Origin: Daucus carota subsp. sativus
Lineage: Eukaryota > Streptophyta > Magnoliopsida > Apiales > Apiaceae
DNA length: 64,000 nt
Direction of reading: 5' to 3'
NCBI RefSeq assembly: GCF_001625215.2
Contig: NC_030385.2
Span: forward strand, 46,773,598 to 46,837,597
Position 1 is the first letter of the stretch; the number at the start of each line of letters is the position of its first letter. The position numbers and the translations under genes were made by a program. Below are positions 1-64,000 of this stretch, piece by piece. Below the pieces are notes generated by a model. It was given only the letters and a program-made list of their open reading frames with translations. It was not told the DNA's origin and made no database searches.

Positions 1-94
1 CTGAGCAATTGCTATATACAGTTTAGAATTAAATTAATTATATACTTTCCCAGATCAAAATCATCAATGAAAATGAACTTCACCAAAGAGCTCC

Positions 95-215
95 TGCTCT
101 AGTGGTACTGCCGTTACCTCCTTTATGGAGGTCGAGGGTTTAAGCCTTGTCGAAAGTAAAGTAGGTGGTGTGGGTGTGATTAAATCATCAAAATGATATT
201 TTAAAAAATAAAATA
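95..215 (+). repeat. Possible tRNA-derived SINE fragment
   Basis: The stretch contains TAGTGGTACTG, which resembles an RNA polymerase III A box, and about 40 bases later GGTTTAAGCC, which resembles a B box. An A-rich tail follows near 200-215. This order is typical of plant tRNA-derived SINEs. No target duplication was identified, so the boundaries are approximate and the call is tentative. It lies beyond the last exon I can place of the neighbouring P-loop gene. Confidence 0.3.
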
Positions 216-425
216 AAAATCACAGTATAACTTACTTCTGGTAATAGTTGCTTTGTTTAAGTGCATATAGCTCAAACAGATGTCGTGGGTTTGGCCCTAG
301 AACCTCAACAATCACATTCCACTACATTTCAAAAATATATTGTCAAAATTCAAATTAGCTCCAGTAATTGTAAAAAATATATTAGAAAGTCTACGAATTG
401 TCCTGTTCTACATAGTTGAGCCCAC

Positions 426-1567
426 CTCAGCAGGACTGAAATAATCATCAACCATATGGAGTTTACCCTCTTGAGGAGTCCATCCAAAGGTCTGCACGTT
501 AAGAAAATTTAAGATACATGGGGATATTTAAATGTTATTAAACATATCATACTTACTACAAATCTACATGGAACATGAGAATACTTGATGTTAATGAAGC
601 ATGTAAACTGCTGAAAAAATAAACCAACTATGTGGAAAAGCAATGTTTTAAAAAAGGAGGCGCTTTGGCTTTGAAAAGGACCAGACTAATGTGGCCCTTT
701 CGAACTTCATAATCACAACTGTGAGAGAACATAAAGATTGCACGACCCCTGGATAGTAGATAAACACAAAAGACGATGATTCATAGCCAACTTGTAAACT
801 GGTTACCTCTCGAGAAATGAATATATCTGGAAACCCAAAATCCATGTAAGCACGGTATGAGTAATAGCTGCACAACACTACTACATATCAACTTCTATAA
901 TTGCACACAAAATGAATAAAAGAACATGATGATACAACAATTTGAATATAAAAAAACAAGATACTTGTAACAGCTAATTGCTGTAAGTATGTACACTGCA
1001 CATGGACCAATTTGGTTGATAGGGTTAGCGACCATGTCTGACAATCGGAGTAAAACAACTTTTTGGCTCTATTTTTGTGATCATTATTTTATTATATTTT
1101 AGGAAACCAAAAAAGGGTTTAACCTTAAAGATGCTCTTAATTCATTAAAGTACTTCATGCATTGGGACAAACTATATATCCATGATCAAGGTATGCTTGA
1201 AACTCTCACATAAAATTAATTATCTTTTGACTCTTCTAAGAGCTTCAAATAAAAAAATTATTTGTTCCCATTTCAAATGTGTAGACGGATACACATATCT
1301 CGGCAATCTTCATATTTGCTAAGCAAGTTGTGGTTGGTCCCTAGAAAAAGTGACATTGAGGGTATATGAGTAGCAGGGTTACGAACTTGTGATAGAAACG
1401 TATCTAGTAGTGTTCATTATCTTTGTTACTATGATGCCCTTATATTAGGGTTTCATTCAGTAAATATATATGAGTATATGTACACATGAGAGGAGCCTCC
1501 TTTCTAACTACACACAATATACAACATTTATTATTCTATTCAACTTATATGTGTGTGTGTGTTGTGT

Positions 1568-1624
<57 letters not shown>

Positions 1625-3103
1625 ATGTATATGACTATATATTTTCAGAAGGGGATTGGCAATCGCCAAACATACGAACTAGCATTGAGTGATAACAAAC
1701 TGATGAGTAGTGATGGCTCAAATATTACTTCAACTATAAATGTCCTGTCCAAAAGAACATCGCAACTTAAAGAACTGCCATAAGCACATCATACTGGCCA
1801 GCGCCTATATTGATGGATAACAACAATAAATGCAAATGCAAACGCTAAAATCATAATGTGCAACAGAAATCACCTGTCAGATGTCAGAAGAATAACAGGG
1901 AGAATTCTTTCATTGGCGCCCAACGCTATAATCCTCCATATCAGACTGTCATGATACAATGATGCACGGACTGTTGTATCATCTACTAGTTCGGCATTCT
2001 TTAGGACATCGATATTGTTGATAACCAGTTTTGGCTAATCAATTACGGCACGAAGAAAAATTAGATAAAATTTATAAATTAGATCATCCTTTACAAATCG
2101 AAAACTAATAAATAAACTTTCACGGCGGCGCATGCATATAATTTGGTCATTACTTCAAAGTTTATCACTACACCTGTACAGTTTTAATTGAATTATTCTG
2201 CTTATGCAGTAATATGCTACAAAGAAGATACCGGATATCTACAAGAGTCAAGACCCATACCTGAAAGTAATCAAGTTCTGAAGCAGCAGACAAAAGTTCC
2301 AACAAAAGACAAGGCCAGTCAGTAGCCGAATTGGCCAACGACCTCGAAAACCCCCCTTTCTCATTCAACTCCCTAACAGCATTCCCTCTCCACTTCTGCT
2401 GCACTTTAATCACCTCTTTTGCCAACCTCAACGCCGCAACAGCTTCCCTATAATATGCACCCTCACCAACACTCAAACTCCTCCCCTTCTCCCCCACCCC
2501 CAAAACCCCCTTACTCCCCTCCACATCCCCTCGAACACTCAACCTAGACACTGCCCGCTCCCACAACTTCAACCCCGACATCTTACCAACCCTCCCACCC
2601 TCCCCTCCCAAAACCTGCTTAACAGACGCATTCAAATTGTGCCATTTACTCATAGTCTTATAAATTTGGTGAGAACTAATAGTCCCGAGTTCAATTCCCT
2701 TATAAGCCATCATCTCAAGACAATCATCAATCTGAGACGAAACATAATCAAGCCGCGGAGCCTTACAAACAGACCACGAAGCCCAGGGATACGAATGCCC
2801 GTGTTTCGGGTGATTCGACTCAATCGACTCCGCCAAGTCCACATACCCAGCCACATGCCCATCCTTATTCCAGTTCTCCATAAGCCCTGCAAAAACCCCA
2901 GAACACAGGTAAACAAGAATTCAAAAAACACATTAAGTAGAGAATTGTGGAATGAGATTACGTTCGAGGACGAGAGTGGTTTTGCCGACGCCGCGGGGGC
3001 CGTGGAGAATGAGCGGCTGCGGGACACGGTGGTGGTTGGCGTGGTTGTTGAGGATGGTCTCCAGGAGGGGTCGTGGGATTATTCGCCATGCTTTGTTCAC
3101 CAT
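426..3103 (-). CDS. P-loop NTPase (AAA-like ATPase) family protein, 5' part of gene
   Basis: Five exons on the minus strand join in frame: 3103-2962, 2886-2261, 2034-1874, 867-807 and 491-426, giving about 352 residues. The start at 3103 is the first ATG before the ATPase signature. Residues 34-43 (LHGPRGVGKT) form a Walker A P-loop, so the protein should bind and hydrolyse nucleotide. Exon 3 encodes PKLVINNIDVL, a plausible Walker B-like strand ending in an acidic residue. The sequence then runs through a serine-rich turn into FGWTPQE. Intron junctions are GT..AG, and each frame is closed by the next exon. The last placed exon ends at a GTGGGC donor with no stop before it, so the 3' end is either in unrecognised exons left of 426 or outside the window. 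The exact family is not recognised beyond a plant P-loop ATPase. The gene is divergent from the U11/U12-35K gene. Confidence 0.7.
1571..1612. repeat. (AT)n microsatellite in an intron
   Basis: About 21 uninterrupted AT units, followed by a short GTAT-rich tail. It lies in the long intron between exons 3 and 4 of the minus-strand P-loop NTPase gene. The reading frame across it is repeat translation and not a gene. Confidence 0.95.
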
Positions 3104-3159
3104 CTTACCGGACGCACGCCAGGTGCTTGCTCAAATGAGTTGAGTGAGAACCCTTGATG

Positions 3160-4755
3160 CCTACTTGCTCAATTGTTAAACCTCGGTGAATAACTTTGCT
3201 GCAAATGCAATCTGCATCGTGGATTGTTAAACCCACGGTAAATCAGGAGACCTAAATATTGATTTATATAATTGGGGTATTAACTAAATTCTAAATTGTG
3301 GGTTTCAAAAAAAAAAACTAAATTCCAAATTGTGAGTATTTAATTCATATATATACAAAAATAAATTATATTATACGGGTATATAATGTGTCCTTGACCA
3401 AACTTATATTCCCGAAATAAACGTTTATTTCTGAAAAACGTACATATAATCTTTTTTTTAAATAACTACTACATTCTTATATATTCTACAAAACAAATAT
3501 AAAACAGCTCCTTAGCATTTATATCTAAAAAAATTATAAAAAACGTATTTTTTAGAAGTATAAGCGCTTAAATTAATTTAAAGAAATTACACCAAACTGG
3601 CTTGGTATTTGGATCTAATAAAAATTTTATTTAAGAAAATTTACTATCTATACAGAGATGTGTAGATAGCATGTCTTCAACGTCTAGTAAAATGAAATTC
3701 TTCTCAAAATAACTTAAACAAAAAAGCAGAAATAATATATATATTGAGTAATATCATCTAATAAAATATTATCCAAATATACGATATATAGACCCGATTG
3801 TAATATGATGTAATCATCCCAGCAAAGAAAAAAATTAAATCAAAAGATATCTTCCAAAAAAGTATCTCTTTTTTGTCATAACTATATTAAATTGATGATT
3901 TCCGCATCACCAACATAGTTATTTAATTTTCCATTACACAATCCAACAAAAGATTTTAATTCTAAATTTGAAGTGTGAAAACAGAAATATGTAAGTCAAT
4001 AATAAAATTTAATCAAAAATATCATATCACCAATATGATTATTTAATTTTTCATATTATTTAAAATCAATTTATTTTTTCATATTTTTAATTTATAAATT
4101 ATAATCAATTTTATGTTATTTATATAATAAACTAACAAATTAACTTCTAAATTCGTAATTAATAAATTGCAATGAAGAGGCCTCTTTCTCTAATTTATTT
4201 TATTTTTCAAATATAATTTAATACAATTATATACAATCATTTTAAAAAAGAAAGTAATTGTTTTAGTTTGTAGTTGGTTTTTCTATAGTTTGTTTTGATT
4301 ATAGTTTGATTTCTCTTCATGGTGAGTTGTGAGAGTTGTTTTGGATTCATCGATGAAAACATTAGGGAATTGTATTTGTGGTTAATAGCTCAAAGGGAGT
4401 TTTTGAAAAAGATGATGAACACAGAGCAAGCTCGTTTATTTGTCTCATCTGTAACCATCGTCAATTTCAACATCGCTTATTTGTCTCATCTTGGGTATGA
4501 AGACATGCATGCTAATTTTTTCTATGTTTGTCAATTTCAACATCGCTTATTTGTGTCATCTTGGGTATGAAGACATGCATGTTAATTTTTTCTATGTTTG
4601 TTGGACTGCTTTATGGTTATTATTTATTGAATTATTATTTTTTTCAAAAAAAAATAAAATGATTTTTTTTTATCATAACATCAGTGATTTTCATAACTAA
4701 AAAATTATAAATGTCTAATGACTTAATTTTAAACTTTTCTAAAAAAAAAGTTAAT
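3160..4755. other. AT-rich intergenic region between divergent genes
   Basis: This stretch separates the start of the minus-strand P-loop gene from the first exon of the plus-strand U11/U12-35K gene and must contain both promoters. It is strongly AT-rich with many A and T runs. Apart from the tandem duplication at 4461-4600 I see no gene, TIR pair or RNA. A weak open frame from 4319 includes that duplication and has no recognisable domain. Confidence 0.6.
4461..4600. repeat. 70-bp tandem direct duplication
   Basis: Two near-identical copies start with TCAATTTCAACATCGC at 4461 and 4531, an offset of 70 bases. They differ at only a few positions, such as TTGTCTC against TTGTGTC and GCTAATT against GTTAATT, so the duplication looks recent. 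It lies about 260-400 bases upstream of the first exon of the U11/U12-35K gene. Confidence 0.9.
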
Positions 4756-4858
4756 TTTAAGCTAAGGGGCCGCTAAAAACCTTGGCCGAGGGCACTTGTT
4801 CTGAGCACCGTGTTTCACCGGACCACCGAGGCACCGCCTACACCTCCTTCCTGATTCA

Positions 4859-7800
4859 ATGTAAGTCATCTTACCACCTATACTAGTAACGCTTAAACAA
4901 TTCGCATCTCAATATATTTTTATTTGTATATTCCTCAGAATTAATTTATTTATCTCACTTAACATGTGAGTTCTACATACACGGTGTTTTGATTATCACA
5001 AGAAGTGTTTTAGCTGTTAATGATTAGGTGTAGTTTTAACAAAGGCTGAATTAAATAACCCACAAGCTGATTAGTGTGTGTATTGTGTAGGGCTGTCAAC
5101 AGGGAGAAGATTAGTTCTGTATTTTATGCAGATACGTATCATCCAATTCAATCGGGGAGCATCGATGGAACTGATGTTCTTCCTCATGATAATGCTGTTT
5201 ATCGAGCCCACCTTTGTTCTCTAGCTTCCTTATGTATGCTTTAATTTTGCTAAGTGTGATTTGTTTCTTGTATTTGTTATGTGTATATGTTTATATGTTT
5301 ATGTGATTTTGGCTGGTTTTGTAGATGACCCGTTCGGAGATCCTAAGGTTAGTGGAGACCCTTATTGCACAATTTTTGTTGGTCATCTCTCTCACCTCAC
5401 TACTGAAGAAACTCTTCACAAGGTCTCTCTCTCCCTCTCCCAATTTTGTTAGATATAATTGTCTCTCTCTCTCCGTTTTGTTATATATAATTGTTTGTAT
5501 ATGAATTTTTAGTTTCTATACAAAATTATCTAGTCTATCAAGTACAGACTGATGATTTTTACTATTGAATCTGGTTATTTGTTGAGTTTGCAGGCTAGAA
5601 TGTTTTTTCCTTAAGCATACTTATGTGAACATTTTCTATACGATAAAAGAATAAATGAGTGCTTTTTATGGGTTTTGATAAAATGGATGATACGGATGGT
5701 TTGTGTTTTCAGGCTATGAGCAAATTTGGCAATGTGAAGAATCTGAGATTGGTTAGACATATTGGTAACTGCTTCTTTGCTTATACATACTTATTCATTA
5801 GAAGTTTTTGCTTAAACTTAAAGATTAAGTGCTGTTTTACCTTGTTTCGCCTAGGAGTTAAAACTCTAATACTCAAGAGACACAAATCTTGTTAGCTGAT
5901 CTGCTGTGCCTTTACAAGTACCCATAATGTGTAGTGATCTCTGCCCAACCTTGTCAGGAAGTGGTGAATTCCTGAACTGTTTTGTGACTGTTTTTGTATT
6001 TTCTGGTAAATATAATGGTCTTCTGAATTGAACAGATATATATTTTCTGTTAGCTTTCCTATAAAACAATTTTTTAAAATTCTAGTTCGTAGTATTTAAA
6101 AGAGAGAAATAGATAATAGGCCTACCTCAATGACTTCGCCGAAGCTGCAAAGTACATCCGTAGGCATTCTATAAGAAAAACTTGGTTTTGGTCTAATATA
6201 GTTTTGTTTTTGCAAGCCACTCTCTTCAGTTAGCAGTTAACACATATGTAATTAGGCGCATACTCGCTATATTGATGTCTGATTTGCAGTAACCGGAGCA
6301 TCGCGTGGTTATGCCTTTGTGGAGTTTGAAACTGAGAGGGAAATGCGACGAGCATATGAGGTTATTTTATTGTGTCCTTTAATTTGTGATGGTTACTGTC
6401 TTTAAAATCACTTCATGCCCTCCAAGTGTTTTTTAATCGCACATCTTGAGTAATAAATCTGATTGTGGTTTTGTTATATTGCCTCACCAGCCAGGGAAAA
6501 TAGTAGAATACAGTGTTCATCTGAAAAAGTAGCAACTTAACCGGATCTACTTCTATTTAGAAAAGTTTTGCTCTACTTATTTTTGTGCCATGTAAAATTA
6601 CCCACAAGTTCAGGCTGTAAAATGAAGTAAAGAGAGGATAAACAAATAAATTTTTTTACTATGATCATTATCATTATTACTAATGTTTTGTGTTTACTTG
6701 TTAAAACTTTGAATTAGACATTTCTTCCTCTTTAATACCTCTCTCGTAACCCACAACAATAAACAGACACCCTCTGCAAACTATTTTTTCTTGGGGTTGC
6801 TTCGTTTTCCTTCCGATAAACATATGAAGACATGTACTTTATTCTTACTCTAATAACAGTTAAAAACATTTTACATGTAATGTGAGTACCACTTGTGAAA
6901 GCATTACAGCCACTAAAATTATATCCTATATGTAATTAGACTAAGTAAGTGACGTGGTTCATTGTCAGGGATAAAACTGTCATAGGTAAGAGTGTTACCA
7001 GAAGAAATTATTAAGGTTCGAGCCCTCACAACTACAAAAAAGTAACTCATTATTATTGTGAAGAAAAGAGAGCTATTTTGTATTATAATTGTGTAAGCAT
7101 AAATATTAGAATTAAATAAATTATGTAAGTTGCTTATATGTAATAAAAATATAGATAAATAGAAATCATTTAGTCGTAGCATTCTATTAAAATAATGTTT
7201 TATAATATGAATGTATTTTAAATAAAAATAGCAGCAAGTGAAATATACAAAACTTATATCCTAAATTTTTGTAATATGTTTGTATTGAAAATAAAAATTA
7301 CAAGTATATATTTGGTAAAATAAAATATATTGTGATGAATTTACAAATGGTATTGAATTTTATTTAAAATATTATTAAAAAATAATTTGTTAAAAGGTAC
7401 CCATGCTTTGCACGGGGTATAAGCTAATAATGGTAAATTGACTAAATCTTCGCTTCATTTGTATATTGTAAATGCAACTTACCTGACTAAACAATTAATT
7501 TGTAAAAAATCCAAAGAAGATAGATAGGTGACGTATAATTTTATGTAGTGTCTATATATCCGATTGTCAGACTTGATATATCTGAAAATTCTAAAATAGT
7601 GTTTATTAATAATCAAGTGTATGGCAAATATAATTTTGTAGCAAAAATTACAATTAAACTTATGTTGAACATGATCTGTAAATGGGCCCTGAAGCATATT
7701 TTGTCAGGCCATTATTCCCTGTAAAGGGTAAAATTGACCCCTGATGCTTTTATATTATCCTGAGTGCAGGATGCTCACCATTCACTCATTGATGATTCTG

Positions 7801-10627
7801 AAATAATCATTGACTACAATAGGCAGCAGTTGATGCCAGGGTGGATACCAAGAAGATTAGGTTGTTAACATTTTTTCCTTCCTTTATGATTCTGTTGTTT
7901 AGGAAGATTAAATCTGTGAACTTTATTGTGGTAGGAGGGGGACTTGGTGGTAAGAAGGAATCTGGGCAGCTCCGCTTTGGAGGGCGTGAAAGACCATTTC
8001 GAGCTCCGCTGTATGAATTACTTTTTACTATATTAGTACTTGTTGTATGGATTGCTTTCGTTTAAACTAATAGCTGAAGGTGCTTCTCATCTATGTTCAT
8101 TACTTCATTTATGTCCTCGAGCTAAATGATTTCACATTTTTGACATTTTAATTAATGATCATATGCGTTATTTTGTTAAATAAGTCTGATGGACAAGTCT
8201 TGTAAATTCTAATGGTATATCGCTAAAGCTATAGATTGCAAGTGGCCCATGTTACATCATGGTTTTCACTTGTTTGCGTACAAAAATTAAATAGCGCAAT
8301 GAAAGGAAGTTCTTAAGGGAAAATTATGATAATATGTTCTCAGTTTATGGCAGAAACTACAACAGCCAAAATAAGGCTTTAAGCAACCTTATAAGCTTAT
8401 TCCATGTGTGTGTATACGTACATATAAAAAGAGAAAGTGGATGGAGAAGCTTCTGAGTTTTTACTTTGTTGATTTACAATAACATTTTTTAAGAGGAAAG
8501 TGCACTTTAAAATACCATAATTTAAAAGCCACCACTCGCACTACTGTTATTTGTTTTTTGATCCAGTATGTGTATTGTCGTCAACTTCACCGAACTCCGT
8601 TAGCTAGAGTTAGTTAGGCTAAGGGGTAAAAAAAAACATCTGTTCATATAAAAATCAATATCTGTTCAGTAAATCACTCACTACATATGTGTGTTTGTAT
8701 GTATAGTATTCCATCTCTCACATGAACTGCCCACATCTGCACATTATCTGATCTATTTTGCCCATATGAAGACAAAAATGTGCAGATCTATCTACGACGT
8801 GAATTAACTTGTTTCCAAATAAAAGTTATAAAAACTGAAGATTTTTGGCAAATATCTATTCGAGTTTCTTCGGCTGAAGATTATTAATTCTTTCCGTCTG
8901 AAATAGGAAAGAATAGAAATTTTATGTTGTTAATCATTGTATATTAATTTTCAGTGCTTTCTATGTATATGTGTGTGTTGGTGTAGATATGTTTTGTTTT
9001 TCAATGAGGAGCTTAGTAATGGAATAAGTGTAATATGAATTGTTATAAGTTTAGATTGACATGAAAGTAGTACAGAGTAAGAGAAATTAGGGTTTATTGA
9101 TATTGGGGGAAGGGGGAAGGAGGAATGGGCTATTTAGGTTTGAATTCGGGTAGTAATGAGAGTAAAAAAGACAGAAAAGAGAGTTTGAGCAGAGAGCGGC
9201 AGAAATAGAGAGATTAGAAGTAAAAAACCCTAGGGTGAGAAAGGAGAAGAATCAGTTATAGAGAGAAGAAAGAGAGCATTGGTAAAAATACTATCATTTT
9301 CATATATAAATTGAAACGCACACACAATTCCTGTATTTATTGGCATGTAAGTGAAATGATCAGAATGCCCTTACTAAGTACTAATACCATTTACTACTAC
9401 TACTTGTGACTATTATATACTATTGTGCTGCAGTCCTGACATTAATCTGACCTGTGACTCCACCAGTTCTCCACGGAGATAGGTTTTCTGTCAATTATTC
9501 AATTGTGTAACTCATTTCTTCCCAACTCCTATTTTGTTGCTTCCACTTTGTCAGCGTTTTGTGTGGATTGTGTGCTGAAGCTGACTCATATTTAAGATGT
9601 TCATATTCATGATCTATTCTGTATTTTGTAATAGTAGTTATATATACATGTTTTCTGTGCATTCCGTATCTGAACTAATTAATGGACCTGTCGTAAAGTA
9701 GGCGAATGTGTTTCTGCCTGTCTTAAATGCAGGCAACACCGCGTAGAGGGTGTATCTGAACTGAAATGGAAGTAGTATATTACTTATACTTTCCGCTTAT
9801 AGTGAACTTCATATGTTTTTCTTTATTGGAACAGACGACCTATTCCTTTTGATGATCTAAAAAAGCTTGGTATTCCACCTCCTCCAGAAGGAAGATACAT
9901 GTCACGCTTTCAGGTATTCATCCACTGAAAAAAAATTGATTTGACAATTTTTTGAGCAAGTCCATGGGCTCATGCAACTAAATTGTTTCTAGCCCACTGT
10001 TTGTTCACAAGTATTTATCAGTATTGATTGGTCATAGAGTGGACTCTTGTACTAAAATAATAATTATATTTATATTTCTCGTGCAACTAAATTGTTTCTA
10101 GCTTAGTGTTTGTTCGCAAGTATATATCAATATTGACCGGTCATTATTAATGGAATTGACTCTGGTACTAAACTACTAGTTATATGTCAATTTCAGCTTT
10201 CTGATTTTTACTGGCCAACTTCAGACATAGCCTTTTTCTGTTTGCTCTATCTTTACAGATTCCATCACCGCCTCGTAGGAAGAGGTCTTCTGGGGATAGA
10301 GAAGACAGGCATTACAAAAGTGAGAGGTCTTCTGTTGAAAAAGATAGGTATCACAAAAGTGAAAGGCAAAGGAAGCATTCTCATCGACATGCGAGGTCTG
10401 CTAGTCGAGAACAGTTATCTGATGAAAGAAATTCAGTTGAGAGGGAAGATAGATCTCATAAATCTGACCGACACAGGAAATATTCTGGTCAACCTGAGAG
10501 AAGAAGTTCTAGGAGTCATGATCGGTCATCTGATGCAAGAAGCTCTGTCGAGAGAGAATACCGCTCACATAAGCGCCACAAACACAGCAAACATTCTTCT
10601 GGACATGATTCACATGACATTCGATAG
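4859..10627 (+). CDS. SNRNP35: U11/U12 small nuclear ribonucleoprotein 35 kDa protein
   Basis: Component of the U11/U12 di-snRNP of the minor (U12-type) spliceosome in the nucleus. Exons are 4859-4860, 5091-5233, 5325-5422, 5713-5764, 6290-6360, 7770-7860, 7935-8010, 9835-9913 and 10259-10627, giving 326 residues. Family hallmarks are [18 protein letters not shown] near the N-terminus and one RRM at about residues 64-140, with RNP2 IFVGHL and RNP1 RGYAFVEF. A conserved block [19 protein letters not shown] follows, then a C-terminus rich in Arg/Ser/His/Lys (last ~120 residues). The start codon is split: exon 1 ends in AT before a consensus GTAAGT donor, and the next exon begins with G, giving MAVNREK. 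All donors are GT, and none has the ATATCCTT U12-type consensus. The tail faces the AP180 gene 156 bases away. Confidence 0.93.
7400..7427 (+). mobile_element. 3' terminus of a non-autonomous Helitron relic
   Basis: CCCATGC, a TTT loop and GCACGGG form a 7-bp stem with one A-C mismatch, consistent with a G-to-A change in an original CCCGTGC. Ten bases later the sequence ends CTAA and is followed by T. A 3' hairpin followed by CTRR and a T is the classic Helitron 3' end. The 5' end was not located. The relic sits in intron 5 of the U11/U12-35K gene, and its terminus resembles that of the large Helitron at 44463-44490. Confidence 0.7.
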
Positions 10628-10783
10628 GGTTGTGTATAGGAAACCTGGCTAACTAATATGGGTCAGTGTATCTTAATTATCACAAAGAGTTGGAAAATAA
10701 TCTATATACATGATCTTTGTGATTGCTAACTGAAAACAATCTACACCAGTGTAAAAGTTACATGGCTAGAATGAATTTATAGA

Positions 10784-13240
10784 CTATGCTATGTTTTTTG
10801 CTATGAATTTTTTTGGCTCATGCAACCATATTTGTTGTTCATGCATCAAGTTTTGTTGGTTCCTAGAACCTTCAAACATCTGTGCACTAGCCAATGACAT
10901 AGTCGAGTTATTACTGACAACTCCTGATCTATTGCCTGGATTGGTAAATTCTGCAAACAGGTCATTCCCATAAGCCGTTGTCACGTCATCTGGACAGTGA
11001 GCAGAAAATGTTGGAGTTGCTTGAAATGTACGAGCGGATAAATCCCCCGCTCCGTTGTCTAGATTGTGAGCAGAAAAGGTTGGTGTTGCTTGAATGGTCG
11101 GTAATGATAAAGTATCACCTGGATTGTGAGCAGAAAAGGTTGGAGTTGCTTGAAATGTAGCTGATGAAGCCACCGTCCCATCATCTCGATGGTGAGCAGA
11201 AAAGGTTGGAGTTGCTTGAAATGCAGGTACTGATACAGCCTCCATCCCATTTCCTGTTATTTTTTGAGTTGCTTGAAAGGCAGGTGCTGATAAAGCCCCC
11301 ACCCCCATATCTAAATTGTGAGTAGAATAGGTTGGAGTTCCTTGAAAGGTGGGTGCTGATGAGAAGTTTTTTGCTGAAAATGACGTCTCAAAGCCAGCAG
11401 TGGTGCTGCCCGTGACTATTGGCACTCCGCGCGATTCATTTGGATCTTCTAAAAATGGGTTGTAGTGTTGTGGCAGCTGTGCTGGTTGACTGTTGAAATT
11501 ATCTAGTGAAAATGGTGGCAACACTGTTGTCTGAAAGCAGGAGTTTTCTAGTGAAAATGGTGTTGGTTGTGGTGGCTGTTTTGCAGTCTCAAATAGCACT
11601 ACTTCCCAGCTTTGTCTTGAACTTGCCTCTTTTCCATTTTGTTCTTGCCCTGGAAAGGCATGAAGGGTGTTTGATACACTATGAACATGTTTGTCGTACA
11701 AAAGGTTTGGATCTAATGAGGGTTGCATAGGTTGAGTTGCAGTCTCTGCTAATACAAGTTCCCAGCCTTCACCCGCCTTAGTATGTTGCTCTTCATGTTC
11801 TTGTTCCGGGAAAGCATTGAATGTCGCCCTGATGTCGGGCTCAGATTGTGTTGCTGGTAGTTGTATGGCTTCTGCAAGCACAAGCTCCCAGGAAGTAGGT
11901 GCGTTAGTCTGCTGTCGCTGCTCTTCTATATTTTTCTTTGTTACTGTTTCTTGTTCTTGTCCAGACCAATCTTCTAAGCTTATTAGATCAGACATTGTAT
12001 TAGTAATCGGTAACGAATGAGTTGAGTCTGATTCACTCATTTGGAAAGTGTCATTTCTATCACTCTGCTGTTTAAAATTATCAGGATAAGCTTCCAAGTC
12101 TATAGATATACCTTGACTTGTTCCGTCTTTTGTGGCATCAAGTAGATTCTCCAATGACGTCTGTTTTGGACCCAACTTAGAAGCTCTGTGGGAACTTTTA
12201 CGTCTAGGAGGTTTTGTAGATTCAAGATCCCTCTCATAACTTTCTTGCGGTGTTTGATTAGAATTTGGCAGGCTATTTGGAGATCTTGAAACAGTTGGAA
12301 ATGAAGACTGATCTTTCAAAAATTCCCTCAATGTTTCTATTTTCTCCTCAGATAGTGTTTCTACACTGGGATATTCAGAATCTCTCCCTACACTGATACG
12401 TTTACATAGAGTATAAAATTGACGAAGCTCTGCAAATTGGCCTGTGACCTTCAAACAAGTTTTGAAGGCCTGAACACAGTCTTCATATCGCAGATGGAAA
12501 AAGCACTGAACAAGATAAGTGAGACCTTCTAAAATGTCCTTGTATAGATGAAAACTCTCCTGCACCACTGCGTATAAAGATATTTGAACCAGTCGATTCG
12601 TTGTGGCTGCCCCCGTTGGCCTTGTGGCGATGGTTCGTTGGAGCAAACGCTGCCAAAACTCAATTCTATCAAGCAGCACAGATGGTTTCATGTTACCTAT
12701 CGAATCATTGGTACTTTTCTCGCCATCTTCTTCTTCTCTACTTCTATCAATACTGGTATATCTGCGTTGAAGCTTCCCTGTGAGAAAACAATCTAACCGC
12801 TCTTCGAGATACGAAGCAAACGTTCTGACAAATGCTGTGTATTCCCAGGGGCTGGAATTGGAATCATCATGGAAAGCCGAGAGATTGAGGATTCTGGCGC
12901 CTTTTTTCATGGAATGGAGGACTTCTCTAGGAAAGTATGGATCACCATCTTGAAATATTCTGAAAACCAGCATCAACGATTTTAATGCCACAATCCAGTT
13001 ACGCGTCCGGCTGATTCTTTTGCCAATGGCTCTAGCGCATGCTGCTGCGTATATCTGGTCTGCAGAAATGAGGTGCAGGACCTCTTTTACGTATCGTTCG
13101 TTGACAGGAACGTCGTCGTGGGTTGTGGCTTTCAGGACTGCAACCTCTAGGCTGGTGTAATGATTGTTGGAGACCTTGGCAATGCTGATGCTGGTTTGAT
13201 CTTTAACTGCTTCAATTGCCTTCCTTAGCTTGGACGGCAT
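10784..13240 (-). CDS. ANTH-domain clathrin assembly protein (AP180/CALM type)
   Basis: An endocytic adaptor that binds phosphoinositides and clathrin at the plasma membrane. The single-exon gene encodes 818 residues. The start MPSKLRKAI matches the conserved N-terminus of plant clathrin assembly proteins. The ANTH domain covers about residues 1-285 and includes KATTHDD, the usual lipid-binding type motif, and NWIVALKSLMLV. The rest is a long disordered tail rich in Gln, Pro and Ser, with an EEKIETLREFL segment, an NPF motif in the YNPFLEDP segment (an EH-domain ligand) and DLF near the end. Three repeats around SWELVLAE lie at about residues 450-560, and QATPTFSAH repeats at about 627-750. 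It resembles the Arabidopsis At1g05020 type of putative clathrin assembly protein, from memory, but is longer because of the repeats. The stop lies 156 bases from the stop of the convergent U11/U12-35K gene. Confidence 0.92.
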   Translation of the reverse strand: MPSKLRKAIEAVKDQTSISIAKVSNNHYTSLEVAVLKATTHDDVPVNERYVKEVLHLISADQIYAAACARAIGKRISRTRNWIVALKSLMLVFRIFQDGDPYFPREVLHSMKKGARILNLSAFHDDSNSSPWEYTAFVRTFASYLEERLDCFLTGKLQRRYTSIDRSREEEDGEKSTNDSIGNMKPSVLLDRIEFWQRLLQRTIATRPTGAATTNRLVQISLYAVVQESFHLYKDILEGLTYLVQCFFHLRYEDCVQAFKTCLKVTGQFAELRQFYTLCKRISVGRDSEYPSVETLSEEKIETLREFLKDQSSFPTVSRSPNSLPNSNQTPQESYERDLESTKPPRRKSSHRASKLGPKQTSLENLLDATKDGTSQGISIDLEAYPDNFKQQSDRNDTFQMSESDSTHSLPITNTMSDLISLEDWSGQEQETVTKKNIEEQRQQTNAPTSWELVLAEAIQLPATQSEPDIRATFNAFPEQEHEEQHTKAGEGWELVLAETATQPMQPSLDPNLLYDKHVHSVSNTLHAFPGQEQNGKEASSRQSWEVVLFETAKQPPQPTPFSLENSCFQTTVLPPFSLDNFNSQPAQLPQHYNPFLEDPNESRGVPIVTGSTTAGFETSFSAKNFSSAPTFQGTPTYSTHNLDMGVGALSAPAFQATQKITGNGMEAVSVPAFQATPTFSAHHRDDGTVASSATFQATPTFSAHNPGDTLSLPTIQATPTFSAHNLDNGAGDLSARTFQATPTFSAHCPDDVTTAYGNDLFAEFTNPGNRSGVVSNNSTMSLASAQMFEGSRNQQNLMHEQQIWLHEPKKFIAKNIA
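10990..11385. repeat. Coding minisatellite, about six units of 60-69 bp
   Basis: On the plus strand, GAGCAGAAAAGGTTGGAGTT recurs at about 10999, 11068, 11128 and 11193, with degenerate copies near 11258 and 11319. On the minus coding strand each unit encodes a variant of TFQATPTFSAHN. Units are multiples of three bases, so the clathrin adaptor frame is kept. The central copies are the most alike, as expected for recent unequal exchange. This is a protein repeat and not a CRISPR array: spacers are part of the repeat and the frame is open throughout. Confidence 0.9.
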
Positions 13241-13997
13241 TGCTGGTTTATAATCTTGTTATTGTCATATACGTCGATGGTCTTCGAATACTTTGTTGGC
13301 CGAGCTGATGAAGAGCTTGATTTTGTGCAAATTGATTATGGGGGAAGATAATTCACTGGGTGTTTCCCCTTGAGTCTCTCTTGTCCTCAAATTCACAAGT
13401 TAACACATTATTTTATTTTAATTTACTGAGTTCGAATCGATTCATGCTGCCGAGTAGTCTCATTCATTTTTATACATTTTTTTTCTCATTACGCAACTTA
13501 ATTTTAATATTTTCATTTTCTGAATAAAAATTATAATAAATTTAAATATTAAATTTTATTCAGAATGTCTTTTAAAAAAAAAAAATACAGAACTATATAC
13601 TTTATAAGAATATTAATGTCTTTTTTTAAAAAAAAATACAGAACTATATACTTTATAAGAATATTAATGTGCGACATCTCCAATATACACAATTTAGGGA
13701 ACGGAGGGAGTATTACATTGATTTTCAGATACCTTTGATATAGTGAACATTATATGTTAATCGTTAATCAACTTGACATGCGATGAGAATGTAAAATTCC
13801 AAATGCTAAATTCAGAAAATAACAGATCTGAACAACATAAAAAAAATGTTTAATATAATAGCTAGCCTAACATTTACAAAATCATCGATTCAAATAAACG
13901 ACGCTACAATTGTAGATACATAGATAATTTAATAAATAATATTTGACAACCAGAAAAGGACCAACTGCTTTCATTCTTCTCTTTTCTTTCATCTCCT
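13241..13997. repeat. Intergenic spacer with a 51-bp tandem duplication and a solo MITE end
   Basis: Within this spacer ATACAGAACTATATACTTTA occurs at 13585 and again at 13636, each preceded by a poly-A run and followed by TAAGAATATTAATGT. Just after the second copy, near 13698-13711, ACGGAGGGAGTA looks like the right terminus of a Stowaway-type MITE. No matching CTCCCTCC left terminus was seen nearby, so it is probably a broken copy. The promoter of the AP180 gene must lie near 13241-13450. Confidence 0.6.
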
Positions 13998-15886
13998 TCA
14001 GTATCTGGTAGGAAACTCGCACTTTCCAAACTCTGCAAAATTAACAAACAAACGAAATTTAGGAACTCCAACAATAATATAATCTGTATAGTACAAACAG
14101 TTCCTACACCGATACATAATAAGAAATTTGTAATCCGGATAAAATTCGAGCTCAGTTCGTAAAATATAGACTACACTGGTACACTCTCAACATTACCGGT
14201 ACACTCTCAACATTGGTACACTCGATGCTCAATGATTAACCCACTAGCCCATTGCACACTCAATTATTATCACGACTAGTCCTCCCATGGCATGTTCTCT
14301 TGTGAGACATGTCAGGTGGGGTTCAACTTTCCAGGCTTGATCGACCTTTCCTATTGTACCACTTTAGATTCCCTCTACTTTAGCATTTTAACATATCAAA
14401 TCACTAACATGCGCATTGTCGATAAATAAATTAGTAAAATTTTTAAACGAGTCGAAAACATACTAGGTGGCTGAGTAACAACGTAAGCAGCTCCCTCGAA
14501 ATCACAGGAGCCAGCTACCCTTCCTTTCTTCTGATAAAAGCTGTTAAAAGCAAACGAAGCATGCGCCTCAAGTGTGTTAGGATCGTAACACGTGGACCCC
14601 GGCTGAATCGGATGGCAATCAGCCGCACCCTCACCACAAGCATAATCTAGCCCGCGCTGCACCTTATCTTTCCCCGCTTCTACATTCACCACACACCACG
14701 TTTCCCCGGCTGCACTGACTGACATGTCAGCAACCGGTAACCGGTCGACCCGGTCAGTCTTTAACCCGTCGACGTTAAACGAAATATCGTACACTTTTTT
14801 CTCGTCGGGGTAAAACAGTCCATAATTCCTCTCGGATGTGGGCCCGAACTTCTTGTTCTCGTTGAAAAGAGCGAAGAGGTAAACTGTTAAGTTTGTGTTC
14901 GGTCTTAAAGGGGTCCCACCGCCAGCTAAGACTCGCTTAATAAGGTTACCGTTATAAGCTGCGGCATTTTCGACGCTCGCGCCTATTTCATTCTTGTCAC
15001 CTTTCGACGGCCAGCCCGTTTCCGTTACGACGATGCTAACATCGTCGTATTTCAACGCCGACATTGCCGCGAACACGGCGTCAATTTGGGCGTCGAATAG
15101 GCTAAAATAACGGAGATTATTGCCCGCGTCAATGACTCCGTTATTTTGCCGAAACAATGCGTAATCTAACGAGATGACGTCAGCATTCGATTCGTAAGCG
15201 AAGAAGGGGTATGCGTTGAGCATGAGCGGGGATTTAATTTCACGGAGGAAGTCTAGCATGGGTTGGATAACGGGTAGGAGTTCGGGTTTGAAAGACCCGG
15301 CTGAAGACGGGTACGAATTTTGGAGAGCGGATAATGCGATTGGAGACGAGATTTTTATTAATTTATCGAGATTATATTTGACGAGAGCGGAGTGAATATT
15401 TTTCATAGCGGGTAACAAATATTTGGTGGTGTTTTTGGGGTCCACAAAGACTTCGTTTCCGACCGCAATGGCTTCGATTTGAGTTGTCGGGTAATACGCG
15501 ACGATGTTTCGTTGGACCCACGAGTTGGCGAATGAGGAGTGTCTGGCGGTGGCGAAGAGGAGTTCATTGGGGAGATCAACGGTGACTTTGATGTCGGAAC
15601 GCGACAAAGATTTGAGAACGGCGGGATCGGTGTCGTAGACTTTGACACGTGTGATGCCTTGTGATTTGAGAAGCTTGACTACTTTGAATGCGGATGGTAA
15701 GTTGTTGGCTATTCTCCCGTAGTTCACTCCCACTGAGCCTTGTCCATCTGTAAAAAAACAACAAACACTACAATTTTAAAATACGATACCTGCAGTGACG
15801 GAACCAGAATCGAAAATAACGAAGAATATAAATGTACCTGCTGCAAGAGTGAAAATGAAGAAGAGGAGTGGGATGAGTGGGTTCAT
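13998..15886 (-). CDS. Glucan endo-1,3-beta-glucosidase (GH17) with C-terminal X8/CBM43 domain
   Basis: A secreted wall enzyme that hydrolyses beta-1,3-glucan (callose). Exons 15886-15838, 15747-14464 and 14032-13998 join in frame to 455 residues. Exon 1 encodes a hydrophobic signal peptide (MNPLIPLLFFIFTLA). The GH17 barrel begins GVNYGRIANNLP. The general acid is the Glu in AVGNEV (about residue 115), and the nucleophile is the Glu in ETGWPS (about residue 259). After a short linker the X8 domain starts at TWCVVN and carries the expected cysteines, ending FGKCEFPTRY. No hydrophobic GPI-type tail is present. Without the last intron, translation would read into an unrelated hydrophobic tail, so the splice to the 35-base terminal exon is needed. 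The same terminal intron occurs in the paralogue at 45046-46560. Confidence 0.93.
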
Positions 15887-15977
15887 AGTGTGTGAAGAGT
15901 GGAGAGTGATGAATTTACAGAGAGATGAGATATGAGTGGGGAGAGATAGATGGGAGAAAATGAGTTGAGTGGGCGAG

Positions 15978-15984
15978 ATTTATA
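15978..15984 (-). promoter_or_regulatory. Probable TATA box of the minus-strand GH17 gene
   Basis: TATAAAT on the minus strand lies about 92 bases upstream of the start codon. That leaves room for a 5' UTR of about 60 bases. Assigned by motif and position only. Confidence 0.5.
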
Positions 15985-16524
15985 GGAGATACTATTAAGC
16001 GGGTACAAATCTTCAACGGTTATAACGTGTGAATAATTGGAACGGCTGTCATGCACATCTAACCACATGTAAAGCTCTCTTTACTCAACTACTGATAGAC
16101 TGACAGTACTTAGATTTAAGTTACTTTCTTTAACTTATTAGTTAAAAATTTGTAGTAATTAATTTTAATGGATGAGCATACATGAAAATGACGTGATCAA
16201 ATAAATTATTAAATCCAATTGTGTTTTAGGTGGTTGATTTCTTGAAACGGAGAAATGTGTTTGATTAAATAAAAATATAAAATTAAAGATGAGGCAGGAC
16301 TATCCGTTGCTATATTAGCAATCAGAATCTGACAGGAGATGATTTTCAGGAAGTAATCAGAATTAAATCATCATAAAGTAAATGACTGGGGTCCTGAGGT
16401 TTAGTTGGCAGTCCATTGGAGTAGTCGACCGTTAAAGTAAGAATGCGACAACGAGCCTATGTCGTCTGTAAATTTCTCATATTCTGTTTTGTCCAACCAG
16501 TGACCTTTTTAGTAACATGAGAGC

Positions 16525-17437
16525 TAGGCCTGTAAACGGATCAGATTTGGATCGGATCTAGCTAAATCCATATCCTAATCCATTTAAATTTATCGGATTC
16601 GGATCGGATCGGATCAGGGATCGGATATTTTACAAGTCAATCCATATCCGGTCCATTCGGATCATGGATAATCGGATCGGAGCCCCGATCCGCTAAAAAT
16701 TATGAAATATATTTTTTCACCGGAATAATGTTTTAACTTCCATACAGAAAAAAGTGATGTTTTCTAGCTATATTAATTCATGAATTTTAACGTAATAGGT
16801 AAAAAAAACTAATAAAGATGTATTTAATAAAAACTTTGTTGGTTGTTCTGATAAAAACTTCAACACATAATTTATCAAATAAATAGAAAAATAATAAACA
16901 AGTTGCTTAATACTTTTGGAGGAAGCAAATTATGATGTGCTCTCCTATATTAATAAGAATTAAAGTCGATAAATATGTCTTAAATACAGAACCAGGTGAT
17001 TGAGGAGGTTTTAAGTGGAAGAGTTAGCTCCTGTGTTTATACTCACTCTAAAAAAAAAGAGTGATTATTAGATTAATCAGATGACAAGAGTGAGAGCCAT
17101 GTCAAGAATTAGGAGCGGCTGATCGGTTATAAGAAAATATGATTTACAATTTTGTCTTGTATTTTTAGAAATTATTATTTTTTATGTAATATATTAATAA
17201 TAATATAATATAATATAATATAATATAATATAATATATATTATATAGTTAAGCATGAATCGGATCGGATCGTTAACAAATCGGATTTGACTATATCTATA
17301 TCCATTCTTTATCGGACCGGATTATTATTGGATCGGATTATTAGCAGATCGGATTTTTTTAATAAAGATCCATATCCATTTATTTAACCACGGATCGAAT
17401 CGGGTCGGATCGGATATCCGATCCATTTACAGGCCTA
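16525..17437. mobile_element. Non-autonomous hAT-type element, 913 bp, with 8-bp target duplication
   Basis: The element begins TAGGCCTGTAAACGGATC and ends with the inverted form, GATCCATTTACAGGCCTA. It is flanked on both sides by the identical 8-base sequence ATGAGAGC (16517-16524 and 17438-17445). An 8-bp duplication with short TIRs of this kind points to the hAT superfamily. No transposase frame is present. The subterminal regions are dense in CGGATCGGAT and its complement, in opposite orientations at the two ends. An imperfect TAATA/ATATA repeat tract lies at about 17190-17245. Confidence 0.9.
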
Positions 17438-18017
17438 ATGAGAGCTCGTGCTCCATTTAACAGTCTTCTTTCACGAATTATTGTTGTAATATTGTTGTTT
17501 ATAAATAGCAAAAAAATAAAAAAATAATGCTATTTATATGGTAAATGCATATATTTTAATTTTTGCATGGATGTAAGTAACTATCATATTATTACATCCG
17601 AGTTTTTAAGATTTTTATATTTCACTCATAGAAAATGAGAAAAAATTGTAACCAACAACCACTGTATTAGAAGAACATATCGAAGCTAATTTACGATTAG
17701 TTTTTTTAATTTTTTTGGCAAGGAATTTACGACGAAGTTCAAGTAATTAGTTTTTTTTAATTCTGCCCTTTTTAATATACTTTATTACATTTTAAAAAAA
17801 TTGTACGATAAAAAGGGGTACAGAATGCAGTTCTGTAAAAACTAAAAAGGGGTATGACAATTGTAATCAGTCAGTTCATTCGGCCCACTTCTTGTTTCTG
17901 TTTCCAAGTAATCAGTCTTCATCGTAATCATTCGGCCCACTTCTAGTTTCTGTTTATAGGGGGTAGTATGGGATATATCATTATCAAGTATGAACAGAAA
18001 AATTATCACAAAAAACT

Positions 18018-18100
18018 GTCAGAAGTGGGATTTGAACCCACGCCCTCGTTAGAGGACCAGAACTTGAGTCTGGCGCCTTAGACCACTCGGCCATCCTGAC
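18018..18100 (-). tRNA. tRNA-Leu (anticodon CAA), intronless
   Basis: On the minus strand the 83-base sequence begins GTCAGGA and ends TTCTGAC, giving a 7-bp acceptor stem with one G-T wobble. It has the A-box-like TGGCCGAGTGGTC, an anticodon stem CCAGA/TCTGG around the loop CTCAAGT (anticodon CAA), a long type-II variable arm as expected for tRNA-Leu, and GTTCAAATCC as B box and T arm. CCA is not encoded. A T run just downstream, reading CAGTTTTTT, is the likely RNA polymerase III terminator. No intron is present. Confidence 0.97.
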
Positions 18101-19920
18101 ATTTAATAAAAAATTTCAACTCCAGATATATATTCCATTTCATATACGACACAGCTCTGTGTTTGTCCTGTTGCATTCATGGACAAGGCCCGATCAAAAA
18201 GGCAATTGTAGAACATATCAACATATATGCTAGCAAAATTTTATATCGGTCCATATTCTATTCTAGCCCAATCCATATAACTCAAAAAAATATATACAAA
18301 CTTCCTTATTCAAGGCCCGGTTGATTTTATTGCGCTAAAAACAGATTTGTTGGAAATTACTCTTGATCACTTTATAAAGCAGGTCTCAAATAGTTATCGG
18401 AGAAAAGAAAATATTATTTTATAAATATTATAAACATATTTATTCCTTTTAATATATATATATATGTAAACATCTAAATTAATGAATTATATAATCTCTA
18501 CAACAATGCTTGCTTTCCCAACTACGTTTTAACTATATTCATGAACGGAGTCTAAATCAAAATAAACAAATGATAGAACACCGATTTTTAACGGTTGAAA
18601 AAATTATTGTGATAAACATATTATTTATAATAAATAATTGATAAGTTGTATATTTAAAAGTGAATTCGGATTCCTGACAAAAAAAAAAGTGAATTCGGTT
18701 TACACTTCTAATTACTATTTTCATACAAAGGCTTGTTTAGTTGTTAAGCGCTAATTAAGGAAAACAATTAAGAAAATAAGGCACACGTTGTGTCGGTAAG
18801 ACGGTAAAGGAACACAAGGCGGTCCACCGTATCGTCGGTGCATCCGATCCACCTCTTTCCCCAGACCCACACCACCCGATTCCCTTTAATATTTCATATA
18901 TTTGGGAGATATTGCGATTTTCATATCATTAATACTAGGGTCATTATTACTATTTTCTACAAAAATATTAAATTGTATTCTTACAAAATTTTGATCACCG
19001 CTGAGGCTTGAGAGCAATGGAGCATGGAGGAGGAAATACAAATTATTTCTAGCAACGTGTAAACGTACTTTCGTGTGTTTTATGTTACTTTGAGAGTAAA
19101 ACTCGTACATGATTTATTTATTTTATTTTATTTTGAAGGGTCGTACATGATTTATTAAAAAATAATCTTTGGTGAAAATTTCAACCTATACTGGAGTGAT
19201 TTAGCTCCGTGTCCGATCACTTTTATTACAGGCGTGCAATATTCTGTCATTTAACCAAAAGATATGGTGTTATATAAGTTTAGCTTATTTTTATTTTCAA
19301 AAATATGTTATTTACTTTTGAAAAAAAATAAATATCTGTTAAATAAATGATATTAAGAAATACTTTTCCGGTTGACCATATTATCCACATACAACAAAAC
19401 GCTACCAGGTACTAAGAGGGTCATTAATGTCCAATTAAGGTCTAAAAGGAGGCTAATTCTATACTTATGAGTTGAATTGATAGTTCAGAGGTTGGTACAT
19501 ACGGAAATCTAGAGACTAGATTCATGAGTTCTAGTATTAATTGCCTTATAGACTTGATTAATTAGTCGTAATGACGGAATGATGAGACATTTTGATGTGA
19601 TTCATTAATCTTTACCTGCACATGCAGGAGCAGGAGAATAATGTAAAACATCACACCCCTGCCTCTTTTGTCAAGCTGGGAACTTCACACTTTTTGCCGG
19701 AAGGAATTGCCTTACTCCTGGCCCCTCCTGTTCGTGCATAGTTCGAAACTTTTATAAAATATAATTTAATAATATTTCTTAATTTTTTAAATAAAAATTT
19801 AGCTGTCTAATTTCCTTACTCCCTGTACCCTTTGTTTCTTGTATGCGGTTTAGGCTTATCGAACTGTGTATTGCACTCCAGAATATGTTATATATTCCCG
19901 AGGACACTTGTCGTCGTATA
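18101..19920. other. AT-rich intergenic region without a recognisable gene
   Basis: No convincing exon or RNA gene was seen. A short GC-richer island lies at about 18780-18885. A stretch near 19465-19535 (GATAGTTCAGAGGTTGG followed by GATTCATGAGTTCTAG) weakly resembles pol III A and B boxes of a SINE, but no boundaries could be set. Confidence 0.5.
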
Positions 19921-19922
19921 TA

Positions 19923-20467
19923 CTCCCTCCTTCCCATATTAATAGTCCATTTTGTCAAGAAAAAATTTTCCATATTATTTGTCCATTTTCTTTGTCCAAT
20001 ACAAATTATAACAAGTTTCAATGTTAACATTTACTAGTTCACACAATTTTCATTATTTACGATGCAAACTATGTTGACTTTTAACCAAAATGAATGAAAA
20101 CTTAGTACTCCCTCCGTTTCAAATTAGATGTCCACTTTAAAAAAATCACATAGTTTAAGAAAAGTGGTTGTTCACAAGTTAATTGCATTAAATGATCAAA
20201 ATATGTGGAGTGAGATTGATCTAGGAAATACAAATAAGAGATATGTGGAGTAGAATTGACTTTGGAAATATGATTTTGCATTGAAAGTTGAAGTGGACAA
20301 GTAATTTGAAACAAATTTTTTTTTTTGAAGTGGACATGTAAATTGAAACGGAGGGAGTAGTATATTTGTATAACCAATGCATGGCAATGATAACAACATA
20401 TCACATTTAATACTTCTTAATTTGTGTGATTTGTGCAAAGTGGACAATTAAAATGGGAAGGAGGGAG
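19923..20467. mobile_element. Outer Stowaway-like MITE, split by another MITE
   Basis: The left terminus CTCCCTCCTTCCCATATTAA and the right terminus, ending ATGGGAAGGAGGGAG, are inverted repeats flanked by TA. TA target duplication and a CTCCCTCC-type terminus mark a Stowaway-like (Tc1/mariner) element. The body is interrupted by a second element at 20108-20357. Removing that insertion leaves a unit of about 295 bases. Confidence 0.8.
20108..20357. mobile_element. Inner Stowaway-like MITE, about 250 bp, nested in the outer one
   Basis: It starts CTCCCTCCGTTTCAAATTAG and ends ATTGAAACGGAGGGAG, with TA on both sides. The arms are related: GTCCACTTTAAAAA at the left against AAGTGGACATGT at the right. 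The termini differ from those of the outer element, so this is a later insertion and not a misread end of the same element. Confidence 0.85.
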
Positions 20468-20979
20468 TAGTATAAATCCATGCGAATTAATACAACCATT
20501 TAAGTTCCTTGTATTTATAACAGTTTCTGAAAAGAGATAATTATTCGTGTATGTCAATTTTCACTAAAATAATCCAACCGATTTTCATGCACTTAAAAGA
20601 ACTTGTTTCCGCCAATTAAGCAAATATTAATTTCGACCATCAGATGTGACACATCACACACATTTGACCACCTCTTTTGTCATTTCTGCGACAATTTCAT
20701 GCCCCGAACATTACTTCGAACATGAAAACTAAATAGTTATGATATTATTGAATTTTCAGATAGTCGAGACTAAAGAAAAATGTCTTAAAATAATAGAATA
20801 TTGTTTAAATTAATGTATTTTATAATTCAAGTATAAAACATAAAACTAATAAATTACGAGAATATTGAAAAATATGCATCTAACTACGCGGGATTATATT
20901 AAGCTGTAATGCCCTTGTAATTACACATCACATGGGCGAAATAAATTTCCAAAATTTTATCAAGTGAGACACATGCACC

Positions 20980-20986
20980 TATATAT
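20980..20986 (+). promoter_or_regulatory. Probable TATA box of the GH9 gene
   Basis: TATATAT lies 108 bases upstream of the GH9 start codon, preceded by CACC. Assigned from motif and spacing only. Confidence 0.45.
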
Positions 20987-21093
20987 GTTGCAGACTCTTT
21001 GAGTTATTGATTAGCTGAAGATTTGGCAAAGCACAATAAGAGCCCTTTAGCTCACTCTCTTGTTCCTTATTCCCTTAGCAGATTATAAGAGCA

Positions 21094-23919
21094 ATGGAGA
21101 TGAAAAAGCAGCTCCCACATTGCTTAGTTTTTACAATCTCTCTGTTACTTGTTATAATCTGGACTAAAGCTCAAGCCCCAGATTATGCAGATGCTCTCAC
21201 AAAATCACTCTTGTACTTCGAGGCTCAACGTTCTGGTCGCTTACCTTACAATCAACGGGTCACTTGGCGTGATCATTCCGGCCTCACTGATGGATTAGAG
21301 CAAGGGGTGAGATTGATTTTCATTTATATGATTGAATTTGAATGATTAGTATATTTGGTTGTTAATACCAGAGCGGGATATATTGAGTGTGTTTGGTTGT
21401 TAATATTTTTGCTTGTTTTTAGGTTGATTTGGTAGGAGGATACCATGATGCTGGTGATCACGTGAAATTTGGACTTCCAATGGCTTTTACGGTGACAATG
21501 TTGTCGTGGGGAGTTATTGAATACGGTGAAGAAATTGCGAGGGCAAGAGAGTATGAGCATGCTCTGGAGGCAATCAAATGGGGGACTGATTACTTCATTA
21601 AGGCACATACCAGTCCTAATGTGTTATGGGCAGAGGTAGGTACCTTAACTAATATATTATGGGCTTAAATTATATAATATTTAGTGATTAGTAGAAACTG
21701 TAACTGTTTTAATTAATGATTAACAGGTAGGTGATGGGGACACAGATCACTACTGCTGGCAACGTCCAGAGGACATGACCACATCGCGACAGGCTCATAA
21801 AATTGATGAGAAGAATCCAGGTTCCGATCTTGCTGGAGAGACTGCTGCCGCTATGGCAGCAGCCTCTATCGTGTTTAAGGAAACTAATCCACATTATTCT
21901 CATTTACTGCTGCACCATGCCCAACAGGTAGATTAAGTACTTTTAGAGTTTTAGTTAATTTCACGGTTAATTTGGATTATGGGAAGATTAATGTGGTTGA
22001 ATTTGTGTAGCTGTTCGAGTTTGGGGATAAATTTAGAGGACAATATGATAGCAGTGTGGGGGTAGTGAAGAGTTACTATGCCTCAGTGAGTGGCTACAAG
22101 GATGAGTTGTTGTGGGCAGCTCTGTGGCTATACAAGGCCACCGACAATGAGGTTTACTTGGATTATGTCATCAATAATGCCGGTAATTTTGGTGGAATTG
22201 GTTGGTCTATTTCTGAATTCAGCTGGGATGTTAAATATGCTGGAATCCAAATTATAGCTGCAATGGTAATTTCTAATAAAATTTCCCCTATCCAATATGT
22301 TTTTTATTCTATATTTCTTTCTGAATTCAGTTTGGATGTTGAATATTATCACGTATAACCTTTTCTTTCACAAGCTGTCGACTGCACAAATTTAAATACT
22401 CACACAAGCTCTGCCTCTCGGCTGAACTTAGTTATCTCTGCGTTTTGATAGCTAGGTGATGATAGGCTGAGCTAAGGGATCTGATACTTTTAACCTGTTA
22501 TGCAAATTTCACCATCACAATTTCAAATTTAAAATGAGCACTTTTTGAAAATTTTGGCATATCCTTGATTTATGATAAATGTTTGCACTTGCTTTATGTT
22601 ATACCTTTTACTTTATCAAGTTAGTGGAGGGAAGATGTAAGTTGGAATTAAGGTATATTATTCCTTAATTGCTGCAATATTTTTGTGTGTGTAAAAGAAT
22701 AGTAACATGTAATCAGAGAATTTTCTTAAGGTTTAAATTTTGTGGGCTCAAGGCAACTCAACTGTATCTAAAATTGAAGATATGATGTTCCCAGCAAGAA
22801 TCTCATGGTCAATCATACACTAATAACACAAGGCTAAATTAGATTGGTGAAGTTAGTTAGTGGTATTTGAACTCTGTCTGTCCCACATAAGCCCACTTAC
22901 CTGGATATTAATAAAGGAGAGGCTAGACAAGATTCTGATCAACAGGTACACCATGAAAAGAGGGTGGATTACCTTTAATTTCCTACCTATATGTTGGTAT
23001 TCTTGAACTTATTACACTTGGACCTCCACAGATGAATGCCTATTGAAGGTTCAAGACATAATGTATTATGAATCTTCTCTGTATACATGTAGTTTCCAAA
23101 TTTAGTAGGGTAGCACTTGAGTGTAAAGATAAAGTTTGCGCATTCTTACCAACCCGTTCCCTAGACCAAGTTCTAGTAGTGGGATTTATATATAGTTTGA
23201 GTTTCGCTTGGTCTTTTTAGTTTGAACTGTCCATAATTTGTATCTTGTATGATACTGATATGAATAATCTTCGTCTGCAGCTGCTCCCTGAAGTAAAGCA
23301 CAAAAAACAGAAGGAAATAATTGAACAGTACAGATCAAAGGCTGAATTCTATATTTGTTCATGCATGAGCAAAAACAACGGAACCAACATTGAACGTACT
23401 CCTGGAGGCCTCTTGTTCATACGCCAATGGAACAATATGCAATATGTTTCGTCTGCAGCCTTTCTGCTGACAGTATACTCGGATTTTCTGTCAAACACAA
23501 ACCAAAACCTCAGCTGTCACGGAATAACAGTGACTCCTGAGGAACTTTTTGCATTAGCCAAATCACAAGTTGACTATATTTTGGGATCAAACCCAAAGAA
23601 TATGAGCTACTTAGTTGGATATGGTTCTAGATACCCGACAAAGGTACATCACAGAGGCGCATCTATTGTTTCATATAGAGTAAACAAAGGGTTCATCGGG
23701 TGCACTCAGGGGTACGATGACTGGTACAGCCATTCTGAGCCAAACCCGAATGTTGTGACTGGAGCATTGGTTGGAGGACCTGATAGAGAAGATAATTTTA
23801 GAGATGATAGAGGAAATTATATGCAGACTGAAGCCTGCACATACAATACAGCACCGCTTGTTGGTATATTTGCGAAGCTAAATCAGTTCTCTGATTTACG
23901 ATTAATTGCTTCCTACTAG
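21094..23919 (+). CDS. Secreted endo-beta-1,4-glucanase (GH9, class B type)
   Basis: A cellulase-type wall-loosening enzyme. Exons 21094-21306, 21423-21635, 21727-21927, 22011-22265 and 23281-23919 join in frame to 506 residues, the usual length for a GH9 enzyme without a C-terminal carbohydrate-binding module. An N-terminal signal peptide (about residues 1-27, ending TKAQA) precedes the domain start [19 protein letters not shown]. Catalytic features are present: the DAGDH motif at about 80-84, KVHHRGAS with its histidine near 417, and [10 protein letters not shown] followed by QTEA with the proton-donor Glu near 478. There is no membrane anchor as in KORRIGAN-type enzymes. The last intron is long (1,015 bases) and joins IIAAM to LLPEV. 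The start ATG at 21094 is the first in frame and gives the signal peptide. Confidence 0.94.
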
Positions 23920-25307
23920 GTAGATATAATACATATCAGTGGTACATAGATACATTACTATGCAGTGAGTTTTGAATTTGATTGTATGTGCTTGTGAACA
24001 TTTGTTAGAGCTGTAATTTGAACAACAGCCCTAACACATCATATGATATAGTATCACACTTTTGTTTATACAGAAAGGAAAGTGAATTCTGGTCTGCACT
24101 TGTGTATGTAGCTTTCAAGTCCTTCAAGAATGCTTGTTTACAAATTAAATCTTTTAGACTTTGAATATAAAATAGGAAGCCATTTATTCATGCAGATGCT
24201 AAGTAAATAACAGCCCGAGAGTAAGAAAACGAAACCCTATTACAAAATATAATAATTAAAGTATGTAATTTGAAGGTCCGGACTAGTGACGTATCAAATA
24301 ACAGTTAGCAAGCACACATTTGACCATGACACCGACCTTAAGAAGTTGTAAGATAAATGCTCTGAATCAAGATGCTTGTGATGATGTGTGGTCATTGTTT
24401 GTGAAAAAACCAAAAAATTCAGGGACCACGGCATGTGGATGCTTCATTGCTCAAGAAATCATTCAATTTGATAAATCGATGAACAGTGGATACCTGAAAG
24501 TAACATTCACCCAATAGAATAATTAGCCATCTAATCACACCAGATATATTAAGGTGTAAGAGCTTATAGGTTGATCTGAATTTGCAGAAGTACGATAGAT
24601 TCCAAGCCAGGATTATCACTTCATAGAGGAAGAAATGTTTAGAGGAGCAAATAAAACCTGATACGTATGTCTCTGTTACTCAAACTCTTCATTTTGCCTC
24701 GAGTATTATGTCAGACACTTGATCCTTGGACATGAACAGAGACGATTGAACACTTATATTAAGCCAACAAAATATAAATTTTCAAAATATGTTGCCGAGC
24801 CGACACTTGGACAAGTTAGACAATTCCAGCCGAGTCTGAATAGTCGTCCTCAGAAAAGCAGAATATTGTGTGGTACTGTCATCAAGCAGAGTCTGGATCA
24901 GGAATTCGACCATTGAATCCCCTGTCTTTAACTTTTTGGAAATAATTGTGTGGCTGAGCATATCAGAGAGCTGTCCCAGAGGCAAAATGCCCATTCTCTT
25001 TCTTTTCTCACAATCTCACGATTACAACGAGCTGAAATACATGAAAATGTTCGATAATTTTAACTTCATTCATCCTTTTTCCGCATAAAAATATTAATAA
25101 CACACATATTAAGGGAAATTCAGGTATTATTAAAGTGCCTAATGCAGATTAACTTAGCGCAACCACTAGCTGACAACAGCTTACAAGATATACATGAATG
25201 TAGGAACAAGTCCAAAATCATTAGCTTGTCGTAAATTGTAAAAGTTCCGTATAAACGAAGATAATCTAATGGTCCCATGAATATGATAAATCGAATATCA
25301 GAATTAC
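23920..25307. other. Spacer of about 1.4 kb, no confirmed gene
   Basis: It holds the 3' UTR of the GH9 gene followed by sequence that I cannot assign. Short open frames occur on both strands, for example 24782-24994 on the minus strand, but none has a recognisable domain or convincing splice context. It may contain the 3' part of the uncharacterised minus-strand exons listed next. Confidence 0.4.
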
Positions 25308-25600
25308 ATTAAGTCCTTCTCCAACATATGTTTGATACCAGTTGTGGCTGGAAGCAAATTAGCCACACAATGAAATTCCTTGCATTCAACTTGATTTGCA
25401 TAGTACAAAAGATGCAATGAGTGACCATATTGATCACTTTCTCCTCTGCCTCCCAATTCATGTGGAGATACTGCAACTGTTATAATTCCCGCGCAATCCT
25501 ATCGACAAAAATATTCCATATATAAAATTTTCATAGCCTCTTATCTGCAGGCTGCAGCTGCCCTGTAACTTACTGCAATTCTCTTGCGTCTCCCCCGCCT
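25308..25600 (-). CDS. Possible exons of an unidentified minus-strand gene
   Basis: On the minus strand, 25498-25308 is an open stretch of 191 bases bounded by a TAG acceptor and a GTAATT donor. It encodes DCAGIITVAVSPHELGGRGE and continues with a Tyr/His/Leu-rich segment ending HMLEKDL. A 27-base candidate micro-exon (25600-25574), between TTTTAG and a perfect GTAAGT donor, encodes RRGRRKRIA and joins it in phase 0. If the larger exon is spliced to the CAG acceptor near 25020, translation ends four codons later. I do not recognise the family and no start codon is placed. The micro-exon overlaps the proposed 5' end of the NPF gene on the other strand, so at most part of this is likely to be right. 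Confidence 0.3.
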
Positions 25601-25607
25601 CTAAAAT

Positions 25608-27837
25608 ATGGTCAGTCTTTTCGACTAAAGTATGACTGCTGTATATTATGCGTGCACCTGATTTAATTTTTGATATGATTCTGTTAACAGGTTTTGGTTG
25701 AGAGTAGTGGAGACAAAGATGGCTCTGTGCTGGTGGACTATCAAGGAAATCCGGCTGACAACTCGCGGACTGGTGGATGGCTTGCTGCAGGCCTTATCCT
25801 AGGTAAGGATCCTGCTTCAGAAAAGTTTGCATTTTTGAGAGTGCGAGGAACAAAATTGAACTCATTGTTTTTGAACTTTGGGCTAATGCAGGAACCGAGC
25901 TTTCTGAGAGGATATGCGTGATGGGAATATCTATGAACATGGTTACCTATTTAGTTGGAGATATGCATCTATCTTCGTCCAAGTCTGCTAATATAGTGAC
26001 AAACTTCATGGGCACTCTAAACATCCTTGGACTCCTTGGCGGCTTTCTGGCAGATGCTAAACTTGGCCGTTATTTAACTGTTGCAACGTTTGCATCTATC
26101 ACTGCTCTGGTAAAGCTTCCTAATTAAGGCAGTATATACTTTCTTTTTTCGTAGTATATTTACAATCGGATTGATATGTAGTATGTGATTTTTTTTCCAG
26201 ATAAGTAAACATGTTGGCTCTTAATAGTGCATGTAATTCTAGTTAAGGTGTATCAAGCTTGATCTAGTTAGCCGATTTAATAAACTTTTCATCACCTTTA
26301 CATATTAATTCACTCTCTGAATACCAGCAAGGCAAGTTAGTATATGTAAAATCATAAAAAGGAAAGTATTCAGACTGTTTCCATTTGCCTTGTCAATCAG
26401 GGAGTAACATTGTTGACGATTTCCACAAGTATTTCCGGGTTAAGACCCCCTCCATGCGATGATTCAAGAAAGAATACCTGTGTTCAGGCAAATGGAGGCC
26501 AGCTAGCCATGCTTTACCTCTCACTCTACATAATTGCACTGGGAGGTGGTGGAATAAAATCAAATGTCTCTGGTTTTGGGTCGGATCAGTTTGATGCATC
26601 GAATCCCAAAGAGCAAAAGGCCATGGTATATTTCTTCAATAGGTTTTATTTCTGCATCAGCCTCGGGTCACTGTTCTCCGTGACAATTTTGGTGTATATT
26701 CAAGATAATGTTGGAAGAGGATGGGGCTATGGAATATCAGCAGGGACGATGATAATTGCAGTGGCGGTTTTTCTAGCTGGAACAAAATTGTATCGGTTTA
26801 GGAAACCTCAAGGCAGTCCACTAACTACTATATGGAGAGTAGTGTTCTTGGCTTGGAAGAAGAGGAGCCAATCTTTTCCTTCTCACGACAGCTTTTTGAA
26901 CGAGTACAACACTTCAGAAGTTGCACATACACAGAGGCTCCGGTGTCTGGACAGGGCTGCCATCCTCGATGATCAAGTAGTTTCAAGTGGAAAAGCAAAC
27001 AATCCTTGGCTAGTTTCTACTGTGATGGAAGTTGAGGAAGTGAAAATGGTTCTGCAACTCATCCCGATATGGTCCACGTGCATCCTGTTCTGGACTATAT
27101 ACTCTCAAATGAACACTTTCACAATTGAGCAAGCCACTTTCATGAACAGAAACATTGGCTCCTTTGAAGTCCCTGCAGGCTCTTTCTCCGTCTTCCTTTT
27201 CCTAGCAATTCTTCTCTTTACTTCCTTGAATGAAAAGCTCTTTGTCCCTATGGCTCGAAGAATCACACACAAACCTCAAGGGCTCACAAGCCTTCAGCGT
27301 GTAGGGATTGGGCTAGTTTTCTCAGTGGCTGGTATGATAGCCTCTGCAATCGTCGAAAAGAGAAGAAGACAGATGGCAGTTGAAGAAAACACTCAAATAT
27401 CTGCTTTCTGGTTAGTCCCTCAGTTCTGCATAGTTGGTGCAGGGGAAGCCTTTGCCTATGTAGGCCAGCTCGAATTTTTCATCAGAGAAGCACCAGAGAG
27501 GATGAAATCGATGAGCACCGGACTCTTTCTAAGCACTCTGGCAATGGGGTTCTTTGTTAGTAGCTTGTTAGTTACTCTAGTAGTTGCTGCAACTGGGAAA
27601 AGTTGGATTAGAAACAATCTCAACAAAGGCAAGTTGGACAACTTCTACTGGTTGCTTGCAGTGTTGGGAGTCATAAATTTCTTAGTCTTTCTTGCATTTG
27701 CAAGAAACCATCAATACAAGGTCCAAAAATCTCAAGTTCTTGCTGATGATCAGGAAAAGGAACTCACGCATTGGCAGGGCGAGGAAATCGTCGATATTGA
27801 GAAGAAGGCAGTGGTTGAGGCAAAGGAAGTAGCCTAG
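25608..27837 (+). CDS. NRT1/PTR family (NPF6-like) proton-coupled nitrate/peptide transporter
   Basis: A multi-pass major-facilitator membrane transporter. Exons 25608-25610, 25691-25802, 25892-26109 and 26401-27837 give 589 residues. The usual family start (DYQGNPADNSRTGGWLAAG) is followed by the proton-coupling motif ExxER (ELSER, residues 41-45), then VTNFMGT, LLGGFLAD and GFGSDQFD. Twelve hydrophobic segments are expected, with a central cytosolic loop at about 230-330. Overall it looks closest to the NPF6.2/6.3 (NRT1.4/NRT1.1) group, judged from remembered family sequence. Exon 2 has no ATG and begins VLVESSGD after a CAG acceptor. The nearest usable start is ATG at 25608 followed directly by a GTCAGT donor, so the first coding exon would hold only the start codon. 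That first exon is inferred; the rest is firm. Confidence 0.88.
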
Positions 27838-28183
27838 TGCTTAGTACACATCTTTCCACAGATTTGTTTGTGTTGTATTTAGTGATGAATGTCTTTGAAA
27901 ACTCCATTTATTGCAAATAGTATATGTGATTTCCGAGTAGGGTTTGGTTCATGATTAATGAGTCGGTTAACGAAAATCGGAACCTCCTATTCCCGACTAC
28001 CATCCAAACAGCTCAGTCATTCATGTGCATGAAATCTTAGCTGCATTACCTGTAAATTAAGTGTAGTGAAAGCATAAACTCAAACTCCCTGTTGTTCAGA
28101 ATATTACCTTTTTGAGTTTGATTCTGGAGCTCTTTTTTTAACAATGAAACAAAATTGTAAAATCATAAATGTGTTGCATAATA

Positions 28184-28416
28184 CTCCCTCCGTCCCCTTT
28201 TACTTGTCCCTTTTGAAAAAATAACGCATCTTAAGAAAATGTTAGGTTAATAAATGTAATTAGATAGAGTTGTGTATATATATATGCTAGTCAAACATTG
28301 GAAGTTGTTACATTTTGAAAAAACATACAAAAAGTTGCTTTGAAAAGAGAAGTGGACAAGTAATTTGGGACAATTTTTTTTTTTCAAAAGGGACATGTAA
28401 AAAGGGACGGAGGGAG
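28184..28416. mobile_element. Stowaway-like MITE, 233 bp
   Basis: TA-flanked inverted termini: CTCCCTCCGTCCCCTTTTAC at the left and GTAAAAAGGGACGGAGGGAG at the right, about 20 bp with almost perfect pairing. The arms extend inward through CTTGTCCCTTTTGAAAAAA and its complement. It lies in the 3' flank of the NPF gene, about 40 bases before the proposed 5' end of the Helitron. Confidence 0.9.
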
Positions 28417-29526
28417 TAACTCTTGAACAAGAGTCACCAGTAAAGATGAAAAAGCTCATCAATCAATACCCTTTATTAATAAGCGAAACCACGTTTCGGT
28501 GGAACATCGGTACTAAAGTACCAAAATTTGGTCCTCCTATATATTTAATTATATATTTATTATTTCTTTTAAAAGTATTATACTCCTATTGGAACACATA
28601 TATATTAATCTTTAATATATAATATAGTTTCCACAACCAAATATTCGTAAACGCTATCATAATTTGCAAAAATAAATATTCTGCATCTATCAAGACATTG
28701 TCATATATTATATACATTATCTTTGTTTAGATATGATACTTATTATGTATTGATTTTTACCCCTATTTTAATTTTAAATTTTTCTAAAAACGTTATTTTC
28801 AAATAGTTTATTTATAAAGCATGTTTAAGTTATTTAACTTTAATTTTTAAAACTAATTTTACAACTATACTTTATTTTTAAAACATATTTAAGTTATTTA
28901 GCTTAAAATTTTAGTTTGTCATACAAGCAAACACAAACAAGTAAACAACTACCACTCCTAAATCTACGAGAACTCCGACCTATATTACACAAATCTATTA
29001 TAACTCTAAAACAATTACAAAAGAACTCCACCCAACATTACACATCATTATTATAGCTCTAAAATAATTATAAATTTAGTCATCACTTTTCTCATCGGTG
29101 ATAGCTTTCTGATTCAGTCATTGTCAAGTGTTTCAGCAGGACGGTTTTCGAAAGTTGTTGCAGTGAAGTATTGGACCACAACTGATTAATCATTCCCCGA
29201 ACCAGACCTTACCACATCTTTACAGGTCTTTCTCTCTTGATCACCATATTTAGATTTATGTGAACATAACCTGCAAAAAAAAAATATCATGTACAAATTT
29301 TACACAGTGCAAATTAACAAAACCTCTTAATAGTCTTAATACACAATATTGTAAAGAGCTGAGCAATGCTGGATAGGTCCAAGCCAGTCTGTTGTTTCGG
29401 GTTATTTTACTTATCCATAAAGCAGTTTGTTATTTTGGGTTATTTTACTTATTCATAATTCGGCCTGTTGTGTATTCGAGGTAAATCTTAAATATTTTAT
29501 TTAATGATTATTTATATTTTCCAGCT

Positions 29527-30090
29527 ATGCTTACATCAGAAATTCAGAATACAATGACAAAAGAAAGGCAACGCAAAACAAGAGATTCTGAAAATAATGA
29601 TAAGCAAGATGAACGTAACAAGAAGCGCAGGAAAAAATATATGGAACAGGTACGAGAAACAATCCCAAAAGGCCCAAAAGACTACTTTTGAGTTTATAAA
29701 CATATTTGACTTATTCATATAAAAAACACACAAGTTTATCAAGTTCAATATTCATATACTGACCAATCAAGAGTATTATTTCCACAGAAGGCTGAAAAAA
29801 TGCAAGCTACACAGACGGAAGATCATTTGGCTCTTAATACAAGTTAGAAATTAATTTTGTATTTCAATGTTTATATGTTTTTTAGACAATTTGATTATAT
29901 CAAGCATGCAAAATTTTACGTCAATTGTTTATTTAGCAGAAAATCTTCAAGAAATGACTCAAGTGGATATAGTCAGAGACAAACGTAACAAAAAAAGACG
30001 TGAAAAGTACAAAGAAAGAAAGTCGAATTATGGTTTGTATTTATTCCTTATTTTCAAAGATACCCGTGCACAAATTTAAACATGTATTTA

Positions 30091-30138
<48 letters not shown>

Positions 30139-33100
30139 TAATCATATTGTTGAATTTTATATGATCAACAACAGCTATTGACTTTAATCCACCACAAATT
30201 GCTGCACCATTGGTTAACGATGAACATACAGGTTTGTATATTCATATTGGTGTCACAGGCTATTATGAATATGAAAAACATAATATATTGATTCTAATTA
30301 TATAGTAATGACAATTCTTGAAATATAGTCAAGGAAAACATAATATAATATATACTATCATGTACTGGCTTCATTCATTTAATTTGTAATGCAGAAAATC
30401 TCCTACAACGGACTCCAGTTGAGAAAACCAATGATAGACGTAATAAACAAAGGCGTGAAAAGTACAAAGAGAAAAAGTTACAGGCATTACAAGCTGGTTT
30501 GTATCTTATAATTACATTAACAATCACTCTTTTGTGTGTTTTACATCTTATTAACATTACGCAACTCGCTTTGAAAAATGTGAAGATACTTCTGCAACTG
30601 CTAAAAGATGTACAACCAGGAAATTTAAATCTGACATGGAAAGAGATGAATATAATAAACAACGTCGTGAAAGACGCAAGGAAAAAGCATCAGAATCTGG
30701 TGAGATACTGTATACTTATGCTTATTTATTTGTGTACTATTACATATAGTTAAGCATATTATTATTAACATTTCAAAATTTTAAAACTTTGCAGGAAACA
30801 CACAGTTCCTTGCTAATTTATGTTGTTTCTCTTCCTATTAATTTTATGATATTCCATTAATATAGATGTACTTTATTATTACTACATTATATATGCAATA
30901 ATATGTACATCTTATAACAGTTTCAGACAACAATCACCTGGAATCGAGAGCTATTAATCCTTACTTCATAGTCCAGAATTCTGTTCCACGGACAGGTTTG
31001 TTTTTAATCCCAGAATCCTCATTTATGACTTATTTCTGGAATCCTATTCCAGTATTAATATATGCATGTAATTACCTATTCGTTTTTTCAGATTTTACAC
31101 ATTTATTACTTATTTATGAGTTTAATATCTGATGTTAGTATTAATTTAATTACCTACCTCTTTGTGAAGATTATACACCGCTTAGCAACAGGATGAAGAA
31201 TAAAGTAAACAAAAGAAAAAGAAAATTCGGTATGCTATCTTAAATTCATATAATTTTGTATATTATAATTACAAATACAATTAGTTACCTCTTTTTCTAA
31301 TGAGTGAATATTTTTATTCTTGCAAATATCGTTGCAGCAATGAATGAAACCATTCTTGATATAGGAAGTGCAGATAAAATATGTTACTATTGCAAAGCAC
31401 ATATGTGGGAATTGGAACAATCTCAAGGAGGAAAGAAAGCCAGTAATCAAGGCTTCTCACTTTGTTGTGGTAAAGGAAAAGTTGATCTGCCTCTATTGAA
31501 AGAAACACCAGCTGAATTGCTTTTGCTATTTGATTGTGATGATCAAATGTTTGTGAAAAATATCCGAGTATACAATAATGCCTTTGCATTTACATCCATG
31601 GGGGGGAAAATCGATAACAGATATAATAATGGCGGAGGACCATACGTATTTATTTTACATGGTCAGACATATCATCAAATTGGATCATTGCACCCAGTGG
31701 TCGGTAAGAAACCAGTTTTTGCACAATTATATATGTTTGATAATGAAAGGGAACTTGAAGAACGTTTGAATTTTCCTTCAAACGGTGACAAGCTGGACAA
31801 AGATATTACTGTTGCCTTAACAACTATGTTACACCGAGATAATGAATTAGCAAAGACTTTCCAAAGTGTTCGGGACAGATTTAAGGATACTGATTTAGTT
31901 CAGGGAAAACTACGTTTGGTGGCAAATCGCGAAACTGATGGTCGTAACAGTAACAATCCAACAGCTCCATATGAGTTTGCAGCATTAATTGCAGATGATG
32001 ATTTGTCCAACTCTAGAGATATTGTGATTAAATATCAGAGTGGTACTCTACGTAGAATATCAACACTAAATCCAGCTTTCATGCCTTTACAATATCCATT
32101 ATTATTCCCACATGCAGAACAGGGATACAGGACTGGAATTTTACATCGTGGGGTAACACATGCTTCAGAAAATAAAAGAGATGTGGTGACTATGCGGCAA
32201 TTTTATAGTTTCAGATTACAACATCGCGATGATGAAGGGCATACATTACTTAGAGGGGGACGATTATTCATGCAATTTGTGGTGGATGCATGGGCATGTA
32301 TTGAGAATGCTAGACTAACATGGGTATTAAAAAACCAAAGTGTTTTAAGATCAGATGTGTACAATAATATTGTTGATTCTGTGAACCGTGGTGATGTCGA
32401 TGCATCAGCTGTAGGAAAGAAACTTATATTACCATCATCATTTACTGGGAGTGCGCGCTACATGCAACAAAATTATCAAGATTGCATGGCTGTTTGTAGA
32501 AGATTTGGAAGCCCTGATCTGTTTATTACTTTTACATGCAATCCAAAGTGGCCTGAGATTACAAGATACTGTAATAAGATTAAAAATGCCTCTCCTTATC
32601 ATAGACCAGATATAATGGCAAGGGTGTTTAAGATCAAACTTGATTTGCTTCTGGAAGATTTGTGCCACAATAATGTTCTTGGAAAAGTTATCGGAGGTAC
32701 TGGTCATATGTTTTGTATTTTCCTAATGTACTTATTATTGATTTTTAATTTGTTCGTTATCTTACTCTTATTTATTATTTGCAGTTGCTTATACTATTGA
32801 GTTTCAAAAAAGAGGTTTGCCACACGCTCACATAGTTGTGTGGCTTGATGAGTCTAATAAATGTAAAAATACCGAGGATATTGATTTTTTAATCTCAGCT
32901 GAAATCCCAGACAAAGATATTGATCCAGCTGGATATAATGCAGTTTCAAAGTTTATGGTCCACGGTCCATGCGGTGAACTCAATAAAAAATGCCCTTGCA
33001 TGAAAGATAATAAGTGTACTGTCCATTTCCCAAAAGACTACAGGAATGAAACTACAATTGATTCCAATGGTTATCCTGTTTACAAAAGACGTAACAATGG

Positions 33101-36100
33101 ACGTGTAATAATGCGCAAGGATGTTGCTATCGACAACAGGTATTACTTTCATTCATTTGTATTACAACACACTCTAGATTTAATATAATTGCAATTATTT
33201 GTTATGTTGTGAGTGGAAATAATGTTATTTGTTTATTTTGTGATACAGGAAAATAGTTTTATACATAACAATACTGTTTATTATCAAGTTTATTTATAAC
33301 GTTAAGAGTTTATACTATAAATAAAACTGCTGATTGTAAATTTTTAGTAGCGTCGATAAATTGTTATAACTATCTATTATTATCTTAGTTATCTATGCAC
33401 TAAATTTCCTTTATTGCTAAATACATTAAAAAGTAGCCATATTATTACTATTGTAATTATTGTTTTCTTATATTATTAATATGTTTAGTTTGCTTTTGTT
33501 TTTAATTTCTCCTATATAATTTTAAATAATTATGCTGAGTTGTATCCATGTATTCAAATTTCGGGATCCAATTTTAACATCATATTATTTTACTTGCAGA
33601 TTTATTGTTCCATACAATAGAGGTCTTATCGTTAAATATCAAGCTCACATAAATGTTGAATGGTGTAATCAAGGTCGTTTGATTAAGTATATGTTCAAAT
33701 ATGTGACTAAAGGCCCGGACAGAGCAACAATGGTTATTGAGAAAACAGAAAAACCACAAACTGATGAAGAGAATGGAAAAATAGATAAGAATGAAGTTGA
33801 TGACTATATAGCATGCCGGTACATCTCTTCAATTGAATCATGTTGGCGAATATTCGAATTCCCAATTCATTATAGAAAACCTGTGGTTGTGAAATTAACA
33901 TTTCATTTGGAGAATGAGCAACAAATTTGTTTCAGAGAGAACGAGTCACTGCCTACAGTTTTGCAAAGACTACATCCGGATGCAACAATGTTCATACAGT
34001 GGTTTGAAACAAATAAGCGATACCAATGTGGAAGAGAACTTACTTATGTGCAGTTTCCAGAAAAATTTTTGTGGGACAATAAGGGAAAACTTTGGACTAA
34101 ACGAAAGAATAAAATTCAAGTCGTAGGCAGGTTGGTGTACGTTCATCCAATGGCTGGAGAGCTTTTTTATTTAAGAATGTTGTTGAATGTTGTACGTGGA
34201 GCAACATGTTTTGAGGATATACGCACAGTTAACGGTGTCGTTTACAGCACGTATAAAGAAGCTTGCCTGAAGTATGGGCTCCTTGAAAGTGATGATGATT
34301 GGCACTTGGCACTCTCAGATGCTTCTATCCACCAGACAGGGTCACAGCTTCGACTATTATTTGTTACTTTGTTGTTGTTTTCAGATGTTTCAGATGTTAG
34401 AACACTATGGGATAAGAATTGGAAGCTATTTTCAGATGATATTGAATATAAAGAGAGGAAAAATTCTGGATTACGAAATTTTGTCATCAGTGAACAACGT
34501 CTCCAGTCCCTTACTTTGTTAGATGTTGATTATCAGCTACGTAAAAGAGGGAAATCACTATCAGATTTTCCTGCTCTTCCACCACTGGATACTGATCTTA
34601 TACAACAAAGTCAGAACACACTACTATATGAAGAATATATGTACGACAAGCATGCACTAGCAGTTGAGGCCAAAAAGTGTTTAGATATGTTAAACGAAAA
34701 ACAATTGAATGTATACATGACTATTACCACGAATGTTAAACAAAAGACAGGAGGTTTATATTTCGTATACGGTCATGGAGGCACCGGGAAAACATTTTTA
34801 TGGAAGACTATCATCAGCTCTCTTAGATCAGAAGGAAAAGTAGTCCTAGCAGTTGCTTCATCTGGTATTGCATCGTTACTAATTGAAGGTGGACGTACAG
34901 CACATTCAAGATTTAAGGTCCCGATCAACATTGATGAAAATAGTACATGTGATATAAAACAAAAAACATTTTTGGCAGAACTGATAGCTCAAACTGATTT
35001 GGTTGTTTGGGATGAAGCACCTATGAATCATAAGCACGTTTTTGAGGCAGTTGATCGCTCTTTTCGTGATATTATGCGGCTGAAAGATCAGAGTAATTTG
35101 GATAAACCATTCGGAGGCAAAACAGTCCTATTAGGAGGCGATTTTAGACAAATTTTACCAGTTTTGCCTAACAAAGGACGAGCAGATGTTGTTATGGCAT
35201 CAATAAATAATTCGTATTTATGGGATGATTGTGTTGTTTTTAAATTAGATCAAAATATGAGGATTGAGACAGATGCTCCGCTCATTACAGTTTCAGGCCA
35301 ACAAATCTCATACGCAGATTGGGTTATTAGTGTGGGCGAAGGAAAGGTGCATACAGTTTCATCAACTAATGAAGGGGAGCAATGTTGGACAGAAATACCA
35401 TCTGAAATATTACTTGATCCTAAAGATAATGGTAAGAAAGTAATAAGTGAAACAATCTATTACGACTTATGTGACAATGGTAAAGAACCCAGCTACTTTA
35501 GGGATCGTGCCATCTTGACCCCTTTGAATGAAGATGTTGATGCGATAAATAAAGACGTACTAAGTCACTGGCCAGGTTTGTATCAAAATGCAATTATAAT
35601 AGTTCATCACTACTCCGTTTCTAACTAATTTCTAATAAATATTATATAATCTTATTTTACAGGTGAATCCAAGGTATATTTAAGCTCGGACTCAATATGC
35701 AAGGGATCGGTAAACTGCGAATCACAAGAATGTATGTACCCATCAGAACTCTTAAATTCAATGAAATTTGCAGGAATACCTAACCATGAACTAGAGCTTA
35801 AAATTGGAGCTCCGATTGTTTTAATGAGGAATATAGCACCAGCTAAAGGACTGTGCAATGGTACAAGACTGATTATAACTCAACTATGTGCCAGAGTTAT
35901 AGAAGGGATTATAATAACAGGTAATCACATAGGCGAGAAAGCTTTTATACCCAGAATTTGCATGAGACCTACAGATTCTACATTGCCGTACACGTTTAAA
36001 AGAATACAATTCCCGGTTGCTTTATGCTATGCAATGACTATCAACAAAAGTCAAGGCCAGACCTTAAAATTTGTCGGGTTATATTTGCCTAAGCCAGTAT

Positions 36101-36240
36101 TTAGTCATGGACAACTCTACGTAGCTATATCAAGGGTGACCTCGCCATTGGGATTACATATCGTTTGTGAGAGTGATAGCCATCCAATATATGGGATGAC
36201 TAAAAATGTTGTATATCACGAAATATTCTATGGTTTGTAG
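29527..36240 (+). CDS. Helitron RepHel transposase (HUH Rep plus Pif1-like helicase)
   Basis: Rolling-circle transposase. Exons 29527-29649, 29788-29842, 29940-30032, 30175-30231, 30395-30496, 30586-30699, 30921-30995, 31170-31229, 31338-32696, 32785-33139, 33600-35575 and 35663-36240 join in frame to 1,648 residues. The first eight small exons encode a very basic N-terminus. Rep motifs are FITFTCNPKWPEI (about 621), the HUH motif PHAHI (about 691) and the catalytic two-tyrosine motif KYMFKY (about 826). The SF1/Pif1-like helicase has Walker A GHGGTGKT (about 1188), Walker B VVWDEAP, GGDFRQILPVL, LMRNIAPAKGLCNGTR, TINKSQGQT (about 1583) and YVAISRV. Every motif is intact. The first exon follows a CAG acceptor, so an upstream exon, coding or UTR, may exist and the start is provisional. 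Exon 6 uses the acceptor TGAAG; the boundary is inferred from phase. Confidence 0.9.
30092..30136. repeat. (AT)n microsatellite in a RepHel intron
   Basis: About 22 uninterrupted AT units between RepHel exons 3 and 4. No coding role. Confidence 0.95.
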
Positions 36241-36380
36241 TTTTCCCTACTTCATCATATGTTTAAAGAAGTGATTTATTAGAAATTTTATCATCTATTA
36301 TATTTAATGTCTGTTTTACGATACAAGTATTTTAACAGGATTTACACAACTTAACATGCACATTCACAGTTATCGTATAT

Positions 36381-37005
36381 CATTGACACATGCTATAATC
36401 TTATAAACAAAAAAGAAGTTGCGTACCTGATTCAGTTTAAATCTGATAATCATTACATATTCCCCCACAAGATTGACTCCTAATTCTGCAATCTGTATAC
36501 ACTCTGCATTTTACACAAATACATCTCCCCTGATCTGCACACAATTATATTAAAATTTCAGTAAGTATGTTCCTCCACACTATCATTGACACATGCTATA
36601 ATCTTATAAACAAAAAATAAGTTGCGTACCTGATTCAGTTTAAATCTGATAATCATTACATATTCCCCCACAAGATTGACTCCTAATTCTGCAATCTGTA
36701 TACACTCTGCATTTTACACAAATAAATGATTGGGCAATGGAATATTCATGTCATACCAATAAATTAGAATTTAGAAACACATGCTACAATCTTATAATCC
36801 TACCTGTTAAAATATAAAACTAAGAATAACGATCCTTCCTCCTCATCATTTTGCTGACTCACTCCTATCTGAGTACAACTGAAACAACTTCACGATTATG
36901 GTGACACTGGATCCATTAAAAGAACTGTATAAATGATCCTCATCTCCCCTGATATGCACACAATTATATTAAAATTTCAGTAAGTATGTTCCTCCACACT
37001 AAAGA
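36381..37005. repeat. Dispersed direct repeats in the RepHel 3' flank
   Basis: A block of about 146 bases, starting CATTGACACATGCTATAATC, occurs at 36381 and again at 36584 (offset 203) with almost no differences. A second sequence, CTCCCCTGAT(C/A)TGCACACAA continuing through TTCCTCCACACT, occurs at about 36523-36580 and 36944-37000. They lie between the RepHel stop and the F-box-like gene, inside the Helitron. No coding frame spans them. Confidence 0.9.
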
Positions 37006-37679
37006 AAATTATAACTTTCAACTGTCCTGTATATGTTTTATAAATCGTTAAATATATATACATGAACAGAAAACAATTTCATGATATTTAATAACAAAAT
37101 AATCACAAGATTAATTCCAACTATCATCATTAAGCACCTTCACTACAGATGGACAAAATTAGCCTTCTAGAATATTCAACATGTAAAATAATGGAAATTT
37201 TAACATTTTTTTAGAAAATAATTTTTTTAAAAAAAAACAATGATTCACAACCTAATTATATAAATATTTATTTATTTATATTATAAACATATAAGACATT
37301 CAATATTTTCCCACAATTAATTATTTGTGATATAAAAGTTATAGAAGTTTTGATATTTATATATATGTAAAAATAAATCATTTACTAAAATCCACAAATA
37401 TTAATATATTAAATTATAAGGGTTTCGACAACATTATTTTTCCACTCAACACTGTGCCTAAATTTTTTAGCAAAATCCGACATTTTAAAAAATTCCCCAT
37501 TAAAATATCTTTATAACTAAATATATTATTAATTTAAATACAAAAATAGAATTTTACTAATATGTAATCAGATGTCTACTAGAATTCGTTTCAATATAAA
37601 AACCTACTTATAACGAGGATACAAATCCTTATATATTATAAGTCCATACATAGCAAAGCTTATTACTTTTATTATCGTT
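37006..37679. other. AT-rich spacer upstream of the F-box-like gene
   Basis: Non-coding and strongly AT-rich. TATATATTATAAG at about 37630-37642 lies 40-50 bases before the ATG of the next gene and could serve as its TATA region. Nothing else was recognised. Confidence 0.4.
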
Positions 37680-38372
37680 ATGGCATCTTCCTTACACGAG
37701 CTGCCACTTCACCTAATTATCATCATCATGCAAAAGATATCTTCTCAAAATTTCTTAAATTTCTTCAATTTCTTTCTCGCATGGTCAGCTACAAAAAGAC
37801 AACCAACTATCCAGATGTTATTGGACAACTACCCAATAGATGAATTGTACTTCTGGGGACATGACATTCACAGGCCTCATGAAACTATGTTTTTACGTTT
37901 TATGAAAATCTCAAGATATTTGAAGAACAAAGATGCAACGTTTTACCTGGTGTTCAAGAGTATTATGATCAGGAGATACGAAGAATTTAAGGATTTTGGT
38001 GGAGCATATGAAGAACTAGAATCATTGTCAATGAATAACCACACAAAATCTATGTTGTTAAAGAGTTTGCTGGATGTATATTATTTCCCAGACAAAAGAC
38101 ATGTTGCAGTTGCTACTATAATCAACCTAGCAACAAATTGCATGACAAGAATACAAATTCCAAGAATGATCACAACATTCAAAACCATAACACGGGCTAT
38201 CTATCCAGATACAATGTTCGACCAAATATTGTCCCCTCCTATTTGCAACAAATATAATACTTTAGAAGAAAAACACTACAAGCCAGATGGGATGCCAATT
38301 TATTCTCAGGAAATAAACAATTTTTCTTGCAACTATTGTAAAGTGGCTATCATATTTGCATGTTTGACATAA
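37680..38372 (+). CDS. F-box-like protein carried by the Helitron
   Basis: Single-exon frame of 230 residues. The N-terminus has the spacing of an F-box: LPLHLIIIIM, then ISSQNFLNFFNFFLAW over about residues 7-50. F-box proteins recruit substrates to SCF ubiquitin ligases. The rest is predicted helical and contains RYEEFKDFGGAYEELES and repeated Leu/Lys-rich stretches, with no LRR or kelch repeats. A CNYC pair near the C-terminus recalls half of a zinc-binding site, but the partner cysteines are missing. The gene is on the same strand between RepHel and RPA. It could be a captured host gene or a regular passenger of this Helitron family. The family assignment rests on the N-terminal pattern only. 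Confidence 0.6.
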   Translation: MASSLHELPLHLIIIIMQKISSQNFLNFFNFFLAWSATKRQPTIQMLLDNYPIDELYFWGHDIHRPHETMFLRFMKISRYLKNKDATFYLVFKSIMIRRYEEFKDFGGAYEELESLSMNNHTKSMLLKSLLDVYYFPDKRHVAVATIINLATNCMTRIQIPRMITTFKTITRAIYPDTMFDQILSPPICNKYNTLEEKHYKPDGMPIYSQEINNFSCNYCKVAIIFACLT

Positions 38373-38515
38373 TATGTTTTAATGGAATAAATTTCTTTTC
38401 CCCAATGTAGTAAAGTTTTCATTTTTTCTTACAAATATTGTGAAGCAGCTATCATATTTGACATAATATGTTTTAATGAAATATACCTCTTTTCGGCACT
38501 GTATTTAAGTTTTCA
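38321..38515. repeat. About 100-bp tandem duplication across the F-box gene 3' end
   Basis: Copy 1 (from 38321) holds the last coding codons, the stop and the start of the 3' UTR of the F-box-like gene. Copy 2 (from 38422) repeats it with substitutions and small deletions; GGCTATCATATTTGCATG in copy 1 aligns with AGCTATCATATTTGACAT in copy 2. The offset is about 101 bases. Confidence 0.8.
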
Positions 38516-38775
38516 TGTGTATAGTTACTGCTCATCTTTAATATTTGCATCCTATTATCCTAAATATTAAATTTAACAGATATACCATACATTCATATGT
38601 ACTATCTATAAACAAATTATAAGAAAAAATTTAAACAATTAATAAAATAATTACAAATTTAATTCGAACTACAATAGAAAATATATAATATTCATTACAA
38701 ACTATTTCAAAATATTTTTAATATAATTGTACTCTAAATTATAACTATATATTATGTCAATTAAATATTATGTTA

Positions 38776-39081
38776 TATTAGAAAATTTAATATATTATAA
38801 ATTCTATCGAGAAAAGAATTCTACTTCGACAAATAATCTCAGAAACATCATAATCATATACAATAACTGTATTAAGGACTTCTAATTCTATAAGGTTTAC
38901 AAATGTTAAACAACTAATGTAATATTAGAAAATTTAATATATTATAAATTCTATTGAGAAAAGAATTCTACTTCAAGAAATAATCACAGTTACATCAGAA
39001 TCATATACAATAACTATATTAGAATCATATACAAAAACTACATTAAGGAATTCTAAACTTATAAGGTTTACAACTGTTAAA
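38776..39081. repeat. About 147-bp tandem duplication upstream of the RPA-like gene
   Basis: TATTAGAAAATTTAATATAT recurs at 38776 and 38923. Each copy continues through GAGAAAAGAATTCTACTTC, AATCATATACAATAACT and ends near TATAAGGTTTACAA. The second copy has an extra internal repeat of AATCATATACAA. It is non-coding and lies just upstream of a probable 5' UTR exon of the RPA-like gene. Confidence 0.85.
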
Positions 39082-39394
39082 CATCTATATATATACCCTT
39101 AATATTGCCTCTTGGACTAACGAATTCCAGGCCATTGCCGTCAAATACAAAAAGGTGTGTGTTTTACCTCTCTGTCGATGTTTTGTTCATGATTTAGATC
39201 TGATTGACTTAAATAAGGTTGATCTGTAGATGCATTATATATCATCTTATGTAATCCCATATATATTCTTTATGACATGCAACTATTCTGAACATGGAAT
39301 ATGTATATTGTGTTTCATCATTAAACAATAAAAACCTTCAGTAACTGCCTAACACATAATGATTTTCTTATTATTGGCCTTTCAGATATTCACT

Positions 39395-42305
39395 ATGGAA
39401 AGAACATATCAATATTTAGAGGAACTAACACCTAACAAGGAGGATAGCAAAATCAAAGTTCGGGTAACAAGAGAATGGGAATCAAGAAATCCAAACACTA
39501 ACCATCTTATCAACAAGAACTACATTCTGATGGATGAACAAGTAAGATCCTCCCTGCACAACCAAATTTATTTCCCTACTTTATAATGTCGATACAATTA
39601 CATATATGTAATATTCTATATATACACAGGACACCCTCTATCATGTTTGGTTAATGTGGATAAAATTACATCTATCTAACATTATATGTGTGTGTGTGTG
39701 TGTGTGTGCAGGGCATGCTTTTCCATGTTTTGTTGATGCTCAATCAAATAGATGAATACACAAGAAGAATACAAGTTGGGAACCTTTATTTGATTTCTAC
39801 TTTTGCAATTGCATGTGCAAATGATACTTACAGACCAGTCAAAGGAGATAAAGTAATTAACTTTACCAGGAAAACAAACATCAAAAAACTAGGTGATGAC
39901 TCATCTATCCCAAGGCATGGATTTGAACTGGCGACATTTGACGAAGCAAGATCCAGGGTTGGAGCAACTACAACACTTATTGGTACCTAACAAAATATCA
40001 TGACTAACTGTTTACATTATACGTACCAGATTATTACATAATTTGTTATTACTTCATTATTCCAGATGTTGTGGGAAAGCTAAAGTCCTTCACTAGAATA
40101 CAAACTTTGCCCCGTAACAAAGAAAAACTAGACATCACCCTCCAAGATGATACGTAAGTTATTCACAATCTCAATTTTTAAGGTCAACATCACCAAAATA
40201 TGTAATTACACATTATATTTTATGGCCTGACTTATGAATCTAAACGATGACTTGTGATTTACAATGCAGAGGCGATGAAATGACTGTCACACTATGGGGA
40301 CAACAGGCACATCAGTTTGAAGATTTAAAGAATGAATACCAAAGACCAAATATTGTGTTAATTGTCACAGGCACCAAAGCGGTTATGTACAATGGTAATA
40401 TACACTTTAACAATTTTTGCATCAACTATGAGTAAATACTAAATATAACCTTGAAATGCAATATTTGTGTGGTAATTTTGATGTATATTAAGTGTATGTT
40501 TATGTTATGATAATATTGCACTGAATCTAGGATATGTTTCACTTTAATATTGCCTACAGCAAAGCCTACATTATCAGCAACAAGCGCAACACAGTACTTT
40601 ATAAACATAGATTACCCCGCGGTGAACATATTACGCAAAAAAGGAGGACAAGAGAAACTGGTGCCCGTTATTATTCAACCTATTACAAATCCTAGACAAC
40701 TTCTGCTTGACAACATCGACCACATATCTATTGAAACACTACTCGATATTATGTTACCAGATGGTAAAAAGGTAGATATTTCAGAGCCTTTAATTTCTAT
40801 TGACATATATTACAAACAAAATGGAATTGTAACTTTGCAAAAATATTTCAACAAAAACAAGTCTAATTTATACTTTCTTCTTATTCAAATGCAAGGAATT
40901 CTATTGCTCAATTGAGGCAAAAGTGATTGGGATAGTACCAAACTATGGATGGTATTACATTGGATGCAATAAATGTTTCACAAAAATGAAAGTCCCTCCC
41001 CATTGCAACAGTTGTACAAACAAAGATACAAGTCCAGTGAAGAAATACAGCGTGCTTTTAAAAGTACAAGACCAGACTTCAACTACAACAGTGTTACTTT
41101 TTGATAGATATGTTTTGGATTTGGTAAAGGTTCCAGTTCAGCACGTGCTAGACAATGACGAGGTATGTTTAATTTTGCATAAATCAATTAATTTAGCAAT
41201 ATTTATTTACTTACACTAACTTTGTTCAATCTTATGTTCTTCACCAGAGTGCAGACCCATCAAATATACCATCAATTCTTAATAACATTATTGGGGGTAC
41301 ATTCAAGTTCTATTTGAAAATTACAGCATACAACACAACCGGAGTAAGAAAGGAAGGCTATACAGTTGTGAAAGTCGAGGAAATGGAATGCGAGGAAAAT
41401 CAAGGAGACAAGCCAGTTAAAGAGAAAAGACCACCTTCAACAAGTACGAAGCAAATGTATGATGATTCAAATATAGATTCTGAAGTTGGAATTTATAATT
41501 GCAAGTATGTACCAGAAACAGAGCTAAATAAAGGGAAAAGAACTCACGAAAAGAAGGGGCTCCATACACTCAACCACCAGGAAAACCAAAAGAAGCATAA
41601 AGTGAACTCTCCCGTGGACAATAAACTTTCAGAAAACAAAGGCGATGAGGGAATAACCAGACCAGACAAAAAATCTGATCAACGACAGAAGACGGTGCCC
41701 ACAGCTTATAAGAATAAGAAACCTCCACCTGCAACTACTAAACAGAATACCAATAAACCACAGATACCGGTGAATGAACCAACAAACAAAGAGCAGGTAC
41801 CATCAAAAAATGATGAAGCAATTAAGAGAAACAGTACTTCCAACAAAACAATCCAAAAAGATTTGAATGGTGGAAAGGAGAAGAAAACCAACCCAAAGTA
41901 AGTATTTTGTATTTTATAATTTGCTGATGAGATAATTTCATATTTAATGTTATCCTATTTACAACCAATTTCCCCCCAAAATATTATCATTTAGTATCTG
42001 CAAGCATACTGGGATATCGACATTCAATGTTATCTAAATTTCCTTTCAGGGTTCCTTTACTCAGCTCAGAACCACACACCCCTGATAACAAGAGAAAACA
42101 TCGGACATCAACTGCTACAAAGAATGCCAAAAAACCAAAATTCACTGACAGTTGCATAAACAAGGCTACAGAAGACAAGATTGGCAACAAACCTCACAAA
42201 TTATATGCACGTGATGACACGCTGAAGACAAAGAAGATAACTTCTGACAAGAAGACCACTGCAAAGCTATTACAAGGAACCAACAAAAAAAATGATAATC
42301 AGTGA
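39395..42305 (+). CDS. RPA1-like single-stranded DNA-binding protein of the Helitron
   Basis: Exons 39395-39541, 39712-39982, 40066-40153, 40270-40394, 40560-40771, 40896-41162, 41248-41897 and 42050-42305 join to 671 residues. RPA binds single-stranded DNA through OB folds, and Helitron-encoded copies are thought to assist rolling-circle replication. The first OB fold is at about residues 1-145 (YRPVKGDKVINFTRKTNIKK). A second, at about 150-280, contains VVGKLKSF and LQDDTGDEMTVTLWG. The third resembles DBD-C, with a zinc ribbon of pattern CxxC-x8-CxxC (CNKC...CNSC, about 305-320) after WYYIGC. The last 250 residues are Lys/Thr/Asn-rich and look disordered. ATG at 39395 follows a CAG acceptor, so a non-coding 5' exon ending near 39150 (AAAAAG before GTGTGTG) is likely. 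No stop interrupts the joined frame. Confidence 0.88.
39687..39708 (+). repeat. (GT)n tract forming the end of an RPA intron
   Basis: About 11 GT units run directly into the CAG acceptor of exon 2 of the RPA-like gene. They take the place of a normal polypyrimidine tract. Confidence 0.85.
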
Positions 42306-43449
42306 GAATTTGTCTTTCCACCTACTAAAAACGGTATACTTCATATTTACTATTATCACAGACACAACATAGGCATATGTCCTGCAATTTTCTCTTATTC
42401 AATATTAAGATTTTGATATTTGGTTTAAACATAAATATTAGATACATGCTCATTCCTCCTTATTCAAATTCCAATGTTTAATATATTTCATATTCTGTTC
42501 CATTTACTCACCGTATTATGTTCCTTATGCTCGATATAAAATTCAATCCACAGTCTTAATTCATATCTAAAACAATCAAAATACACAGATGCATGTAAGG
42601 TTTACGACAACCCTAACTTTGAGGTCACATATATAATAAATCTTAATACTTTCCAAGACCCATTCCGAATGATCTGACAGAGAAACTCAAACAAAAGCCA
42701 CACACGAAAATACAAACCAAAACCACATAAAGATAAAACTCCTAATACATGCAACACTACTTGAAATCCATCACAACAATATTATCAACTCTAACCTCTG
42801 AAACAATTAATCAAACATACCAACACCACAATTTAAGTTTAACCAGCCAAAACCCCAAACTAATCAATTCAATTCAATGATAATAATTAATAACAGGAAC
42901 AAAATAATAGCAGATAATAATTCAAATAATAAAATCAACAGAACAAGTGCTAACCTCCTCATTTCTCATCCACCAAAAGACAATCGCACCGCCACGCAGA
43001 TCCAACAAACACAATACACCTCATCAACCGTGATCAAAAACCAACAACTAAACCTCCGGCCTCACTTTAATTCGAATATAAAATTAGTATCTTCACAGTA
43101 TGCCTCTTCCAATTGATGCTTCATCAACTAAAGCAAAAATATACAGACATTATTGACAAATGTGACTAGCGGTGTCGGAATAAGAGAACCCAACCAATTT
43201 TCTACCTAAAAATCACGGTCAATTTCATCCTTTAATGTATTTTTTTAAAATATGATTCTCCCTTAATGTTACAAACGACAAAAATTTTATATTACTGCAT
43301 AAATTGGTTCTTTCTTTTCAAAGAAATAATCCAAAAATATACCCAAAAATTTAATATTTTTGATCTCAATTCTATTTAATTGAAATTTTTATTTAAAATT
43401 CATATGCAATTTGATTTAAGAACCGATGACTTTTAAAAAAATAAATAAT
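42306..43449. other. Helitron 3' non-coding region
   Basis: No gene was recognised between the RPA stop and the MITE. A 79-codon Asn/Ile-rich open frame from 42877 is low-complexity translation. The region is A-rich on the plus strand, consistent with Helitron internal sequence. Confidence 0.5.
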
Positions 43450-43451
43450 TA

Positions 43452-43748
43452 CTCCCTCTGTCCCATTTAATTCTATACGTTTCTTTTTAACTGTTCGACA
43501 CGCATTTCAATGCTCTTATAAAATATAGTTCCATACTGGCAAAAACAAAAAAAATAAAATAAAATAAAATATAGTTCCATAACTTATTTTTGAGATTTTC
43601 TTTTTTTGTATAAAAATATAACATCTAAACTTTAATTCAGAAAAGAAAAATTTTAAAAATAGATTGCACAACTACACTTTGCAAGATCATTAAAGTCCGT
43701 GCCGCGTCCCCGTCCCCCGACGTATACTACTCAGGGGGACGGAGGGAG
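43452..43748. mobile_element. Stowaway-like MITE inserted in the Helitron tail
   Basis: TA-flanked termini: CTCCCTCTGTCCCATTTAA at the left and GGGGGACGGAGGGAG at the right. It contains a short internal repeat (AAAATATAGTTCCATA, twice). The inverted termini are less well matched than in the copy at 28184, so this copy is older or recombined. It lies 0.7 kb before the Helitron 3' end. Confidence 0.75.
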
Positions 43749-44462
43749 TATATTTTTACAATATTTTATAATATATTATATATGATTTGTTCTTTGATTC
43801 AAATTAGTTTTTGTAAGTATAAAATATATTACAAAGAAATTATATGTTGCATTTGTATTGCAAACATTTTTTATAATTTGTTCATATCCTCTAAAAATAG
43901 AGAATAAATTGTTAAGATTTCTAAATAATTAAAAATTAATATAATCGCTATAAATCAGATCTCGGAATAGATACTTATTTTATAGATATTCGAACAAAAG
44001 ATAATATCTACACCTAAAACAAATGTATTTTAAATATTATTTCTTATTTAATGATGAAAAGTAGTTAAGATCATCTTATATTAGACAAACTATCTTACTA
44101 AATTGTATATAACTTAACACATATTATGAAGTAATTATCTCATCACACGGAATTTCACCTTTCATATTTACAATTTTTATCTTGACAAAAAAAACAACAT
44201 TAGAAAGATAATTGAAAATTTAAATTTTATCAACAATACAGTGCACAATGATTTTATTATAATATTACAATAAAATCGCTCATAACATGTCTGAACAAGC
44301 ATTATTATAGTTATAATCAACAAATATTGATAAATGAAAATTTTGTATACAAAAATATCTTACACAAATATGTTTAAAAAAATTTTCTAATACAATCAGA
44401 TTAATTATATAAACTTACAAAAATTACATCTATTTGAGATATTATAAAACTATTCATGAATA

Positions 44463-44490
44463 CCCGTGCTTGGCACGGGCTATCAACTAG
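44463..44490 (+). mobile_element. Helitron 3' terminal hairpin and CTAG end
   Basis: CCCGTGC (44463-44469), loop TTG and GCACGGG (44473-44479) form a perfect 7-bp stem. The element ends CTAG at 44487-44490 and the next base is T. Hairpin, short spacer, CTRR and insertion before T match the Helitron consensus exactly. Confidence 0.93.
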
Positions 44491-44906
44491 TATATATATA
44501 CACGACAAATCAAATCTATAACTGATATCAGTAAAAGGAAAATTGTAAGTGATGATCACATGATGTGCGTGACAAACTTGAATAATATGAGTATTAAATT
44601 TTAATAAATTTATGATGATACATATTATTATATGTGATAATAAATTTTAAGTTGGGCTATTTTAAATTTGATGTGAATTAAAATTTACTTGCCTTTTATT
44701 TAAATTCGACTTGAATTCGAATCCAAGAATAAATTATATATTCACATTTATTTTAAATATTATTAATAATATGAGTCAATTAAATTTTAGATTTGAATTA
44801 AATTTGGATTTATAGAATTTTAAAAATACAAATAAAATTAAATTTTGGTATTAAATCCAAATCAAAATAAATAGTGGCACTTTCCATTAAAGATCTCTCC
44901 ACGGTC

Positions 44907-44914
44907 TATATATA
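44907..44914 (+). promoter_or_regulatory. Probable TATA box of the plus-strand GH17 gene
   Basis: TATATATA lies 139 bases before the GH17 start codon, in the context GGTCTATATATACTG. It is followed by a CT-rich leader, common in plant 5' UTRs. The Helitron ends about 416 bases upstream. Confidence 0.55.
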
Positions 44915-45045
44915 CTGATAACCACCCTATCCCACTCCCTCCACTTCTCACGTCTCCCTCCCCATATCTCTCTCCCTCTCTTTCTCTCTCTCTATATATT
45001 CATAAACTGATTCGCACAAACTTCGTTCATTACACAACTCATTCA

Positions 45046-46560
45046 ATGTCGATGCTTAAGCTTTCTCTCCTCTGTTTCTTCTTCTTTCAAGCCGTGTATT
45101 GCATTAATAATTCTGGTTCCATCGGAGTAAACTATGGCAGAATAGCTGATAATCTCCCAGACCCTTCCAAAGTGGTGGAGCTTCTCAAATCCAACGGCAT
45201 TACCCGTGTCAAAATCTTCGATTCCGATCATTCTGTTCTCTCCGCTCTTGCTAACTCGGGGATTAGCCTCACCCTATCAATGCCTAATGGCCTCCTCTCC
45301 TCAGCTGCTAACGATCAATCATTCACTGATGCATGGCTTAAGGCCAACATTGTGCCCTTTCTTCCGAAGACGATAATCGAAGCCATTGCGGTTGGGAATG
45401 AAGTGTTTGTGGATCCTCAGAACACTCCGCACCTCGTGCCTGCGATGAAAAATATTTATGCTTCTTTAAGTAAATTTAATTTGAGCTCTGTTATCAAGGT
45501 GTCGTCCCCTGTGGCTCTTAGTGCACTTCAAAGTTCGTATCCGCCATCAGCTGGATTGTTCAAGTCTGATTTGATTGAGCCTGTGATCAAGCCTATGCTT
45601 AGCTTTATGCGACAGACAGGGTCGTATTTTATGGTGAATTGTTACCCGTTTTTTGCTTATGAGGCCAATACGGATACTATCTCGTTAGACTATGCTCTGC
45701 TTCGTCCGAATCAAGGCGTGAAAGACTCTGGCAATGGGAAGGTTTACAAGAGCCTGTTTGAAGCACAGCTCGACGCGGTTTTTGCAGCTCTTGATGCCTT
45801 GAAGTTTGATGATGTTAAAGTTGTTGTGTCCGAGACTGGCTGGCCTTCTGCTGGTGGTGATAAGGAATTCGGTGCTGGACCCGACAATGCAGCTTCGTAC
45901 AACGGGAATCTAGTGCGCAGGGTACTGACAGGAGGTGGTACTCCCTTGAGGCCTAATGAAAATCTCAACGTATTTTTGTTTGCATTGTTTAACGAAGATC
46001 AAAAAAGTGGACCTGTCTCCGAAAGAAATTATGGCCTATTTTATCCGAACACTCACAAAGTTTACGACATTCCATTGACATTATCCGCGATGAACGATAC
46101 GACGTCGAATCCGACAAACGGAAGCAAAGCAGAGGCGCCAGCAGCATCAGCTCCGGTAAACGGAGGAGATTTGAGTCCAAGCACAAGGGGACGTACTTGG
46201 TGTGTAGCAAATGTGCAGGCAGGGCAGGAGAAACTACAAAGTGGGCTGGATTATGCTTGTGGACAAGGCAGGGCTGATTGTGGGCCGATTCAGCCCGGTG
46301 CAACATGTTTTGACCCGGATACTCTTGAGGCCCATGCTTCTTACGCGTTCAATAGTTATTATCAGAAGATGTCACGTGCTAGCGGCACGTGTGATTTTGG
46401 CGGAGCTGCCTATGTGGTGACTCAACTTCCTAGTACGTGTCTTTAATTACAATTTTTTTTATTTTGATAATTATTTTTCTCTTTATTTTTATATTAATGG
46501 AATCCCTTTTTTTTTCCTGCAGAGGTGGGCAACTGCGAGTTTCCAACTACGAGAGGATGA
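45046..46560 (+). CDS. Glucan endo-1,3-beta-glucosidase (GH17) with C-terminal X8/CBM43 domain
   Basis: A secreted callose-degrading enzyme, paralogue of the gene at 13998-15886. Exons 45046-46432 and 46523-46560 give 474 residues. MSMLKLSLLCFFFFQAVYC is a signal peptide, and IGVNYGRIADNLP starts the GH17 domain. The general acid is in AVGNEVF and the nucleophile in SETGWPS. A linker rich in Ala, Pro, Asn and Gly (about 350-380) leads to the X8 domain at RTWCVAN. That domain ends VGNCEFPTTRG after splicing at the same position and phase as in the paralogue. The early intron of the paralogue (after the signal peptide) is absent here. No GPI tail is seen. The unspliced frame would end a few codons after the donor, so the 38-base terminal exon is needed to complete the X8 domain. 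Confidence 0.94.
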
Positions 46561-48060
46561 AAGATGCTGCAGTTGATTTATTTATTTATTATTTAGTGGA
46601 TAAAATTGAAAGTAGAAATTTGTTGATTGTTAGGTGTTCTTTTGTAGGAGATTTCTCCGCCCATTTATTATACTTTCGTTTATATGTAATAAATAAAATG
46701 TTTTGCATCTACAATCTTATATTCCCTCAAATTTAAAAGTAATGTCCAATAATCAGATCAAATTCAGTTTTTAAATAATATATGATTTATTATTTAGAAA
46801 TTGCTTTAAACTCTAGTATTTTAAAATTTTCTGATTTATTATATAATTCATGATTAATTCTCAAATAATTTATATTTTACTGATTTACTGTTTATATCAT
46901 ATTTGATCAAACATTTCTGAATAATTAAAATAAATTATGATAAATCTTTTATAAATCATGAGTCAATAACTCAACGATTAGTTTCAATTTACAATTTTCT
47001 ACGTCTTAAAATTTATGTTTAAATCCAGCACTTAACATGATGGAAAGTAAATCTACAATCTCATTCTCACTACCAATTTTACTATGATTAATAAAATAGG
47101 CGGCTAACATATGACACAACGAAGAAGTCTCCATAGCTTGATCGATTTGACCGGAGCAAATCCACGTCAGGATGAAAGTGGAAGACAACGAAGCTAGTTC
47201 AACAGTCTGCCAATTCCTCGTTTCGAATACGTATAAAATACTAGAAAGATATAATACAATATTCGGAATCGTGATTCTAAGCATGTAGGTTTTGTTTGTT
47301 AAATCCGATTATGTGTTCAACATTTTTGTCATTCAAGACATTTGTCTGGTCAATTCTTTTCTAAGAGAACATGTTTTCCACTATAATGTAAGTATTTCAA
47401 GCTGCTCCACAATATATTAAAATATTAATATTATTTAGGTCACTAAACTAATGTACTACTTTGTAATTACTGAAAGGAATTCAGGAAATATAATAATAAT
47501 AATCTTATTATTTAGTAATTGCAATAAGTTATATTATACCATGCGACCTTTACTACTCATGGATTTCGATTAATAAATGATAATAGGATATTTATTTTTC
47601 TTCTATTATAAAAGTTTTCGATAAATATTTTTTGCTGGCTCAAATATAATACATTTCAATCTCGACCATAAAAATGAGTTTTTTTAAATAATTAACCTAT
47701 TCATATTAATTGGTGAAAATACTATTTTCTATGTTCATATTTGAACCGGCTCTATTTATACCGGCGTACTATTTATTTATAAAAAAAATAGTAAATATTA
47801 GTATTGTTTTAGGTCCTGACAATATATAAAGTTTCAAGTTGGAAATACAGCTAACTATGTTTAATTGCTGTTAAAGAAGCAGGGTTTAAACTTCAAACTA
47901 ACAGTACTTATGTTCGATTAAACATTATTGTTTCCTGCTTAATAAATCCACAACATAAATACTATATTGCTCACATCACACTTTTATTAATTTAACACCT
48001 ACATACACACTGTATTAGATATATTCAGAGAAAGGGAAGACTTTGGCAACCCGGCACAGC
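46561..48060. other. Intergenic AT-rich spacer
   Basis: Contains the 3' UTR of the GH17 gene and the distal promoter of the PP2A B' gene. A 92-codon minus-strand frame at 47006-47284 has no recognisable domain and no splice support. No TIR pair or RNA gene was seen. Confidence 0.5.
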
Positions 48061-48077
48061 ACAACTCTCTTTTTCTT

Positions 48078-48083
<6 letters not shown>

Positions 48084-48115
<32 letters not shown>
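48084..48115 (+). repeat. (CT)n tract in the PP2A B' leader
   Basis: About 16 CT units lie in the 5' leader region of the PP2A B' gene. Such pyrimidine tracts are common near plant transcription starts. A likely 5' UTR intron follows, with donor GTAAGT at 48165 and acceptor TTAG near 48439. Confidence 0.85.
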
Positions 48116-48119
<4 letters not shown>

Positions 48120-48451
48120 GATTAAAGTTGGAAATTTGAATTAGGGTTTCTTCAGATCCTCATTGTAAGTCCTTCTCTCTTACTTTCAGTCTCTCCAGTT
48201 ATCGAATTTCAATGGCATAGAGTACTTATGAATTATGCACTTGTATATGAGTTGGGGTACTTTAAAGTTTTGATCTTTTGAGTTCTTTTGTTCTTATTTT
48301 GTGATTTAAGGGTTCAAGATTTGAAATCTTGATCTGGGCTGTTTTGATTTTTGGTGAAGAATGTGTGCTTCTTGATTTAGTTTGGACTTTGGAGGGGATA
48401 AAGTTTTGATTGTTTGACTTTGTGGGAAATTGTAATTAGGGTTTAGTGGAT

Positions 48452-51400
48452 ATGATTAAGCAGATATTTGGTAAACGGAAGGCATCTTCAAAATCATCTT
48501 CGCAGAGTGATTCAAGTAATGATGTTGGGTATTCATCCATAAATACTTCGAGTTCAGCCGGTGGGGGTGTTGGTAATTCTACTAAGACTACTTCTGTATC
48601 AGGGAAAGGTGCAAATTCTGCTTCTGCAGCTTTGAAATCAAGTAATGGGAATTATGCCCCACAATCGTCGAGTGCTGCTATTGTATCGAATCAAGGGAAG
48701 AAGTCAGGTCCTGGGGGTTCTCAAGCTGGCCAGGGGATGAATTATGGTGTATATGAAGCTTTGCCTAGCTTTCGGGATGTTCCCAGCTCTGAAAAGCAGA
48801 ATTTGTTTTTAAGGAAGTTGGATATGTGTTGCGTGTTGTTTGATTTTAGTGATGCTTCTAAGAATCTGAAAGAGAAAGAGATAAAGCGACAAACTTTGCT
48901 TGAACTTGTTGAATACATATCGTCAGCAACTTCCAAGTTTAATGAAGTCACCATGCAGGAGATCACGAAAATGGTAGCTGCGAATCTTTTTCGAGCCTTT
49001 CCGTCTAGTCATGATAACAAACTACCAGATGTGTATGATCCAGAGGATGATGAACCAGCCATGGAACCGTCATGGCCTCATCTTCAAGTTGTGTATGAGT
49101 TTCTTTTGAGATTTGTGGCTTCTACTGAAACAGATGCAAAACTTGCAAAAAGATATATTGACCATTCCTTTGTGTTGAGATTACTTGATCTTTTTGACTC
49201 GGACGATCAACGAGAGAGGGAGTACTTGAAGACAATTCTTCATCGCATATATGGGAAGTTCATGGTGCACCGGCCATTTATTAGGAAATCCATCAACAAT
49301 ATTTTTTACAATTTTATATCTGAGACTGTGCGACACAATGGAATTGCCGAATTGCTTGAAATCTTGGGTAGTATAATTAATGGGTTTGCTTTACCTTTAA
49401 AGGAAGAACACAAGCTTTTCCTTGTTCGTGCCTTGATTCCCCTTCACAAACCTAAAAGTGTATCAATGTACCACCAGCAACTTTCTTATTGTATTACCCA
49501 ATTCGTGGAGAAGGATATTAAGCTAGCTGACACAGTAATTCGAGGTTTGTTGAAGTACTGGCCTATAACTAATAGTTCAAAAGAAGTCATGTTCCTTGGT
49601 GAGCTAGAGGAAGTTTTGGAAGCTACCCAGGCTGCAGAGTTTCAGAGGTGCATGGTCCGTCTGTTCTGTCAGATTGGTCGCTGCCTTAATAGCTCACATT
49701 TCCAGGTATTCTGCAATCTACTAGATTCTATTCATCTGTTAGGGTTAAATTTAGAATCTTTAACTCTACGTTTTAGGTTTTTAGACATCACGTCATTTAG
49801 AGATCTCTTATTAATTATTTTATATTTTATGTTAATTGCCTTTCTCTTAATGGTGGGTGAGTTTGGAATTATTCGAGACGATGACGACCAAGGAAGCAGG
49901 TATTCGTCTGTATGGTACCTACAGGGGCCACATGACGCATCCCTGTATAATAGTGGGTGGGGGTGCTGGGTGGTGCAGGGCAGGAGGTGAGGAGTGACAC
50001 TGAATGTAAATAAAAACTTACCTTGTAAGCCCTATTTTTAAAATAAGCCGGATTTGTTCAAGAATCTGCAATTTGGGGGGACTTCACCTACTAATTTGCC
50101 GGCATCTTCGGCGGCAAACTTAAATGTCATTTCTGATTCTTCTGAATTCTAATCTTGTTTTTTTATCAACGGAAACTGAGGCCGTAGTGATTGTTGTGTT
50201 CGTCTTAATCACCACTTAATTAAACTTAACAAAAATCCCGAGGTCAAAGACGACTTCCAAATATCTTTCACAATTGTATCCATGCTCAACAACTATTAAC
50301 ACATTCAATTTTCATGTACACAAGTACACAATCCAACATCTTTCCTCAGAATTGTTAAACTACAACTTTGATTCAGTAAAGGCAAAAAAAAGGTAATGAG
50401 TATATGTATATGTAATAGGTTTTTTTTTGAAATAAAATGTAATTATGGAAACACGAATAACACTGCTAGCCACCCAAAACAGCCACTGGAACCACCACTG
50501 AAACTCCTGCTGTCAAGGATACATGTTAGGGCTCTGATACCAAGTAAATGTACCGAGGAAAAGAGGATTAAGGCTAAGTTGCCCTATCCTGTAATATTTG
50601 TTGACTCCTTCCGTCCCGTTTATATATTCTTCATTTCTCTATCTTTTTGTCCCAAAAAATTTCCATATTTGATTAATATGGTAAATTATGTGTTATATAA
50701 GTTAATCACATTCTTCGTAACTTTTAGTCTATTTATTATAATTGAATAAAAGTGTATTTGGATAGGGGAACAAGAATAACGGGACGAACGGAGTATATTA
50801 GAGTTGTATTATAGAGAGGATGTTATAGAGAGTTCTAATGGAAGACCCACATGTTCTGCTTATGTTTGACAATATCTTATATGCAAAACATATTGTATAA
50901 CATATATTTATTCAAATAATAATCTACATAAAATATTTTTATAATATTTTATATGTTGGACATATGGATCTCTCATTAGTACTCCTTCCATCCCGTTTAT
51001 ATATTCATCATTTCCTTATCTTTTCATCCCCAAAAATTTCCATATCTGATTAGTGTGGTAAATTATGTGTTATATAAGTTAATCACATTCTTCGTAACTT
51101 TTAGTCTATTTATTATAATTGAATAAAAAGTGGATTTAGATAGGGGAACAAGAATAACGGGACGAACGGAGTATATTAGAGTTGTATTCTAGAGAGGATG
51201 TTATAGAGAGTTCTAATGGAAGACCCACATGTTCTGCTTATGTTTGACAATATTGTATATGCAAAACATATATTTAATCAAATAATACTCTATAGAGGAT
51301 GTTATAGAGAGTTCTAATGGAAGACCCACATGTTCTGCTTATGTTTGACAATATTGTATATGCAAAACATATATTTAATCAAATAATACTCTTTATGAAA

Positions 51401-54094
51401 TATTTTTATAATATTTTATATGTTGGACATGTTGAAGGACATATGGCTCATTAGTACTCTCTGTAAGGGTCCTTCATTGAACTTTTGCATATATATTAAG
51501 GATGATTAACTTGGGTTTTTAGTACTTGGTTTTATTTAAATGGAACTCTTTTTTTGGCTAAACCACATTTAAGATTTTTTAAATGGAGCTCTTTATTTTA
51601 ATTATCATAAATAATATAACATCTAAGAATTACCGCCCCCCCCCCCCCCCCCCCCCCCCACCCACCCCACCCCACCCCACCGGAACCCCTATATTTTTTT
51701 ATTCGTGGGATTCCCTTTTTTCCGTACTGCACTCCCGCACCTGCATTCGTGCTTCCTAGGTGATACCATTAGGTATATTTATACTGAATCCTGTATATAA
51801 TCCTTGCTATACTGTCTTTTCTTGTTATCAACTGCTGACTCCACTCTCAGTGAGTTACATTTCTTTGATGATTCGGTTAAAGATTGCTTTAGCTGATGCA
51901 ATTGATTAATATTAAGAAATTTGATGGACGGTGTATCAGACACCCTCTCACTATCTTTCCAATCTGTACTTTCTTTTCAATTTTTAAAATGCATTGACAG
52001 TGTAAGCTTGTGTTTAATATGGAGTTATATATCACGTAATTAAGTATGATTTTCATTTTTCTGTGTTAAGTGTCTCTTTTTGAAATTGCAACAGACTACC
52101 AACTTCCTCCGGATAACTTTGATAAGAAAAGAGAAGGGAAAAGATATTTTAGAGTACTAAAAAATTTCATTAAGTGCGTTGTGAGTTCCCATGTTTTTTT
52201 AAAAGGAGAAAGAAATTTCTTTTAATAAGCTTCCCATATTAAATGCCCCAATTGGAAAATTTGGAGAGACACAGAATACAAACTTACCATTCCAGACATC
52301 CCTTTTCCGTTCTTTTAAGTAACGTGTCACTCCTTTCATATCCCAACTTTCTCTTCTGTCGCATATAAATTGTGAACACATGAGAGTGAATTTAACTTTT
52401 CTCTCTTACTCTCTTAACTTTTTACGCCTTTTCACTCTTTTCCTTATAACACTCGGTACAAAAGTTCAACTGATGTTCTTTGTTTCATTAATTATTTTAA
52501 ATCAATTTTATTTGTAATTGACACCATAATTTTAATATTTGGGTGTATTTTCAGATGGGTTATAATGCGATAATACTATAATACTTTGTAACTTGAGTCA
52601 TTGAGGGCTGCAGAACTAACGACTCTATTAAAAAGTAGAATTAGCCACTTTTTTACGAATTTTTAAGTGGATGAGATCGGCCGAGTTCAAGTTCTCTTTA
52701 TCACGTGTTTATAAAGTTTGGACTCTGTCTCTCTTTTTCTCTGAGTGTGTGTACTCTTAGACATCTGTGAGTTAATAGTGTAATTTAAGCAGCCTATTTA
52801 ATTAATTTTTCTTGAAGAATTAATGTTTAGTTATGTAATACAGATTACTTTTCATGTGATTTACTAAGAAATTTGTGGGGGAGTGTCGTATTACTTTCAG
52901 TCATATACATTTTTTGTTGTTCATGTCAAACTTCATCGTTCTACCACCCATCCATGGATATCTTGCATGAGGAACAGAAACTTATACATAATCCATAAAA
53001 AGATGTTGACAAAGATTTGTTATCACTCCTAATAACCAGCTGAGGTCAGCCTTCACCTGACCAACTACCTTTCAATGGTCAAAATAACATTCCTTATCGT
53101 GTAGTTTTGGTGTGAAAAATGATGATCAGATGAAAGAGTTTGATATAAAATGGTAAGAGTTCTGATGAGTAGGGTATAATTGTGTTGTCAATAGATTATG
53201 AATTGAATATCTGTGGTACTATAGATAGTTTAATGATGTTACCTTCGTTTATTAATATTTTTGATTTATGTATAATTATATTGTACTTGCCTTTTTCATA
53301 TCTGAGATGGGATTGTGTCTTCTCATTCGTGTTGCCAGTTGCCCGGGCTGGAATCAATTTAATAACACAACCCAATTAATTTGGCTAAAAAGTATTAAAC
53401 CCATTCAGTTAAAAAGAAAGTATAGATCAACCCCTACTTGACAAACAATCCAACCCATTCGGGTTGATTTTTTTCCGACCCAACTTAGCGTTGTTTTTTA
53501 ATTCTTGGCTAGGTCGGCCCCGGTTTGACCCACCCATCTACACCTAAATAACTCCTAGATTTATATGCACCACATATTCATTAAGCTTATTTAGTATAAT
53601 CAAGATAATTATTAGCACTCTTGTATTTTATATTCAAAATTTCTTGTGTAAGCCTTTGCAAGTCCGTAATAATTTTTTGATTTTATGCATTGGATTTCAT
53701 ATTGTAGGTAGCTGAACGAACGTTGTTTTTGTGGAATAACGATCATATAAGGACTCTGATTACACAGAATCGCAAGATCATACTGCCAATTATTTTCCCA
53801 GCCTTGGAGAACAATACTCGGAGTCACTGGAACCAAGCTGTTCATAGTTTGACGCTGAATGTGAGAAAAATATTTATAGACGCAGATCAAGCACTTTTTG
53901 ATGAGTGCTTAGCTAAGTTCCAAGAAGAGGAAATGAAAGGTAAAGAAAAACTTGAGAAGCGCGAATTAACTTGGAAGCGCTTGGAAGATATGGCAGCATC
54001 CAAGGCTGTAACCAATGAGGCAGTGCTCGTTTCGAAATTTTCTTCCGTGGCCATTGCCACAAGCACAAATTCGCCGAAGGCCGCCAGTAGTTGA
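48452..54094 (+). CDS. Serine/threonine protein phosphatase 2A regulatory subunit B' (B56)
   Basis: Substrate-selecting subunit of the PP2A holoenzyme. Exons 48452-49705 and 53708-54094 join in phase 0 to 546 residues, typical of plant B' proteins. The start at 48452 gives [10 protein letters not shown], the conserved N-terminus. A Ser/Gly/Asn-rich disordered segment follows (about 12-95). The B56 HEAT-like domain covers about 100-500, with [33 protein letters not shown] and [20 protein letters not shown] as signatures. Exon 2 completes the domain ([13 protein letters not shown], then the conserved [12 protein letters not shown]). The last intron is about 4.0 kb and swollen by repeats. Without splicing the frame runs into an unrelated tail. 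The gene is convergent with the cupin gene. Confidence 0.95.
50604..51390. repeat. MITE-containing segment duplicated in tandem in the PP2A intron
   Basis: A unit of about 377 bases starts ACTCCTTCCGTCCCGTTTAT at 50604 and recurs at 50981 (ACTCCTTCCATCCCGTTTAT). Each holds a MITE-like body ending GGGACGAACGGAGTA plus the same flank, including TTCTAATGGAAGACCCACAT. A third, partial copy of the flank starts at about 51294, 101 bases after its match in copy 2. Because the flank is copied too, this is segmental tandem duplication and not independent insertion. Confidence 0.9.
51636..51681. repeat. Poly-C run followed by CCCCA repeats (G-quadruplex-prone)
   Basis: An uninterrupted run of 24 C is followed by A and then several CCCCA-type units up to CACCGG. 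The complementary strand has at least four GGGG runs separated by single T, a strong G-quadruplex motif. It lies in the long PP2A B' intron. The run length may be affected by sequencing or assembly error. Confidence 0.9.
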
Positions 54095-54857
54095 AGACAG
54101 TGTCTCGTGAAAATATGAGGAACCAACATCTTCAGCATTGATGACCATACAAGATTACAAGGTGTGTTACATGGAGTTCCGAGTCTAAAGGTCCCCACCT
54201 TAGTTGTAAAATCTAAATCTCTCAGCTAGGCAAGCTTAATGATGAAAGTTGGATTCTGTGGATATATGAGCTACATCTGTACTTTGTTTTTTACTTGGGC
54301 TGTTTGCCCATTTCTTTTTGTCATGTTAGCAATGGAGTTGTGTATTATAAGAAAACTGGTTCGTAGAGGAAGCATCTTTTTGTATGTTCTGCCCTTTAAT
54401 GTTGTTTTGTGTAATGGCAGCAGAGAGGTTTTATCCTATTTTACTTGCTGCTTGTTCTAGCTTCAAGTCTATTCCTTACTGGGAAGTTTATAGCATCAGG
54501 TTGTCCCCTATAATTCTTCATGCTCTATCTTGTCCAAAATGGAAATTCAGAGTGATTTGCATATGGAATCTAAAAAATTACAGCTCTTGAGATGCTAGAC
54601 ACAGAGATTGACCCAAATTGGCATCACAACAGATTACAAAACTGTCAGGCACCCAATAAGTTTGTCTCTTGAAGAACCATTAAAATATATGGTCGAGAGA
54701 AGTAAAAGAAATATTCTGAAGAACTGAGAATAGTTAAAAATTACTTTCCAGAATCTTTCATAAGCATTAGCTTCTGCAATTTACAGAGAAGCATTCAAGT
54801 CTTTGAGAAAAATTTCCAAAAGCAAACATGCAAACTAGAAAGTACAACTACTATTCC

Positions 54858-55292
54858 TCAGCCTTCACCATATGCCAAAAACCTGTATCTCTCTTGGTAA
54901 AAATCATTAAAGAAGAGATCAGCCTCAAACCATTTAGGGTAACGAACCAGATCACCAGCCACGAAACTCATGTAACGCTTACTTCCTTCGGGAACCACCC
55001 TCACTTCACCTTCCTCTATGTAAACTAGCTGGTCTACATGCCAGTCCCAAGGTAACTTACACTTTCCGGTCTTCCACGTTGACCAGCGTGATACCCCAAG
55101 TTCAGCTAGTCGTTTTGACGAAACATTCTTTTCTACTCGTACATGGTAAAGTTCCTCTAGTGGTCTCTCTAATTGCATTGCTTTTAATCGGTTACAGCGT
55201 GCAGTTGTAGAAGCAGTATATAATCTTCTCTCTCCACTACCTCCTTTTGTGGTAAAGGAGCTTAGTAGTGGTTGCATGAACACACTTGCCAT
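54858..55292 (-). CDS. Small RmlC-like cupin (Cupin_3/DUF861 type), probably plastid-targeted
   Basis: The start ATG at 55292-55290 gives 144 residues. A frame reaching 55331 exists only with a TTG start. The first ~40 residues are Ser/Thr/Arg-rich with few acids, as in a chloroplast transit peptide. The cupin core follows: ELGVSRWSTWKTGKCKLPWD, then YIEEGEVRVVPEG and VAGDLVRYPKWFEADLFFND. These are typical of the small single-domain cupin_3 proteins of plants. Their activity is mostly unknown, so none is assigned. The coding exon follows a TTTTGTAG acceptor at about 55341. A 5' UTR exon probably lies near 56890-56824, ending CATAGAG before GTAAAG, which implies an intron of about 1.5 kb. The gene is convergent with PP2A B'. 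Confidence 0.85.
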   Translation of the reverse strand: MASVFMQPLLSSFTTKGGSGERRLYTASTTARCNRLKAMQLERPLEELYHVRVEKNVSSKRLAELGVSRWSTWKTGKCKLPWDWHVDQLVYIEEGEVRVVPEGSKRYMSFVAGDLVRYPKWFEADLFFNDFYQERYRFLAYGEG

Positions 55293-55341
55293 AGCTAGCT
55301 GCAATAATCTTTCCTCAATCCGACAAGCCAAGCCAATCTAC

Positions 55342-56823
55342 AAAACACACTTAACCTCGGTAATGTTTAGAATATATATCTAAAGACTAGTGACTCGTAA
55401 TATGTGCCAAATGTTTAGAACAAATATCTGTAGTAACTCATGATGTGGGTATAGTGTAAACTAATGATTTCGCCGTTCAAAAATATGATATCTCGCATGT
55501 TACAGGATGTCAAAGTTACCCGCTGACAGATAAAACATGATTAAATGACATAAATTAATATCTGTTAGATAAAATTAATAGTACATACTGAATTAAATAT
55601 CCAAACCTCATATTCATTCAAGAAAAAGTTTTTGCGTCTGCTGAAGACAAATGCTTAGTTTCTCAACACTATCCTCTGTTGCACAAATATATAATACAAG
55701 GTCAAAGATTTACTCCCAAAAGTCGTTATATGATGTGGTACACTATTTTACCTCTTATAAGGACTTGCAAAACATTTATAACTGCATCCCCTTGCGACTT
55801 GTGAGAAAACGTTTTGACATAACACTTGTCTATAGGATGCTTAGTAATTTAGAATTTTATTTGGAAAAAAATCTGCAGCAAGTAATTCAGCTAAATGGCC
55901 ATCAGCCCATCAGACAAGTGAAACATGGCGCCCCCATTTCAACTTCCGCTTTATTCTAAGTATATGTGTCATAATAGACTGATAAGATTATGCAGACGAC
56001 CACACAGAGTATAACAAAATTGCAACTACACGCGTCCACAAGTACAGGGTATATTTCCTATTCACACATGATGTCTAACATCTAAATATAGCAAATCAGA
56101 TATTTCTCACACACAAGCAGAAACCTTATGTTTTGCACTCCATTCACTAAAGAGTATAACACAATAAACTACATATAGTTTGCGTATGTCTACCCACAAA
56201 TCCGTAGAGACGAGTATCCTTCACTCCATAAAGGACTACACTTAAACCTCTACCTACTCTATCAGCAAGCCAAGAGTTGCCCTCAAACACAATGAGAACT
56301 ACCTTCTTGCAGCTTAAGCACCGACTTAAAATAAGCCAGGGCTGCCAGCCTGCCACAGTCTGCTAACGCATCAGCAAAATTATATATAAACAAACTCCAA
56401 TCTCAATCGTGACATTAATCCATCATATCAATTATCTCCACCACAATTCAGTTCACTAATTGACAGCACAAATCGTACTCGTAATTGTTGCATTAGCATC
56501 AAAGTAACACTAAAGACTAAACATATCAACCCATTTACCGTATTAATTACTTAAAAGAGAAGGTCTTTAAAGAAAGAACATCTCTTCTTTTCGGAGCAGG
56601 GGTAAAGTCTGCGTACATCTCACGACCGTAACGACTTACAAATGGGACATACAAGGTAAGTTTGGTTTGATTTTTAGCATACCCATATAGTGTAATTGAG
56701 ATAGAATCACATTTCTGTAAAGTTCTTAAAGATTTCGATTCAAGAAAGTCTTGGAACATAAATATGAACATTTGGTATGAAATTGAAAACATAAAGAACG
56801 AGTAAAATTTGAAACTTTACCTC
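55342..56823. other. Probable 5' UTR intron of the cupin gene
   Basis: Minus-strand donor GTAAAG at about 56823 and acceptor TGTAG at 55340 enclose about 1.5 kb without a recognisable gene. A 102-codon plus-strand frame at 55651-55959 has no domain features, and I treat it as chance. Confidence 0.45.
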
Positions 56824-56890
56824 TATGCAATGGAGCTGATTGCTTTCCTGGATTTTAATTTCACGATATAAACCCTAGAACACAGAGGTT

Positions 56891-57557
56891 TATCCAAAGT
56901 CCCAACTGTGTGTATATGTTGGATGATAGAGTCACGGGCGGTGACAGGCGGACCGTGACGGTACTATTAATTTTTAATTGATTTTGTTTGAAGATATATT
57001 AAGTTTTAATTGATTTGATTAATTATTATAATACTTTTTAAATAATATATTATAAATTAATATATCCAATATTATTATAATATTATATATTATTTAAATT
57101 TTTATTAACCACGTTCTCCCGATTAATCTCTAATCAGCATCTTCTCTGATTAAACTAATTCTCGATTTTTATGACATAACATAGAGATTTTATTTTACAA
57201 AACCAGAAGTCTTGAATTTTTGTTAATATATAATTCAAGAAATACACGATGTTCCTCTTTTTATCCTTTGAGTTCCACTCTCGATTATTATCGAAAAATT
57301 ATTATTATGCTACTTGTAAGTTTTAAAAATTTAGTTGTCAACATATTTTCGTTATAATAAGTCATAATTATCCAGATGGATATTAAATTTGAATTCATAA
57401 ATTTAGTGTTGGAATGGATAGTAGTGCTTAACGTGTCCAATATTCGTACGCATGTTTCGACACAGTGACATCCTCTTATGATAATACCCTGTTTCCCCAG
57501 AAAAAGACCATCAATATTCATTGTAATTAACAAATTTAATTTGAATTATCATTCATC
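56891..57557. promoter_or_regulatory. Divergent promoter region, cupin (-) and lycopene-cyclase-like gene (+)
   Basis: About 670 bases, very AT-rich, separate the inferred 5' end of the cupin transcript from the start codon of the plastid-type FAD protein. Both products look plastid-targeted, so a shared regulatory region is possible. No specific element could be assigned with confidence. Confidence 0.4.
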
Positions 57558-60500
57558 ATGTTGCTAAATCATCAGCTTCAGCGATGCTCGTTCATCACAA
57601 ATGGTGGTTTTCAGTACAAATCACTTGCCACTTCACCTCAATGTCACAAGAGACCAACCATCTTTGCTGTGCAAGCCAAAGCCATTCCTTCAAGAACCCA
57701 AGTAATCATTTCTTCTGATTCTTTATTTAAATTTCTTTGATTGCATGGTGATATCTTTGTTTTTGTTTTGCATAAGCGGAAATTTAAATACTCACGCACC
57801 CGAGGCCCGGAACTTGAACCACTTGTTTCTAGTTTAGTTTATACTTGTTAAGTCATGTTTATTATATTTTGACATTCCCGGTCGCTCAAAAGCCCATTTT
57901 TGGGTCGGAGAGACTTTTTATCGCGATCGTTATATTTCTGACAATGCTTGACTAGTGATTAGTTATTTCTAATGGTGTATAGAGGATAATGGAGAGTATA
58001 CCTGTCAATGGAGAAGTTGGAGGCGCTGGCGGGGCTTATTCGTATAATGCCTTGAAGAGATTGGATAAGCTATGGTCTGGTATTTGCTCTGCTCAGGAAG
58101 GTAAAAAACTTAGTACTAGTAATCTATCTTTGATATTATATAATGCTAGATGATGGTTGGTTTATGTGAATTATATATGTGTTTCAGTTGTTGATGAGCC
58201 TAAGCAAGTAGTTTCACGAATTCCGGGTTTGTTTAGCCAGTCTGATCTAGCTGACAAGGAAGTTGATACATTTGATGTGGTAGTTTGTGGTGGGACTTTG
58301 GGAATTTTCATTGCCACGGCATTGAGCTCCAAAGGCCTTCGAGTAGGCATTGTGGAGAAGAATGTACTTAAAGGGGTATAATGTAGTGAGAATATGTGAC
58401 AAATTAACAAGAACTGGATGTTATGTAAGATGGTTGATTTTTTCGTACTTACTGATCAGAGAGAACAAGACTGGAATATATCGAGGAAAGAGATGCTGGA
58501 ACTTGTAGAAGTTGGCATTCTTGAAGAGGAAGATATTGAACATGCTACATCTGCAACTTTTAATCCTGTATGTTCTTTACGGTGTCTGAGCTTAGCCAAT
58601 TGCATATTCAGCATTATACTCCTCTATTTTTTTTGTCTGAAATATATGGTATTAGTTTATATATTATAGTTGTTTTTCTGGTTAATTTCTCAGAACAGAT
58701 GCGGATTTGAGGGGAAGGGGGAGATTTGGGTCGAGAACATTCTCAACCTTGGTGTTTCGTAAGTCAACCATATGTCATGCCTTTTTGTGCTTTATTTGCT
58801 ATAGTGCCAACGTTTGTGCCAATTATTTCTACCAAGGCTCTCTTTCATCCATTGTTTTTTCGTCAATTCATCTTTAAAGTTCCCTCATACGATATAAAGT
58901 TCAGAATATGATCCAGCATGAGTTTTGCTACATAAGCTTGAAACATGATATATAGCCCAATGTTCACGTTGGGCGCAGGAGAATCTTTTATTTTTTTTCT
59001 TAGAGGAATCTTGACTGCTCCCTTTGTAAATAATTATGTGATCAGTGTTTTGCAACTTCACATATTCCCATGTTTCAGGAAATATTACCTCAACTACAGT
59101 ACTTAACTTCTCTCTCCATGTCATTACAGGCCTTCCAAGCTTATTGAGAAAATGAAGACACGTTTTAACTCATTTGATGGAGTAATCTTAGAAGGTCTTG
59201 GCGTTTCCAGCATATGTGTTTATGATGATGCAGCTGTAAGTTACTTCCACCTACAGAACATAGACCTTAACGATGGAGAGTTATAAAGCCATGCAAATAT
59301 AGCCGAAAGCCTTGTTCCAGTTCTTAATAAGTTACATGAATCCAAAGTTTTCAGATTACAGCATGAAATAATGATGTATCTGTATTAGTATAGTCTGAAT
59401 ATTTAAGGAGAAATTACAGTTATTTACATAAAATTCATCAAAACTTGGGAAGTCAAAATTGGTACTACAATAAATTTCCTATTATACAAATGTTTAATGT
59501 TACCCATTAATTAAAATAATAAGTTAAAGTACTGCCCTTCTTTGTTCCTTTATTTTAAGTACTTGTGATTTAGATCTTTAGGATAATGATGTGAGATATT
59601 TGTTAATAATAACTGTAGTTTCATAATGTAATTGATAACTTTTTATCACAGATTTTGCAATTAGACAGTGGGAAGAGGTTGTCATCACGTCTCGTTATTG
59701 ATGCGATGGGGAACTTTTCCCCAGTTGTAAAGCAGGTTAGTATTGTTAATTCTTGCTTGCTTAGAATTTTCTTCTTTTCGCTTAAGACTGTCATTTTGTC
59801 ATTGATAATGAGTGTAGACTAGAGGCTTGTCATTTTTTCCATGTACAGGAAGCTTGCACATGTATCTAGTTGATGTTTCTTTTTAGTTCTTTTAAGTTAG
59901 TATTTAGGAGTACCTATTTTAGTTGGAGTGTAGACTGCAGTTGTTTTGATCATTGTGTTGTGTGCACCAACCATGCACGTCTATATGTTGAGGTTGACTG
60001 TTAGGTTTTTTTTTGCACGTTTACATCTGTTAAAACTTTTTGGATAACATATGATCTCTAAAGATTAGAGGGGGGAGAAAGCCGGATGGTTTCTGCCTTG
60101 TTGTTGGTTCCTGTTGTCGCGGTTTCAAGGATAACAAGACAAGTGATGTTATATATAGCAGCGCTGAAGTAATGCAGGTTGGGGAGTCACAAGTGCAGTA
60201 TTTCTGGGAGGTAATATTCTACTATAATATATGGTTTTTTGATCTATTCACAGGGGTTCTCAACTGATTTCCCCTTAAAAGTGTAATTATTTACAATAAA
60301 AGAACTTCTAATCTTTTATGTTAATTTATTTTTTCACTCACAAAAACAATATCAGGCCTTCCCTGCTGGTTCAGGTCTCATGGACCGAACTACTTACATG
60401 TTTACCTACGTTGACCCTCAACCTGGATCCCCAAAGCTGGAAGAATTATTAGAAGACTACTGGAATCTAATGCCAGATTATCAGGTCATATCTTACATCA

Positions 60501-63149
60501 CTCTTCTAAATAATTGGTTTTATCTAATTTTTTCATTATATTATATTTATTTACTAATGTGGAATGTAAATATTCAGGCAGAACTCATTGGATGAAAAAA
60601 ACCTAAGCCTGGCCTTCTAAAAAACTTTATCCTAGTAGCCAGTATAGTTTTAGAGTATGAATAAGTAGATTCAAATTGATGCGTTCAAAAAAAAAAGTAG
60701 ATTCAAATTGATGGGAAGGTATCTGCCTTCTATGCTTATGTTAGTTAACTATCTTCAACATACAAAAATGTTGTTTTCTGTTATCCTATAATTTACATTT
60801 GATAAACACATTATTCTCGCTTAATACACATGAAAATTTCCTTCTGAATTAAGATTGTTCTTTTTCCTTTTGATTGACGAAATAAAAGAAATAGAGTACC
60901 AGGAAACCTTGTAATTTGGACTTCAGAGTCTTGTGATGCTTAATTGAGATGGTTTAACAATGCGGGTGTTATCTACAGGGGGTGTCTCTTGATGATCTGG
61001 AGATTTTAAGAGTCATATATGGGATTTTCCCTACATACCGTGACAGGTGAATGCATTTTTTTTACATTTTATAAAACCTATCTTTTCTAAATATGTCTAT
61101 GGACAAGCTATGCTATAATGTCAGTTATCATCCTCTCCTTAAAAAGTTAAAATTATTTGAATCATATGTGCTCAAGTACATTTGCAATAGTTCCGAGTGT
61201 TAAATTTCTTACAATAGTAATGTAGTCTATAAAATATAGATGAACTTTAGATTCTAGCTGTCGCCTGAATCTGACATATTCCCATTTTTACATTTGGGGA
61301 CATTGACTTGCAGCCCATTGCCATCAGCTTTTGATCGTATTTTACAGGTTTAATATACTACACACTCCAAAGCCTCTGCTTCTATTGACTCACTTGCTAT
61401 ATGGCTTGCACAAACCTTATACATTACTTTGTGCAGTTTGGTGATGCAAGTGGCATACAGTCCCCAGTTTCCTTTGGTGGTTTTGGAAGCTTGACCAGGC
61501 ATCTTGGTAGACTAACAAATGGTATATAATTCTGCAACGATATTGCATAGATTCATAATGTTTTCCCAACATCTCCCATGTATTTGAAGTATAAATCAGT
61601 AACTATACTTCACGGCTAGATCCTTCACTCAGCCTACTGGTATTGAAGTCTCTGCATGGATTAAGGATTCGCAGACGTGTCAACCATGCTAGTTTTGGAT
61701 CAAATGTTTCAGGATATTCATTTTAGTATTTTACTAATCTTGCCTGAACCTTGGCATAGCATGATGGCAGTTTGTTTATTTATTCTATGAAAATGTAGGG
61801 ATATATGAAGCAATCTCTGGCAACCTTCTGGACTCAGACAACCTTTCCCTCTTAAACCCATATATGGTCTGTCTGTCCTATATTTTTATATTATCAAATA
61901 ATTTAGATCCCTCTAGTTATGCCTTCAACTAAAATTTAATCTGCAGCCCAACTTGAGTGCATCTTGGTTGTTTCAAAGAGCAATGTCAGCAAGAAAAGAG
62001 TCCTCAGTTTCACCTGATTTCATCAATCAGCTTCTTTGTGTTAACTTTCAGAGTATGCAGGTAACATGTGACACAACATCATTTTTACGTTAAAAGCTGA
62101 AAAGTGTTTATACTTAAACTAATATCACTCTTTTACCTGTGCTTTTAAAATATATGCACTTCACCAGAGGCTAGGGGATCCAGTGCTTAAACCATTCCTT
62201 CAGGTCACTAATCTTTTCATGAACTTTTGTCTTTGCTCTTCTTGTTGTAAGAACTTCTGCTTTTAGCTGTCTCATGTATAAATATATCCAGTTCTCTCCT
62301 CTATTGACATCTTCTGCTAATCATCGACTACATTGTGATTTGTGAATGTGTGATACTGAACAGGATGTTATACAGTTTGGCCCTCTTGTGAAGACATTAG
62401 GGCTGGTCATGCTGACCAAGCCTCAACTTCTTCCATCAATATTTAGACAGGTAATAATTTTGTAAACCTTATCTTTTCTATTTTGCTTGTTTGATTACCC
62501 CAGATAAATGATTTTTAAATGGATATAATGTGTCTTTTTGGTATGGAGTCGAACCATAGGTTTACTATTGTAATAAATTTTACAGGATTTATGTGAATCC
62601 TCTGTTGAACATAATTCATCCAGGCTATTTAGGTCGATGCTTTAAATCCTATCAAGAAAAGTCCATTGTATTGCGTTGTCTATATTACGATATCTTGATC
62701 CTGTCAAGAAAAGTCCTGTCTGCGTCTATGATATTTTAAATCTCCAGAATATAATGCTTATAAACATTTTGCTATATGTTTCAGGTTGGCATCCCAGTGC
62801 TTCTCGACTGGTTTGGTCATTTCACAATGCTGGGATACTACACATTTTTGTCAGTTTTTATTGACCCAATTATTAGGTAATTATCTGCAGACTGCAGGCA
62901 CTGACATTCCTTCTTAAGTTGTGTGGAACAGAGGATTGAACTTCATATACCTTAATTTCCCCACCAAAAGAAAAAATTAGCGAATCCTAGTGCTTAGTAG
63001 ATGTCTAATGAGTATCATGTTTTGACAGTCCGTCGATAGGTACACTTCCAGACAAAACAAGGTTTAAATGGAAGCGCCAACTTGAGGCTTGGAAATATGG
63101 AGCTGGTTTAGACTACACAATGAGTGCCTCTGAGGAACGAAACCACTGA
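57558..63149 (+). CDS. Lycopene beta/epsilon cyclase-like FAD-dependent protein, plastid-targeted
   Basis: Eighteen exons join in frame to 597 residues: 57558-57701, 57983-58100, 58188-58375, 58460-58567, 58694-58758, 59130-59235, 59652-59735, 60064-60210, 60356-60484, 60979-61046, 61314-61347, 61437-61521, 61799-61866, 61947-62060, 62168-62203, 62364-62450, 62785-62876 and 63029-63149. The first ~45 residues resemble a chloroplast transit peptide. A Rossmann FAD-binding strand-turn-helix follows (VVVCGGTLGIFIATALSS, then VGIVEK), at about residues 120-145. LVIDAMGN resembles the second FAD motif of flavoprotein oxidoreductases, and FGDASGIQSPVSFGGFGSL resembles the third. From memory it matches the Arabidopsis At2g32640 protein, annotated lycopene cyclase-like, and not the true LCYB or LCYE enzymes. 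The glycine pattern CGGTLG is atypical for GxGxxG. Substrate unknown. Confidence 0.92.
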
Positions 63150-64000
63150 TGAAACAATAAAGATGGAAAAGATCTCGCTACTAGCTAGCTTTGTCTTGCA
63201 AATCGAAGGAGGAGAGAAATAGAATTTCCTGTAGTATAGCTCTCATACAAAGTAAATACTTGATTCCTGCAGGTTGAAGGATGATTTTTTATATATATAT
63301 CATAGTAAATGAGTTGAGATATAGAGGTTTGTCTTTGTAGTTTGTACATTGATTGATCATCTATATACAAGTTTCTTGATATAACAATGTTTCTGCTATG
63401 TCAAAACAGTACTGATACTTGAAACTAAAATATCGAAAGATGACTTAGTAGAGACTGCTATACGGATTTTGAGATCTCATGTGTGGTCAGTGGCCGCCAC
63501 CACGAATAGAAAAGGCCCGGGGCTGGGTTAGTCTCTTACTAAATCCGCCACTATTGATATCGAGGCACTACTGCTAAAACGAAGTCAAAAAGAGAAGGGA
63601 CAGGAAAAGGGGAAGAATAATTAGAAAGCAGCACGCATATAAAGCAAGTGGGATTACTGTGCACAGCATTGACGCTCACTCCATCGAAATCCCCTAGTCT
63701 ACATGACACTCGATGGATGATCGTTTCTGCGGTGCTTGTTACAGAGGGAAATACACTCTCTTTATGTCAACTAACACATGATCATTATTAAGTATGTCAA
63801 ACTAAGCATACTCACAATGGAGAAGTTTCAATAGAACCACTTAACTCTCTAGTTGAGTTAGTTCCGTAATTAGGTGCCCAGAAAATATATTGTAACAATC
63901 ATCTGTCGGACATGAACCACAACAAAAAGTCGGGCCTTGCAGTTTCACCTGCAGTACCTGCATGTGTTCTAGATTACCTAGCTGTTAGAACCTTAATTCC
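63150..64000. other. 3' flank, no gene recognised
   Basis: The sequence includes the 3' UTR of the preceding gene. A GC-richer patch near 63485-63560 and low-complexity A/G-rich DNA follow. No open frame with domain features, RNA gene or transposon end was found before the window closes. Confidence 0.5.

Follow-up and report, generated by a model that had tools for sequence, protein, structure and literature searches.

Is the 16-kb element in this 64,000-nucleotide stretch of carrot DNA (the window) a complete Helitron that has moved recently, and what is its third, 230-codon gene? Most probably it is an intact autonomous-type Helitron that was very recently copied to linked sites, and its 230-amino acid gene is a standing, selected component derived from an F-box gene. 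The sequence-only reading had described three genes with uninterrupted frames, and RepHel, the 230-codon frame and the RPA-like gene are indeed all open (Table 1).

Table 1. Features of the carrot Helitron, in window positions.
Feature	Position	Strand	Basis and remarks
Whole Helitron, A|TC...CTAG|T	28463..44490	+	16,028 bp; both ends are the divergence points of copies with unrelated flanks
5' terminus, TCAATACCC..., common to the genome-wide family	28463..28530	+	Best 40 of 243 candidate matches scored
RepHel gene, 12 exons, 1,648 codons	29527..36240	+	Frame chain with GT-AG introns; Pfam domains
RepHel exons 1-6	29527-29649, 29788-29842, 29940-30032, 30175-30231, 30395-30496, 30586-30699	+	
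RepHel exons 7-12	30921-30995, 31170-31229, 31338-32696, 32785-33139, 33600-35575, 35663-36240	+	
230-codon gene, a homologue of F-box proteins linked to Helitrons, without a recognisable F-box	37680..38372	+	Open frame, homology, linkage, constraint
RPA-like gene, 8 exons, 690 codons	39395..42305	+	Frame chain; two sub-cut-off Pfam matches
RPA-like exons	39395-39541, 39712-39982, 40066-40153, 40270-40394, 40560-40828, 40896-41162, 41248-41897, 42050-42305	+	
3' terminus, 7-bp-stem hairpin and CTAG	44457..44490	+	Folding; 147 genome sites match the last 29 bases

The ends were determined by comparing copies. The element opens with 5'-TC, closes with 3'-CTRR and lacks terminal inverted repeats; a host A precedes its TCAATACCC... 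5' end, and its CTAG is followed by a host T. A hairpin with a 7-bp stem lies shortly upstream of the 3' end, and the three genomic copies part from each other exactly after CTAG, in agreement with the textbook hairpin and CTAG|T described earlier. The first reading had placed the element at 28459..44490; its 3' end stands, and the copy comparison moves the start 4 bp later. Insertion between host A and T was found at three loci. Across the genome-wide family, ends were inspected for 20 of the 40 5' matches and for eight of the 147 3' sites: host A precedes all 20 5' ends (local copies included), 18 of which start with TC and two of which do not, and T follows all eight non-local 3' ends. Copy B begins with TA instead of TC, within a noisy stretch.

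The 12-exon splice of RepHel yields 1,648 amino acids with a single, terminal stop, exactly reproducing the earlier exon and codon counts. Splice signals and frame were the sole guides in modelling the N-terminal exons, and a 13th exon of 27 nt also preserves the frame, giving 1,657 amino acids. Searched exon by exon, this open frame matches the Pfam families Helitron_like_N (1.4e-48), PIF1 (6.4e-86) and Pif1_2B_dom (2e-21), so the Rep and Pif1-type helicase domains claimed for it are present. The RPA-like gene is likewise uninterrupted as claimed, but not at 671 codons: chained splice sites give 690, or 683 with an alternative sixth acceptor. Its matches to DUF223 (23.1 bits, curated cut-off 24.6) and Rep_fac-A_C (22.8 bits, curated cut-off 28.5) are both near 1e-4 and below the cut-offs. 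An RPA-like gene is frequent in plant autonomous-type Helitrons; bat Helraiser is not known to carry an RPA or an F-box gene. Together, these features support the window element as an autonomous-type Helitron with intact frames.

Known Helitron biology suggests how these parts would work. RepHel would nick at the 5' TC and its Pif1-type helicase would unwind the strand, with the RPA-like protein coating single-stranded DNA; the 3' hairpin and CTAG would terminate transfer, and insertion would take place between A and T, as at the A|T sites observed. A close likeness in layout comes from rice, where Mothra and a sister family regarded as putatively autonomous are described with RepHel and an RPA-like gene, a copy length near 15.5 kb (Table 1 of that paper), TC...CTAG ends, a 3' hairpin and short non-autonomous relatives; the term "F-box" is absent from the paper's main text (PMC4683698). 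The transposase of autonomous Feng8, from the wheat Xuan-Feng family, is similar in size (1,676 amino acids) and also spliced (7 exons), and Feng8 shares the AT insertion preference and 3' hairpin; the main text of its report uses neither "RPA" nor "F-box" (PMC13286980). Bat Helraiser/Helibat is reported with RepHel, 5'-TC, CTAG-3', a 3' palindrome and A/T insertion, all as in carrot (PMC4778049). Feng8 movement was reported from experiment, whereas the carrot element is known from sequence. Feng8 is an example of what one intact plant Helitron permits (PMC13286980), and the exact ends, intact frames and near-identical sisters of the carrot element make the roles of RepHel, RPA and the third gene directly testable.

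Copies of the element occur in the window (A) and at two further loci (C and D/B), with unrelated flanks at the exact element ends; all three loci are on one chromosome, within 210 kb. Between A and C, the clean full-length copy, there are no substitutions over the element and just three 1-bp indels, although assembly polishing can homogenise identical copies. All 21 tested exons are present and unchanged in C, and neither A nor C carries a disabling change. In B, 5 of 12 RepHel exons are altered, and in D, 4 of 8 RPA exons; we ascribe these changes, provisionally, to unpolished sequence. Since copies without substitutions lie at unrelated flanks, very recent movement is supported. A separate insertion at D was considered and judged unlikely, because a noisy 87% copy of its 5' flank sits immediately in front of B and the joined flank of D/B is otherwise single-copy (3 matches). 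Part of the D/B block, around C5:46.98-47.01 Mb, seems to be falsely duplicated. When joined flanks were searched, neither C (best 40 of 179 candidates scored) nor D/B (3 matches) yielded a paralogous empty site.

An internal 401-bp probe, the single one tried against the genome, matches only the A, C and D/B loci, and spread has apparently been local, on three loci. Local hopping is not the sole reading of the clustering, which might instead come from biased survival, from duplication in the assembly or from a hotspot of insertion; we give this alternative somewhat less than an even chance. The sample is just three loci from a single genome, the D/B block seems in part falsely duplicated, and for Helraiser in human cells the report describes no local hopping, taken to support episomal circles (PMC4778049), in contrast to the three linked carrot loci. 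However, unrelated flanks at exact ends are unlike simple assembly duplication, and the probability that three random points fall within 195 kb, calculated post hoc, is about 6e-7. Local hopping, if true, is not predicted by the episomal-circle view drawn from Helraiser (PMC4778049); should the clustering hold across accessions, it would bear on whether Helitrons travel as free circles.

The first reading inferred that the element can still transpose. It may instead be structurally intact but silenced by now, its last transposition dating back at most some thousands of generations, and here the chances seem evenly balanced. Only three insertion loci are present, in one 210-kb region, and the internal probe finds no others; in wheat, a Helitron family is reported to have moved under reduced DNA methylation and heat stress (PMC13286980), and quiescence may thus be the usual state of intact plant Helitrons. 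On the other side, the window copy and C lack any disabling change, though sequence alone cannot separate an active element from a silenced one.

The ends of this recently copied Helitron extend far beyond the cluster. In genome searches of the kind proposed with the first reading, the last 29 bp had 147 matches at up to three mismatches, 31 of them perfect (reversed control, 0), and the 5' terminus had at least 36 non-local matches, mostly at 78-91% identity. At least 16 of the 40 scored 5' ends have a same-strand 3' end within 20 kb, among the matches listed (100 of the 147 3' sites were used in the pairing). These matches support the window termini as members of a genome-wide set. At the one 401-bp probe, the non-local elements share no internal DNA with the window element. 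The arrangement resembles Xuan-Feng, in which a RepHel element serves non-autonomous members with the same ends (PMC13286980); in carrot the family link is inferred from the ends, and the short elements may be moved by this family or by other carrot RepHel families with similar ends.

The 230-codon frame is open as described, but the label "F-box-like" fits a relative better than the window protein, which has no recognisable F-box and, with Pfam searched to E 10, matches no family. Its relatives are 37-40% identical, and one homologue, at C7:18.94 Mb (39% identity), is a true F-box protein with PF00646 at 2e-9; the F-box part of this relative was searched for in the window and not found. A PDB profile search with the family gave three matches (E 0.01-0.68), none convincing. 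Relative L052 has a weak HEPN_RnaseLS match, below cut-off.

Non-local relatives of this gene form 39 loci (48 matches, less four local and five second pieces of a locus). At least 14 lie within 25 kb of the 62 listed RepHel loci, all 14 downstream of RepHel, against a random mean of 0.32; the RepHel loci derive from 100 matches (best 67 of 426 candidates scored), less five local and 33 second pieces. At least 17 have an RPA-exon match no more than 15 kb away among the 110 used (114 less four local; linkage was counted with all 110 and with the top 36), against a random mean of 0.29. In the random draws, the lengths of C3, C4, C8 and C9 were estimates. Linkage to RepHel and RPA exons spans diverged groups with different orders and strands.

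Homologues of the third gene mostly appear to be under coding constraint, with dN/dS of 0.21-0.38 in 8 of 10 close pairs; L053-L054 (0.86), the closest Helitron-linked pair, and L056-L057 (0.51) are not significant. Given this constraint and the linkage to RepHel and RPA exons, we judged a fresh capture less likely and read the gene as probably an old component of the Helitron lineage. Could it still be a passenger, a captured host gene merely carried without a role? Helitrons are reported to capture host genes (PMC6431247), the window protein lacks a Pfam domain, 25 of the 39 loci are more than 25 kb from any listed RepHel, and the closest linked pair has the high ratio above. We nevertheless consider this improbable: the linkage persists in diverged groups of varied order and strand, and between the window gene and its linked C2 homologue synonymous changes are far in excess (changes at 113.4 of 137.5 synonymous sites against 232.6 of 549.5 non-synonymous ones, p 5e-18).

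As a component of the lineage, the 230-amino acid protein may, as a best guess, engage a host SCF ubiquitin ligase or replication/silencing factors. Clink of nanoviruses is an F-box protein of rolling-circle single-stranded DNA viruses, and offers an analogy, and only that, in which a protein related to F-box proteins accompanies an initiator of rolling-circle replication. A broader proposal is possible but doubtful: that the lineage kept an F-box-derived third gene acting on the host, in the manner of Clink in nanoviruses, through changes of order and strand, while the young family spreads by local hopping. If the gene matters, it would point to an overlooked accessory function in plant Helitrons.

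The orange-carrot Y2 insertion is also reported to be a Helitron, 17 kb long and lying in an EXECUTER-like gene (PMC10581907). A link between it and the present element was considered, and the matches listed gave it no support. The EXECUTER domain (PF12014) has a single match on C7, at 38.99 Mb, near which no family 5' end or RepHel occurs among the matches listed. Among those matches, the C7 RPA match nearest to this EXECUTER-domain match lies at 39.17 Mb and is 29% identical.

The ends of the Helitron were placed where its copies diverge. The window covers C5:46773598-46837597. A 91-bp 3' probe matched perfectly at three places, each on C5: in the window (copy A), at 46.898 Mb in minus-strand orientation (copy C), and at 47.012 Mb (copy B). 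The alignment of these three copies is common up to CTAG, beyond which their flanks are unrelated, and on the 5' side the copies separate around the junction of an A with TCAATACCC, at window position 28463. The flanking frames belong to a POT-family transporter on one side and to GH17/X8, a beta-1,3-glucanase-like gene, on the other. The probable start of the GH17/X8 gene lies about 0.55 kb downstream of the Helitron end, and the Helitron may have inserted in its promoter. A MITE-like element sits directly 5' of the Helitron. Within the Helitron, toward the 3' terminus, the stretch ...CTCCCTC/GAGGGAG... looks similar to this element by eye, and was absent from the inverted repeats reported by the repeat search.

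Window coordinates of the Helitron and neighboring features
Feature	Position	Size	Remark
Whole Helitron	28463-44490	16,028 bp	Copy divergence at both ends
MITE-like element	28182-28418		43-nt inverted ends, 93% complementary
Direct repeats between RepHel and the 230-aa gene	36378-36524 / 36581-36727	147 nt each	99% identical
Stretch resembling the MITE-like element	43450-43750		Seen by eye
Helitron end to probable GH17/X8 start	44490-45046

Chaining of GT-AG introns reproduced the RepHel gene of 12 exons and 1,648 codons claimed in the sequence-only reading; with one additional 27-nt exon the frame is still kept, at 1,657 codons. The Rep and helicase parts have Pfam support, and the N-terminal exons are called from splice signals and frame only. 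Exon chaining gave an RPA-like gene of 690 or 683 codons, with two Pfam matches, both under the curated cut-offs when each exon was searched singly. The middle, F-box-like gene is a single frame of 230 codons, separated from RepHel by an interval that holds a pair of direct repeats.

Pfam gave no match to the protein of this third gene at E values up to 10. Its identity to six carrot relatives is 37-40%, and the one at C7:18.94 Mb carries an N-terminal F-box (PF00646, 2e-9), for which no counterpart was found in the window. Linkage was assessed for 39 third-gene loci outside the local C5 copies (non-local) against 62 RepHel loci among the matches listed. Fourteen of the 39 lie within 25 kb of a RepHel locus, all of them downstream and at 13 RepHel loci (random mean 0.32, maximum 3 in 2,000 draws), and the remaining 25 have no listed RepHel within that distance. 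An RPA-exon match lies within 15 kb of 17 of the 39 when all 110 non-local matches are used (random mean 0.29, maximum 3), and of 14 with the top 36 matches only (random mean 0.09, maximum 2).

Five close homologues form 10 pairs, which are not independent; dN/dS was 0.21-0.38 in eight (p 1e-3 to 2e-8), and non-significant in L053-L054 (0.86) and L056-L057 (0.51). Of the five, only L053 and L054 have a listed RepHel within 25 kb, so each significant pair includes a less tightly linked copy. Eleven further pairs involve the window gene or L052, another relative; in these, synonymous sites have reached or approached saturation, and proportionally fewer changes are non-synonymous (p <=4e-10). They include the window gene paired with the linked homologue on C2. 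Because of these constraint results, we favor the interpretation that the third gene is a selected component of the Helitron. In a search of the open literature, which covers few subscription papers, the titles and abstract openings of the papers found named no F-box gene of autonomous Helitrons, and no paper matched RepHel together with F-box. In a giant-transposon review, the extra Helitron/Helentron domains are RPA, OTU protease and AP endonuclease, and the term "F-box" is absent (PMC6431247).

Gene order varies among these loci. The five non-local RepHel loci at 68-72% identity carry RepHel, RPA and the F-box-like gene on one strand, with the F-box-like gene 31 kb off in one case. At seven loci of 51-56% identity, the downstream F-box-like gene is on the opposite strand; at least four of these read RepHel, F-box-like, RPA, and in one RPA precedes the F-box-like gene. 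The window order of RepHel, F-box-like and RPA on a single strand is a third arrangement.

Genome-wide, the last 29 bases of the Helitron occur at 147 sites with up to three mismatches (31 perfect), and the reversed control at none. The 5' probe gave 40 scored matches among 243 candidates, comprising 4 local and 36 others, the latter mostly 78-91% identical across 100-190 bp. In the 20 of 40 scored 5' ends that were fetched (4 local), the preceding base is always A; 18 start with TC, one (copy B) with TA and one with TT. The base after the 3' end is T at all eight non-local sites fetched of the 147. With 100 of the 147 3' sites listed, 16 of the 40 5' ends (3 local, 13 non-local) are followed on their own strand by a listed 3' end no more than 20 kb downstream, and 24, including local match D, are not; none had only a misplaced partner. 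Eleven of the 13 non-local paired elements are approximately 1.9-2.4 kb, a size which suggests that these elements are mostly non-autonomous. Five of these, at C6:27.90-29.06 Mb, measure 2,423-2,425 bp; they have the family termini, perfect at the 3' side, and may represent a non-autonomous family that multiplied in a recent burst.

Over the element, A and C differ solely by three 1-bp homopolymer indels, at all of which B agrees with C, and 21 of 21 exons tested in C are unchanged. Taking three substitutions as the 95% upper bound, the A-C split dates to less than ~13,400 generations at an alternative substitution rate of 7e-9 and less than ~2,300 at 4e-8. The latter is the per-generation rate used in PMC10581907. 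A fourth match, called D, begins on C5 at 46981429, also with TC. Its first 11,569 element bases have no mismatches and 2 gaps, and the following 3.2 kb has 9 mismatches and 47 gaps, ending at element position 14,728. Directly after D, the 5' flank of D recurs at 87% identity (14 mismatches plus 28 gap positions over 317), and next comes B, which has 3 mismatches and 42 gaps in its first 6.5 kb and no mismatches and 5 gaps in its last 9.5 kb. The interval C5:46993000-47003000, which takes in truncated D, the second copy of the flank and the beginning of B, is noisy with many 1-bp indels; it probably represents a false duplication that the assembly left unpolished. A genuine tandem duplication that has since diverged could also leave such an arrangement; our reading is that D and B represent a single insertion, falsely duplicated through unpolished sequence. 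Counted so, the insertion loci number three and span less than 210 kb. For three points placed at random, the chance of all falling within 195 kb is ~6e-7 (analytic; 0 of 2,000,000 simulated triples), a post-hoc figure for three events. The only matches to an internal 401-bp probe were these local copies and a short repeat that they contain. Since local hopping was not seen for Helraiser (PMC4778049), the clustering of the carrot copies merits a population test.

In orange carrots, the EXECUTER-like candidate gene at Y2 is reported to contain a Helitron of 17 kb (PMC10581907). An older gene table places two RPA70-like genes directly after EXECUTER 2 (PMC5555471), and these might be RPA genes belonging to the Y2 Helitron. 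The only EXECUTER-domain match on C7 is at C7:38992106-38992360, 180 kb from an RPA-exon match at C7:39172827-39173096.
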